Shown here piece after piece: positions 1 through 64,000 of a stretch of 64,000 nucleotides of DNA. A program made the position numbers and the translations under genes. The notes below the pieces were generated by a model. The model saw nothing but the letters and a program-made list of their open reading frames with translations, had not been told where the DNA came from and did not search any database. This DNA is from Astropecten irregularis. Taxonomy: Eukaryota; Echinodermata; Asteroidea; Paxillosida; Astropectinidae. The stretch lies in the NCBI GenBank assembly GCA_963971285.1, contig OZ020255.1:11490931-11554930 (forward strand). The letters are read 5' to 3'. Each line of letters begins with the position of its first letter. The first letter of the stretch is position 1.

Positions 1-195
1 CAAGTCATAATGAACTTCAATCTCAGGAGTGAAAACTGGTGTAGCTTATCTAAAAAGTGAGATTTTCAGGGGTTTTTTTTACCTACAATTATACACTTCG
101 AATGCAGCGGTAGCCATTTTTATAAAAACACCCTCTGTTGGTCCCATAGGTTTGTGCACAAGTTATGGCCGTCAGTGGAATTCTTTCCTAAAACG
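1..195 (-). repeat. Repeat X with YY1-like motif, copy 1 (partial)
   Basis: On the minus strand it contains AGAATTCCACTGACGGCCAT, AAAATGGCTACCGCTG and TGAGATTGAAGTTCATTA. Cut by or close to the window edge. Confidence 0.72.
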
Positions 196-1063
196 GCAAC
201 GAGGATAAGACTGTAAACAGTGTAATTTAAACACGGGGGTTAGTGTCTTTTACGCCACCCATATTATTTTCAGTATTTATGTGTTTCTTCTGTTCCAAAA
301 TAAGATTTGTTACTTGAAGCAAATTTATTTATGGGTCCTGTAGGCCTCAACCCTAAAATGAACATATTTCGGCAATATTTCAGTGAAAAAAACCCAGTTT
401 CAGTACCCAAATAAATCCTGAAAATATTAATGTGGGTGGCGTAAAAGACAATATTGCCTAAACCAATGCCTTCCTCTATGCCTAAACACAGCTCATGGAC
501 TTCCTTTCTCCATGCGTACTGAGTAAATAAATTAAGCAGGACCCGTACCATGACTTTGTTGCCAACATCAACAATACAAAACTACAACTACAAGAAATGC
601 ACGTAGGCCAAGCTAGGCCCACATTGTACACAGACCGCGTTAAGTACATGTAGGCCTACATGTTGTACAACACAATTCATTGTACACTTTGCCGGTCTGC
701 TGATCTTCAATTAGGGTTAGTACTGTACTAGGGCCTATTTAGTACAAATACGTACAACCTTGAAGGGCACAATTCTTTTCTAAAACTCACCTTATCCTGG
801 CTAGCTTGACCTGGCGTTGTGTCGGTTATATATGAACAAGGAAGGTCTTCTTTCTTCGATCTTAATTCATCGTGCATGATTTTCTTGACCTTGAAGGAGC
901 AGCTTGTGTGCATGAACTACAGAGGGCGCTATTTGATTAATGCATAATGTTTTAAAGGCCTACATAACATGATGTACATTGTACAAAATTTATTCCAAAC
1001 CAGAAATTTTGGTTCACAGATTTAGTACCTATTATTACGTGTACCTATTATGGGCCTGTTTGT

Positions 1064-1421
1064 TTAAAGGTAGTGTCATACTTTGGTAAGAAACCAAAAC
1101 AGAATTGTTCATAGATTTACATATAACTTTCAGGGTATGAAGATGGTGGTGGTAGAAACATCCCGTTAAAATGTTTCCGCTTGAAACGCTGTATTTATAA
1201 GTCAAGAAAAGAGTAAAACAACGACCAAAAATCTTTTTGGATCTCTTAAAAGAGTCAAAAATAAAAGAGAAAAGATTTAAGAAATACTGGGGCCGTTTTT
1301 CACAGCGGGCAACGTATGGAACTGAAATTTCCACAGATCGGATGACTGATACTCATATCTGTCTTGGTATTTTTGCCCATGAATCTGTATTTCTTTGATA
1401 AAAACCAAAGTATGATACTAC
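1064..1421 (+). mobile_element. MITE-A copy 1
   Basis: Member of the most abundant family here, about 360 bp long. The ends are inverted repeats built on TTAAAGGTAGTATCATACTT and its complement, so TTAA is present at both ends. The core has GGGTATGAAGATGGTGGTGG and CAGTCCCATACGGTGCCCAC (either strand). This copy is directly followed by an inverted second copy. Confidence 0.85.
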
Positions 1422-1766
1422 AATATCAATTGGTTTTTGTCAAAGAAATTCAGATTCATAGGCAAAAATGTCAAGGAAGATAAAATAAAAGTCATCTGTG
1501 AAAATTTCAGTCCCATCATATACATTGTCCACTTTTTGAGAAAACAGTGAAAAACGGCCACAGTATTTCTTATAAGTCTTTTCTCTTTTATTAAAGTTAA
1601 AAGATCAAAAAGATTTTCAGTCATTGTTTTACTATACACCATTTCAGGCGGAAACATTTTAACGGTATGTTTCTACCATCACCATCTTCATACCCTGTAA
1701 GATATACGTAAATCTGTGAACATTTCTGTTTCGGGGATTCTTGCCAAAGTATGATACTACCTTTAG
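1422..1766 (-). mobile_element. MITE-A copy 2, adjacent to copy 1
   Basis: Same core in the opposite orientation. The left terminus is eroded (AATATCAATTGGTTTTTGTC) and the right ends in GTATGATACTACCTTTAG. The pair probably reflects one insertion into or beside another. Confidence 0.8.
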
Positions 1767-1825
1767 GCCTAAACATATGGAATTTCTACCTCCATGCTTT
1801 AAACAAACAGGCCCTTTTATAATTC

Positions 1826-2395
1826 GTACAGGGTATAAACTTAAATGGTGAAAGTAGACATACTGTTAAACATTTTCTGCCTGAAATGCTGCAATTAATT
1901 AAAAAAAAAGTGATCAACAAAACAGTTTTGATCTTGGAGGTCAAATATCCTGCATGAGTGAACTTACAAAATTTGGAACAATGACTTGCGTTTTTCACTG
2001 TTTTCTCAACTGAAAGGGAGGAACGGTATGGGACTGGAAATTTCACTGATGCCTGTTGCTGTTGCTGTCCTTGATACATGTATTTTTGCATATGAATCTG
2101 TGGCATTTCTTTGACAAAACCCACAGAGTATTGTCTGCCTGAAATGCTGCATTTGTCCAGAAAAGTGTGAAATCATCAAAACAGTTTTGATATCGTGAGG
2201 TCAAATATCCTGCATGGGTGAACTTATACAAATTTGGACTTGTATTTTTCGGCACTGTTTTCTCCGCAAAAGTGGGCACCATATGGGACTGGAAATTTCA
2301 CACATGGCTGTTGCTGATATTTTTGCCCCGTGAATCTGCGGCATTTCTTTGACAAAACACAAAGTATGATATATTGCCAATGAATTAATGATATG
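1826..2395. repeat. Degenerate MITE-A-related sequence
   Basis: Two diverged blocks share phrases such as TGCCTGAAATGCTGCA, AAACAGTTTTGAT and GAGGTCAAATATCCTGCATG with each other and loosely with MITE-A cores. CTTACAAATTT-like and CTGGAAATTTCAC segments recur. Ends are not clear. Confidence 0.5.
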
Positions 2396-2429
2396 AAACC
2401 GGCATGCAAAAACCATATTCAAATTTCAA

Positions 2430-2795
2430 TTAAAGGTAATATCATACTTTGGTTTTTATCAAAAAAATACGATTCATGGGAAAAAATATCAAGGAAGATA
2501 CAGTAAAAGTAATCTGTGAAAATTTCAGTCTCATACGGTGCCAACTTTTTGAGAAACAATGAAAAATGGCCACAGTATTTTCTAAGTCTTTTCTCTTTTA
2601 TTTTTGATCTTTTAAAATATCAAAAAGATTTTCGGTCGTTGTTTTATTAATTTCTGGATAAATACACCATTTCAGGCAGAAATATTTTAACGGTAGGGTT
2701 CTACCAGCATCATCTTCATACCCTGAAAGTTATATGTAAATCTGTGGACATTTCTGTTTTGGTCTCTTATTACCAAAGTATGATACAACCTTTAA
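2430..2795 (-). mobile_element. MITE-A copy 3
   Basis: Starts TTAAAGGTAATATCATACTT and ends GTATGATACAACCTTTAA, with TTAA at each end. Full length, 366 bp. Confidence 0.88.
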
Positions 2796-3486
2796 GTTTA
2801 ACACAAGGGGACTTAGTTGCCCATTTTGGAAAAAAAATATTTAGCACGTCTGGCTCTAACTCTAAGCATTTGATGTATTTCTGGGCTCTAGTTCATAAAA
2901 GTTCTTGGACTTGGACTTAGGAACAATAATTGTTCCTAAGTCCAAGATATATCCTAACTTTAGGAACATTCCTATCTTCCTCTTTCCTATTAAAACAATT
3001 TAGGAAGAATTCATTCCTATCTTTGTACCAAAATTGTTCCTAAGTTATTTAGGAACATTTATTCAGGAATATTCCTAAGTACTCTGTTGAGCAGTTAGCA
3101 GCAATTTATTTCTTTGTATTAATTAATTTTGGGGAAAACTGCAGATAATGCCTTCTTGTTTATTTTATTAAATTTCTAATAAAAAACTTAAATGTCCTGG
3201 AGTTTATTATGTTTCTAAGATACTACTTCTACTAATAATAATAACTTACAAATCACAAAAGAATGAAGAAATATCCGGCAATTTAATGTTGGCTTCAGAG
3301 AAAACTTCAACTTGAGCAGTTTTCAATCTGTAAAATGTGTGCCTTGTAGAAGAGACTAGTCTGCACTCAAAGCCTATGCATACAATATTTCAAAGCAATT
3401 CATTTTGCTGGAAGCATTGCAGTACAAAAATATTACTGGATAAAATCAATATCAAAATAAACAATTTCAGTTAATTCCATCATTCT

Positions 3487-3575
3487 ACACATGTGTGTTG
3501 CTGGGAAGATTGTAACTGGTAAAGTTAAACTCCTCAAAAAAGTTCTGCAACTCAAGTTTGAGGGATGATATATTT
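3487..3575 (+). repeat. Left arm of a 2.5-kb inverted pair
   Basis: ACACATGTGTGTTGCTGGGA through AAGTTCTGCAACTCAAGTTT to GAGGGATGATAT. It is the reverse complement of 5908-5997 with few mismatches. Confidence 0.78.
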
Positions 3576-3651
3576 CTCATTGCACAATCATCATATGTGA
3601 ATATGGTATAATTGGAAAGCGTGATTATCCCTATTTTCAATTATGTGTTGT

Positions 3652-3982
3652 TTAAAATGTAGTATCATACTTTGGTTTTTATCAAAGAAATACAGATTCA
3701 TGGGCAAACATATCAAGACAGATACAGTAACAGTCCCATACAGTGCCCACTTTTTGAGAAAACAGTGAAAAACAGCCACCAAATTTCTTAAGTCTTTTCT
3801 CTTTTATTTTTGATCTTTTAAAAGATCAAAAAGATTTTTGGTCATTGTTTTACTAATTTCTGGATAAATACACCATTTCAGGCGGAAAAAATGTTAACGG
3901 TATGTTTCTACCACCACCATCTTCATACCCTGGTTATACATAAATCTGTGAACATTTCTGTTAATTGGTTTTTCCCAAAGTA
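3652..3982 (-). mobile_element. MITE-A copy 4, right end damaged
   Basis: Starts TTAAAATGTAGTATCATACT and keeps most of the core. The right end is altered (GGTTTTTCCCAAAGTAT). It lies inside the larger inverted-repeat pair 3487/5997. Confidence 0.8.
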
Positions 3983-4590
3983 TTGCTAGTGCAATCGTGG
4001 AATGTAAATATGCAGCATGTCAAAAATGATATGTTGCAAAATTCGTTGTTTTCAGTAGTGAATTTCCAATCGTTTTGAGAATGGACTGAGTTTGATGAAA
4101 TGGTGTTGATGCGCTGATGCGTGACAGTCCAAACATGGTGCATTGTCATTTGCATTTTGCAACATTTCACTTACTGACTTTGCCCTTTATTCCGGAGAAA
4201 TGCACATTCCATGATTACATAATCACAACAGATGGCACATCATTGTAAAGAGGAATAATGAAGCTTTCCAATAATACCAGTTTCACCATTCATAGATCAG
4301 TAATAAACTAGAACAGCTGTCATGGCTCGCTGCAGCCTTAAGTGCAGTTACAAACATGATAGCAAATAAAAATATATATATATAACAGCAGAATGAAGCA
4401 CAAGAATTCCTATCTATATGTAGAAACCTCAGTAGTGCAACAATGTTTGAAATTCCAAGCCCTGCATGCACAATGTATGATTTGATGATTAACATGTACA
4501 CCCATGCCCCTCATACAGCCCTAAACTTAAGAGGCCAAAATTAATCATCAACATTTTCATTGATGATAATAACAACATAATTTTTGACAA

Positions 4591-4612
4591 CACACACACA
4601 CACACACACACA
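4591..4612. repeat. CA microsatellite
   Basis: About eleven CA units (ACACACACACACACACACAC) followed by an A run. Confidence 0.85.
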
Positions 4613-4761
4613 TCAAAAAAAAAAAATTCACATTTTGAAACAATAGAAAAAAATTCAAATGTTGAAACAATAGAAACAACTTGAACATTTTTCATTTACA
4701 ATAATAACAACATTATTTTGGACAACAATAAAAAACTAGACATGTGTTTGTGTACAAACAC

Positions 4762-5664
4762 TGAGCTGTTTCGCGTATGTTTCATAAAATGTACGAAACA
4801 AACATATGTACACAATTGACCCAGTACAGAGAAATAGTTAATCAGCGGTGTCTTAATTGTCCTAAACAACTACATGTACCAGGAGCGTCGTCACTCGTCC
4901 ATCAATACACGTATACCGGTAGTACAGATACACGGCCATGAGAAACACAGAAATGGCAGAGTCCACTATAGGTCAGCGCACATAGTATGTATGGTTGTGC
5001 TTATGGACGGTGGAAACAGCAAAATGACTGATTTTCTAGCTCGTCGTGCTACGTTTACCTGTACACAATTGGCCCACTACTATGGATAGCCATATCAGCG
5101 GTCCAAAAAGTTCCAAAGCCTGTGTTGTGTCTTATGGTTTGACTCTAAATGGCAAAATTAATCATTAAAAAAAAATCAATAAAAAATCAGGCGATGACGT
5201 CATTGTGACGTCACTTCACATTAGGGATACTAATACCATTTCGTACCTACCCACCAAGTTTCATTACGATCGGATATACGCTTATATGTGTTTCTGGGAA
5301 AAAATGGTAAAATTAAATATTCAAAAATCAATAAAAAATCAGCCGATGACGTCATCGTGACGTCACTTCAAATTTAGGATACTAGTACCATTCCCTACCT
5401 ATCCACCAAGTTTCATCACCATTGGATATTCCCTTATATGTGAATCAGAAAATCGGCTTTTTGATGACGTCATCATGACGTCACCACTTTTTGGTATTTT
5501 GTGGCATGTGCCTATAGCCTAACAAACATTTTGACGAAAGAATTTTGAAAATACGATTTGTGGTTCATGAGATATAAAGAAAAGGTCCAAAAATTGAATA
5601 AAAAAAAAGAAAGAAAAAAAAAATAACAAAAACAATAGCTGTTCCGCCGCATGCGAAACAGCTA
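4762..5664. mobile_element. Element Y, about 900 bp, CRE-rich
   Basis: Ends GAGCTGTTTCGCGTATG and GCATGCGAAACAGCT. Inside, a unit of about 150 bp is repeated nearly three times, each with paired TGACGTCA sites (around 5194/5206, 5346/5357 and 5464/5475) followed by a CCACCAAGTTTCAT segment. Confidence 0.68.
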
Positions 5665-5907
5665 AAAATAAAATAAAAAAATCAACATATTGAACAATAG
5701 AAAAACTTCAACATTGTTCATTTATGATGTTAAAAACATTATATTGGACAAAAGACCAATGGCCTGAGACTAAAACTGACATTAAAAGAAATTGGGCTTC
5801 AAGCATATAATAAAAAACATTTCACGCGGACGGCCGAACGGTACGACGGCCGGATGGATGAAAATCGGTATTACATAGACTCGCACTGCTTCACAGCAGC
5901 TCATCAA

Positions 5908-5997
5908 AAAGATATCATCCCTCAAACTTGAGTTGCAGAACTTTTTTTGAGGGGTTTAACTTTACCAATTACAATCTTCCCAGCAACACATGTACGC
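5908..5997 (-). repeat. Right arm of the 2.5-kb inverted pair
   Basis: ATATCATCCCTCAAACTTGA through AACTTTACCAATTACAATCT to CCAGCAACACATGT. Between the arms lie MITE-A copy 4 and element Y. Confidence 0.78.
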
Positions 5998-6256
5998 ATA
6001 CACAATAACACATTAACCACTGACTTACAAGTCCAGACAGTCATTTTTTGAAGATATTTATTTCCATTCCAACAACACAATTGATGACGGGAGCAATATT
6101 TTCAAAAGCCAATGTGAACAGAGTTTTTCTTCGTTTGTTTTATTTAATATTTACAAGCTTAATTCATTCAATACAAATGAATTCTAATATTCACAAGTTT
6201 AAGGACTCACAAGGAATCACATATCAGGACCTCACATCCCTCATTTCAATCGTCTC

Positions 6257-6370
6257 CTGATGAGGACTAGAGCAGGCTAGTCGAAACGTTGAGAGCTAAT
6301 TGCGAGAAGTGCGAATGATACAGAAGTGCGAAAGTACAAACGATTATTACATGGTGTTTCTGCAAACCGA
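6257..6370 (+). repeat. Dispersed repeat with hammerhead-like core, copy 1
   Basis: CTGATGA (6257-6263), one extra G, GACTAG/CTAGTC stem (6265-6270 with 6277-6282), GAAAC (6283-6287), then GTTGAGAG. Followed by AAGTGCGAAAGTACAAACGA and TTACATGGTGTTTC, shared with the copy at 61331. Confidence 0.6.
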
Positions 6371-6502
6371 TCCACATATTCACAATTTTGTTACCAGTTC
6401 GAAAGGCAGAAGAGGCGTAAACCTCAAATTTTTAGTTTAAGAATAACGTGACATCAGGACCCACAGACATAATGATTATCTTACAACAGTGTAATACCAC
6501 AA

Positions 6503-6656
6503 AAACGAACACTCCAGGATACACAGAAATTGTCTGTTATACATGTAGTGGTCGTTCGTTATAGTTAACAATGTTCAGCATGCATTGTACATGAAAATTG
6601 GGAGCCAAGGATGATGTTTGATAGCCAAAGGTTCGGTATAGCGGTGTTCCACTGTA
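6503..6656. repeat. Element M-like fragment
   Basis: GAACACTCCAGGATACACAG, GTCTGTTATACATGTAGTGG and the end GCGGTGTTCCACTGTAC match element M without the nested insert. Confidence 0.65.
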
Positions 6657-6660
6657 CAGC

Positions 6661-6969
6661 ATATAACTTTCAGGATATGAAGATGGTGCTGGTAGAAACA
6701 TGCAGTTAATATATTTCTGCCTGAAATGGTGTATTTATCCAGAAATTAGTAAAACAAGGACCGAAAACAGTTTTGATCTTGGGGTAGGATCAAAACCGTT
6801 CTTTGTGTTTTATAAGACAAAATTCAGTCGTCTTTTCGCTATTTTCTCGTGACTCAGATGTCCGATTAAGCTCAAATTTTCACAGGTGTGTTATTTTATG
6901 TACATGATGGATTAGACAAAGTGTGAGTGTTGTTCTGTGACCTTTACCAACCATGTATTATACCTTTAA
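6661..6969 (+). mobile_element. MITE-A variant with alternative right half
   Basis: The left half matches MITE-A (CAGGATATGAAGATGGTG), but the right half reads GACTCAGATGTCCGATTAAG ... GACAAAGTGTGAGTGTTG and ends TATTATACCTTTAA. The same right half occurs at 21560-21685, 25735-25850 and 61478-61584. Confidence 0.65.
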
Positions 6970-7155
6970 GCTGCAGAGAGTTTGTATAGTACTGTAGGGT
7001 CAGACAGCTTGCTCATCAGTACCCAACCAACCAACAGCTCACTAAAGATATCCACTATATACACACAAGGCTCACTCTTGAATAAACCAGTCCTAAGGTT
7101 CCTTATCCATGAGGATAAAAACCCCTCCCCTGCCTTCTCTGACCACTCCCCTCTT

Positions 7156-10100
7156 CTAAGCAGTTCCAGGGATCTTCCACTGGAGGCTCCGCCCCTCGCT
7201 GTACAGACGCTTCAACTCCTTCTGCCACTCCTCCTGGTCGTTCTCCGTCAGCTCCAGGTACTTCCTGTACAACAGCAGGGCCGTCCGGGCATCCTCGATA
7301 CTGTCGTGGGTCTCTGACTGGATGTTCGTGCCTTAAAGCGCGAGACGGGATCACGAGCGAATCAAAAATAAAAACCGAGCTTCAATATAACAAGTTGTGA
7401 ATGCAGTTTTGAGAACAGGTCTTCTCGCAAGTCGAAAATTAGACAATAGACGGATGACCGGGATTTTGTGCAGAAACATTTAAGCGTAAACCGTCCTACA
7501 AAGCATTACTCTGAACATTTCCCTCTATCCATCCAGGGTTCATGTTTAGCGCTCAGACTTTGGTCACAGAATTTTCTTTCATAACTTAAATTTCCCCCTG
7601 TCTTATACTTCTGTCTGCATGCTGTGAGCCCCCCCCCTCCCCCCCACATTGTGTCTAGGCATCCCCCCAAATAAAAATGTAACGCTGGAAAATATCAGAT
7701 CTTTTCATTTATTACTCGCCAATTGCATGAAAAATTGTTGTTGTAGGCTATGGGTGCATGCTTTTCTACTCCTAATAAGACATAACAGAAGCGAGTGTTA
7801 GAAGAAGGGTCTAGTATCTAGCCCCCCAAAATAAGTGGCTCTTCTAGCCCCCCAAAATTAATAGATCTTACAGCCCCTCAAAAATATTGGATCTAGAACC
7901 GTGCCTGTGCCATGATCCTGGGAAAGCGTTTGTGGAGCAACCTCCGGCTTCAGATAGTTTGTGGGTGTGACATAGTAGCTCAAAGGAGCAGCCTCGTGTA
8001 ACCTTGTTAAACCTCATCAGAAGTCTTACAATGTCATCTAAGGGCTCACAAATTATGGGAGTCGCACGAAAACATTCATCAAGTAATACGGGCGATTCAT
8101 AATAGAGTGCCACCAAGAGTTTGCTACGCGTCGGCTAATCAAAATGCGAGTAACCTGTCGACACTTCCACTTCCAGATGTGCAATGGGTTAAAAAATGTT
8201 GTGCATTGTGATTGACTCCGCTCAAATCTCGATCGAATCCCGCTCCAGTCAATTGTTCTTTGACTTTGACTTAACAACTTAAAATTTATCCCGTCAATTT
8301 CACTTGTGGTTATTTGCTAAATAAATGCAAAACCTGGGTGGCAAACTATTTAGAGTCGCCCGTATTGGGCAAAGATATCACATTGTTTGATAGAACTAGA
8401 ACTCACCGAGGAAGAACCACGCCAGGAAGCGCAAGGAGAGGATTCTCTGCTTGGGAAGGTTAAAGAGGGCAGCCGTGTCAATGATCTGCTTGTGAGGCAC
8501 CTGCAGGAGATCACAATCAATGGGGAGAGAGAGAGAGAGAAGTACCACTTTAGCGAGTACGTCTGAACCTAGAGCTGCAGGTGAGACTCTTCCAGAGGTT
8601 TTAAGAATGAGAGAAGCACCACTTTAGCGAGTACGTCTGAACCTAGAGCTGCAGGTGAGACTCTTCCAGAGGTTTTGAGAATGAGAGAAGCACCACTTTA
8701 GTGAGTACGTCTGAACACTGCCGGTTAGACTCTTCCAGAGGTTTTGAGAGAGAGAGAAACACCACTTTAGCAGGTACGTCTGAACCTAGAGTTGCCGGTA
8801 AGACTCTTCCAGAGGTTTTGAGAGAGAGAGAGAAGCACCACTTTAGCGGCTACGTCTGAACCTAGAGCTGCCGGTAAGACTCTTCCAGAGGTTTTGAGAG
8901 AGAAAGAAGCACCACTTTAGCGAGTACGTCTGAACCTAGAGCTGCCGGTAAGACTCTTCCAGAGGTTTTGAGAGAGAGAGAAGCACCACTTTAGCGAGTA
9001 CGTCTGAACCTAGAACTGCCAGTAAGACTCTTCCAGAGGTTTTGGGGTGCAGGTCCCAGATTTTGGATTCATGAGAAGAACCCAGGCATATCATAAACCA
9101 GTTGGTGGGAGTCGGGTGGTCCTTGCCTTCGCCTTTCACCTCTGGCGGCATGGATACAAATCTGGTTCGGTCCACAAGTGGACTGGTTTTTCAGTCCCTA
9201 CCTGATTCTGTAGGTATTACTAAGAATATTACTGCTGAAGATGAACAGAGCACACTGTTCAGAATGTCGAGTGATAAAACCATCGGTTATCTTCTCAAAC
9301 CCACAAACTCTCACAGAAGAGATTAAATGGTGTCACCAAAAATCTTATTTTAAGAATATTACCCGGCACTCTGTGTTTTTTACTCCACCTCTAAAAAAAT
9401 TCATCTTCTTTTCGTCATCTTGCCATAAAAATCAAACACTTTCGATCTCAGGCTGTACTCCGTGGTCATATATGGGTTGATGTGGCTGGCAGCCAAGGGC
9501 GGCAATGAAAGCCAGCTACTCGATCACGTTGAAGTCGTATCCTTCGCAATTCAGCACTCCAGCTGCGAGTAAGGATGATTAGCCTCCCAAATTATAAAAG
9601 GTTTCATCAGGCTTTTAAGCTACAGTGCCTGGAGCGCTTTTAAGGAATCCTTGGTTTCATAACCAGAAATTTATAATAAATGAATTATGATGAAAACTTG
9701 ACTCTTCTACTGACCAGTAGGTTGATGACCCTGAAGTCCTTGCGCAGGCCGTGGCCGACAAACTTGACCTTGCAGTCGATGAGATGCCTCAGCTTGAGGT
9801 AGGTGGCCTTGAGCGTCGTCAGATGCTTGGAGGAGATGGTGGCGTCCAAGTCTCCGGGCTTGATGCCTGAGAACTTGGTCAGGTAATCCACGACCTGTCG
9901 GTAGTGGAAGGGAATGAGATCAAGAGACCAACTATTAACAGACTGGAGGATAGGGAGACCGCTGGTGATCTATAATGTCATCACCTAGATGAGAAAGGGA
10001 TTAATAACTGAATATGCTTCAATGCCAGGCACCTGTGTACTCACTTGGAATTGTTCGGCCAAAAGGAGTCTTCTCATTTTTCAACTATTAAGGAAGAGAA

Positions 10101-13100
10101 ACTTTAAAACCGGCTGGGCCCAACCACTGAAAAGCCAGGCCAGACCTGAGCACTGTCTGGGGTCTTGGGCTTCTATAATTCCCAGCCTTGAACTATCAAC
10201 TTCAAGCCCCTGCTTTATCCTTATAACTGATTGACAGGTTGAGTCCAAATGATCATGGACAATATTCTGAAGCCAGGCTTTATTTATTAAAAAAAAACCA
10301 TCTGTATTATAGTGAAGTTCAGTGCTGGCAAAAGGAGGATAACATGCACAAAGGCTTGGGCTTGGCCAGGCTTGGCAAGTATTAAAGTTTCACTCCCTAT
10401 TAAAGGTAGTATCATACTTTGGTAAGAAACCAAAACAGAAATGTTCACAGATTTACGTATAACTTATGAAGATGGTGGTGGTAATGTTCCGCCTGAAATG
10501 GTGTATTTATCCAGAAATGAGTAAAACAACGACCGAAAATCATTAGGATCTTTCAAAAGATCAAAAATAAAACAGAAAAGACTTAAGAAATACTGTGGCC
10601 GTTTTTCACAATTTTCTCAAAAAGTGGGCACCGTATGGGACTGAAATTTTCACAGATGACTGTGACTGTATCTTCCTTGATATTTTTGCTCTTGAATCTG
10701 TATTTTTTTGACAAGAAACCAAAGTATGATACCACCTTTATGTTGAGACACGATTTGTATGGTGTCCGTGTAGCATCAACAAACCTATCATACTTTGACC
10801 AGACCAATGTTTGGACTGACCTGTTCCTGGGTGGAGATGTAGTCATCGATGAAGGCTTGACCGGTCAGCGGACCCTGGCCCCGGATGACGCTGATTCTGG
10901 CTGCGGACATCTGACTCGGCTTGATGGTGGACCGTGTGCCGTCGCTACGAATCTCTGCTTCTTCCTGATCACAGATACGACAGATGCATCAAAGAAATCA
11001 AGTGAAATTAAGACAATTAATAGCGGTCATTCCTCGTAGTTCAGAATGATTTGTTTGCTTTTTTTTGTAAGAGCTGTGATCATGATTCTTTCACCAAAAG
11101 TCAATGTTGGGCAAGGTCTTTCTTTGTGGCACACTGCTTGACCAGTGACCTCTACTTCAGGTCAAACAGGAAGTAGCTCCTCATTTAAAGTGGTAAGAGC
11201 TAGGATCATGATTCTTTTGTCCATAAGGGATCCCTTTCTTTGTATAACAGTTTATATTTGAATATCTATTTATAATATCATATGCGGAAAAGCCCTATGT
11301 GCTGTTACAGCCATAGATGTCTAGTCCTTTTTGCAATTCTAAACTGTATAATATAACCACTCCTGAAACCCTGTCAGCTGCTAATAGTGAGTAAGACAGC
11401 CGATAATTCTAAAGTGAACAAGCATAGCACATAATATTGACAGAAAACTGGATGCTTTTCTTTGTACATGTTTATTTCACAAAAAGAAACTTCATGAATA
11501 TTAAATGATTTTGGTCGGGAGATAGATAATCATTTTTTATGCAAATTAGGCTTGCCCTTCACTGATGTGGATGAGCACTGTATAGTCAGTGCTTGTGAGT
11601 GCACGTGAAAAAATCACCCGCTGGCTCAGGTGGGATTCGAACCCACGACCCCATGCTTACTAGTGCAGATGCCATACCGCTAGGCCACCGAGCTAGCTGG
11701 GGTTAGCGGGGTGAATCAAATCCAATATCGCGGCGGGTACTGCAGTAAATCATGAAACTCAATTATTTTGGTCGGGAGATAGATAATAAGCAAATTAGGC
11801 TTGCCCTCGTGGATGAGCACTGTATATTCATTTAATATTCATGATTTACTGCGGTACCCGCCGCGATATTGGATTCAATTCACCCCACCGACCCCAGCTA
11901 GCTTTTTATTTAATCCTCTCCCATTATTACCTGATTCAGTGAAACAAATTCTGCGTCGATGCCCACAATGTCGCCCTCTTTTGGCAGCTCCTCCAGCGGG
12001 GTGAAGGTACTATGACTGAGGACACCTTGTGAGAGGGAGGCTTCGGGCTGCAGGACATTATGGTCGATCGGTGTGTTGACTGCAGAAGGTCACCAAAGAA
12101 CGGAGAACGAGAAAAACATCAAATGTATGACTAGAACAAAAAGACTGGAATGCCGGTGTGGCAGTCTCAGCTGTCTCCCGGTCTCAGCTGTCTCCTGGTC
12201 TCAGCTGTCCCCCAGACAAGCATGCCACTTAAACGGACGGATTTAGGAGAACCCCTGAGACCGGCATTCCAGTTTACAATGTTTGATTTCAAGAAAGAAT
12301 TTGTCAAATACATACTACAGTTTGTACTTGGTTTTACTTTTCATTTCAAGATTAGTAACGTAAATAATAACAAATTAATTTCAAAGCTTAGCAAGAATTA
12401 ATGACTAGTTACAAAAAATTATATACAATTAATCCTATTAAACAAATTCTCTTTTTAGTGCGAACAATTTCTTGGGACAATTGCAAGATACTTTCAAGCA
12501 ATGGCACAATCACATGCAATAGGCATTCTGAAACGGAAGGGCATTTTCATTGGGGTAGCAAATTCTCCTTACTTGTGATTTCAAGCAATTGCACAACATT
12601 CCCGTTGTATTTCTGAAATGAAAGGGGATTTTGGTTGGGAGAGCAAATTCTCCTTACTGGCAATTTCAATCAATGGCACAGTCATTTTACAAGAGGTTAC
12701 ATCTGAAATGAAAGGGAATTTTGGTTGGGAGAGCAAATTCTCCTTACCGGCAATTTCAAGCAATTGCACACTCATAGTATAAGAGGTTACATCTGAAATG
12801 AAAGGGGATTTTGGTTTGGGATGGCAAATTCTCCTTACTGGTAATGTCGTAGTGATCATTGATGTCTTCTCTCATGTAGTACAGGACACAGGGCACCTTC
12901 CACTCCATGTTGAACTGCACCACTTCATGCTTCTCAATGGCCTCGATGCTAAAATCATTGAAGATATACCACTGCATGTGGGTCACGCCCTGTGCACGAG
13001 AAACAACATCACAGTGATATACAATAGCTTCCTCTATGGTGTGTGCATTTATCACGTGAAACGAGTTTTGTTATACACTGATCCGACGGCGCAACCATGG

Positions 13101-16100
13101 AGGTAGGAAACACCCGCCATTACTGGTGTGTCCCCGCCTGTATTTTGTCCGGCAACAAAAGAATTTATGTCCGCCACACTCTATACTGCAGGGTGTACGT
13201 CCCCTAATCACCCTGCAATTATAGAGTGCGGCGGAGCATAAATTCCTTTGTTGCCGGACAAAAGGCAGGCGGGGACACTGTTGTAATGGCGGACAGTATA
13301 TCGTGCCGTCGGATTGGTCTATAGTTAATCCATTTCTACAATACGGAGAGTTTCTTAAATACTAATCTGACCGCAGCTCTAAGCTCAGTGCACCAGAAGA
13401 AAATCAGTTTATAGCAAGCTTGAAAACAAGCCCGGCGATCGCCATTGGTTGGGTCTGAACCAGCATCTATCCAATTCCGGCAGCCACATTTGGAGTGTGG
13501 ACCCCACCCCCCCACCCCCTGCATCTCCGGCCTGCAATCGAGTCTCACCAAGCATAAAGAACCAGCTGACAGGAGACCCCCCGACCCCCTCAACAATCAG
13601 TCAACCCAAACACGAGCCTACCACTGGGGGCTGACCTTCCTCGCAAGAACGGGTCAACACTAAACCAGCTACGGACGGGTGTTGGCCGATTTAACACCAA
13701 CATGCATCGCTGGGGTCTGTGTCCATCAGCAGCCTGACCATGCGGAGCCGAGGAACAGACCGCCCACCACATCATCCACGAGTGCCCCACCTTCCCCCAC
13801 CCAATGACCTGGACCTCGATAATCTGAGCCCTGACACAGTGAGCTGGCTGCAGCGGCTGAGTGACATTGCCTAGCTGTCTCATACGAAAGAAGAAGAAGA
13901 GTCTCACCTCTTTGCGTTTGTGGTAGGTCTTCCCGACCTGGATGTGTGCCACAAGGTTGCCTCCGGTCCGTACGTCCTTGATGTGAGCAATGGAAGCATG
14001 TAGATAGTAGTCCACGAACCCTGACGAACTGTCACCCTTTTCCTAGGATAATAATAATATCAGAGAATTTATAATGCGCACAGTATCTAGAAAGTTCCAT
14101 TCAAAGGCGCAGATTATTATTATTACCTGGTCATTGGGCTAAAACATCTCAACACCCTGGAGAGTATAAAGGCAATCAAGCACACAAACTCTACCCTCAC
14201 AGGTACCCATTTACTCCTGGGTGAAGAGGAGCAATATTTGAAAAAGCGTCTTGCCCAAGAATGCAAGCACCGCTAGCCCATGGCTTGACTTGAACTATCA
14301 CATATACTACTCAGGAGGAGGCTGTATGAAGAATCTTACTGATTGAGCCTAAGGCTGAGCCCGAGCCTGAGTTTCATTAACGTCCAATGTCTGAGTTACC
14401 TCTTCTCTGACCTCCTGAATTTCCAGGGAGCCATCTTTGTTCAGTCGCATCCTCAGGGCGTGGGGCAGCCAGGAAGCTTTGTTCTCCTCTTGTAGCAGGC
14501 TATTGCCAGAATAAAGATGAAAAACGTAATTGGTGAAATTTGGCACAGAAGACTGTCCTCACATTTGGTCAGTTAATTGGTCAGTCAATCGGTCAGACAA
14601 TCAATCAATCAAGTGGTCAGACAATAAATAAATCAATTGGTCAGTCAATTAATCAGTTGATCGGTCAGTTGATTGGTCATTGAAGTGGTCAATCAATCAG
14701 TCAGTCAATCAGTCAGTTGATTGAGCAGTCAATCGGTCAGTCAATTAATCAGTTGATTGGTCATTTGATTGGTCAGTGAAGTGGTCATTCGGGGAGTCAG
14801 TCAATCAGTTAGTTAATCGGTCAGTCAATTAATCAGTCGATCGGTCAGTTGATTGGTCATTGAAGTGGTCAATCAATCAGTCGGTCAATCAGTCAGTTGA
14901 TTGAGCAGTCAATCGGTCAGTCAATTAATCAGTTGATTGGTCATTTGATTGGTCAGTGAAGTGGTCATTCAATCAGTCAGTCAATCAGTTAGTTAATTGT
15001 TCAGTCAATTAATCAGTCGATCGGTCAGTTGATTGGTCAGTAAATCAGTAAGTCAATCAGTCAGTCGATTGGTCATTTGATTGAGAAGTCAATCAGTCAG
15101 TCAATTAATCAGTTGATCGGTCAGTGGATTGCTCAGTCATTGATCGGTCATTTGGTTGATTGATTGATAGACAGATACAAAGACAAGAATAACAAGCTTA
15201 CGGGTTGGCTGCATCTCGTTCGTCCATGTGCCTGAACTTGCACCCTTGCCTGGTGCATGCCTGGCCGTACCGACACATCTTGATGCTAGCCAGGTTAGTC
15301 TCTAACTGCTGCTTGTGGGCCTCCGACTCTTTAGCTTTGGCCAGCTGCAAGGACGTACACAAAACACTATCATCAATTAAAGTACCCCTTGCTATATTGG
15401 ATTCAAATTAACCTGCTGACTCCAGCTAGCTTGGTGGTCTAGTGGTATGACATCTGAGGCCGATTTCACTATAAACCCTTTGTGATCATCGATAAAGCCC
15501 AAATCGCTAAATGGAAAATTGCTACGCAAAATAGCGATCGATTTTCCGTCTAGCGATGGATTTGGGCTTTAGCGATGATCGCAAAGCGTTAGTGAAATCG
15601 GCCCCTGGGGTTGATTTCACCAAACTCATCCAAACAGGCTATCAATCGTAAGAGTTATGACACATTGCAGCCCTACATTAGGCCTAAAAAAGAATTTTTG
15701 TGTTGCCCTCAGTGACGGACCATAAAATGCCAAAACTTTGGGTCGGGATTTTTCTTTCTTTTTTTTTTTTCTCTGAGTCCTGAAGTATAAAGACTCACCA
15801 TTTTTGACAGAAAATGTAAGATTTAGCAGTAAAAAAGCGTGTCTCCTACAAAACGACCTAAGACCGTTGATTTATAAGCCCTGGTGACCATACATCCTGT
15901 ATTTATTCTTAAATGTTTGAAAATCAGCAAAAAAAATAAAAAATCAACCGACTGACCAAAATTTTTAATTTTTCCACTTGAGGGCAACACAACATTTTGT
16001 TTTTTTGGCCTTAGATACGATGGGTTATCCTTTGTATAAACTTGAGTTGCGATCGATTGTAGGGCTTCATGAAATTGACCCCAACACTAGTATTAAAAGC

Positions 16101-19100
16101 AAGAAGTTTAAGTACGAATCCCACCTGATCCAGCAGGATTGTTTCATGTTTGCTCAAAAATGCACCGAGCACTGATGTAGTACCAACACAAGCCGGTGAA
16201 AGGGTAAGCCAACCTTGAAATAAAAACAGTTTCATCACTGTACTTCTAGACCCCAAAGGAAGCCGGAGATAAGAAGCAGCCTCTGCTACACCCGACCCTC
16301 CACTCCATGGCTACGTTCGAGCGAGCTACTCGCGTTAACACGAGTATACTCCCGAGTGCTCAAACGGCTGGAGTACGACACTCAGGTCAGCGAGAGTATA
16401 CTCTCTCCCCATGGGGAGTATACTCCTGCACTGGAGAGTATTGCTCGCGCATCATACTCGTGTTACCGGGAGTAACCGCTCAAACGCAGCCCAAGAGTCT
16501 TAACCAATTTACCTGTTCCTGTATCTTCCAGAAGAGGATATCTGAGTTGGATTCCAGATGGCAGTTGACGGCAAGCACGTCCGGCAGGCGCTTGTAGGTC
16601 CGCTTTTGTGACTATACGGACAGCAAAAAGGAAAAGGAGAGAGGAAGGTCTTTCCAGAACTTGTTCAACTTTGTACTTTACAAAGCTCTGTGGTCAGAAT
16701 GCAAACCTTACCTCGGGGAAAGTTTGGTTGGTGCCAAGTGCTTAATATTCTAGATGCCACAGCATAATTTTCACCGGTCTGTGAGCTGTTGGTCTAGCAA
16801 CTGTCTGTTTGTCAGTCTCTCTGTCTGCACTTGGGCCCTTTTCCAAACTTTGGTTCAGGCTCTGGCTCAGGCTTCGGCTCAGGCTCTGGCTCCAGCGCTG
16901 TCATCCATATGCTGAAAATGTAGGTTGTGGCTTTTCATTGAAGCTGAAGCTCTGTTTTCATGTTCAAAATAGTGTATCTACTTCCAAATCCTAGTGCATC
17001 TATTTTGATACCTGTTATTTAAAAATGGATTCACGAAGTGGAGCCAAGCCAGAGCCTGAGCCGGAGCCCGAGCCGAGGTTAGGAAAAGGGCCTTATACTC
17101 ACCGTAGGCTGGTACCTATTGCAGTCATCACACCATGCTTGCATTGTCTGGTCTAGCAGCATGCTGTTCTGCAATACCGATGAGAAGGACACCTCTTTGG
17201 CTGGCCTCGTTGCAGCTATCAACAAAATCAAATGTATTCCAAAACTTTAAAATCTGAAAATTGATACAGTTGAACGCCGCTATAACGAATATGGTGGGAA
17301 GCACAGATATTGTCTGTTATATAGTGGTCATTCGTCATAGTGATTTAAAGGGCGGCTGCAGTGCTTTTTTCAGTCAGGTTATTTTATTGCCTTCATACAG
17401 AGAATATACTGACAAATAATGAATGGCAAGTCTTATTTTGGTTTCAAACCAGCATTTGGTTTTCCTTTGAATGGCTTTGTAAAACGGGGGATTTTCACGC
17501 ATACTTATGTAGGGAACCAACAGCCAAAATATAATGAAAAAACATAAGAAATGAAGAGGCAAACTTGACCTACAGAAATGGTTTGGTAAAAAAATTACAC
17601 CACCAGTTGAGTGAAAGGAACATATTTGGCAAAATAAAACCATTGAGGAGGAAAAGGTCTGTCAGAAAACCTATAAAACAACTGCAACTTTTTGTGCACA
17701 AATCAATTGGGTTACTGCTCTCAGTTCCCCTGATGACATCACAGCTTTGCTCATTAATATGGAAATGCTAATTAGCATACAGACCAAAACAACCTGTTTT
17801 TAACCCTGAATCAGTGTGAGGAAGTGGGTAAAATTACAATACCCATGTACAGTTTTTTTATTGGCACATGTTCAAGCCATAATATTCCCATTGCAGAGAC
17901 CCTTTAAAGAACCATATTGGGTATATATTGTACACACAAATTGGGAATCAAGGATGATGTTCGGTATAGCCAAATTTTTGGTATAGTGATGTTTGCTATA
18001 GTGGCGTTCCACTGTAATGCTACCATAAATCTATTTTATGGAGTCAACAGTGCCTTTGAAAACTGCCCTCTGTTGATCAAATTGTGAGAGGGATGATGGT
18101 GAAATGAAAATTTTGGTTGACTATGGGCCTTTTTGAAATGGAGGCTTAGGCTAAGGCTCCAATTCTGTCATCCATATGCTGAAAATATAGGTTGAGGTGT
18201 TTCACTGGACCTGAAGCTCTCCTTTTCAAACCAGAGAACCTACTTCCAAACCGCAGCCAAAAGCCTCCATTTCAACACCTGTAACTTTAGAATGGATTCA
18301 CGAAATGGTGCCAAAGCCTGAGCCTGAACCTCCGTTTCGAAAAGGCCCTACAAGTTGGACAAGTAAAGACACACTCACTCGGAGGAAGAAACTCTGGGTA
18401 GGTGAGGGTGACCAGCAGGCTGGCCGATGACCTCTCTGTCTCCTTCCCACACCGGCACTTCACCTCTGTCTGGACCTCTGACTCAAACATCTGCTTGACG
18501 CTCTCGGTACGGACTCCTGAATCCGTCTCCACTGTGTCCTGCAACACCAACGATGATTATAAGAATCAGACACATCAAATACCTCCTCAAGGCTACTGGG
18601 CCCAATGTCATGGCTCAACTTACCCTATGTGTAGAATTGGCACTTAAATACGCAGGCAAATTCAATGCTTATGAGATCTTATAGATCAACGCGGACATCC
18701 GGGTCCTTTCATTCTCATGAAGAGATCACAGAAAGATATTACAGTAGGAAATTGGTGTCAGGTGAATGCACAGGGGAGTCTAACTGAGGTCGTTGATTTG
18801 AAACCTAAGACGTCAAGAGAGGATTGAGATGAGAGGTGTTACTGAGCCCTCACCTGTATGAGTTGAGCCAGTACGAACCGATTCCAGCTCTGGATGAGGC
18901 GGGGCAAATTGGCCTTCCCGGTGGCCTCCTCTGCCTCGCCTAGCAACAGACCCAGGGCCGACGCTTCGGGGATGGTGCGGAATGCTCGCAGGAAGTTGCT
19001 CGCCTGTACGTCGGCAAAAAATAAAAAAGAACAGGTTCTGATGGAGAGGAAATGTTGGACTGAACTAAACAAAGACCTGCTCCGTCTGACTGCCAAAACT

Positions 19101-22100
19101 TGCAACCCTTCCACAAGAGGGCTTCTACTTCTGCCCCTTAATACCTAGCTCATCTGCCGATGATCACAGGATTTTTGTTTTGGCCCTTTAGAGATTCTCT
19201 TTGGAATCCCCAGGGCCTAGTTTCAAAAAGCAGCTGCCTGGCCAACCTTCACGCCAGAGGCAAAAATCAAACTGGGCTTACCAGTGTTGTAAGATATTAT
19301 TAAAGGTAGTATCATACTTAGGTAAGAAACCAAAACAGAAATGTTCACAGATTTACGTATAACTTACAGGGTATGAAGATGGTGGTGGTAGAAACATACC
19401 AAAACATTTCCGTCTGAAATGGTGTATTTATCCAGAAATTAGTAAAACAACGACCGAAAATCTTTTTGATCTTTTAAAAGATCTAAAATAAAAGAGAAAA
19501 GACTTAAGAAATACTGTGGCTGTTTTTCACTGTCTTCTCAAAAAGTGGGCACCGTATGGGACTGAAATTTTCACAGATGACTGTTACTGTATCTGTCTTG
19601 ATATTTGTGCCCATTAATCTGTATTTCTTTGATAAAAACCAAAGTATGATATTACCTTTAACAGAGGTTTGGGGATACGTACCTGGCAGGTTTGACCCTT
19701 AGACTGGTCCAGCATGTAGAAGAGTAGACCCATCTCACATGCCAGACAGAACTCCTTGTTGCACAAGTGGCTCTCCAGGACACAACGCAACGGCTCCAGG
19801 AAATACAGCAACTGATTCAACAAAGAAAAAACACATCAAATCTGTTCAAAAGCTCTGGATTGAACATCCAAAATGTAAAACACAATAGGATGTGCATAGA
19901 ATGGATAGTAAATGGTTACTAAAGGTCCTTTTTGAGGCCCAGGCTCAGGCTCAGGCTCCGACACCATTTTGTGAATCCATTCTAAAATAACAGATCCCAA
20001 AATAAAGGCTTTTGGCTGCGGTTCAGAAGTAGATTCTCTCATTTGAAAAGAAAAACAGAGCTTTAGCTTCAATGAAAAACCACAACCTTTATTTTCAGCA
20101 TATGAATGTCGGAACCAGAGTCTTAGCCTGAGCCTCTGTTTCAAAAAGGGCGAAAGTCAGTGGCACTTGATGTGTGAGACCAGGTACTAGACCACAAAAT
20201 GGCTGCCGGCTTGCAGCATAAAACTACATTATGCATTGGGGATGCGTGGTTCCTGATTTGCAAAACTTGGTCTGGCCCCAAAGATGGTTGTATTACGGTA
20301 TAAAAATGCATAACATCTTCAGTCTGTTGGCTGTTGACATTGGGCACCAGACCAGACAAATAACTGTTGCCTTATTAATACCTGTAGCATGGAGTTGCAG
20401 TAAGCATTGGGGATGTGGGGTTCCAGACCAGCAAAGTTGGTCTGGTTGTAGTGGCGGAAGTCGAAGTCGTCCACACCCAGCTTGGAGTACTTGATCTCCA
20501 CCTTGCGATAGTACTTGGGCACCATGTACATGTGCATGTCGGCATCTGAGGAGGGTTCAATGCAAAGGACATGGATCATCTTCAACCTTTCCGGCACCAG
20601 ACTAAATGGATTAGGTGTACAAATCCATAGCCATTACTGAAAGTACTACCAACAAAAATCAACAGAAGGCAATTTTACAGCATGAAAGCTAGTCTTGGTT
20701 CACGACGTTGTTATTACTGGAGCGTACAAATCGATTCCCCTCACTGACCCGCACACATGTAGATGTACGTAAAAACCTCTCTGTATTACACAATGTCTTG
20801 GGAATCCTGTTAAGGCCGTGAGTTGCATGCGCACCTTGTTACGTAGCGCGCTACGTCCTCTCCATGACACACTGTTGAATATGTATGATTACCACCAATG
20901 CCGCGCACGCACGGACATGTATGTGTATGTTAATTGGCTGTGCCTGACTTCAAAAGTAACGCATATGCAGTGTGTTTCTCGCCGTTTTCGGTAGGAGATT
21001 TTACAGGATTCCTAAGACGTTGTTATTGACATGTCCGTGCGTGTACATGCTTGCGGATCAGTATTCCATGCTTGCGGAACGTGCAGGTCAGTGCGGGTAA
21101 TCAGTTCGAGTATCCACACCAACAATGTCGTGAACCAAGACTACATAAAGAGCCTGTTTTATGCTGCCGGTTGTAATTTTTTCCTCAAACAAGGAAGAAA
21201 TTAAAACTCTTTCCAGGGCAAATAAAATCTTTCTCTGACAATCCTGACCTCGACCGAGCGGAGACTCGGGCACGTTGCTCTTGCCCTTGCGTTTCTCTGG
21301 CTTGACCTCCTTGTAGGCTACCTGGTTGCGCTTCTTGTTGCCGGGGTTGGGGGCGTAGCCTATGAACTGTACCACCTTCATGGAGCGCAGGATCTCTGGG
21401 TCGATGGGCGGGGCTTGTCTGCGAGATACATCATTTCTTGAATTAGCCAAGAGCTTATCGATCAAGGGGTCTTTTTAGAGAAGCAGACTTTGGTACCAAT
21501 CTTTAAATTATTGGAATTTTCATCGAAAAACAACGAAAGAAACTGACTGGATTAATCTTAAAGGGAGCATATAGGCAATTGAGGTCAAATTTTTACAGGT
21601 TTATTATTTCATACGTACATGTTTGATCAGACAAAGTGTGAGGGCTGTTCTGTGACCTTAACCAATCATGTATTATACCTTTAATCAGTACCCACCTGAC
21701 CACGGGGTGACAGTATTCAGCTGGCCAATCAGAGAGGAGCGGTCCCTCGCCGTAGGGCATTGGGATGGAGGAGTACGACGCAAACTCGTTACTAATGGAC
21801 AGTGGAGGGTGGTGGTCCGGCTAATGAGATAAACAAAAACAAACAAATTAACGGTCACTATTTCTAAAATATCTCAGAGTGCTTTATTAGGTACCGAACT
21901 AAAAACTGAGGCTGTGTCCCAATTCTCTTAATGCGACCGTAAATAACACACAAGTCTATGGAAATGGCTGCAGTCACTGGCTAGTGGCTGCCATGCGTAA
22001 TTTGCAGCTGCAGCCAGAGAATTGGGACACGGCTTAATCTAGCTGAAAGTAATTGGTTTTGTAGTAACACCATGGGACATTATGTAATACTCTTTTTATG

Positions 22101-25100
22101 AGTTTGGGTGGATCTGAAAAGAGCCAGGTAACTTGACGTTCTGGCCAGTATGCTCTGGCCGTCCTCAGGAGAATTCGGGTGGTTTCTTCTAAAGACAGCC
22201 TGAGTATACTTGCCAGAAGTCATACGAGAGTATAACATATGTCTCATGGCGTTACCACAATATGTGCTTCCGCCATGCAAAGCCATAAAGGTACAATTAC
22301 ACTTTGGTAGGAAACCAAAACAGACATTCACAGATTTACCTACCCGGTATAACTTACAGGGCACAAATATACAAACATATCGTTAACATTAATAAATGCT
22401 GTATTTATCAGGCATGCAACTTGGACATTCTAAAAAAGAGGAAATTCCAATCTTTACAATATTTTGTACAGTGTTTTCCACTAATCAATGGCATAAGAGT
22501 GAAGTGAAAAAAGAGGAAATCACCTGATCCGAGGAAAAGTTGCAATGCCTAATTTATCCAGAAATGAGTATTAAAAAACAAAAGGTCGAAAACAGTTTTG
22601 ATCTCCGAGATCAAAACCTCACAATTACAATTACCTTTACAATTTAGCGTAACAATTACAACAGTTTTGTGGTGTTTTCTATTGTTTCCAATGATCAAAT
22701 GAGCTGAACATTTCAAAGGTTTGTTTTTATTCAATGACAAATCCAATCATGAACAGACCGCAGCTGTTCTATCAACAGTTACCAAAGTATCTTTAAATCT
22801 AATTAATCCAGCCAAACCTCAATATTTCAAATTCAGAATTTTGCGACTTACGGGGTGAGCAAATTCCGTCTCCCTCGGAAAAGCATTGAAAGTCACCTCT
22901 TCTGAATCGGTCCACTGGTGCACATAACCTGTGGGAAAGAAACAAAATGACAAAAGAAAGTTGTTTATAGTGGTGAAACTTGTAAACAGTGTTGTAGCCC
23001 AGACCAGGGACCAATTTCACGGAATCCGTTACAGCCTATCTTTGTGCTCACGGGTACTGCCTTGTGTGAAATCCATTTCATGGAATCCATAAGCAAGACT
23101 TTCGGTGCTTAATCGGTTAGCAAAGAATTTCTAGGTTAAACTTATTTTATTTTTCTGCTAATGATTTGTCATATGCATTCTGCAGAAAGTCCTTGCTTAC
23201 CATATCAAAAAAGAAAACTCTCCTGTGAAATACGCTAACTATAAGCAAAAAAAAAAAAACTTTACTACTGTAAGCGAAGAATTTTTGCTTAATACGATAA
23301 TGCATTTCATGAAATTGGGCCCGGTTGGACCAAGACCAAGACCATAGCTGATGAAATCAAGACCAAGACCAAGACCAAGACCAGCACATAAAGTGGTCTC
23401 GAGAACTACACCCCTACACATTAAAGTGAAACTTTCCACATCCTACAAAAGAAAAGAATGGGAAGAACAAGTTGGGAGTGGTTTTAGAATTGTTTTCGTA
23501 AGAAGTCTCATTGTCTTACCGCCAGAGTCTCCGAATGCAATGGCCTTGTAGTTGCTTGACACGTCCAGAGCTAAGGTCATGTCACCGGCAATGTTGACCT
23601 GGTATAGCAGCATGGCCTCAGCGGTCACCAGACCACCAGGGTCAAGCAGCTGAAACTGACCGGTCTGGTGAGAGAATGAAACGAAACAAATAATTACCAC
23701 AAAACTTGTTGGACCTCAAGCTATGTGGATAGACCAGAAAGACCAAATGAACAGTATGCTCTGTTCGTCCTCCTTAATAAGACACTTTTCGAAACATCTT
23801 CTCCGAAACAAACACACTTCCAAAAGAGTATAAGGACTTTTCACATTATCCAAAATCTCGGAAATTAGAACCGGATCGAGACTTTTTTCAACCATTTTCA
23901 CACTTGATAAGTTTCAACCCCGAGCCAACCCGGGTAGGACAGCCTATTAACAGGATCAAAATCAACCCTGGTAGGAGCCATGGTTGAAAATCTCAAACCG
24001 GTTCCAAACTATATTTTTCTCCGTGATGCGTGTCATATGAACCGGTTCCCCAAAAATGTAGTGTGAACGTTGTCTCTTAAATCCAGTTCAAAAACTTGTC
24101 GGGCTGAACCAGGGCGGATCCAGGTTGGTTTCAATAAGGATCAAAAAGGAGAAAGTGTGAAAAGGCCTATACTTGGTGTTAAACAAATCATATCTTTCTA
24201 GTACTTCCACCATGCATAACTTCAAATCTCACAATGCTGAAGTAGGTCAGGAATTCAATGGGGCGAGGGGTGGGGGAGGGGGAGGAAGTCACCTGACTGA
24301 CAACGACGACTCTATTGGAGTATGTCGGTACATAGCGGAGGTACCATGGCTCAATGGGAATGTGCAGTGGGTTCATTGGTCGCATTGTCCGGAGGTCATA
24401 CACCATCAGGAACCGATCCAGAGACAGCCCACCATTCCTGGTAACAGAATATGATAAAAATAATCAGTTTGTCTTGTTGTTGAATTCCTAGATGTCTGAC
24501 AACAATGCATTTAATACTTGGGAGATCCCAAAACTCAAGTGAAATCCATTTGATTAGTATCCTTAACAGTTACTGCTGATCATTGAAGAGTGAACAAAGA
24601 CAAATTGACTGGAGCAGGATTTGAACCAGCGACCACCAGAATACTGTACCGTACCGACCGTCTACTGGTGATCGATGGTTCGAATCCCACTCCAGTAAAT
24701 TTTTCTTTGTTCACTCTTCAATGACATAAATTAAAATCCAATCAGTTTCTATTGTGGTTATTTGAGTTGATGGTGATGATGGTGCCATAAGATCTCCACC
24801 CCATTGTACCTTCACCACGCAAACTGTCAAATCTAAGTCACTGTTGATGATAACTTTGATAACAAACATCCTGTAGTTGAGAGTTTCATGAAGCTGTGCT
24901 TCCATACCACCAGGACCTTTGGGAAGGTCGTGATTCTAGAAACCCGAGCAGATGATCCAATTTCTTCCCCACACGTACCTTTCTCCATAGCCGCAAGTGA
25001 CGAGCTGATTACCGTGGACGTCAAAATCGGACAGGGTCCCCGAGTGAGGATCAAGGACGTGATCCACCTTCAGACTCCTCAGATCTCTCAAGTGAACCTA

Positions 25101-28100
25101 TCCAAAGGCAAATGAATCAGTTGAGGGTCATCAGGAGGGTCATCGGAGGAATTACTGCCCGGAGGAGTTTGATCTCTTAAAGGTTATATCATACTTTGGT
25201 TTTTGTCAAAGAAATACAGATTCATGGGCAAAAATACCAAGACAGATACAGTAACAGTCATCTGTGAAAATTTCAGTCCCATACGGTGCCCACTTTTTGA
25301 GAAAATCGTGGAAAACGACCACAGTATTTCTTAAGTCTTTTCTCTTTTATTTTTGATCTTTAAAAAACAAAATTGTGGTCGTTGTTTTACTTTAATATTT
25401 CTGGATGAATACACCATTTCAGGCGGAAATATTTTGACGGTATGTTTCTACCACCACCATCTTCATACCCTGTAAGTTATACATACATCTGTGAACATTT
25501 CTGTTTCGGTCTGCTACCAGGATTGGTAACATACCCAAACAGAAATGTTCACAGAATTACATACAACTTTCAGGGTATGAAGATGGTGTGAAGATTGTAG
25601 AAACATACTGTCAAAATATTTCCACCTGAAATGGTGTATTTATCCAGAAATTGGTAAAACAAAGACCAAAAACAGTTTTGATCAAGGAGTATTAAAGATC
25701 AAAACCATTCTTTATGTTTTATAAGACAATTTGAGCCAGGTTTTCTCTATTTTCTCGTGACTCAGATGTCCGATTGAGCTAAAATGTTCACAGGTTTATG
25801 TCATTTCATGTACATGCTGGATCAGACAAAGTGTGAGTGCTGTTTTGTCATCCCTGAACTTCACTACAATAGAGCTGCTTATATTCAATAAAGCCTGGCT
25901 TCTGAATAATGTCTGTGATCAATGTGGACTCAATCTGTCAATCAGGTTGATGCCAACTAGATGATCCAGGATAAAGCAGGGGTTTGAAATTCAGAATTCA
26001 AGGCTGGGGATCACAGAAGCCAAGACCCCAGGTAAAGCCAATGTCTGGCCTGCCTTTTTGGTAGCTGGGCCCGACCAATATTAGCTTCTCTCTCTTATTA
26101 AACTGGTTCCCAACAACATTCCATCCACTGCGATTCCCTGTACTCCTCTCACCTTCCCGCTGGTATCGCCGCAGCAAATGAAGTTGGTCCCGTGTCGCAT
26201 GATGGCCACGCCGGGGTCCTGTGCGGTGAATGTGGCTACCTCCCGGCCCTCGATCAGGTCAAACTCCACCAGGGTGTTCTGGTGGCCTCCCATCAGCAGG
26301 TGGGTACCGTTGTAGATCAGCATGCACTGCATGTCTTGAAGAGATTCTCCGCTGAAAAAAAAAAAAATGCGCATATCGGTGAAAATGATCATTGGGAGTT
26401 TGCCGGTGTGTGCGTGGTTTCATGGCTTTTGACTGTCAAACAAACAAAGATAATTGACTATTGGGACAGCACCAACGTAGTGCTGGATGGCTCAGTTGGT
26501 AGAGCGCCTGTTCAGTGTCCAGGAGGTCGCCGATTTGAATCCCGCTCCAGTCAATTTTTCTTTGTTCACTTTTCAATGAAAAAAAATGTGAGAGGTTTGA
26601 TGGCTTCTGACTGCCAAACGAACAAAGATAATTGACTATTATTAGGGACATTGGCAACATAGGGCTGGATAGCTCAGACAGTTGGTAAGGGCGCCAGTAC
26701 GGTATTCCGGGGGGGGGTCGCTGTTCTGATGTAAGCCTGTCTGGACTTGGAATAGAAATTTTCAAGTCCAATCGTGGACATTTTCCTAATCGTGGACCAC
26801 ACAATCCCTTTTGTCATTAGTCCACGGTTTGAATACTTTTACAAACTCAAAAATGTCCGACACAAACCTGTAGTCGAAGACCCTGAGTCCCTGCCTGGCA
26901 TGGCAGTGAAGGCTGTTGCTCGTCAGGCCCAAGACCCCGCCGTCAAACGACGTAATCTGACGGATTTCTCTGGTGGCGTGCATCTGGAAGGAGGTGTATT
27001 TCTGCATCTGCGTGCCGTAGTACGAGGTCACATGTCCCTACATCGACAACAGAACAAGAGAAACTTCAGCATGACATGCTTGTTTCAATACAACGTGCAC
27101 CAGCCACAAGGCAATGATGAAATTTGTTTCAGCTACGGACGATTTCTGAGAATTTATTCCATCAGCTATTGCAAATCAGGGGCATATTTCATAGAGCTGC
27201 TTAAGCACAAAAATTGGATTATTAAGCACGAAAGAACTGACACTGAAACAAACAGGCCCTAAGCCTCTGGGAGAGATCCCGTAAGGATCCAAACGCCAAA
27301 GCCCTCCTAACTCTTGTGCATGGGGATTTACTATGATGAGGTAACGGATCCATAAGATGGCTTGCCTACTGCTACACTACAAGGTTGGCAGTCGACTCTG
27401 TATGACATCAGGAGGCAGTGGATTCGAACCCTGTCCAATTATAAAGTCTACAGATTTTGGTCTCATTGACATTCAAAGGTAACAGGTTCATGAAAATCCA
27501 CAAGCCAGGCTTCATAGAGCTGCTTAAGCACAACGATTTGTTTAATAAGCATGAAAAGTCTTCTTGGATCAAACAGAATTACCAACCAAAAATTCATGTG
27601 ATGTTTACTGCTGCTGCTTTTGTTGTATTTGGCCATTGTTTGCTGAGCATAATATTCACAAGGAGTATTTGGCTGGCATACTGATTTGAGTGATTTCATT
27701 TAACAAGGTTTTTGGTGCTAAAGCAAATTTTGGTGCTAAAGCAGCTTTATGAAAGTGGACCCAGATTTCAGATTTTGTTGCTCGAGGTACAAGGCCACAC
27801 TTTCTGAGCAAAAGGGCAATTTCATTATTCTTAAGTCTCAAACTGCCATTGGATGCATTTTAAGAGGCAAATGAGGCCAAAACCAAAGGGTCAGAAGCCA
27901 GGGGCCCTTCTTTAGCACAAACATTTGCTAACCATGAAATTTAATAAAAAACAGGATTAACAACAAAATTTCCATGTGTTGTGTATCACTTGTGATTGTT
28001 CTTTGGCCGTTGCTGACCATGAATATCAAATGGAAGTTTTAATGGTGGTTTGTTTGATTGAGCAAGACATTTTGTGCTAAGCATTTGTTTTTTGTGATTA

Positions 28101-29570
28101 ACAGCTCCATGAAATTGGCCCCATGACATCCATGTAGTTCCTTTAAATTTGACAACCGATTTTCCGGAACCGGCAAGACTAAATATAAACATCTCCCCAA
28201 TGGACGCTAAGGCCAAATATTCCACCAGGGGCCAATTTCATAGAGCTGCTTAGCACAATAAATTGCTTAGCACAAAAATAGCTTGCCAAATAACACAAAC
28301 CACCATTGAAAATTCCATTTGATATTCATGGTCAGCGAACAACAGCCAAAGAACAATTGCAAGTGATACACAACAAACGGAAAATTGGGTGTTAATCCTG
28401 TTTTTACTAAGACAGAAAAGTAGTCATGCTTAGCGAATTTTTGTGCTAAGAAGCTCTATGAAAGTGGCCCCGGCCAGGAGGGTGGTCATCTTACCCCTTG
28501 GTTACCCATCCAGAGAAACTCTTCCTGCCGATCGAATGCCACCGCAGACACTCCGAAGTGGTCACCTCCATCAGCCATCAAGCTGTGCAACTCCCGGTAA
28601 GAGCCGTGCATGGGCAACGGAGGGCCTGTCCAAAATCATATAAATCAAGAAAAGTTATTAAGGAAAATGCAGGTGGGTATTTCCCATAGAGATACATATT
28701 AATAAACTAGAGGGCGGACGCACAATACTCCCCTGTACTGTGGCGCTGTGATCGCATGGGCCTGTGCAGCCATTACTATTATGGGCACGAATTAAGTATA
28801 TTCATGCGTACCAGGGAATGCTGTGCTGACGGAGCACTTGCGTAAACTACAGTACAAAGGCCTACGCCGTACGTACACAGCAAAGATAGTAAAGCGCCGG
28901 CGCAGTGCCCATTTCAGTAATGGCGGATCGATCCCCATGTTGTCACAGAAATTTCGCCGAGCCCACCCTCTAGTTTATTAGAATGTATCTCTATGGTATT
29001 TCCATGGTTAGGGACATTCTTTTTTGTAATGTAAGTCACCTCTTTTTTTTGCCTATTTGCAAGCATTACAAGGAATTATCAGTGGTAATGGTGATATATA
29101 TACACTTGCTGATTCCAATCAAACATTTTTAAATTCGAGTCTTTCAAGAATGATTGATCAAGGAATAAGTCATAGTCTCTTTAACAGGTAACTAACACAT
29201 TACCATGGACTTGCCCAGTTGGAGTTCAAGGTTTAAGTCATTTAAAGTTGATAATTGGAAAAAAAAATTCCACATTAATAATAATAGATTCATACACTTA
29301 AGTCCAAGTGCCAAATTTGTACCCTTTTTTTTTAGGGGGGGGGGGCTTTTTATTTGGACTCCGAAATATGTCTCTCAGGATATTTAACTGACATTTTATG
29401 ACTGAAACTGATTGGTCAGAACAAGGTTCAGAGTGGGAATCACCTTCTACGTATTCCTCAACGATCGGAGCATGCCCATCCTCGCCCACGTATCCCTCCA
29501 CAGGAATGGCACCTTCCAGGTAGTCATTGGGCGTGTACTGTTGTTCCCCAGCCGAGGGTTGAAACTCCAT
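7156..29570 (-). CDS. PAN2: PAN2, catalytic subunit of the PAN2-PAN3 poly(A) deadenylase (25 coding exons)
   Basis: Encodes the nuclease and scaffold subunit of the cytoplasmic PAN2-PAN3 complex, which makes the first cut-back of mRNA poly(A) tails. The order WD40 propeller, linker, catalytically dead UCH-like domain and DEDDh exonuclease is that of the family. All exons have GT-AG borders and matching phases. Their lengths sum to 3480 nt, i.e. 1159 aa plus stop, close to human PAN2 (about 1200 aa). The ATG at 29570-29568 is the first in frame after an upstream in-frame TGA about 18 codons before it. The stop is TAG at 7158-7156. Exon coordinates are given in the domain entries below. Oddities: a CCCH zinc finger inside the UCH domain, and introns crowded with transposons. 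SNF8 starts 1.1 kb upstream in the opposite direction. Identity is near certain; a few exon edges could shift by some bases. Confidence 0.96.
8531..9048. repeat. Minisatellite, seven units of about 75 bp
   Basis: Unit: GAGAAGCACCACTTTAGCGA, GTACGTCTGAACCTAGAGCT, GCCGGTAAGACTCTTCCAGA, GGTTTTGAGA plus a short GA run of varying length. PAN2 intron 23. Confidence 0.92.
10400..10740 (+). mobile_element. MITE-A copy in a PAN2 intron
   Basis: TTAAAGGTAGTATCATACTT at the left and GTATGATACCACCTTTA at the right. It ends 75 bp from the splice donor of PAN2 exon 22. Confidence 0.88.
11600..11700 (-). mobile_element. tRNA-derived SINE-2
   Basis: Minus strand: AGCTCGGTGGCCTAGCGGTA (A box) and GTGGGTTCGAATCCCACCTG (B box), followed by AGCCAGCGGGTGATTTTTTC. 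PAN2 intron 21. Confidence 0.8.
11689..11902. repeat. Inverted SINE-2 5' regions flanking a duplicated block
   Basis: GCTAGCTGGGGTTAGCGGGG ... CCAATATCGCGGCGGGTAC (11689-11758) is mirrored at 11839-11902. The block ATTTTGGTCGGGAGATAGAT at 11508 is repeated at 11763. The right arm ends 22 bp from the exon 21 donor. Confidence 0.75.
12147..12275. mobile_element. Short element O
   Basis: Ends ACTGGAATGCCGGTGT and GAGACCGGCATTCCAGT around three copies of GGTCTCAGCTGTC. PAN2 intron 20. Confidence 0.72.
12475..12838. repeat. Tandem repeat of about 90 bp next to the PAN2 exon 20 donor
   Basis: About four units, each with GGGATTTTGGTTGGGAGAGC, AAATTCTCCTTAC and CAATTTCAAGCAATTGCACA. TCCTTAC occurs at 12566, 12651, 12741 and 12832; on the gene strand each reads GTAAGGA. 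The last is the true donor of exon 20. Confidence 0.88.
13078..13322. mobile_element. Foldback element D, copy 1 (long hairpin)
   Basis: About 245 bp, nearly one long inverted repeat. The left arm starts CTGATCCGACGGC and contains CCCGCCATTAC and AACAAAAGAATTTATG; the right arm mirrors it (CCTTTGTTGCCGGACAAAAG) and ends near GTCGGATTGG. The centre is TGCAGGGTGTACGTCCCCTA. PAN2 intron 19. Confidence 0.88.
13445..13900 (+). mobile_element. 3' end of a LINE (non-LTR retrotransposon), broken
   Basis: Frames between 13640 and 13874 read [20 protein letters not shown], then a zinc-knuckle-like C...CG...H...C block ([17 protein letters not shown]), and [20 protein letters not shown] ending in TAG. 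This is the usual C-terminus of a LINE reverse transcriptase. An in-frame TGA and a frameshift near 13800 break it. A GAAGAAGAAGA tail follows and stops at the PAN2 exon 19 donor. Confidence 0.78.
14570..15175. repeat. TCAGTCAAT minisatellite with a 180-bp higher-order period
   Basis: Short TCAGTCAATC/GATTGGTCAG words fill 600 bp of PAN2 intron 17. Superimposed is a period of exactly 180 bp: the lines starting 14641 and 14821 agree almost throughout (for example TGAAGTGGTCAATCAATCAG at 14681 and 14861). Confidence 0.9.
15228..15275 (-). other. PAN2: CCCH zinc finger inside the PAN2 UCH domain
   Basis: Exon 17 (15202-15344) encodes [17 protein letters not shown] at residues 761-777. The spacing C-x5-C-x4-C-x3-H (Cys 762, 768, 773, His 777) is that of Nab2/ZC3H14-type CCCH fingers, which bind poly(A). 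A helical, charged lead-in ([18 protein letters not shown]) precedes it. The flanking exons keep frame on both sides, so the finger is in the mature protein unless exon 17 is skipped; skipping would shift the frame (143 nt). As far as I recall, human PAN2 has no such finger here, while PAN3 has an N-terminal CCCH finger. Confidence 0.85.
15380..15456 (+). mobile_element. SINE-2 5' fragment
   Basis: CTATATTGGATTCAAATTAA, CCAGCTAGCTTGGTGGTCTA and GTGGTATGACATCTG match the 5' half of SINE-2. It is cut at 15457 by foldback G. Confidence 0.7.
15457..15606. mobile_element. Foldback element G, copy 1
   Basis: Ends AGGCCGATTTCACTATAAAC and GTTAGTGAAATCGGCCCC. Core GATTTTCCGTCTAGCGATGG. Inverted arms of about 45 bp. 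It abuts element H at 15608. Confidence 0.83.
15608..16082. mobile_element. Foldback element H split by a nested element
   Basis: The left half (15608-15690) starts GGTTGATTTCACCAAACTCA. The right half (16007-16082) ends GGGCTTCATGAAATTGACCC. Joined across the insertion they give a normal H element. The insertion is the entry at 15691-16006. Confidence 0.8.
15691..16006. mobile_element. Element I nested in foldback H
   Basis: About 316 bp with inverted ends TTTTGTGTTGCCCTCAGTG and CACTTGAGGGCAACACAACA. The interior is A/T-rich with no coding capacity. It interrupts the H element in PAN2 intron 16. Confidence 0.78.
16309..16491. mobile_element. Foldback element C, copy 1
   Basis: 183 bp with ends GGCTACGTTCGAGCG and CGCTCAAACGCAGCC. 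Inside are repeated palindromic GAGTATACTC motifs. It lies beside PAN2 exon 16. Confidence 0.85.
16833..17092 (+). mobile_element. MITE-B copy 1 (hexanucleotide-tipped)
   Basis: About 220-260 bp with ends GGGCCYTTTTCRAAA and complement. Just inside each end lies a run of GGCTCA/GGCTCC hexamers, here CAGGCTCTGGCTCAGGCTTC on the left and GAGCCTGAGCCGGAGCCCGA on the right. The core reads CATATGCTGAAAATGTAGGT ... AATGGATTCACGAAGTGGAG. Confidence 0.85.
17266..18017. mobile_element. Foldback element M carrying nested element L
   Basis: Ends CAGTTGAACGCCGCTATAAC and GCTATAGTGGCGTTCCACTG. The element is opened near 17344 by element L. Related fragments occur at 6503-6656 (TTCGGTATAGCGGTGTTCCA). PAN2 intron 14. 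Confidence 0.75.
17344..17907. mobile_element. Element L nested in element M
   Basis: About 564 bp with ends TTTAAAGGGCGGCTGCAGTG and CATTGCAGAGACCCTTTAAA. No coding capacity seen. Confidence 0.75.
18125..18350 (+). mobile_element. MITE-B copy 2
   Basis: GGGCCTTTTTGAAATGGAGG to TTTCGAAAAGGCCC with hexamer remnants GGCTTAGGCTAAGGCTCC and GAGCCTGAACC. Same core. It ends 23 bp from the PAN2 exon 14 donor. Confidence 0.85.
19300..19661 (+). mobile_element. MITE-A copy 15 bp from the PAN2 exon 12 donor
   Basis: Full-length copy with TTAA at both ends and a nearly intact core including the palindrome TTTTGATCTTTTAAAAGATC. Only 15 bp separate it from the exon 12 splice donor (19682-19677 on the minus strand). 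Confidence 0.9.
19921..20151 (-). mobile_element. MITE-B copy 3
   Basis: Left AAAGGTCCTTTTTGAGGCCC with CAGGCTCAGGCTCAGGCTCC; right TCTTAGCCTGAGCCTCTG then TTTCAAAAAGGGC. Core is inverted relative to copy 1. PAN2 intron 11. Confidence 0.85.
20691..21147. mobile_element. Element N, inverted ends of about 50 bp
   Basis: Ends AGTCTTGGTTCACGACGTTG and CAATGTCGTGAACCAAGACT with further imperfect pairing inward. The middle has CGCACGCACGGACATGTATG and its mirror. It fills most of PAN2 intron 10. Confidence 0.82.
21560..21685 (+). repeat. Fragment of the MITE-A variant right half
   Basis: Contains GATCAGACAAAGTGTGAGGG and ends TATTATACCTTTAA, as in the 6661-6969 copy. It lies 5 bp from the PAN2 exon 9 donor region (21695-21690). 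Confidence 0.6.
21900..22034. mobile_element. Foldback element P, copy 1
   Basis: Ends GAGGCTGTGTCCCAATTCTC and AGAGAATTGGGACACGGCTT with CTGCAGTCAC and AATTTGCAGCTGCAG inside. PAN2 intron 8. Confidence 0.82.
22286..22797 (+). mobile_element. Diverged, longer MITE-A relative
   Basis: Starts AAAGGTACAATTACACTTTG and ends GTTACCAAAGTATCTTTAAA. The interior is diverged, with GATCTCCGAGATCAAAACCT and a CAATTACAATTACC stretch. PAN2 intron 8. Confidence 0.6.
23007..23323. mobile_element. Foldback element F, copy 1
   Basis: Ends GGGACCAATTTCACGGAATC and TTTCATGAAATTGGGCCC. GTAAGCA/TGCTTA words run through both arms. PAN2 intron 7. Confidence 0.75.
23328..23390 (+). repeat. GACCAA hexanucleotide run
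   Basis: ACCAAGACCAAGACCA and, after a break, AAGACCAAGACCAAGACCAA. PAN2 intron 7. Confidence 0.75.
23838..24169. mobile_element. Possible element with element-R-like tips
   Basis: Ends AAGGACTTTTCACATTATCC and AAAGTGTGAAAAGGCCTAT. The interior has several AACCGGTTCC-like words. Unrelated core to element R. PAN2 intron 6. Confidence 0.6.
24584..24725. mobile_element. Head-to-head SINE-1 3' ends forming a foldback
   Basis: Left AGAGTGAACAAAGACAAATT with GGATTTGAACCAGCGACC, right GATGGTTCGAATCCCACTCC with TTTTTCTTTGTTCACTCT. Two B-box modules face each other. PAN2 intron 5. Confidence 0.78.
25177..25850. mobile_element. Two adjacent MITE-A copies in PAN2 intron 4
   Basis: The first copy (25177-25519, inverted core) starts TTAAAGGTTATATCATACTT. 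The second (25520-25850, direct core) has the alternative right half with GACTCAGATGTCCGATTGAG. They meet at TGCTACCAGGATTGGTAACA. Confidence 0.75.
26395..26580 (+). mobile_element. tRNA-derived SINE-1 in PAN2 intron 3
   Basis: GGCTCAGTTGGTAGAGCGCC and GATTTGAATCCCGCTCCAGT with the family body. A second, damaged copy follows at 26590-26725. Confidence 0.83.
26590..26725 (+). mobile_element. Damaged SINE-1 copy
   Basis: Body GGCTTCTGACTGCCAAACGA and A-box-like TAGCTCAGACAGTTGGTAAG; the B box is lost around a run of nine G. Confidence 0.7.
27505..27768. mobile_element. Foldback element E, diverged copy
   Basis: Ends GGCTTCATAGAGCTGCTTAA and AGCAGCTTTATGAAAGTGGA. A further left-end fragment sits at 27177-27245. 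Confidence 0.65.
27901..28122 (-). mobile_element. Foldback element E, copy 1
   Basis: Ends GGGGCCCTTCTTTAGCACAA and AGCTCCATGAAATTGGCCCC. The core includes TGACCATGAATATCAAATGG (inverted relative to the next copy). PAN2 intron 2. Confidence 0.78.
28228..28472 (+). mobile_element. Foldback element E, copy 2
   Basis: Ends GGGGCCAATTTCATAGAGCT and AGCTCTATGAAAGTGGCCCC. Core: CCATTTGATATTCATGGTCA and AAGTGATACACAACA. It ends 17 bp from the PAN2 exon 2 donor. Confidence 0.85.
28686..28995. mobile_element. Element Q in PAN2 intron 1
   Basis: About 310 bp with ends ATAGAGATACATATTAATAA and TTATTAGAATGTATCTCTAT, followed inward by ACTAGAGGG and CCCTCTAGT. Flanked by CC and GG. Confidence 0.83.
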
Positions 29571-30692
29571 GTCTACTTCTACCTTCGGACCAAGAAGAAA
29601 GCGTGCACAGCATTTACATCAAACTTCAAAGCCAGATACTAGCAAGTAGCAGTAAAACTGAGAGTTAATTTGGAATACTAACACTTGTTGTACAAATGCA
29701 CAAACAATAGTTTGTTAGGCATTCCTATACATAAGTAGTCCACTCCGGTAAGCTGGTACCCAGCTTCTATAGTATTGGTAAACTAAGTCACCTGAATACA
29801 ACTCTTCATCTGTTGGGGGTCTGGGTACCAGATCCAGGCTAACTAATGCTGTGACTGCAGAGACAGAGTCTGACTGAGACTGAGGCCGTTTCCCAATTCT
29901 CTGGCTGCGGCTGCAAATTACGCATGCACCTATGGCAGCCACTGCAGCCGACTTGCGTGTTATTTGCGGTCACAGCCAGAGAATTTGGAAAGTAGGCCTA
30001 CACGGCCTGAGTCAGATCGAGTGCAGTCAAGATGGTCAACTTCAGATTGATTCGTTTCTTAAGTTGTATTATTAAAATGATGCTAAAGAATTCATATCAA
30101 AAGAAAATCTAACACACAACCTAGACTTGATTGCTGACCTTGCTTTTCTCCGCTTCCTAGGGCAAGATAAATATTCCAAATCCCCGAAAATAACAAGATT
30201 TGTAGTTGTAGGGCCTACTTACTTTTCAATCAGTCGTGCATGAATACAAAATGCACATTAGCTGTTTGTACAACAGCGCCCTCTTTGTTCGAGGGCATGT
30301 TCAGACTGACTGCGAGACATAAACACTGTGACTGTTTTATGATTTTGAACACTTTTGTTGGTTTGTCGCAAAAACCAATAAAATTCTGTACCATCCCTTT
30401 AAGTTTGTTTTATTAATACTCAATTCGAATTATTTTCCACTTTCACTGTGAAAAGATTCTGCTTAACAATTTACATTACTGAAGTGTTTCATCCAAGATA
30501 ATTCGGGGGTCAATCATTTTTTTAAAGATCGATAGTAGGTACATGAAACAGTCGTCCGTAGATAATATACCCGGAACAATATTTTCAGGTCTCCCCATTA
30601 AGAATCGAATTAATTTTGTGTTGATGGTTAGGAATAGGATTTTCATCTGTGAAAGGCTGTGGCAGTTTGGCCAATATTAGAACCAACTAAAA
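29571..30692. promoter_or_regulatory. Presumed bidirectional promoter region between PAN2 and SNF8
   Basis: The start codons of PAN2 (29570, minus) and SNF8 (30693, plus) face away from each other across 1.1 kb, so both 5'UTRs and promoters lie here. I see no TATA box at an obvious position and no CpG-rich island. A foldback element (29878-30005) occupies part of the PAN2 side. Promoter function is inferred from layout only. Confidence 0.45.
29878..30005. mobile_element. Foldback element P, copy 2, upstream of PAN2
   Basis: Starts GAGGCCGTTTCCCAATTCTC and ends CCAGAGAATTTGGAAAGTAG. It lies 0.3 kb upstream of the PAN2 start codon. Confidence 0.78.
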
Positions 30693-33600
30693 ATGAGGCG
30701 AGCGAAAGGAATAGGAGCAATTAATAAACAGAAGCTTGCACAAGTAAGTAAACTGGAAAACATTTTTATTGCAAACTGCAAAGTCTATCTGAATTGTGTT
30801 GTGAATGTCTTGTCAATGTGTTGGGGATTGTGATAAGAAGGGATCCCCGAAACACTTGATTATTTTACCTCTTAAATAGCTTCTTCTCCACAAAAATGAT
30901 ACTTTTAACTTTCAGCAAATGTTCCTGGGTCCTTAAAAGCCTAGATTGAAGAAATTTGTGCAACATTTCATTGTAAAACTAAAAATGCAATTTTCTTACG
31001 CGCTTCTTGCAAACTTGAAAAATAAGATAATCATAACTCTTGGTCTGACAAGTCCCCATGTCAGACCAAGGTTTAATACGAATCGATGTTTATGCCTAGT
31101 TCATCGTGATAGTTGTATTACAAGGTATAAACATACAGAAGATATTTGGAAGGGGAGTTGAGAATCCCTTCCCTGCGATTTTATATTTTTAAGAACATTA
31201 CATTTTATCTTGTGACTTGTCAGGCCAAGTACAGAGACAAAGGCAGCGAGATAGCTGAAGACCAGCTCAGCCAGATGTCCAAGATGCTGGAAGCCTTCCG
31301 CACCAACTTGGAGGAGTTTGCAGCCAGTCACAAGAACGACATCCGTCGCAATCCGGAGTTCAGGATGCAGTTCCAGGAGATGTGTGCCACGATTGGAGTG
31401 GATCCACTGGCATGTGAGAAAGGCCCAAATATTGACCCTTCTCAATGTCCTAGTTTCACCCATTCTCTTGATCATTGAGTCCCCTCATGGCCCTAGTTGC
31501 GATGATCATAACCCTCGGTTGGTCATGGTGACAATGACCTAAGGACCTGAAGACCTTAAAACCAGGGGTCGATTTCACAAAGCCCTACGATTGATCGCAA
31601 CTCGAGTTACAAAGGATAACTCATCGTATCCAACGAAGGGCTGCAATGCATCATAAGTCCTACAATTGATAGCAAGTGAGTTATGATGACTTTGGTGAAA
31701 TCGACCCCTGAAGAGTCTATGGCTGCATCCGAATCTGTTGTCTGGAGCTAGGGTTAGGTCTTTACTCAATTGAAAATATGCAGAGACACCAAGACAATAG
31801 ACCTAGTTGTACCTTGGGAAGCCCATTTCGGACATGGCCTAAGTTCCAGTTCAGTCATCGCAACAATCTTGGCCCCTGCCCAATAGCGACTGTCTCCTTA
31901 TCAGAATTGTTCATTAAGTCACATGCTAAATATTCAGATTGAGTAATGTTTTTGCAAGACTGCGATTATTAATGACTCCACAATTTGATTCTTGGACGAA
32001 AGTAGCTAAAATCAGTAGACACAAGACTGTGAAAGAAAAAGCCATTTCAGACTGTAAATGATGTAAAGAACATTTTTTTATTAGTCTCTTTTTGTACATA
32101 AATTGAGAAAAGTTGCCCTTGATAGTTTTTTCCCCTGGCAAAGGTAACCTGTGATAGAAGCTGACAGGTCTACTAAAATATTTCATGGGACAATCCAAGG
32201 GGCACCAAGGCAATGGCCTCTGTGAATTTCCTGCCTTGCTGATTATAAAGTTTGCTTTCAAAAGCTAGATTCTGTCTCAAAAGGACAATTCTGCTATATC
32301 TTGGGTTGACTTGCTATTTTTGTAACATCTTGCAGCTGGAAAAGGCTTCTGGTCCGAGATGCTCGGTGTCGGGGACTTCTACTATGAGCTCGGAGTCCAA
32401 ATCATTGAGGTTTGTCTGGCCACACAGCACCGCAATGGAGGGCTGCTTAGCATGGATGAACTCCTGAAGAAAGTGCGAGCTACCCGCGGACGATCCAAAC
32501 AGGCTCAGGACGTCAGCCTGTGAGTAGGCCTACGGCCGGGGCCGAGGGACAAAGGGGATCCAAGTAGGACAAAATTGCATGAGCTATGATGAACAGGGAA
32601 GCACTGATCTTGGCTCATGGAAACATTAGTCAGAGTTTTGTGATTGAATAGAATGAAATAATCAATCATTTTAGTACTTTTTACAAGTAATCAACTGCTG
32701 CAAACTGCTCATCAACCAAAATAATGACCTGCAATACATAAAATGCTTGGAGTTATAGGAGGGCCTGACATTTCAATCCTAGCAGGATCTTTCTCAAAGC
32801 CTTGAAGTAAGATCCTGCTCGAAAGTAAACCTCATCATCATTTGCACAGGGTGCTCCCTAGGTCCAAGAAAGTAGTCTGTCTGTTTGGCAACATCTCAAG
32901 ATCAATTTGCCTCTAAAATGGCTGTTGGATGACGCCAAAGGGTGATTATATTTTGAAATTTCTCTGTATTTTATCCCAGTGATGATCTCATGCGAGCCAT
33001 TAAGAAGTTGCGTATCCTCGGTGATGGCTTTGCCCTTCACAGACTCCAAGATGGTCGGTACATCGTGCAGTCGGTGCCCGCTGAGCTCAACATGGATCAC
33101 ACCAGTGTGCTGAATCTAGCAGAGGTAAGAAAAAGAAAAAGTCAAACAAAAAATGGTTTTTCGGTTTCTCTTCGTAGAAATATCATTATGGTTATTTTAT
33201 TATTATATAAAATAAAAAGCTGTATCCTCTTTGAGTGATCCCCCATGTACCGTTCCCAGGTTGCAGCATTGTTCCGTGTATCATTGAAACGGTCCTTGGG
33301 ATATGGCGGTGTGTGCACGGTTTCATGGCTTCCGACTGCCAAACCAACAAAGATAATTGACTATTGGGGTCACCACCAACGTACGGCTGGATAGCTCAGT
33401 TGGTAGAGCGTCTGTTCAGGAGTTCGCCGGTTCAAATCCCGCTCCAGTCAATTTTCCTTTGTTCACTTTTCAAATATTATTATTGTTTATTATTGTTCTA
33501 CCACAGAGTCTTACATCTTGCCTAGGTGTCATTGCTATCATCTTCATTTATTATTATCCGACAGATACCATTGTCTTACATACATTTTTATACATTCTGA

Positions 33601-34760
33601 AGCTTTTTCGTGATGGAGACAATAATAATTATGATGTAAAATCCTCTGCAGTGTTGTAGTACTAGTATTCATAAAAATTTACTCATACTCGTACTCGCAG
33701 CAAAAACCCTATAGTTAACACCTTCATCAACCAAAACATTATGAGAGAGAAAAAGCCTTGATTTTTGTAATGATTTCTTTCTTCAGGGGACTGGTTGTGT
33801 GTCATTTAGCAAGTTGAAGCAGGAGTTAAAATGGGATGAAGACAGAGCTCAGCTGGTCATGGTAAGAAAAGGAAACTGTTTGTGCCTACATGTAGGTGTA
33901 CATTCTTTTAACTTTTTGTTTCCTCACAAAAATCCATTGTAAATTCATATTGACTAGCTGAATTGCTATGATGAAAATTGCTTATGACAACTTGAGTTAT
34001 TTCTTAAATATTCCTGACAACATAATATAATTTTTTTATTTCTTTTCTAATGTTCTTTTTAAGTTGACCCAAATATGACAGATGTATAACTCTGAAATTC
34101 AAAAGTCTTGTTTTGCAAATTAACAGTGGTTTATAGGATAATTGATTATGCCTAGGCCCATAAGACACACACTTTCTTGAGTTGTTTGGTGTGGTTAAAG
34201 GTACTATCACACTTTGGTAGCATACTGAAAAAGAAGTATTCACAGATTTACCTATAACGTACAGGGTATAAAGATGGTGCCAGTAGAAACATACTGTTAA
34301 CAATTTTCTGCCTGAAATGCTGTATTTATCAAAAAAAGAGTAAAAGCAGTGACCCAAATTATTTTTGATCTTTTAAAGATACAAAATAAAACAGATAAGA
34401 CTTAAGAAATACTGTGGTCGTTTTTCACTGTTTTCTCAAAAAGTGGGCACCGTATGGGACTGAAATTTTCACAGATGACTGATACTGTATCTTTCTTGAT
34501 ATTTTTGCCCATGAACTAGTATTTCTTTGACAAAAACCAAAGTATGATATAACCTTTAATTTGACGTTCCGGCCAGTATAGAGAATGCCGAAATCTATCA
34601 ACTTAACAATGGATTATTAAAGTTTAATTAATCTTGTTTGTGTATTTTCATATGTACATTTTAGGATCGGATGGTGCAAGAAGGACTGGTGTGGGTAGAC
34701 GACCAGAATAAAGGAGAGCGATTATACTGGTTCCCGGGCCTCTTCCCTGATACATCATGA
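30693..34760 (+). CDS. SNF8: SNF8/VPS22, ESCRT-II complex subunit (6 exons, 246 aa)
   Basis: ESCRT-II sorts ubiquitinated cargo into multivesicular bodies; SNF8 (VPS22/EAP30) bridges VPS36 and VPS25 through tandem winged-helix domains. Exons are 30693-30743, 31224-31413, 32336-32519, 32980-33124, 33787-33861 and 34665-34760, summing to 741 nt (human SNF8 is 258 aa). The start reads MRRAKGIGAINKQKLAQ. Family hallmarks include AEDQLSQMSKMLEAFRTNLE, NPEFRMQFQEMCATIGVDPL, SGKGFWSEMLGVGDFYYELG, VQSVPAELNMDH and LYWFPGLFPD. Donors and acceptors are canonical with matching phases. The likely transcript end is near AATAAA at 35541-35546 (weak). Introns 2, 4 and 5 carry a foldback element, a SINE and a MITE respectively. 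Confidence 0.96.
31565..31709. mobile_element. Foldback element H in SNF8 intron 2
   Basis: 145 bp with ends GGGGTCGATTTCACAAAGCC and CTTTGGTGAAATCGACCCC. Core AACTCGAGTTACAAAGGATA and GGCTGCAATGCATCATAAGT. Confidence 0.87.
33237..33475 (+). mobile_element. tRNA-derived SINE-1 in SNF8 intron 4
   Basis: Has a tRNA-like A box (TAGCTCAGTTGGTAGAGCG) and B box (GGTTCAAATCC) with a 5' body GGCGGTGTGTGCACGGTTTC and a 3' tail TCCAGTCAATTTTCCTTTGT. Too degenerate downstream of the boxes to be a functional tRNA. Confidence 0.85.
34195..34559 (+). mobile_element. MITE-A copy in SNF8 intron 5
   Basis: Starts TTAAAGGTACTATCACACTT and ends GTATGATATAACCTTTAA, 365 bp, with TTAA at both ends. Confidence 0.88.
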
Positions 34761-34852
34761 TCCAGTGCAGGATACCGGTACTAATAGTGGCCCTGGACCG
34801 TGGGGATAATTTTCGCAAGAACACACGGGACTGACTTTAATAACAGGCATCT

Positions 34853-35004
34853 GGGGTCGAATTTCATGAACCCCTACGATCGATCGTAACTCGAGTTACA
34901 AAGGATAACCCATGGTAGATGTCTTATCCTACGTAGGACTGCAATGCATCATAAATCCTACGATTGATAGCAAGTTGAGACAAGTTTTGTGAAATTGACC
35001 CCTG
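34853..35004. mobile_element. Foldback element H, SNF8 3' flank
   Basis: Ends GGGGTCGAATTTCATGAACC and TTTTGTGAAATTGACCCC; same core. Confidence 0.85.
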
Positions 35005-35374
35005 GAAATATAGCAAAACTTATTTACATAGAAAAAAATAGTTTACGTAAACAAGCATTGCATCACCTATGAACCCCTTTTCACCTGGGATAAGCGGCAT
35101 ATCTACTCATCTAGGGAAAATGACGCCTGTGGCAAACACTAAAATTGTGCTCCTAATTGCAACTTGTGATGCAAATGAAAAAAAAAACAGACAATTTGAG
35201 ATTGGAATCTTTCTTTGTTCATTGGATTTGATTCCCAATACAGTGTATAACTTCAACAGTAAAGCCACCTGTTTTTTTTTTCTTCTGCATTTTTTGTGCC
35301 TTCTAAAAAGTGGCGCCTAGGGTACTTGCCCCCCCCCCCCACACCACTGCCTGGGATTTGTAGCTTTTTGAGAG

Positions 35375-35515
35375 TTGAATTTGAAGGAAGGTCTGAGGCT
35401 TTGCAAGGTGACAGTTGTGGATCGGCTTGCTGTATTCACACCTATGATTTTCGGTTCATACTTTTTGCACTTTTATGTTTTGACTAGCTCTGCTCTAGTC
35501 ATCATCAGGATTTAA
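35375..35515 (-). repeat. Related repeat with a degenerate hammerhead-like core
   Basis: On the minus strand CTGATGA, T, GACTAG/CTAGTC stem, then AAAAC instead of GAAAC (35508-35477). On the plus strand nearby, GAGGCTTTGCAAGGTGACAG at about 35394 matches the 5' part of the same repeat. Confidence 0.5.
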
Positions 35516-35635
35516 ATTGTAATCAATGTATTATAATGTAAATAAAAAGCCAAAGTAAGTAAAGTTCATCACACTGTCTCATTTATTTCATTCAATCTAG
35601 CTGTGTTGTCAGTCTTTTGTAACTTTACAGAGATC

Positions 35636-35773
35636 TGGGGTCAATTTCTCGAAGTAACTTGAGTTACGGAGGATAACCCATAGTAGGGGGCCTACCTTGT
35701 GTAGGGCTGCAATGCGTCCTAAGTCCTATGATTGATAGTAAGTTACGATGAGTTCGGTTTGAAATCAACCCCA
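35636..35773. mobile_element. Foldback element H, diverged
   Basis: Ends CTGGGGTCAATTTCTCGAAG and TTTGAAATCAACCCC; core ACTTGAGTTACGGAGGATAA. Confidence 0.78.
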
Positions 35774-36252
35774 GATTTTCTACCCTTGAGGCACTGACAG
35801 GGTTTGGGTGAACGTTGTTCCTAGTGGAAGTAAAGTGAAATGTGATTAAATTCACCAAAGATAGCGTTTAAATACCCAATTACCCTTTTTTTTATCAACA
35901 TTCCGCATTTGGATATTGACAATTTGTGAATACCTCTAGTTGTAAGGGTCTACAGGTTGAACATTTGGACCCTATGCAAAGTCAGAGACTGTTAATGTGT
36001 GTGTATGTATGGAAAAAAACCATTTCCAGCCAGACCCATGAAGGTGGCGATAGTTGGGAGTCATCTTGTGCCAATATTTCACCTACCTATGTCAAGGTAA
36101 CTAAATACAATTCGCCAGGTAGATAAAACATTGAAATGTGTCTAGGTGATTGCCTCAGCTATAGATGCCCTAAATTATTAAAGGCCCAGTCTAATTTGTC
36201 ATTGGCTAGTTCTTGTGGCTTTGTTAAATGGTTACTAACAAGATAAAGGCTA

Positions 36253-36393
36253 GGGGTTGATTTCATTGTAACTTACTATCAATCATAGGACTTGTGATAC
36301 AATTGCAGCCATATGTAGGATAGGCCCCCTACGATGGGTTACCCTTTGTAAATCAAGTTATGATCGATCGAAGGGCTTCGTGAAATTGACCCA
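36253..36393. mobile_element. Foldback element H, inverted core
   Basis: Ends GGGGTTGATTTCATTGTAAC and CTTCGTGAAATTGACCC; core in the opposite orientation. Confidence 0.82.
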
Positions 36394-36436
36394 GATCTTA
36401 TATAATGCATACCTACTTCTGGTGATCACACAAGAA

Positions 36437-36658
36437 GAAGGTATTTTCACACGACGCTAAACAAATCTCAACCATTGAGAAAATCTCTCATGGTTGCAAA
36501 ATCGTACAAATGTGTAATCCTGTGAAAGTACACCAATGTGCTTGAGAGTGACCAACGTCCCTGGTGAATCCTTGAGAGATTTTGACCGAGGTCCAGACCC
36601 ATGAGAGAATTTCTCAATGGTTGAGAGTTTTTTTAGCGTCATGTGAAAAGGCCTTATA
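36437..36658. mobile_element. Hairpin element R
   Basis: The left arm AGGTATTTTCACACGACGCT ... CCATTGAGAAAATCTCTCAT is mirrored by CATGAGAGAATTTCTCAATG ... ATGTGAAAAGGCCT. A sequence with similar tips (AAGGACTTTTCACA; TGTGAAAAGGCC) lies at 23838-24169. Confidence 0.82.
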
Positions 36659-36672
36659 AGTAGAAGTTAAGG

Positions 36673-36880
36673 AAAGAATTCCACTGGTGACCATAATTTG
36701 TGCACAACTCTATGGAACCAACAGAGGGCGTTCTTAGCAAAATGGCTGCCGCTGTATTGGAAGTGTACAATTTGTAGGTAAAAAACCCTGTAAAACTCAC
36801 TTTTCAGATATGCTACTCAAGTTTTCCACATCTGAGATTGAAGTTCATCAATCTCAGATCTCATAATAAGTTAACTTCTG
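36673..36880 (+). repeat. Repeat X, copy 2
   Basis: AGAATTCCACTGGTGACCAT, then GGAACCAACAGAGGGCG, AAAATGGCTGCCGCTG and CAGATATGCTACTCAAG. It ends about 40 bp after the stop codon of the coiled-coil gene. Confidence 0.8.
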
Positions 36881-36920
36881 TAATGGTCATCACTGGAAGT
36901 GAATGTCCACATACCTGTAA

Positions 36921-38365
36921 TTAGTTGGCTCTGGGTGATTTGGGTGTCCTGATCGGGGAGCTGGGTGACCTGATTGGCGACATGTGTGGCAAGTGTCCAG
37001 GACCAGCGTGGACCTCTGATGCAGACGGGGCATCATTGCCTAGCAACGCATCCTGCCCCGCCCCGACCTCGTAGACCAGTTGGATCCGGTTCTTCAGCTG
37101 CTGGACCAGTTCCAGGATGTCGTCGCAGGTGCGCAGTTTGTTCTCAGACATGGTGAGTCTGTGCTCCACTTCTTGGAGTCTGGTATCTGCCTCTGTCTCG
37201 TGCATCTCAAGCTGATTCAGTTGGTGCTATTGTAACAAGAAAAGAAAAATTTCATCAACTGTAAAACATTTTATTTCTGATTGGTGACCCTGCAGTTAAA
37301 GGTGTAACATTGTTGCTACCTTTTACTTTCAAAATTATAACAGTCATCACTGGGAAAAAACATGTTGGTAATTGTGGACAAGTTGTTCCCAAAGCTATAA
37401 AGTTATAGGAAAGGAAATCAACTTTTATAGCTTCTACTGCTCTCAAACGATATTTTTGACTTTCAGGAAATGTTCCTAGATTAAAGAAATTTCTTCAATA
37501 ATTCTGTGAAAAAGTACAATTGTCTTAATACCTGCTTGGAGCCAAAGTTTTAGGAACCACTTGTCCACAATTACCTAACATGTTTTTCACCATAACTGTA
37601 TAATCAGACTTGTGGGGAAAACATTGGATTGGGGGATACAAGTACAATTCAGGAATACCAAGAAGAATACTTAGAATAGATATATTCATAGGCTACAATG
37701 TGCCTGCTGTGTTCTGTATAATTATCATTGTGGGAAGAATTCCACTGACGACCATCACTTGAGCACAAACCATATGGGACAGACAGGGGGCGTTTAAAAA
37801 ATGGCTACCGCTGCCTTCGAAGTGTATCATTGGTGTAGGTAAAAAAATAAAAACCCGTAGGCCTACTTACATAGTACTCACTTTTCAGATATGCTACCCC
37901 AGTGTTACACAGCTGAGATTGAAGTTCATCATAATTTGTATCCAGTAGGTAATTAGGCCTATCTCTAAGGGGATATAACCCTTTTCCGTAACTTCAGTGG
38001 AATTCTAACTTGGTTCCAAATCTTGTCCTCGATCAACTGTCATAGCTGGGTTCCCGATCCCATAAAAACACACATTATTCCCTTCAACCCTTCCTCCGTT
38101 CTCAAAGAAACTTCCAAACGACCACTCGTTCTCCTTGTCGAGAAGATATGAAAAGACCTACCTTAACAGTCTCATCGCCGCAAACACAACCTGCCGAGTC
38201 GCACCGTGCCGTCTCCACATCGCCTCGTGGGGAGTTCGTTGATGAATAACGGTTGATTCTGGCGCCATGTGCAAGGCCTGGCACTTCCTCCTTGTCGTCT
38301 AATTCCTTCCCAAGACAACCACCATCACTCTCGGACGGCAAACACGACTGGCAATCATCCATCAT
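36921..38365 (-). CDS. Unrecognised 169-aa coiled-coil protein, two exons
   Basis: I do not recognise this gene. Exon 1 (38162-38365) starts ATGATG (MMDDCQSCLPSESDGG) and ends with donor GTAGGT. Exon 2 (36921-37226) follows an acceptor TTACAATAG and ends in TAA at 36923-36921. The N-terminal half is acidic and cysteine-bearing without an obvious domain. Residues about 69-115 form a heptad-rich helix (HQLNQLEMHETEADTRLQEV, then LTMSENKLRTCDDILELVQQ), likely a coiled coil. The tail is low complexity with repeated SP motifs (MSPIRSPSSPIRTPKSPRAN) that could be proline-directed kinase sites. Codon-like composition, one clean intron and a plausible promoter support a real gene. It converges on SNF8. 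Confidence 0.72.
37733..37935 (+). repeat. Repeat X, copy 3
   Basis: AGAATTCCACTGACGACCAT, AAAATGGCTACCGCTGCC and CAGATATGCTACCCCAG, in the intron of the coiled-coil gene. Confidence 0.8.
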
Positions 38366-38870
38366 GACCCAGGTAGCTCCAGGAACTCTCCAGAGTAAAA
38401 ATGTCTCAATTTCGGGCGTGGAATTTGGGTAGAAACACCAACAAACTTGGCCGGTGATGTAGACCTAGAGCTAGAGTAGTCGATACTGAACGTTTGCCGC
38501 AAACGACTTTACCCTAGAATGAAGTTTTCTTCACTCAACACGGCAGCTGTTTTTCAAACAATGGTTCCACACAATAGAGTCTGGCACAATAGTCGTCTGG
38601 TAAATTCCATCACTGAGTTCTGTGTTCCGTGATTGGTCAATACAGGCACACAGCTACCCAAGATGGCGATGATAACAAAATGCAAAAATGTCACAAGAAT
38701 GTGTTTAGCCTCAAAATGCAAATTTGAAAATTCTCCTAAAATATTAGGCTCAGGTACTGCCGCATAAATTATTCGCACAAGACAACAATTATAGAAGAAA
38801 TCACTCAAATCAGCAACTCTTTTTTTTTTATGCTTTATGAGCTTTCAAGATGGCGGTACTATCATACTCA
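38366..38870. promoter_or_regulatory. Presumed promoter of the 169-aa coiled-coil gene, with YY1-like motifs
   Basis: This is the sequence directly upstream of the gene's ATG. It contains GTGATTGGTCAAT (a CCAAT box in reverse complement) near 38630 and AAGATGGCG motifs near 38660 and 38850, which resemble the YY1 core found at many animal TATA-less promoters. Function is inferred. Confidence 0.35.
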
Positions 38871-40887
38871 TTACAATGACATGCACAGCCTGAAATGTAG
38901 AATAATAAAAAACGATGAAGTTTTGCACCATATGCTGATATCGCATTTGTAGGCCCCTAAATGACAGAAAGTTATGGACTCATAATTAAATGGACAGACG
39001 CCAAAGAACGGACCAGAACGTATAAAAAAAGAAGCATAAAGTGAATTATACTGAAACCACACATATTCACCGTTACCCTTATTTCTCTGTACATCGGTAA
39101 TTTATTTTCAAAATAAAAACAAAACTCACAGCCCGTTATACAGTTCGATCAGTTACTGAAGCACAATGTGCACTCAAGTTTATGCCGAGAAATACTGAAA
39201 TTTGATAAAGATTTCTAGCAAAATATAAAGTATATTTATACAAGCTTTAAATTATATGATAGTTTTTGTAACGGATAAAAAGGTGTCCACGGCTAGCTTA
39301 TCTAACCAAAGAGCAAGTAAGATTTTGTGTAAGAAATCCACTCATTAAGCACACACTTTGTAAATGTAGGCCCGTTTCCCGCCTAAACATTTCTCCGGCT
39401 CCCAAATCCACACTTATCGTCTGCTCTCAATAACCCGTCCCAATAAAATAATGTGTGAATTGCGCTATGTCAGTTTGGCTCAGTAAACACATCAAAAATA
39501 AAACTGTCAATATGCAGAGATAAAAATAAAATAAATGCAAACCCCTTTGATAATATTATTATTATGCACACTTGAAATAACAAAGGCTTACATTTCCTAT
39601 TGAAGTTACGAAGTACGCCAATACTTTTAAGTTTAAGTAAAGTAACGAACGAAAATAGGGGTTTACAAGGTAAAATCCCGTTTCTTCCATTAATTATTGC
39701 ACACACATTCAATGCTGATGAACTCACAATTCCTGTTTTTTACACAATCTCTGTGGTATAAGCAAATAAAAGATAGATCCGTGCAGAACCATAAACCATT
39801 TACCGGTCACCTTTAAGAAACCACGGCTTGGGATTGACCTTAGGCTAGGGCTTGGCCCTAGCAAATGGGATTTTGCTGGGATTGGATTGGGCTTCAATAG
39901 GGCTTATATAGGCAAAGGTTTGTCTAGCGCTTGGACATGGGATAGGACAAGTCTTAGGGAGATTGGGGCTTGAACTTTAGGGCTTGTGTCAGGAATAAGT
40001 ATAGTGACTGGACGTGGGCCTCGACCAGGCATTGGGTGGATCTGGGTTTGCACCGAGCGCTCACGCATTGTGCCTTCGGGCTTAGTCTTTGACACTACGT
40101 GCACATCTTTTACTGACCATAACAGGTTTGTGGCACTAGCCAAAGCCGATACAGCAAACCGTAGTTTCAAAAAGGGTTATAATTCCTCATCATTTGCATT
40201 TTCGAAGTTCTCCAAGCAATTAGCCAAAGAGAATCAAAATGGATCTGTCCGCTGCCAACTTTTTCACATCAGAAAGTACTTTTACTATTAAAGTGACGCC
40301 ATGCGTGCATTTATACATATAAATAAAGGTTGCACCTAACGGCACACATCTTTTAAATATAAGAACAAATTCAAATAATAATACAAATAAATAACAATAA
40401 TAATATTGTCAGACAGTACATTTTCAACAGCGGAATGTTAAACAGAGAGATATACTCAGTAGGCTTAATTCAACTTGAATGCAATAATTATACGATTGTG
40501 GCACATCCGAAATGTACCACTCGGTTGGAAATTTATCATTGGAACCATAATAATTATTGTACAGTCTATCGAACAAAATGCTATGAACAAGCTGTAAAAA
40601 AGTACTGTCACTGTTTTGATCTTTTGGAATTTTTTTTAACAGGACTGAAAAAACCAATGGTAGGCCTTAAGTAAGTAAATGTATACCCTGGCCTAACATT
40701 TTAACTTACAATAGGCCTACATAAAGATAACAAAAGTCCATATTATTCTGTGGGTATAATTATGACTACGTCGTTGAATCATACGAGACTTAATTATTTG
40801 TATGAATTCAGAATGATATCGTACTTATAGGACAAAAGTACTGTAGCTTGGGCATGTTTTGAACTACAGTGTACACGTTACTTAAAA

Positions 40888-40960
40888 ATGAATGGACGAA
40901 ATGGAGGCTGAGCCGGAGCCGTAGCCAAAGCCGAAGCCAAACCCAATATTTTGAAAAGTC
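40888..40960 (+). repeat. MITE-B right-end remnant
   Basis: AATGGACGAAATGGAGGC followed by hexamer-like GAGCCGGAGCCGTAGCC and TTTTGAAAAG. Only one end survives. Confidence 0.5.
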
Positions 40961-42507
40961 AGACCCGTACACATAATGTATTGAATCCAGGTACTTGGGT
41001 GACTTAAGCCGAGCTTGTATAGTTTTAGCATTAGTGTTGAGTGCAATTTTGTTTCAGGGTCGTTGAGTATATCTTTTGCACTGCTAAATGCTGCAGAAGA
41101 GCTAATCAACCAAAATAATGACCCGAAATATATATAAAATGTATGGAGTCAGTAGGGCGGGGCCATCCTTACACCAATGGTTTTAGTTTTGCTTAAGTAT
41201 AAGGCAAATTTAAGTTGGGCAGCTGGGTGACAGTTCAAGAAAGATAAGTACATTTGTCTTTCTAATGGCCAGTTAAAATACCATAGAAACATAGGTTGGT
41301 TTTTACTAGGAAACAAAAATTGTACACCAGCGTGATGTAGCATTATGACCAGAACAGGCATCATACTACTATGGGTAAAACTGCACGAAAATCCAGTATA
41401 CCAGTTGTATACAGAATAAATCAGGGCATTACAACTATAACTTGCTCTATAAAAACACAAATAATAATTAATATTCACTGTATATACCGTCAATATTCAT
41501 ATCAGGATGAACATTTAAATATTCAATACCCTGATGAATATTCATGTTGAATCCAAAGTTGTATAGATTCAACACTCATCAAACTTTGTATATACCACTC
41601 CTAAAAAAATATAATAAATCTATATCTAGAATGCAGGCATCTACAATACTAATAAGTTAGTTCTTCACATTTTTTTCTTCTGTTCTCCATAGTGGACTAC
41701 AATCATGATCTCATAGTTTTACGATACATATTTACAATCTTTGTTAACAGTTATTTACACAACATACAACACACAACCTATATACATTTAATACTTACAT
41801 TTCATCTGCAAATATGTACATGTACATGAATCCCATGACGAAATTCTTTCTTTTTTTCAAATTAGACATAACGCTTGCAAAAATCAAGCATTTCTAAAAA
41901 AAAAGAAGAGAAACTTATGCATGGCCTACGTACAATAAGTAGCACACAGTTAGTATAATGTAGCACACTATTACGATATCTCGTTGCTATTCTGAATAGA
42001 TTGCAAGAGACAAATACCATCACTAATTCCCATAAAAAATACTTCTTCTCGTCTGTGTTTTTTGGTTGCATTATTTTGATAGCCATTTCTTAATACACAA
42101 TATAAAATATGCAATTAAAATAATCATAGCACACTGAATATGTTTCTTTCGCATTGTTTTTAGAAATAGTTTCTAGCTTCTTTCAAAATGCTGCAAATGA
42201 TCATTTGGTATAGCTATATCTTTCTTTACAATATTGATATGAAAGTAATATTTTTCTGCTATCTATATACATGTTGCACCGTTTTGTTAAATTTGATATT
42301 TTAATGCTTAAATATTTGAAAAAACCAGAGCTTACGCTCTGCAAGGCTCAGTATAGTTAACGTGTTTTAGTGACGTAAAGCTTGAAAGCAACAGACTTGG
42401 ACTTGGCGGCATTTGCATGCCTGAGACAGCCAGGGCAAAGAGCCACAATTTTTCCGAGAAGAATTTCTCAGAGATTACCCCATTAGCCTGTTGTATATGG
42501 CCAACTA

Positions 42508-42729
42508 TGGCCCAATGGCTTGGGCTTAGGCTCCGTCATCTAAAAGCTGAAAATACAGGTTGTGGTTTTTCTCTGAGGTTGAAGCTCTGTTTTCTTGTTT
42601 GAAGCAGAGTATCTACTTTGAAACCGTACCCCAAAACCTCTCTTTTGATACCTGTTACTTTTAAGATGTAAGAAATGGAGCTGAAGCCGGAGCCGGAGCC
42701 CAAGCTGAATTTTCGTGCTAAAGGCCCTA
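42508..42729 (+). mobile_element. MITE-B copy 4
   Basis: GGCCCAATGGCTTGGGCTTA at the left, GAGCCGGAGCCCAAGC and GCTAAAGGCCC at the right, with the family core (AAAAGCTGAAAATACAGGTT). Confidence 0.8.
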
Positions 42730-43611
42730 TGTGTCAATCATAGGATGATTTCCCTGGTACCCTGGGTGTACTTTTTGTGTGGATGTTACCAAGCAAAATC
42801 CTACAATGGTTCATAAATGTCTGCTTATCAAACTTGCCCCAAGTTGTGTCTACTTTCTTTGTCTGCGAGCCTCAAATGATGTTATCTTAAACCAAAGGTA
42901 ACTCTACTTAAAGGCAAGTATAATTGTTTTCCTTTGTAACAGTCCTGTTAAAGGCATGTAGGCCCTATATATTGAATCTATAAAACAAAATCCAGTCTAA
43001 AATGGAGCCGAAAAGTAGCACACACCATACAAAGCAATTTCATTTTTTTTTATGAAGTAATAAAGATCCTTATAGTGAAAAAATAAACTGTTTTGTCATT
43101 TGTCAAGGTTGTCATTGATATCACTTTGTTCGTTTTACATTACAGATTGGCTGTTAGAATAAATTCTGTTGTTAAAATGCTGCATAAAATTCAAGGTGTT
43201 ACTTTTATCAAAAATACTTCCCATTCATTGGATTTTGTTTTAATGTGTCAAGGTTTGTATTAGGTGTACTCTCATAGGCATACCAGGGGCTCAATAAATA
43301 ATATCACATCATAAATATTGACTTTGAAATGCTTTATGGTTTCTGATAAACACGGACCCAGCTTGGCCATATTAATACTGGTTGTATATAATAATATTAA
43401 TAAAGAGAATCAAAATATGATAACTGTTGTGTATCAAATGTGGCAAACTCCCCCCACCTGTTGTGGGTTGAGTCTACTAGTTCATACCTACCCAAGACGG
43501 TTACTAATATATGCAAATTCCCCTGCGCCAATTTGCTGCTTCGCTGAAAAGACTTGATCAACCGTGGTGCACCCTGACCTCCCACAATGCATTCTGACAT
43601 AGCCGCCATGA

Positions 43612-43672
43612 TCGTCCTTCTTTTCTCAGCGCCGATATGAAACGGACGTGCCCTTCGTGGGCTCTTTCCTCT
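43612..43672 (-). repeat. Short dispersed repeat, copy 1
   Basis: ATGATCGTCCTTCTTTTCTC and TGAAACGGACGTGCCCTT match 63650-63712 in reverse complement at roughly 90 percent. The translated frame GHVRFI..LRKEG is shared, but both are short and I draw no coding conclusion. Confidence 0.6.
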
Positions 43673-44084
43673 GGGGTAGGTTGAATGCAGTAGACTGGTA
43701 ATTTTAACCAGTGCATAGATCTACAGCAGCCAAGCCCTTTATGCACTGGCCTGAAAAATGGGCAAACTTTTTTTCAAAATTTGCATTTTATGAATAAGTT
43801 TTGTATTGGCTAATAAGGATGATAAAATGAAATTTTTGGAGGATATATAATGCAGTTAGATGTTTTACTATGAATATTTACGAATGCACTTGCCAGGCTG
43901 CAATTTCTGAGAAAAATGATTTGAATGCCTTCTATCTATACTTTCATGTCAGACGTTAGAAGTGACTGATTTTGACTTATGTATTTACTTGACTTGAATC
44001 GGGTGGAGTCCCTGAATTGTGATGGCCTTCCATCATGTCCATAGGGTCATGCATTACTCAGTGTTGCCAGATGTGTTGCTTACA

Positions 44085-44457
44085 TTTAAAAAAAATTAAT
44101 TCATAACTTATTTTGTATTGGGAAATAAAAACAAATTGCTTAGCCAAAAAAAGGTTACCAGCCAACATTTCATGTGATGTTTATATTGCTTTTGACTGGT
44201 GCGCAGCTTATTTCTAAATTACGTAATAATGGCATAGCAATATTTATTCAGCTTAGCAGAATTTTCCGGCTAAGCGTGAAAATTATTGCTGAACACTATA
44301 ATTTTCCATTTACAAATAAAAATGAAATCAATACTAACTTTTATTATTTTCTGCCTATAAAATGCAATGATGATTTTTTGTTTTTGCTTATTAAACATGG
44401 AAATAACTGCTTAGCGATTGTTTTCAGCTTAGCACGAAAACAATTGCAGAGCGAATA
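44085..44457. repeat. Degenerate foldback-E-like sequence
   Basis: Repeated GCTTAGC words and a right end CAGCTTAGCACGAAAACAAT suggest an old copy. Boundaries are uncertain. Confidence 0.35.
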
Positions 44458-44531
44458 ATTGTCCTGCTTTAAGAGAGAAGCTTAATAGTGAAATGTGGGT
44501 ATGTGATGTGGAGGTTTGCTGATAACACCGG

Positions 44532-47500
44532 TCACCGTATCTCAATCTTGTTGGGGCTTGCTTCTAGAAAGTAGGTGAGCATTTCCCCTTTGCCCTTGAC
44601 GGTGACGTAGCCCCTCTCCACCAGGGTGTAGCCGACAGGCAGAAGGATGTTGGCCATCTCTTGCGTGACCTGCAACGGAAAGTCAATTAATTAATCTAGA
44701 AGGTTTAAACATCTGCGGAGCACCGGTTGGAAATACCTGATGCGGATACGACATCTTTTGACATCTTATACATAGACCACAATATGTACGTATGGTCAGT
44801 CCAGCACCTACCTGTATTTTATCGGGGACCCCCGTACTGTCCATCCGGCTGGAAACATTGACCGTGTTGCCCCAGATATCGTACTGGGGCTTGCGGGCAC
44901 CGATCACGCCCGAGACCACAGGCCCGACGTTCAGTCCTATTGGGAAAACACACACCAATAATACTCCATTTTAATACACAGAAACACTGGGTGATGTAGC
45001 CATCATCAGATGAGACAGGTTACCAACCAAACTCTGCTTGGTGCAACAAGTCTCCAACAGGTTCCCTCTTGAGCCAATTAAGCTCAGCAAACAATGGCTG
45101 AATACAAGTGAAAAGCAATAAATGATAATTGGGTTGGCAATCCTATTTGATCAAGGAACACTTTTCATGCTTAAGCAAATTTTGTGCTTAAGCAGCTCTA
45201 TGAAAATGGCCCAAGGTATTAAACATTTGATGCAGTTACTTACCCACTCTCATCTTAAAGCTGTTGAAGGAGTGTTCATTGACATATCGGAGTGAGGCTA
45301 GCAGGTGGAAGGCCAGGTCGGCCAAGGCAATAACGTGGGTGTTTCCCTCTCGATCAAACGTCTCCTCCGTCAGCCCTGAGGCTGCCATGTAGGTGCTACC
45401 GATGGTCTTGATCTTCTCAATCTGAGAGAATTTGTCAGCCCCGATGACCTGGTGCAAAGACAAGAAAAACAACAGGAATGAGTGACCAGTTTAAAGAGAT
45501 ACTATGGGCGTTTACGAAACAGCTAGAGGCTCAGGCTCAGACTCCAGCTCTGACATCCTATGCTGAAAATATAGGTTGTGGTTTTGCATTGAAGCTGAAG
45601 CTCTGTTTTCCTTTTCAAACCAGAGAATCTACTTCCTCTATTTTGATACCTGTTATTGTAGAATGGGTTCATGAAAATGGATCCGGAGCCTGAGATGGAG
45701 CCTGAGCCTCCGTTTCGTAAACGCCCTACAATATATATGCCAGCTTTCAAACAGTAAAGACAAGTACAGAAATGCTCATGAAGGCAGCCATACCTGGGGG
45801 CCATCAATCACTGAGCTTTCCTTCCATATGGCTGCGTTCGAGCGAGCTACTCGTGTTAACACGAGTATACTCCTGAGTGCTGGAACGGCCAGAGTACGAC
45901 ACTCGGGTCAGCGAGAGTATACTCTCCAGATATGGGGAGTATACTCCTGCACCGGAGAGTATTGCGCGCGCATCACACTCGTGTTATCGGGAGTAACCGC
46001 TCGAACGCAGCCTATGTGTCTATACAATGGCCCCCAGGTATGGCAGCTTCCACAGATTTGCCTGTATGTAGGTGGTACTTTTTATATTAGACCCTTGAAC
46101 CCAGATAGTATCTGGTACACAGGCTTCTTTCATTGCATATAAACACCCCAGTTTGAATTTCCTAGACTAAAGACTCTGTTGCTATATCACGTCATTCAGG
46201 GCAAGCTTTTGCTTAGTTAAATAACAGCAGCCGATATCATGAAACGTTGTGTAACTTACGCAACGTACAAATGTTTCAACCAAAGGCAGGAAATGTTGCA
46301 TAAGTTACGCAACAAAATGTTGCATAAGTTATGCAACATTTGAAGTTTCGTGAAATCAGCTGCAGATGTCTTTCACAATGTTTACAATGGATGGCACGAA
46401 GGAACCAGTCCATTCCAGAGATGGGTATTGCTATGCAAAAGCTTGCCCCAAATCATGTAATATAGCAACAATCTTTAGACTGGGAAATTCATACTGGGGT
46501 GTTTATATTCAATGAAAGAAGCCTGTGTACCAGATACTATTCAGAATAACTCGCAAATGGCTTAATGCTACAGATTGCTTGAATAACTCCAGCATATAAG
46601 ATTCTTTGACTGACCTCATCAAAATCGTGGAGAATCTCGTTCAAGAGTCTCAGGCACTCCACGCCCTCATTGTTGGCTTCCAGCTCCACGTAGAAGTCTG
46701 AGAAGTTGGTGATGCTGGCGAACATGACGGCCACAAAGTCGTTGGCCCGGTAGTAGAGGTCCATGTCCTTGGTGGCATTCTTGAGGAAGTGCTCGGCCAC
46801 AAAGGAGGGCAGGATGTTATTGAGCAGACGCTTGTTGTAGGCCTGCAGATCCTTCATTTCATCCTTCTCCTCGGTTGCCTAGGAAACCAAGATGGCAGCA
46901 GATGTGATCAATGGATGGAGTATCATGGCTGGCTTCTCTGATGCTTTAATTTCAAGATCTTTACGTATTACGGTAAAGATTTGAAGCTTTGCATGATGGA
47001 GGTAACGTATAAAGACGATTTGCAGAGACGCCATGGAACTCTTTTCTAGAAGTGTGATTCTGAAAAGAACCAATGAGAATTATCTCAACATTCCGGCCAG
47101 TATACTCAGAGTGTGAGTGTGGACGGCCAGATAATATTCCGGCCAGAACGTTGAGATAAATCTCACCGGTTCTTGTCAGAACCACACTTCAAGAAAAGAT
47201 TTCCATAATGTCTCTGCAAACTTTCTTTATTCAAGATCTTTGTTGAGATAACTATGAAGGATAATTTTGGAAAAAAAGCAATCAATTTCGGTAAAGAACA
47301 CCAAGTAAGCGCCAATCCGTGGCAGGACTGGCAGTTTTTTAAACACTTTATACCTGAAGTTTCCAAAGGAAGTCAAGTCTGGCCGTGGACTCTACCTGCA
47401 GTCCATGCATCCACAGGGCAAAGATGTAGACCAGGATGAGAACCGGACCGGTAATCTTCAGGGAAATGACATTTATTTGCAAACTGACAGAAAATGAAAA

Positions 47501-50500
47501 ACAAAACAAAATACTTCAATTATGCTTCTGAATGCACCAATTACACATTATAATCTAGTCCACAAATTGTCAGCATTTGTATTTTTGCACTTAGGCCCCA
47601 ACCCTAAGCCTTAAGGTGTTATTAACCGAAGAAAACCTCAATAATTATTCTTTTTTGGAACAATTTTTCAAAACTGAAGACAAAATAACTGGGCTGATTA
47701 AATGTGGTACCCACTATAAATTAACCTACTCTAACCAGCTAGGGTTGTGGTCCATTTAGGTTAGATGCCTAAATGTCATGGGTTCGAGCCTCACCCGAGC
47801 CAACAAATTAATTTTTGGCTTTAAAGGTACTCCAATTAACTGAGTATACAGGACAATTAATGCATGTTGATACAGGACTATTTCCTACAAGTAATATCCC
47901 ACGGAATCCTGGAAAGCAGAAGCCTGAGTTTGGCCATTGCCGAACGACACATCGTTTCGAAACGGAAGCTCAGGCTTAAGCTCAGGCTTTGGCTCCATTT
48001 TGTGAATCCATTCTGAAATAACGGGCATCAAAATAGATGCATTTGGCTGTGGTTCGGAAGTAGATTCTCTGGTTTGAAAAGGAAAACAGAGTTTCAGCTT
48101 CAATGAAAAACCGCAAACAAAATTTTCAGCATATGGATGACAGGACCGGAGCCTGAGAAACAACAATTTTGTAAACCCCCTAAACTGTACAGATCTTGTC
48201 TTGATTGAGAGAAACAGCGCCCTCGTAGAGCGTGGTGAGACAATGTACTCACTCGACATGGGCCTCGTGCAGGAGGTCGCTGTTGTTGAAGAGGTTGACC
48301 TCCATGGTCTCGATGCAGGCCGTGAAGACGGCACCAATGAGAAAGAGCAGACAGAACTTGGTCATGCTACCCAGCTGCTGGAACACGGCGCAGCCGATCA
48401 TCACCAGCATGACGCAGAAGGTGAAGTACTGGAGACAGGAAGAGAAGAAAGTGACGGTAAACAGAAGGGCCAATGAGAAGAAAGCAACTGGCACCAATAG
48501 GGCTCCGCGCTCGTGACGTCACATTTAGAAGTTCCCAACATCCGGGTAACTATAGCCGTCGATAACAAAGGACGCATTCTATAAATAGCTCGAGCAAGGA
48601 GCCCTATTTCACGGCCCTGCTTTATAGCACAAATATTGCTAACCATGAAATTTCTGTCTGAATAAAAACAGTACAAGTAACAAACTGCTGCAAACTGCTC
48701 ACCAGCCAAAAATTGACCTGAAATGAAAATGCTTGGATTTAGGAGGACCTGACGCTGACCATGAACATCAAATGGAATGTTTGAATGGTGGTTTGTTTTA
48801 TTGTGCAAGACATTTTGTGCTAAGCAATATTTAGGTGCTTAACACCTCCATGAAAATAATTGGCCCCAGGTATCAAAGAACACAATCAACCAATGCCATG
48901 AAGAATTCAACATGAAGGTAGAGTAACAAGTGTCTTGCCAACCAAGTTGTAGGCACAATGTTCAAAAAGTGTCAGGATCATTGGCCAGTTTTGAAATTGA
49001 TATCTTGACAACGCACAAGCGCAAGTACGCAACTTGTCACAATCGTCCCACACACAAAATATTGCACACTCTGCAACCACCGAAAGCACCTTTCTCCGTA
49101 GGACTTTGGTTTTGGAAAAGGCCACAAATGTACATTTCCTCTCAGCTAGGGCATCGAGAGTCAGACGTACAATAAAAATATAAACACCGCTTGACCATGG
49201 TTAAGAATAAAACTCGAATTTGTAAAACAATTGCCTTGTACATACGAAACAAAAGTAAATTCAAGGAAAAGTGTGTAGCAAAGAATACAAAATTTGTGAA
49301 CATTTTGTTGGACAAAATGGCGGCAATTTGTCAGACCATAAATAATGCGTTGTGATTGGTAAATTTGTCAAAGGGCATGGCCTACTGGATCGGTGTATTG
49401 TTCGTACCTGTGGGAAGTGGCAGGCCGGTAGATCTCCCTGACAGGTGGTATTCAAGTTGTACTCCTCGCCCAGCTTCAGTCCGCTCCAGTCCACCTCTAG
49501 CTTGCCGACGTCATCCGCGCTGACGTTCCACTGTTCGGCTAGGCAACCCCGTAGGTCCGTGGTGTCATAGGCAAACTGAAAATGCCCCAAAAGAAGGAAA
49601 CAAAGTCAGAATGAGATCACAATTGGAGGGGAGAAACCAAAATAAATTGACAGAATGAGGGTAAACCCAAGACCTCTGAAATGCTGGAAAAAATGTATTT
49701 TGCTTGTTGAGAAGAAGCGTAATAAATTAGATATGGCCTGAACCCAATATAAGAGTCCAGTAGAGTCTAGTGGCCTTTCTCAAAGCTCGGCTCCGGCTAC
49801 GTCTCTGTTTTCATACGCTGAAAATATAGACCTGGTTTGTCATTGAAGCTGAAGCTCTGTTGTCCTTTTCAAACCAGAGAATCTACTTAATAACTGCAGC
49901 CAAAAGCCTTTATTTTGATAGCTATAATTTTGAAATGGAGGCGGAGCCTGAGCCGGAGCAGGAGCCGAGCTTTGAGAAAGGCCCCAGATGTTACATAAAA
50001 ACAGCTGTAGTGTTGCAGACATAGTGGTTGGATGATGCCGTGCCATCAACTCCCAACAGGAAAACTCACCATGGAGCAGAAGGATGATACGAAGATGATG
50101 ATGAGCGTTGCCACAGCGATGGCCGAACTCAGGCTTCTGCTTTCCAGGATTCCGTGGGATATTCTGGCAAACTGGTTGGGTATGCACTGCAGGTGAATCC
50201 GAGGGAGAAAAAAACAATATGAAAGATAAATGCATAACTGCCAAACATCAACAACAATAACAACAAATGCCAACTCCAACAAAAAAGGAGAACTGAGTGC
50301 CGAAGTCTCCATACCTGTTGATCTGTTTCATCAAGAAAATGCTTAAATGCTTAACATCATTATAATATACATGTATAATAATTTGGGAGGCTAATCATCC
50401 TTACTCGCAGCTGGGGTGCTGAATAAAAGGACGTGACTTCAACATGACATTAAACACAATGGGAAGCAGCTGCAGCACATTTCATAAAAACGTGTGCGGA

Positions 50501-53500
50501 TTCAAGCCGCAGCTGCATAATTCGGACATCGACGGCCAAACAGTAAACAACCTCATGACTTTTAACATGAACTGCACTTGGAGGCACGACCACACACGCA
50601 CAGGACAAAAGGGTTGAAAGGTTCAGCAAAATTATAGGAATGAAGGCTTTTTATTTTCCCTGTTTTTGGGCAAAATTGCTTATCGCTACGGGATTTACAG
50701 ATTGATTTTTTGCCTCAACTTCTCCCGAAATAACTCTAATTGATTGTCAAGGCATTCCCAAAAGGATTCATCTTGCTCTCTGCTTCCACCCATTAGAGCT
50801 TTTAAATTCTATTTAACTGGCTTCTCGCAACAAGCCTCAACATTTCTCTTTTTTCCTTCTTTCTATTTTAAAACACAAATTTAAAGGTAGTATCATACTT
50901 TGGTGACGATGATAGAACAGCTGCGGTCTGTTTATAATTTGATTTGTCATGGAATAAAAACAAACCTATGACATTTCAGCTCAAATAATTGGAAACAGTA
51001 GAAAACAGCAAAAAACAGTTCCAATTGTTACGCCAAAGTGTAATGTAATTTCATTTGTGAGGTTTTGATCGCAGAGATCAAAACTTTTTTTGTTTTACTC
51101 ATTTCTGGAAAAATACAGCATTTCAGGCAGAACAATTTTAATGGTATGTTTCTACCATCACCGCCTTTATTCCCTGTAAGTTATATGAAAATCTGCGAAC
51201 ATTTCTGTTTTGGTTTCCTACAAAAGTATGACAATACCTTTAATGCCGCAGAAAAAAACAAAAAAGATTGAAATGAAGAGTCTTCCTGGGATATACAAAG
51301 ATGGTAAACAGCCCAAACAAAAAAAGAGAGACGTCTGAGAGACGAGAGTAATTTTGATTCTTCCCTAAAGGTGTCTTGAGACGGACAGAAGTCCATCATG
51401 TACCCTCATGGGTATTAAAGACATTGATTGCAGCTAATTCTGCTATGAAGGACACTCTCTTAAATAAAAAAGGGGAGGGATAAAAGCAGGAACATTTTTA
51501 GCCTTTTACCCAAGGCGATACTCTTTAACAGGCTTCCTGTGTGAGCTGAAGCCAGAAGACACTAGCGGCCATCTTTTTTGGCAAGCAGCCCATCGACTCC
51601 AAGACAAGATCAAACAACATCGACGATTCACAACACTGTCCAAGATTTGACTACATTGAGTCAATAACAAGACTTTGTTTTGATATTTTTAATTAACTAA
51701 TATACTTCATCAAATAACCACAAGGGAAACTGATCAATTTGTTCAAGTCATTGAAAAGTGAAAAATTTCCTGGAGCCAGATTCAATGACCCCCAGTATAG
51801 TATTCTAGGACTTGCTGGATCGAATGGTTATCGGGACTTACCCCGATAATCGGACCAGGGCCCGATTTCATGGAATCTCTTACCGTTAGCAAAAATTCTT
51901 TGCTTACGGAGCAGACTTTTTTTGGTTACGATTAGCGTATTTCACGGAAGAGTTTCCTTTTTGGTAACGGTAAGCAAGGAATTTGTGCAGAATGCATATG
52001 ACAGCCCGTTAGCAGAAAATGATCACGGTTACCCTAGAAATTCTTCGCTATTCTGAAAAGACTTGCTTAAGGATTCGATGAAATAGATTTCACGCGTAGC
52101 AGTGCCCGTAAGCACAAAAATAGGCCGTAACGGATTCCATGAAATTGGGCACTAGTCTGAATGCGATGTTAGTCCCCCATTTTGTATAAATGAAAAACAA
52201 ATGGAAGAAGGAATACTTACAAAACACTTTTCTGCAAGAACTATGAAGAGAGTGAAGGCCAGTACAACGATAATACTGACAAACACTGCCATCATGATAA
52301 GGGTCCTGCAAAGAAGGAAAAATTAAAAACAAAAATCATTTCAAATCTGACAAAGAAGCCACTTAAGGAACAATGCAATGACATTTTAACTTCAAAAACC
52401 GTTTTTAGGATAGGAACCTTTTCAGGCACTAACTATTTGTTGTTAGCTTTAAAGGTAGTATCATACTTTGGTTTTTGTCAAAGAAGTACAGATTCATGGG
52501 CAAAAATATCAAGAAAGATACAGTCACAGTCATCTGTGAAAATTTCAGTCCCATACGGTGCTCGCTTACTAATTTCTGGATAAATACACTATTTCAGGCG
52601 GAAAAACTTTAACTGAAGGTTTCTACCAGCACCATCTTCATACCCTGAAAGTTATACGTTTATCTGTGAATATTTCTCTTTTGGTTTCTTACCAAAGTAT
52701 GATACTACCTTTAACGAAATTGAATAGCAAATGCAGGTAACAAACTAAAACGTGCACAGCTTGAGACTGGTTCATAATAATACACATGCTATCAAACTTG
52801 TGTGCATCAAAACGATTCACGTAGACTGAAAGATTTGAGGCTTTGCATGGTGACAATTGGTATGTGGATTGGCTAGCGGAAACACCATGTAAGAATCATT
52901 CGTACTTTCGCACTTCTTATTTCTTTATATTGAGCACCAATCATATTTTCAGCACACGGATTACAGAGACGAAGCCTGAGCCTGAGCCTGAGCATTCGCT
53001 TTGTAACCCCTTTAGAAGTCATTTCCCAGGGGAAGGGGGACTTTGTCAAACAAACGCTTGTCACCTTATCCGCTGTTTTTATACCCGAGGCTACTGCTGA
53101 TCCGACATATCAAAAATATTGCCCTGGTAATCTGCTAATAAGCTTGATTGCTTTGGTGTTGGGGGGGTGGGGAGAGGTGGGGGGATGGGAAAGAGGAGGG
53201 GTGAGGGGGTGGGGTCAATACGGGAGGCAGGAGGGTGATCATTTTGCAGAGACTTAGGAATAACGCTCAGGATCATGGATTCTACTGATCCGGATCCCAT
53301 TTTAGCGTACCCTGCATATGATGTGGATTCACAAATCTGGGATCCCATGCGTAATACACAAACAGGTCCTAAAACAATGAAGGATCAGTGATTAGAAAGA
53401 TATGCTGCACGGTGAGGTAATTCTTCTGTTTTGCATTTACTCACTTTGGGAAAATAAAGAGCTGGACCGCACAGATGGAGAGCAGGACCAGGAACGAGAA

Positions 53501-54274
53501 CACCAGGTAGGAGCTGAACATGTGATCCCTCACTTTGGAGTACTGCGGAAACACAGAAAAGACTCATTCTGTTAAAGTCTTCATACACTGTATTATGTGC
53601 TATGGAGTAGGGTTGTGCTACTTTGGTACAAGTAATGAAGACATCAAAATGGGGCATAAGAAGTCGAGGGGAGGATGAAACTATTGAAATGCAGACTCCA
53701 TTGAGTTCATAGTGGCAATTCTTTCAATAGCGCTCTGCGCTCAAGCTATTTATAGAATACGCCCTTTATATCGACAGCTATAGTTACCCAGATGTTCGGA
53801 CAAACAACGTTTTACGTGTAAGTTAATTGGGCAACGTGCGACTTGTTTGTCCGAACTTCTGAATGTGACGTCACAAGCGCAGAGCCCAATTATTATTCAA
53901 AGGTATCTGAGTTTAAATCGTGTGAAATGAAACTCATGCCACAACTGGATATTTGCAACGAATGACCCCAAGAGGTTGAGCACACTTCATCTTTACAATA
54001 ATATCAGATTCACTTCAAGGGAAGCATTTGCAAGAAGTACGAATTCAGCTTCAGATTGTTTTTCATTCAGGGTACATAAATGGAAAGCTATTTAAAATAG
54101 GAAAACAGCTTCGTTACCTTTTCCTCCAACTCCGGTTTGCGGAAGGTCAGCGTCAGACGCTTGACGTGCTCCGAGCGTAATCGGTCGATGCTGCGGGCGT
54201 CGATGGCGCGACCCAGAAACTCGTTCACCTCTTCGTCAGGGTCAGCCGGCCGTTTGATATCTTGCAAACCAAGT
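44532..54274 (-). CDS. Membrane adenylyl cyclase, type 5/6-like, C-terminal half (11 exons, 5' part outside window)
   Basis: Makes cAMP from ATP downstream of G-protein-coupled receptors at the plasma membrane. Eleven phase-consistent exons give 553 residues and a TGA at 44534-44532: 54118-54274, 53445-53542, 52221-52305, 50070-50186, 49408-49575, 48253-48428, 47354-47483, 46615-46878, 45244-45448, 44812-44936 and 44532-44669. They cover the end of the C1 region, the second six-helix membrane block and the C2 catalytic domain. The sequence [20 protein letters not shown] resembles type 5/6 enzymes most by eye. The exon at 47354-47483 must use the acceptor before 47483, because the closer one at 47455 breaks the frame. 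The first membrane block and C1a lie upstream of position 64000 or in undetected exons. Confidence 0.93.
45040..45214 (-). repeat. Foldback element E, right-half remnant
   Basis: GAATACAAGTGAAAAGCAATA through CAAATTTTGTGCTTAAGCAG to CTCTATGAAAATGGCCC. It ends 24 bp from a cyclase splice donor. Confidence 0.55.
45506..45728 (+). mobile_element. MITE-B copy 5
   Basis: GGGCGTTTACGAAACAGC to CGTTTCGTAAACGCCC. Hexamers read GAGGCTCAGGCTCAGACTCC on the left and CCTGAGATGGAGCCTGAGCC on the right. Cyclase intron. Confidence 0.85.
45830..46012. mobile_element. Foldback element C, copy 2
   Basis: 183 bp, same length as copy 1, with ends GGCTGCGTTCGAGCG and CGCTCGAACGCAGCC and the GAGTATACTC motifs. 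Confidence 0.88.
46095..46549. repeat. Large foldback with arms of about 115 bp
   Basis: The left arm (46095-46210: GATAGTATCTGGTACACAGG ... GGGCAAGCTTTTGC) is mirrored by the right arm (46430-46549) with few mismatches. The right arm ends 60 bp from a cyclase splice donor (46614). Confidence 0.82.
46227..46363. mobile_element. Foldback element J nested in a larger palindrome
   Basis: Ends GCAGCCGATATCATGAAACG and GTTTCGTGAAATCAGCTGC. Inside, ATGTTGCATAAGTTACGCAA repeats. It lies in the loop of the 46095-46549 inverted repeat. Confidence 0.78.
47018..47222. repeat. Palindromic element with CCGGCCAG motifs
   Basis: The left arm TTGCAGAGACGCCATGGAAC ... CTCAACATTCCGGCC is mirrored by GGCCAGAACGTTGAGATAAA ... 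AATGTCTCTGCAA. Related phrases occur at 22120-22270 and 34562-34580. Confidence 0.72.
47735..47812 (+). mobile_element. tRNA-like SINE fragment
   Basis: AACCAGCTAGGGTTGTGGTC and ATGGGTTCGAGCCTCACCCG give degenerate A and B boxes. Confidence 0.6.
47953..48180 (-). mobile_element. MITE-B copy 6
   Basis: Left CGTTTCGAAACGGAAGCTCA, then AGGCTTAAGCTCAGGCTT; right GGAGCCTGAGAAAC. The core is inverted. It ends about 65 bp from a cyclase splice donor (48252). Confidence 0.8.
48488..48606. mobile_element. Element T, shorter copy
   Basis: Starts GGCACCAATAGGGCTCCGCG, has TGACGTCACATTTAGAAG and GTAACTATAGCCGTCGATA, and ends CTCGAGCAAGGAGCCCTATT. Inverted relative to copy 1. Confidence 0.6.
48600..48868 (-). 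mobile_element. Foldback element E, diverged copy
   Basis: Ends GCCCTATTTCACGGCCCTGC and CTCCATGAAAATAATTGGCC, with the family core GACCATGAACATCAAATGGA. Confidence 0.7.
49772..49984 (+). mobile_element. MITE-B copy 7
   Basis: GGCCTTTCTCAAAGCTCGGC to GCTTTGAGAAAGGCC, with CCTGAGCCGGAGCAGGAGCC hexamers at the right. Confidence 0.83.
50881..51243 (-). mobile_element. MITE-A variant in a cyclase intron
   Basis: Starts TTAAAGGTAGTATCATACTT and ends GTATGACAATACCTTTAA. The left interior (GATAGAACAGCTGCGGTCTG) resembles the 22286-22797 relative, while the right half is the usual core. Confidence 0.75.
51858..52151. mobile_element. Foldback element F, copy 2
   Basis: Ends GGGCCCGATTTCATGGAATC and GGATTCCATGAAATTGGGC. 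Core: GTTAGCAAAAATTCTTTGCT and GAATTTGTGCAGAATGCATA. Confidence 0.82.
52449..52714 (-). mobile_element. MITE-A copy with internal deletion
   Basis: Both ends are intact (TTAAAGGTAGTATCATACTT; GTATGATACTACCTTTAA) with TTAA flanks, but about 100 bp of the core are missing. Confidence 0.88.
52834..52918 (-). repeat. Fragment of the hammerhead-associated repeat
   Basis: TTTGAGGCTTTGCATGGTGA, then GCGGAAACACCATGTAAGAA and CGTACTTTCGCACTTCTT. The ribozyme-like core itself is absent. Confidence 0.5.
52925..53015 (-). repeat. MITE-B remnant
   Basis: ATATTTTCAGCACACGG followed by GAAGCCTGAGCCTGAGCCTG and TTTGTAACCCC. One end only. Confidence 0.5.
53718..53892. mobile_element. Element T, copy 1
   Basis: Ends CTTTCAATAGCGCTCTGCGC and TGACGTCACAAGCGCAGAGC. 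Core GCTATAGTTACCCAGATGTTC. Confidence 0.68.
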
Positions 54275-54536
54275 CTAGAGAAGGGGCAAGAGAAAAAATA
54301 TAAAAATAATATAAATGATTGGATTTTTAAAACAAAAGGAAATGAAAGGGATTACACAAAAAAAGAAGAAAAACACTGAAAAAATTTCTGGAAATTCACA
54401 AAAACTCTATTTATGATTTCAAAAGTGAATTTTGCTCAGCATAATAATCTGCTAAGCAATTATTTTCTGCTTATAGCAGCTCTCTGAAGCTGGCACCAGG
54501 CACTGACCATCCCACAAACTCCAACCCCTCACCAGG

Positions 54537-54779
54537 ACCCTATTTCATAGCTCTGCTTACCATAAACTTAGAATCGACGCTTACCGAAGCAAACAATTCT
54601 GTGCTTACAAGATCTTTTTTCTTGGATTAGCAAGGAGATTTTCAGTTGTAAGCGTGCAAAGTTTGCATAAATAAGGATCTGTAGGCAAGTGTATAGAAAA
54701 TCAGAGCTAGCCCTGTAAGCAGAGAATGAGGGTCATAAGCAGATAATCCTGTGGTAAGTATAGCCATGAAATTGGGCCC
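54537..54779. mobile_element. Foldback element F, copy abutting element E
   Basis: Left end ACCCTATTTCATAGCTCTGC, right end AGCCATGAAATTGGGCCC. One base (A) separates it from the GGGGCC of the next element. Confidence 0.78.
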
Positions 54780-54780
54780 A

Positions 54781-55022
54781 GGGGCCAATTTCATAAAACT
54801 GTTAAGCACAACAATTTGCTTAGCACAAAAATATCTCGCCCAATAAAACAAACCACCATTGAAAAAATCCATTTGATATTCATGGTCAGCGAACAACAGC
54901 CAAAGAACAATCACAAGTGATACACAACACGTGAAAATTTAGTTGTTAATCCTGTTTTTATTAAGACAGAAATGTCATGCTTAGCAAATTTTCGTGCTAA
55001 GCAGCTCTATGAAATTGGGCCC
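54781..55022 (+). mobile_element. Foldback element E, copy abutting element F
   Basis: Ends GGGGCCAATTTCATAAAACT and AGCTCTATGAAATTGGGCCC. Its left end touches the right end of the F copy at 54537-54779. Confidence 0.86.
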
Positions 55023-55312
55023 AGGTCTAAAGAAGAAGACAGGATGTTATTCTTAACTATTCATGGTTTCAATGTTAAACCTTTCATGGTGTCAGTGATG
55101 AATTTGTGATCCACTCATGGTGTGACAGTAGTGCATGTTAAAGAACTGTATCATCTGCAACTTAACTTGAAAACTTTTTCAAGTGAGAAGTAAACTTCAA
55201 AAACTTGTTTTATTATGTATAAGTTAACTTCCCCAGAAAAACAGGAAAACTGCACAGCACTTCTGAGATGAAGTTGGTAGATCCGAAACTGATAGAAAAA
55301 TTGATAGCATTA

Positions 55313-55442
55313 GCCCTTTCGAAGAATGGCGGACACAATAGGAGGGCTCAGTTTGGTTTGGGTCAAATCCTTTGTGTTTGACTAAAAATACCCACTTCAA
55401 ACAGTGCCCTCCTATTGTGTCCGCCATACTTCGAAAAGGCTA
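55313..55442. mobile_element. Short hairpin element S
   Basis: Ends AGCCCTTTCGAAGAATGGCG and CGCCATACTTCGAAAAGGCT; arms of about 35 bp (GGACACAATAGGAGGGC). Confidence 0.8.
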
Positions 55443-55670
55443 ATGAGGAGTCTACGTACAGTAGTACCAAGTATTGGTGGTGAATGATAAGGATGTGATG
55501 TTATGAGATGTAAAACTGACACTGCAATTGGCAAAGTGATGATTGATCCACAACGAGTCTCTTGCAAATCAAGTTTGATTTATGCTTGGTACACATGAGC
55601 CAATTCCATTTGCATTTGCACATACTGAAGTTTGCATTCTCCACGCCAAATGTATTGTTTCTCCAAAAAA

Positions 55671-55926
55671 GTCTATTCACTGATCCGACGGCGTGACCAT
55701 GGAGGTAGGAAACACCCGCCATTACTTCAGTGTCTCCGCCCGTATTTTGTCCCGCAAAAAAAAAAGAATTTATGTCTGCCACACTCTATACTGCAGGGTG
55801 TACTTCCCCTAATCATGGGACATGCACCCTGCAATTATATAGAGCGTACATTCTTTTGTTGCTGGACAAAAGGCAGGCGGACAGTAATGCCGGACACTAT
55901 ATCGTGCCATCGGATCAGTCTATACA
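55671..55926. mobile_element. Foldback element D, copy 2
   Basis: Starts CACTGATCCGACGGCGTGAC and ends CCATCGGATCAGTCTATACA. Same order of inner motifs as copy 1, with a longer A run and small deletions in the right arm. Confidence 0.85.
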
Positions 55927-56010
55927 CTGGCTTCATTGTGCTGCCATCTTTTCAGTATTCAGAGAATTTTTTCAGAGAATTTTAGAAAGTTTGATATGTA
56001 TGAGAGGTCA

Positions 56011-56158
56011 GGGGTCGATTTCACTAAAATGACCCCATTTTTGCGATCATCGCTATCACACTTGATATGAGATGGCAACTTAACGATCGATTCTCCGTTT
56101 AGCGATGGATTTGGGCTTTAATAGTGATGATCGCAAAGTGTTAGTGAAATCGTCCCCA
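56011..56158. mobile_element. Foldback element G, copy 2
   Basis: Ends GGGGTCGATTTCACTAAAAT and GTTAGTGAAATCGTCCCC; core GATTCTCCGTTTAGCGATGG. Confidence 0.83.
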
Positions 56159-56360
56159 GGCCCTGACTCCATGGCTTTTCTTCATATAGTAAGCGTAGAA
56201 TCAGTGCTTACCGTGGTAAACACTTCCGTGCTTACCAGATCCTATTTTATGAATTAGGGAAGAATCTTCAGTATAACTATATAAAAGGTTTCCTTGCTTA
56301 CTGGGCTGGCTTAGAAATGGAGATTATAAGTGCAGAATTCTGCCATGAAATTGGGCCCAA
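56159..56360. mobile_element. Foldback element F, diverged copy abutting element G
   Basis: Left end GGCCCTGACTCCATGGCTTT, right end TGCCATGAAATTGGGCCC, with AGTGCTTACCGTGGTAA inside. It follows the G element directly. Confidence 0.7.
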
Positions 56361-56439
56361 CTTCTGATTTTAGAGTCCAAGCAGTACCTCAAGATCAACT
56401 TGCAAAAGGCTCTTATCAAACTTAGGGAATGGTTTGGAA

Positions 56440-56665
56440 AGTGAACAAAGAAAAATTGACTGGAGCGGGATTCGAACCGGCGACCTCCTGAATACCGTAC
56501 CGGTGCTCCGTCTACCAACTGAGCCATCCAGCCCTACGTTGGCGTTGTCCCAAATAGTCAATTATCTTTGTTCGTTTGGCAGTCAGAAGCCATGAAACCA
56601 CGCACACACCGCCATATCCCAGGGATCATTTCACTGATACACACAGCAATGCTGCAACCTGAGAA
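56440..56665 (-). mobile_element. tRNA-derived SINE-1 in cyclase upstream DNA
   Basis: On the minus strand: body GGCGGTGTGTGCGTGGTTTC, A box TGGCTCAGTTGGTAGACGG, B box GGTTCGAATCCCGCTCCAGT, tail TCAATTTTTCTTTGTTCAC. Confidence 0.85.
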
Positions 56666-57553
56666 TCGGGAATGGTTTGTTAGTTCTGTGCTGGTATGCA
56701 GTTAAAGACAAAATACAACCTTGATTGCTTCATGTGTGTTCGTGTGACACCACATCAACAATGACAACTTCACAACTTTCACGAAAATGCCAAATTTTCA
56801 TGAGAGCAATTTCGATTTCAAGCAGTTTTAGTAACCACCGCAAAGTGCAATAATTGTAGGACACCATGTTATCCAACAAGGAGTGTAACGGCTGCCCTCC
56901 TAAGCACATAGAATTGTCCACCAAAAATTAACTTATTGGTTACCAACCACAGCTTAATGTGATGTGTATTGCTTGTCATTGGTACTCAGCATTTTTCCTC
57001 TCTGGTTTTTATTCCTTAGACCTGATCATTCACTAAGCATTTCTTCATTTTGTTCCCATATGCGATGAAAATTTTTTGACAAAAATGAATTAAATTTTCC
57101 TTTCCTTCTGATTGTTTAAACTTTTATGAACCTTTCACTACATCTGTCTTTCCAATTCATCTTTTTGCAAACAAAATTGTATGATGATCTTTAACTGCAC
57201 AGGTATGAAAGTGCACGTAATGCAGGTTAGGAACTTTGGTGTTTTAAGTATACCCACATCATGGACTTGATTTCATGCAGATTGGTATCAAATCCAACAA
57301 AATATCTGAAAAAATCATATAAAGACATAAATGTATTTTGGATTTTTTTATAAATATATACCTGTATACATTTTTCAAAATTGTAGAATAGTTTCATACT
57401 TGGTTTGTGGCTCTGTTTGGTTCTGCAGCAGTTCATAAACAAAGCCACTTGTGGCTTTCAAAGCCTGCCACAATGTGTATGACCCACCACAACATAATGA
57501 GGAATGTATTCCTCTTTTCTTGCTTTAATACTTTCAAATGTATGAACATGTAA

Positions 57554-58033
57554 GGTTGCACCCAAGTAAATAAACTCCCATAGACAACAGTGATAAATCA
57601 TCAAACTTCAAAAATCATTTAAAAATATACAGAACTCTCACAGCTGTTCAAGTTACACAGAAAAATGATGACCAACATGTCACCTTTCATTTTCTTTTCA
57701 ATTTATGGTAGGGTGACCATTGAATTTTTGAGATATACTCATTCTCAGCTGAACACCCCTAAAACAAGGTATGGATCACTCCAGTCAAAGAAGCCATTTT
57801 CAAAAAAACATCCCTCTGCAAAGCGGCTGAAATAGACCCACTTTCTCACCCAATTGCATCAAAAATGGTCACAAATGGAAGCCCAGAGTCCAGGCAGGAG
57901 GTCCAGTGCCATATTTCTTCAATCCTTCATTTTCATAGCTCTCACAACTCTCTTATTTAAAATATATTGAGTGCTTAACTTTTATTAATGAGCTCGGCGG
58001 ACGGATTTTGGCCCTATTTACTTGGGTGCACCC
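57554..58033 (+). mobile_element. Element W, copy 1 (480 bp, identical to copy 2)
   Basis: Starts GGTTGCACCCAAGTAAATA and ends TATTTACTTGGGTGCACCC, so it has its own inverted tips. By eye every base equals 58854-59333. Left flank GTAA (57550-57553), right flank TATA (58034-58037). No coding capacity beyond short chance frames. Confidence 0.93.
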
Positions 58034-58853
58034 TATAAGAGCAGATAGTGTCCATATTTTGACACCATACCACACTGAGGGGAAGCAGAATATTCCAAAG
58101 GTCACTTATTTGAAAAGAAAATTGAAAAATATTGCTCCTCTGCGAAATGGCAGGGGTTCGCATCTGGGGTGGCGGCCATGTTTTTTGTACAGTTGTATAT
58201 TGGAAAGCATATAGCTTATTAACATGCTAAGATTTTGAACATGAGAATTCTCCATTCCACAGCACCAAATCTGGTGTAAATCCTCTCTGTTACACAACTT
58301 TCTTGCTTCATGTGTTCATCTGGGATCATTTTGCAGTGGACATAGCCACTTTGGGGTCCCACTTTGGGGGTGGATAAAGGATGGAAGGGGGGGGGGGGGC
58401 TTGTCAAAGATTTTGAGGACACACACTCATTTAATGCACAAGGTGATCTCTTTTAGACAGCCTAGTAGTGAAATACATGTATGAAGTAACACACCCTAGG
58501 TGTACTACAGTCCAAGATTATTTCCACCCACAGAAAATATCAAAACTACAGAAAAAACACACCATTTTCTGTGCATTACATACCATGTTTTGATTCCATC
58601 CAATTGCCTTACACATGTACCCTGTGTTTACTTTGTGCAGTCGTTGACACTTCTGACAAAATGTTTACTCCATTGTGCTTTTTTTAAATAAAACACTGAA
58701 AACCCAGAGATACAACATGCCAAAAGCCTGTTTTTCATGTCATTTCCAGTTTTATGTCTTTTTGGAGCCTGTTATAGAGAGACAGCAGCAAAAAAAACAC
58801 ATTTTTACATATCACCATCCAAAACAAAATGGACGCCACCATTCTGCACTATA
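58034..58853. other. 820-bp spacer between the two W copies
   Basis: Bounded by TATA on both sides. It has no clear ORF, no tRNA-like primer site after copy 1 and no purine tract before copy 2, so it does not look like an LTR-element interior. Contains a 13-nt G run near 58388. Confidence 0.6.
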
Positions 58854-59333
58854 GGTTGCACCCAAGTAAATAAACTCCCATAGACAACAGTGATAAATCA
58901 TCAAACTTCAAAAATCATTTAAAAATATACAGAACTCTCACAGCTGTTCAAGTTACACAGAAAAATGATGACCAACATGTCACCTTTCATTTTCTTTTCA
59001 ATTTATGGTAGGGTGACCATTGAATTTTTGAGATATACTCATTCTCAGCTGAACACCCCTAAAACAAGGTATGGATCACTCCAGTCAAAGAAGCCATTTT
59101 CAAAAAAACATCCCTCTGCAAAGCGGCTGAAATAGACCCACTTTCTCACCCAATTGCATCAAAAATGGTCACAAATGGAAGCCCAGAGTCCAGGCAGGAG
59201 GTCCAGTGCCATATTTCTTCAATCCTTCATTTTCATAGCTCTCACAACTCTCTTATTTAAAATATATTGAGTGCTTAACTTTTATTAATGAGCTCGGCGG
59301 ACGGATTTTGGCCCTATTTACTTGGGTGCACCC
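58854..59333 (+). mobile_element. Element W, copy 2 (480 bp, identical to copy 1)
   Basis: Same orientation as copy 1, exactly 1300 bp away. Left flank TATA (58850-58853), right flank GTAA (59334-59337), i.e. the flanks of copy 1 in reverse order. Confidence 0.93.
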
Positions 59334-60326
59334 GTAAGCCATTGTGATGACTTTGTTTATTTGCAGGCAAGAAGGACCAGTGCTGGGATTTTTATCCGGT
59401 TAAAGGTTAACCGACCCGGATTTAATTATCTGGTTACAATTTTTCACTAACCATTAAACCAAAACTGAAAGGAATAAAAAGGGACGAACCTTTGAGCTCA
59501 TGCTCAACAACCCAAAAAGTGTAACTGTAGAATTTCAGTCAGTTGTTTTGTCCATTTTGCCAAGTAGTAGAAACACGCTTTTCATATACATGATGTAAAA
59601 GAAACATTGTGTACTTGATCTAAATGCTTGATCTAAAGAATAATGTTATAAAAAGCATTCTGATCACATTCTGATCACAGCGACGATCACATAGGTTAAC
59701 CGTTAACCTGATTTTTGTTTTTTGCAATCAGTAACTGGATATGAAATTACCCGATTTTGCCCAGCACTAAAAAGGACATTGTTTGTCAGAAGGAGCAATT
59801 TTGACAGTAAAGATTTCAGTGTATCTTCTGAAAAGCTTCTTAAGTCCTTACTGATTTTTTGACTAAACAAAAAAAAAACATTTTGGAATGAAGTCTTTTG
59901 CAAAAGACTCTTCTCCCTGCCACACGTTCCTGCAATTTCAAGCAGTAAAAAAAAAAAATCCACTCGACCCCCTCCTGTCTCACGTACGTCCACCGTGCAG
60001 ACCTCCGAATCATACCAATTACCCAGTCATAATACGAATCCCCTACTTTAGTTAATACCACCCATTTAAAAAAAAAAAAAAAAACAGAACGAAAAAGGTC
60101 TTGTGATTCTTTGGTGCCAAAAGTGCAGACGTGGACATCCATACGAACCGGCGACAAATCAATTAGGACAACTGCATTCAGAGAGCGAACTCAGAAAGGA
60201 AACTCTTTCTTAACAGGCGTAATACAGTCGCAGGCACTTTTGATGGCAAAGGGGATATTCTTGAGTAAATTGCGTAGCTGGAATTGGGCTGGACTGTGCT
60301 GAGCGGATATTTGCCTACAGGAGGGC

Positions 60327-60351
60327 GGGGGGGGGGGGGGGGGGGGGGGGG
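60327..60351 (+). repeat. Run of 25 guanines
   Basis: Uninterrupted G run as assembled. Its length is suspect because homopolymers are error-prone in sequencing. Confidence 0.8.
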
Positions 60352-61170
60352 TTGGTTAAAGGTTAGCAGTCTGCAAAATGTGTCTGGAATTGTGATTGGA
60401 AAATCAAGGGGAAAGCTAATAGTGAATCCTCAAAATAACTCAATCTTTGGTGAGTGTGTGTGTGTGCTGGATTGGAAAGCGCCATTCATCAATTCATGAC
60501 AATTCCCCAAAATGTAGACAAAAAGTTTTACTACTCTCACAAGCACAAGTTGTAAGGGATAGCTCTGGCACCTTACGAAGTGGTTCCAGACCTACTGGAG
60601 ACAGGGCCATGGCTGTAGCCAACTCCTCTCAGATGGGGAGAGCAGTTTCACAATCCACTAAAGAGAGCATATACGATTTGCAAAGATATGCGTTTTGGCT
60701 GAATTTGGTACTTTAAACAAAAGTGAAGGTATTAAACATCCTTACAGACATTGTTTCATGTACCTTTTTACGCTTTGTTCATCTGGATAGCAGAAATACG
60801 GCCGAAATAATCCTGCCCCCCTCCGAATCCTTCACAGTTACACCACGCTTTCGCAAATGCTCAAAAATCGTTTTTAAAGACACTGAATCTTGATTTCCTT
60901 GAAAAACCCAGCATCTGATGAATCAAGCTTTCCCATGGTGACCGTTTGCACTGTTTACGAACTGTTGAGTCCATTTTCTGTCTCAAACTCTTTAATTTAT
61001 TTTTGGAGGCCTTGCAAATCCTGTACGCTGCCTTTGATAATCAAATATGATTGAGGGAATCGGAGATACACAGAAAATTATGTGCTTATGAGATCCTATT
61101 TCATGGATTAGCAAGGAATTTTTGGAAGGAAGATTTGAGGCTTTGCATGGTGACAATGGTGACATCATCA

Positions 61171-61317
61171 GGGGCCGATTTCATAAAGCTCTGCGACGCG
61201 TCGCAACTCGATTTGCTACGCGTCCTAGCTGTGACGCGTCGCATCTATGCGGTGAGTCCATAGAGAAAGGATGCGTCTTAACTCTGCGACGCGTCGTAAG
61301 TTTTATAAAATCGGCCT
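61171..61317. mobile_element. Foldback element K with TCAG flanks
   Basis: Ends GGGGCCGATTTCATAAAGCT and TTTTATAAAATCGGCC. The arms are rich in GACGCGTCGC. TCAG precedes and follows, a possible 4-bp target duplication. It interrupts a dispersed repeat that carries a hammerhead-like core. Confidence 0.8.
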
Positions 61318-61330
61318 CAGGTCATCGTCA

Positions 61331-61440
61331 GGTCTCCTGATGATGACTAGAGCAGGCTAGTTGAAACATTGAGACCTTACAAGACTATGCAATGAAATAA
61401 CAAGTGCGAAAGTACGAACGAATATTACATGGTGTTTCCA
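61331..61440 (+). repeat. Dispersed repeat with hammerhead-like core, copy 2
   Basis: GGTCTC (61331-61336) can pair with GAGACC (61371-61376). Between them are CTGATGA, one T, stem GACTAG/CTAGTT, and GAAAC. The 5' part of the repeat (TTTGAGGCTTTGCATGGTGA, about 61131) is separated from it by foldback K. Confidence 0.62.
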
Positions 61441-61477
61441 CAAAACTTTACGTATTATAAGAAGAATTACATGTAAG

Positions 61478-61584
61478 TCGGTTTTTCGCTATTTTTTTGT
61501 GACTCAGATGTCCGATTGAGCTCTGATTTTCACAGGTTTCCTTTCACAGGTGACCTTTACCAATCCTATATAAATACCTTTAAC
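61478..61584 (+). repeat. Fragment of the MITE-A variant right half
   Basis: Contains GACTCAGATGTCCGATTGAG and GTGACCTTTACCAAT, ending AAATACCTTTAA. Confidence 0.55.
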
Positions 61585-62130
61585 AGATGATGTATTTTGA
61601 AAACTAAGTGATTGGAATGGATGTTCTCTTCATCCCAAACCAATCCTTCACTCATCTTCTACCTGTCGCAGGGCATCTGGCAATTAAACGATTTCAGCAG
61701 ACTGGCGAAAAAAAAACCACCTTCCCACTCCCAGCTACCCTACCACACACAGACCCATATTGTCCCTGGTAAGGTTACAACAACACACACAGTGCATGTA
61801 TACGAGCTGCATCCGACGCCCAGGAATTTTTTTTGCGAATTTGTTCAATTTTTTTTTAATAACACGCCGTAATTGAAACTGTGCTTACCACCGTGTTGAC
61901 ACGGGTTTACTGTTTCGCTGACTGATGGAGGTGCAAACACATGGGGATGTAATGGAGTGCTCGATATCTAGGACTTTAAGACTGTATCGAGTGTCTTGGG
62001 AGAAGAGTGTGGTCGGAAGTTGATGCATTATGCACTGAGGACTGGATCAATAAGTCTGACAGCTGAAGTTGATCTTTAGGTGGCTTGTTGAGAGGGAGGG
62101 GGCGAAAATCCCCAGAATTGGGTGTTGAAG

Positions 62131-62487
62131 TTAATATCATACTTTGGTTTTTGTCAAAGAAATACAGATTCATGGGCACAAATACCAAGACAGATACAGT
62201 ATAAACAGTAATCTGTGAACATTTCAGTCCCATACGTTGCTCACTTTTTGAGAAAACAGTGAAAAACGGCCACAGTCTTTTCTCTTTTATTTTTGATCTT
62301 TAAAAGATCAAAAATAATTTTGGTCACTGGTTTTACTCTTTTGTGAACAGGTACAGCATTTCAGGCAGAAAAACTTGAATGGTATGTTTCTACCATCACC
62401 ATCTTTATACCCTGTATTATTAAGTTATAGGTAAATCTGTGAAAATATCTGTTTCGGTATGCTACCAAAGTATGATACAACCTTTAA
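62131..62487 (-). mobile_element. MITE-A copy near the right edge
   Basis: Left end TTAATATCATACTTTGG (terminus slightly eroded), right end GTATGATACAACCTTTAA, full core. Confidence 0.82.
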
Positions 62488-63377
62488 TCAAAGGAACAAG
62501 ATCCCTTTCCCTCACCCACGCAACAGGGGGGAGGGAGGGGGGACACGGCATTCTGCAAATGCTATCAGGCCGTCACAAATACAAACAATGAGGATACCCT
62601 CGAATAAAATCCGATAATATGAAAAAAAAACCAGTGATCTCAATTTTCCTGTCTAAATGTAATTTACTTTGCAACTCGTGAAAATTACATAGACATGCAC
62701 TTCAGCATGTACCAAGGTTTTTTTCTTTTCTCTTGTCTTATTTTGCCACTGGCGCCCATATTCCGGGAGGATAATGTTACCGTTCAGAGTACATCACCGG
62801 TAATGCGCTGTCTCCCTTCAGCAGACAGTGTGCTGTCGGCAGCCGCATTTTACCAAACGATTTGACATGTTTTGCCCTCACGACAAGTTCGTTGTCTTCT
62901 CTCTCTTCTCTCGTTTCTTTTTAATAATAAATTTGTTTAGATGACTATAAATTGCAAGCCAGTTTACTAGGGCAATGATCATAAATGCATCTAGGAAACA
63001 TGCCCTCCGTAAATTGAATGTTTACGACGGGGTATTGCTCATCGTAGCCAGTTATTAACTTAGCCCCTGGGATAAAAAACTTACATTTATTGGCACGGTT
63101 CTGCAAAAAAAAAGGGCCGATAATATTTCACTGCCTTGCAGAGGCATTGCCGTGGCAACTGGGGGAGGAAGGGGGGGGGGGGCGTGGAGGGAATTTGATC
63201 ATTTTCTGCGGAGGCTGTAATTCATCCCACAAATATGACAAATAAATGGGCCGTTTTATAGCAATGTACTAAGGCCAGACAGGAAAATATTGAACGTTTA
63301 TATCGTGGGGGGTGGCTGGGGCCGATAATATTCCCATGGCCTCCGCAATATAAATTTGATCAAGGTACGTTCAACAG

Positions 63378-63394
63378 CCCCCCCCCCCCCCCCC
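63378..63394 (+). repeat. Run of 17 cytosines
   Basis: Poly-C after TTCAACAG. Other G-rich stretches occur at 53160-53215, 58388-58400 and 63171-63183. Confidence 0.75.
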
Positions 63395-63649
63395 ATCGCC
63401 CAAATTTGCTTGTGAAATATTTCCTAAATAAATAATGCCTTAGCATCTTCTTCAATTTTGGAGGTACATTTTGTTTGTCCCACCTGGGTGACAACTGCCT
63501 CTGTCCTATAGGCCTACATTTTGAGTATCAAGTGCAAGATTGAACAAACAAAAATGTGGGCAACATTTTAGGCCAAACTTCAAGCTTTGCCTTTTTTACT
63601 TTGATAGTCTATACAGTTTAGGTGAGCAGCGGGAAACGGAAACTCGAAA

Positions 63650-63712
63650 ATCGAAAGAGCCCGCAAAGGGCACGTCCGTTTCATAGCGGAGCTGAGAAAA
63701 GAAGGATGATCA
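63650..63712 (+). repeat. Short dispersed repeat, copy 2
   Basis: GAAAGAGCCCGCAAAGGGCA and GAGAAAAGAAGGATGATCAT; partner of 43612-43672. Confidence 0.6.
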
Positions 63713-63850
63713 TGGGATTGAGAGAGATGGGGCCTATATTTTAAAGTGAAACCCAAAAATGAAATTTCGAACTTTACCATATAGTTTGACCAATTTAAAA
63801 AGTAAACAGTGTTCTGGTTATGTTTAATTTTAAAAAATTGGGCCACATCT

Positions 63851-63983
63851 GGGGCCAATTTCACTAACGCTTTGCGATCATCACTAAATGGAGAATCGAT
63901 CGCTACTTTGCGTAGCAATTTTCCATTTAGCGATGGATTTGGGCTTTTGCGATGATCGCAAAGCATTAGTTTAATTGGTCCCT
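63851..63983. mobile_element. Foldback element G, copy 3
   Basis: Ends GGGGCCAATTTCACTAACGC and CATTAGTTTAATTGGTCCC; core ATTTTCCATTTAGCGATGGA. Confidence 0.83.
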
Positions 63984-64000
63984 GGCCTATTTTTATTTAG

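Follow-up and report, generated by a model that had tools for sequence, protein, structure and literature searches.

Can the nuclease subunit of the PAN2-PAN3 complex carry a poly(A)-recognising zinc finger of its own? In yeast, it is Pan3 that carries the complex's CCCH finger, Cys14-Cys23-Cys30-His34 (C-x8-C-x6-C-x3-H; PMC4158885, the second cysteine being printed as Cys24 in PMC6547884). According to the first of these reports, isolated yeast Pan2 binds no RNA, the contacts with poly(A) are provided by Pan3 and PABP, and the single Pan3 finger prefers poly(A) with a Kd of about 60-100 uM (PMC4158885). An earlier note on the DNA analysed here had stated that the CCCH finger of known complexes belongs to PAN3, which agrees with the yeast report (PMC4158885), and had placed a finger of the Nab2/ZC3H14 type in exon 17 of a PAN2 gene. 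We examined that gene, its exon 17 and the finger in the window, by which we mean the whole 64-kb stretch of DNA that was analysed.

A PAN2 gene on the minus strand of the window

The minus strand of the window carries a PAN2 gene whose coding span runs from 29570 to 7156 (25 exons, 1164 amino acids). The predicted protein matches PAN2_N at residues 48-352 (312.5 bits), UCH_1 at residues 508-882 (321.8 bits) and RNase_T at residues 956-1128 (57.7 bits), each above the Pfam cut-off and in the domain order that defines PAN2. A search of NCBIfam returned no match. The best solved PAN2 chain was 9qtu_C, which we take to be human PAN2, with an E-value of 4.4e-257 across the UCH and exonuclease parts; the protein thus resembles human (9qtu_C) and fungal (4q8g, 4czw) PAN2 in having PAN2_N, UCH and exonuclease domains. 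The exonuclease part is encoded by exons 21-25 (7156..12079, minus strand) and contains the motifs DAEFV (959), VGHGLRKDF (1061) and THDSIEDA (1114), which align to the solved PAN2 chains and presumably supply the DEDDh exonuclease residues. Exons 14-15 (17103..18538, minus strand) encode two cysteine pairs, CRC (residue 645) and CDDC (residue 699), which lie apart from the CCCH finger and which we assume to form the zinc ribbon of the pseudo-UCH domain. The full domain set, together with the matches to solved PAN2 chains, confirms that the gene is PAN2.

The gene model was built using a human PAN2 sequence as a guide, enumeration of splice sites, and reading of the sequence junction by junction. 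The enumeration covered 13 junctions, three of which had no candidate and were placed by eye, as were the junctions of exons 1-3 and 16-25. All 24 introns are GT-AG, a property that was required while the model was being built. For exon 15, the enumeration ranked a different splice pair slightly above the one chosen (112.8 vs 109.6). Such choices change the numbering by a few residues, which may account for the three-residue offset between our numbering and that of the earlier note, which had the finger at residues 762-777; the motif, its spacing and its location in exon 17 are as that note described, and in the present model the finger occupies residues 765-780.

Exon 17 behaves as a coding exon in sequence tests

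Exon 17 (15344..15202, minus strand, 143 nt, residues 742-788) was found at exactly the position reported earlier, when no strand had been named. The exon begins with CTGG after the acceptor TTGCAG and ends with CCC before the donor GTAAGC. It is entered in phase 0 and left in phase 2, its final codon being completed by exon 18 (14400..14499, minus strand, residues 789-822); upstream, exon 16 (16513..16611, minus strand, residues 709-741) ends in FWKIQEQ. Joining exon 16 directly to exon 18 adds 36 residues in the wrong frame and then ends translation at codon 778, which bears out the statement that the exon cannot be skipped without a frameshift.

The coding score of exon 17 is 19.3 in frame, compared with -1.9 and -16.2 in the remaining frames, and its G+C content is 56.6%, compared with 41% for the introns. 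None of 1335 stop-free windows of 141 nt taken from the gene's introns reaches 19.3 (maximum 16.2; the windows overlap each other, and the intron background was derived from those same introns), and the codon score relative to these windows rules out exon 17 as a chance open frame. Between exons 16 and 18 there are 10 AG...GT candidates of 60-400 nt in the right length class. Nine of these fall inside exon 17, eight of the nine retaining the finger, and for the remaining candidate the coding score is -15.3; none is credible as an alternative or mutually exclusive exon bridging exons 16 and 18. We consider it highly improbable that exon 17 is an artefact of the splice model and that the real protein lacks it. 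Poor conservation relative to human PAN2 speaks for such an artefact, whereas a codon score above that of every intron window, good splice sites, the frameshift upon skipping and the lack of a credible substitute among the candidates speak against it. On these sequence tests, we treat exon 17 as real.

Exon 17 encodes a putative Nab2-type CCCH finger

The segment of exon 17 that precedes the finger spans 15276..15344 (minus strand) and the finger itself spans 15228..15275 (minus strand), as located by motif scan, Pfam and PDB matches. The finger has the spacing C-x5-C-x4-C-x3-H, which is that of Nab2 fingers, and it is the sole match to C-x5-15-C-x4-6-C-x3-H within the 1164 residues of PAN2. 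From PAN2's own composition, 2.9e-4 matches to the CCCH spacing would be expected by chance, and 2.4e-7 if a basic and two aromatic contact residues are demanded as well. The six frames of the 64 kb contain two spacing matches, and the contact residues are present only in the one in exon 17.

These contact residues follow a rule derived from the crystal structure of Chaetomium Nab2 fingers 3-5 bound to poly(A): the residue next to the first cysteine is basic, the second residue past the first cysteine and the second past the third are aromatic, and these residues stack on adenine (PMC3874189). A review concurs on the residues (PMC6371209). According to the same work, a Nab2 finger with both aromatics binds two adenosines and a finger with one aromatic binds one (PMC3874189). 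The exon 17 finger contains C-R-Y and C-K-F, with the basic residue and both aromatics in place, and thereby fits the published code for two adenosines (PMC3874189). Its assignment to an adenosine-recognising type is consistent with this code, binding itself being a prediction from sequence.

Searches of the PDB pointed to the same relatives. With the 22-residue finger as query, the top four matches were Nab2 chains (5l2l, 1e-7; 2lhn, 1.3e-7; 4lj0, 5.3e-6; 3zj2, 0.12), and the other six of the 10 matches up to an E-value of 10 were TNFRSF9 and muscleblind chains (2.1-3.5). With the exon peptide as query, Nab2 chains again came first (2lhn, 7.9e-7; 5l2l, 8.2e-7; 4lj0, 3.4e-4; 3zj2, 0.28), ahead of two chains (0.65 and 4.1) that are distantly related or unrelated; the small Nab2 E-values sum several fingers per chain, the best single-domain i-Evalue being 0.054 for the exon peptide. 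Two control exon peptides, one reversed and one rearranged, matched no PDB chain at E<=10. The motif scan and these closest solved relatives support the Nab2/ZC3H14-type spacing that had been claimed for the finger.

By profile, the resemblance is more distant. The 22-residue finger scores 19.0 bits against Pfam zf-CCCH_2 (PF14608), below the gathering cut-off of 25.8; the exon 17 peptide scores 16.5 bits, and within whole PAN2 the match is 11.4 bits (E 0.5). As a yardstick, five Nab2 finger peptides score 25.7-29.1 bits, one of them just under the cut-off. The exon 17 finger would thus be, at best, a diverged member of the Nab2 fingers by Pfam profile. It is like Nab2/ZC3H14 fingers (PF14608) in its spacing, its basic and two aromatic contacts and its best PDB matches, and unlike them in its score, in being single rather than tandem and in being located in a nuclease; in addition, a Met follows the His in the PAN2 finger, whereas a Pro is found there in four of eight distinct Nab2 fingers aligned. 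Nab2 fingers act in tandem, and a lone finger of this type would likely be weak.

When the 47-residue exon 17 peptide was folded alone by single-sequence AlphaFold2 (mean pLDDT 77.8, pTM 0.35), the model contained a helix at exon residues 8-20 and the finger as two short strands. A Foldseek search of this lone-exon model against the PDB gave six matches at chance-level E-values (6.1-9.4), with no CCCH chain among them; we regard this weak model as uninformative.

The finger lies in a loop that differs among PAN2 proteins

Exon 17 encodes a loop between the LPDVLAVNC segment of exon 16 and the segment encoded by exon 18, inside the UCH_1 match. We presume that the corresponding loop in USP proteins is blocking loop 1, which lies next to the old active-site cleft. 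When the query included exon 17, the fungal PAN2 chains were unaligned across this stretch, and when exon 17 was removed they aligned from LPxVL to WL(P) with no insert (the insert-free alignments are those of 4czw and of the yeast chains grouped with 4q8g; seven distinct sequences matched and five alignments were printed). Fungal PAN2 chains thus differ from the present protein in having no insert at the finger site. Human PAN2 differs in another way: it has a loop of about 40 different residues at this site and no CCCH, and a scan of the human PAN2 guide sequence for C-x4-15-C-x3-7-C-x3-H found none. Exon 17 has the lowest identity to human PAN2 of all 25 exons (4/47). The UCH_1 profile scores 330.5 bits without exon 17 and 321.8 with it, a comparison between constructs that also differ in length. 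Judged from these alignments, the loop looks like a variable animal-side insertion that here holds a finger.

A search with two PAN2 regions for relatives of PAN2 in GTDB genome contigs and IMG/VR viral contigs confirmed none; pattern matches numbered 73, 67, 75 and 100, and these prokaryote and virus collections have no bearing on animals. Among the titles and abstract openings listed in a literature search, none described a PAN2 with a CCCH finger.

A possible poly(A) grip on the nuclease subunit

We lean towards the view that the finger would give the nuclease subunit an extra grip on the poly(A) tail, weak and selective for adenine; RNA binding is here predicted from the features described above. 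In this proposal, exon 17 places a Nab2-type CCCH finger in a loop of the UCH domain, which is itself catalytically dead; there the finger would fold around zinc and could bind one or two adenosines. The adenine rings would stack on Tyr767 and/or Phe778, with Arg766 assisting, and a zinc-bound cysteine would read the adenine N6. Being part of the UCH-exonuclease unit, the finger would hold poly(A) weakly and base-specifically close to PAN2's active site, and this hold would supplement, not replace, the contacts made by PAN3 and PABP. We infer, as parts of the same proposal, transcription of the exon, the location of the finger relative to the RNA path and an effect on tail shortening. The active site of Pan2 is reported to read the stacked helix shape of poly(A) and not adenine groups (PMC7116106), and a finger that reads N6 would for this reason add a new element. 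Against the proposal stand the Pfam score below the cut-off, the summing of repeated fingers in the small PDB E-values, the likely weakness of a lone finger, the Foldseek result without a CCCH chain, the low identity of exon 17 to human PAN2 and the comparatively modest effect reported for deletion of the Pan3 finger in yeast (PMC6547884). The overall interpretation in the earlier note is partly supported: the gene, the exon and the type of finger are borne out, and solved human and fungal PAN2 lack the finger; the role is the part of it that we infer.

The same finger might be a structural or protein-binding zinc knuckle that makes the loop more rigid or offers a partner a docking site, with no contact to RNA, a reading that we regard as possible, if rather unlikely. 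USP-type insertions may be protein-contact modules, as illustrated by the dimerising insertion of USP28 (PMC6509359), and the Pfam score of the finger is under the cut-off; against this, all three Nab2 adenine-contact residues are kept, which is beyond what zinc binding needs. The insertions in the catalytic domains of USP25/28 are comparable to the exon 17 loop in being a functional module within a USP-type fold, and differ in that they dimerise active deubiquitinases (PMC6509359), whereas the UCH fold of PAN2 is dead. A stronger version of the poly(A)-grip proposal, which strikes us as doubtful, is that PAN2 of this lineage acquired a finger of its own, grips poly(A) without PAN3 and so makes trimming dependent on base identity, unlike yeast and human PAN2; a chemical adenine check would then lie beside an active site that checks stacked shape only.

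As for where the finger came from, we see an even chance that it is an old, common trait of invertebrate PAN2 that was replaced in the vertebrate line and is ordinary outside vertebrates, a reading that is compatible with the extra-grip proposal and concerns its novelty. Human PAN2 has an insert of similar size at the same place, which suggests that in animals this loop probably has a long history and varies, and in general a finger is more easily lost than gained; on the other side, the fungal chains compared have no insert at the site, and no second PAN2 with a finger appeared among the human and fungal chains and the prokaryote and virus contigs covered. The exon 17 finger is like the N-terminal finger of PAN3 in being a single CCCH in the same complex, with a preference for poly(A) reported for Pan3 (PMC4158885), and unlike it in sitting on the opposite subunit with another spacing. 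Because the spacings differ (x5-x4-x3 in exon 17, x8-x6-x3 in yeast Pan3; PMC4158885), exon 17 does not contain a moved Pan3 finger. It might still be that in this lineage the N-terminal finger of PAN3 has disappeared or become weaker and that the finger which reads poly(A) is now the one on PAN2. The poly(A)-reading role of the yeast Pan3 finger and the existence of a Chaetomium Pan3 splice form without the finger (PMC4158885) are in keeping with such a shift; the spacings argue against transfer of the Pan3 finger itself, and we find this relocation improbable.

If the extra-grip proposal is true, this PAN2 would be a natural variant that combines recruitment and catalysis in one chain, and would allow a direct test of tail specificity, that is, of shape reading in the active site versus base reading elsewhere. 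It would also mean that a dead UCH domain is able to carry RNA-binding inserts.

Repeats, tRNA matches and neighbouring genes

Most of intron 17 is occupied by a degenerate TCAATCAATCAGTCAG-type tandem array (14567-15139), which stops some 60 nt short of the donor of exon 17 and could influence splicing or assembly; we regard it as a bystander. In intron 23, a 74-bp unit is repeated in tandem seven times (8529-9044), starting some 28 nt upstream of exon 24, and a 90-bp tandem repeat (3.6 copies, 12527-12845) overlaps at its end the last bases of exon 20 and the donor after 12839.

Four Rfam tRNA matches lie above the gathering score, at 11622-11694 (minus strand), 26481-26553 (plus strand), 33385-33450 (plus strand) and 56457-56533 (minus strand), the first two sitting in PAN2 introns 21 and 3, respectively. 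ARAGORN called one of the four, at 11620-11695, without an assigned type, and the matches are possibly tRNA-derived SINEs.

Upstream of PAN2 and opposite to it, an exon-like open reading frame at 31131-31478 (plus strand) matches the EAP30/Vps36 family (68 bits) and is, we assume, probably part of the ESCRT-II subunit SNF8. Another exon-like open reading frame, at 46537-46878 (minus strand), matches a nucleotide cyclase catalytic domain (28.6 bits) and perhaps belongs to a membrane adenylate cyclase.
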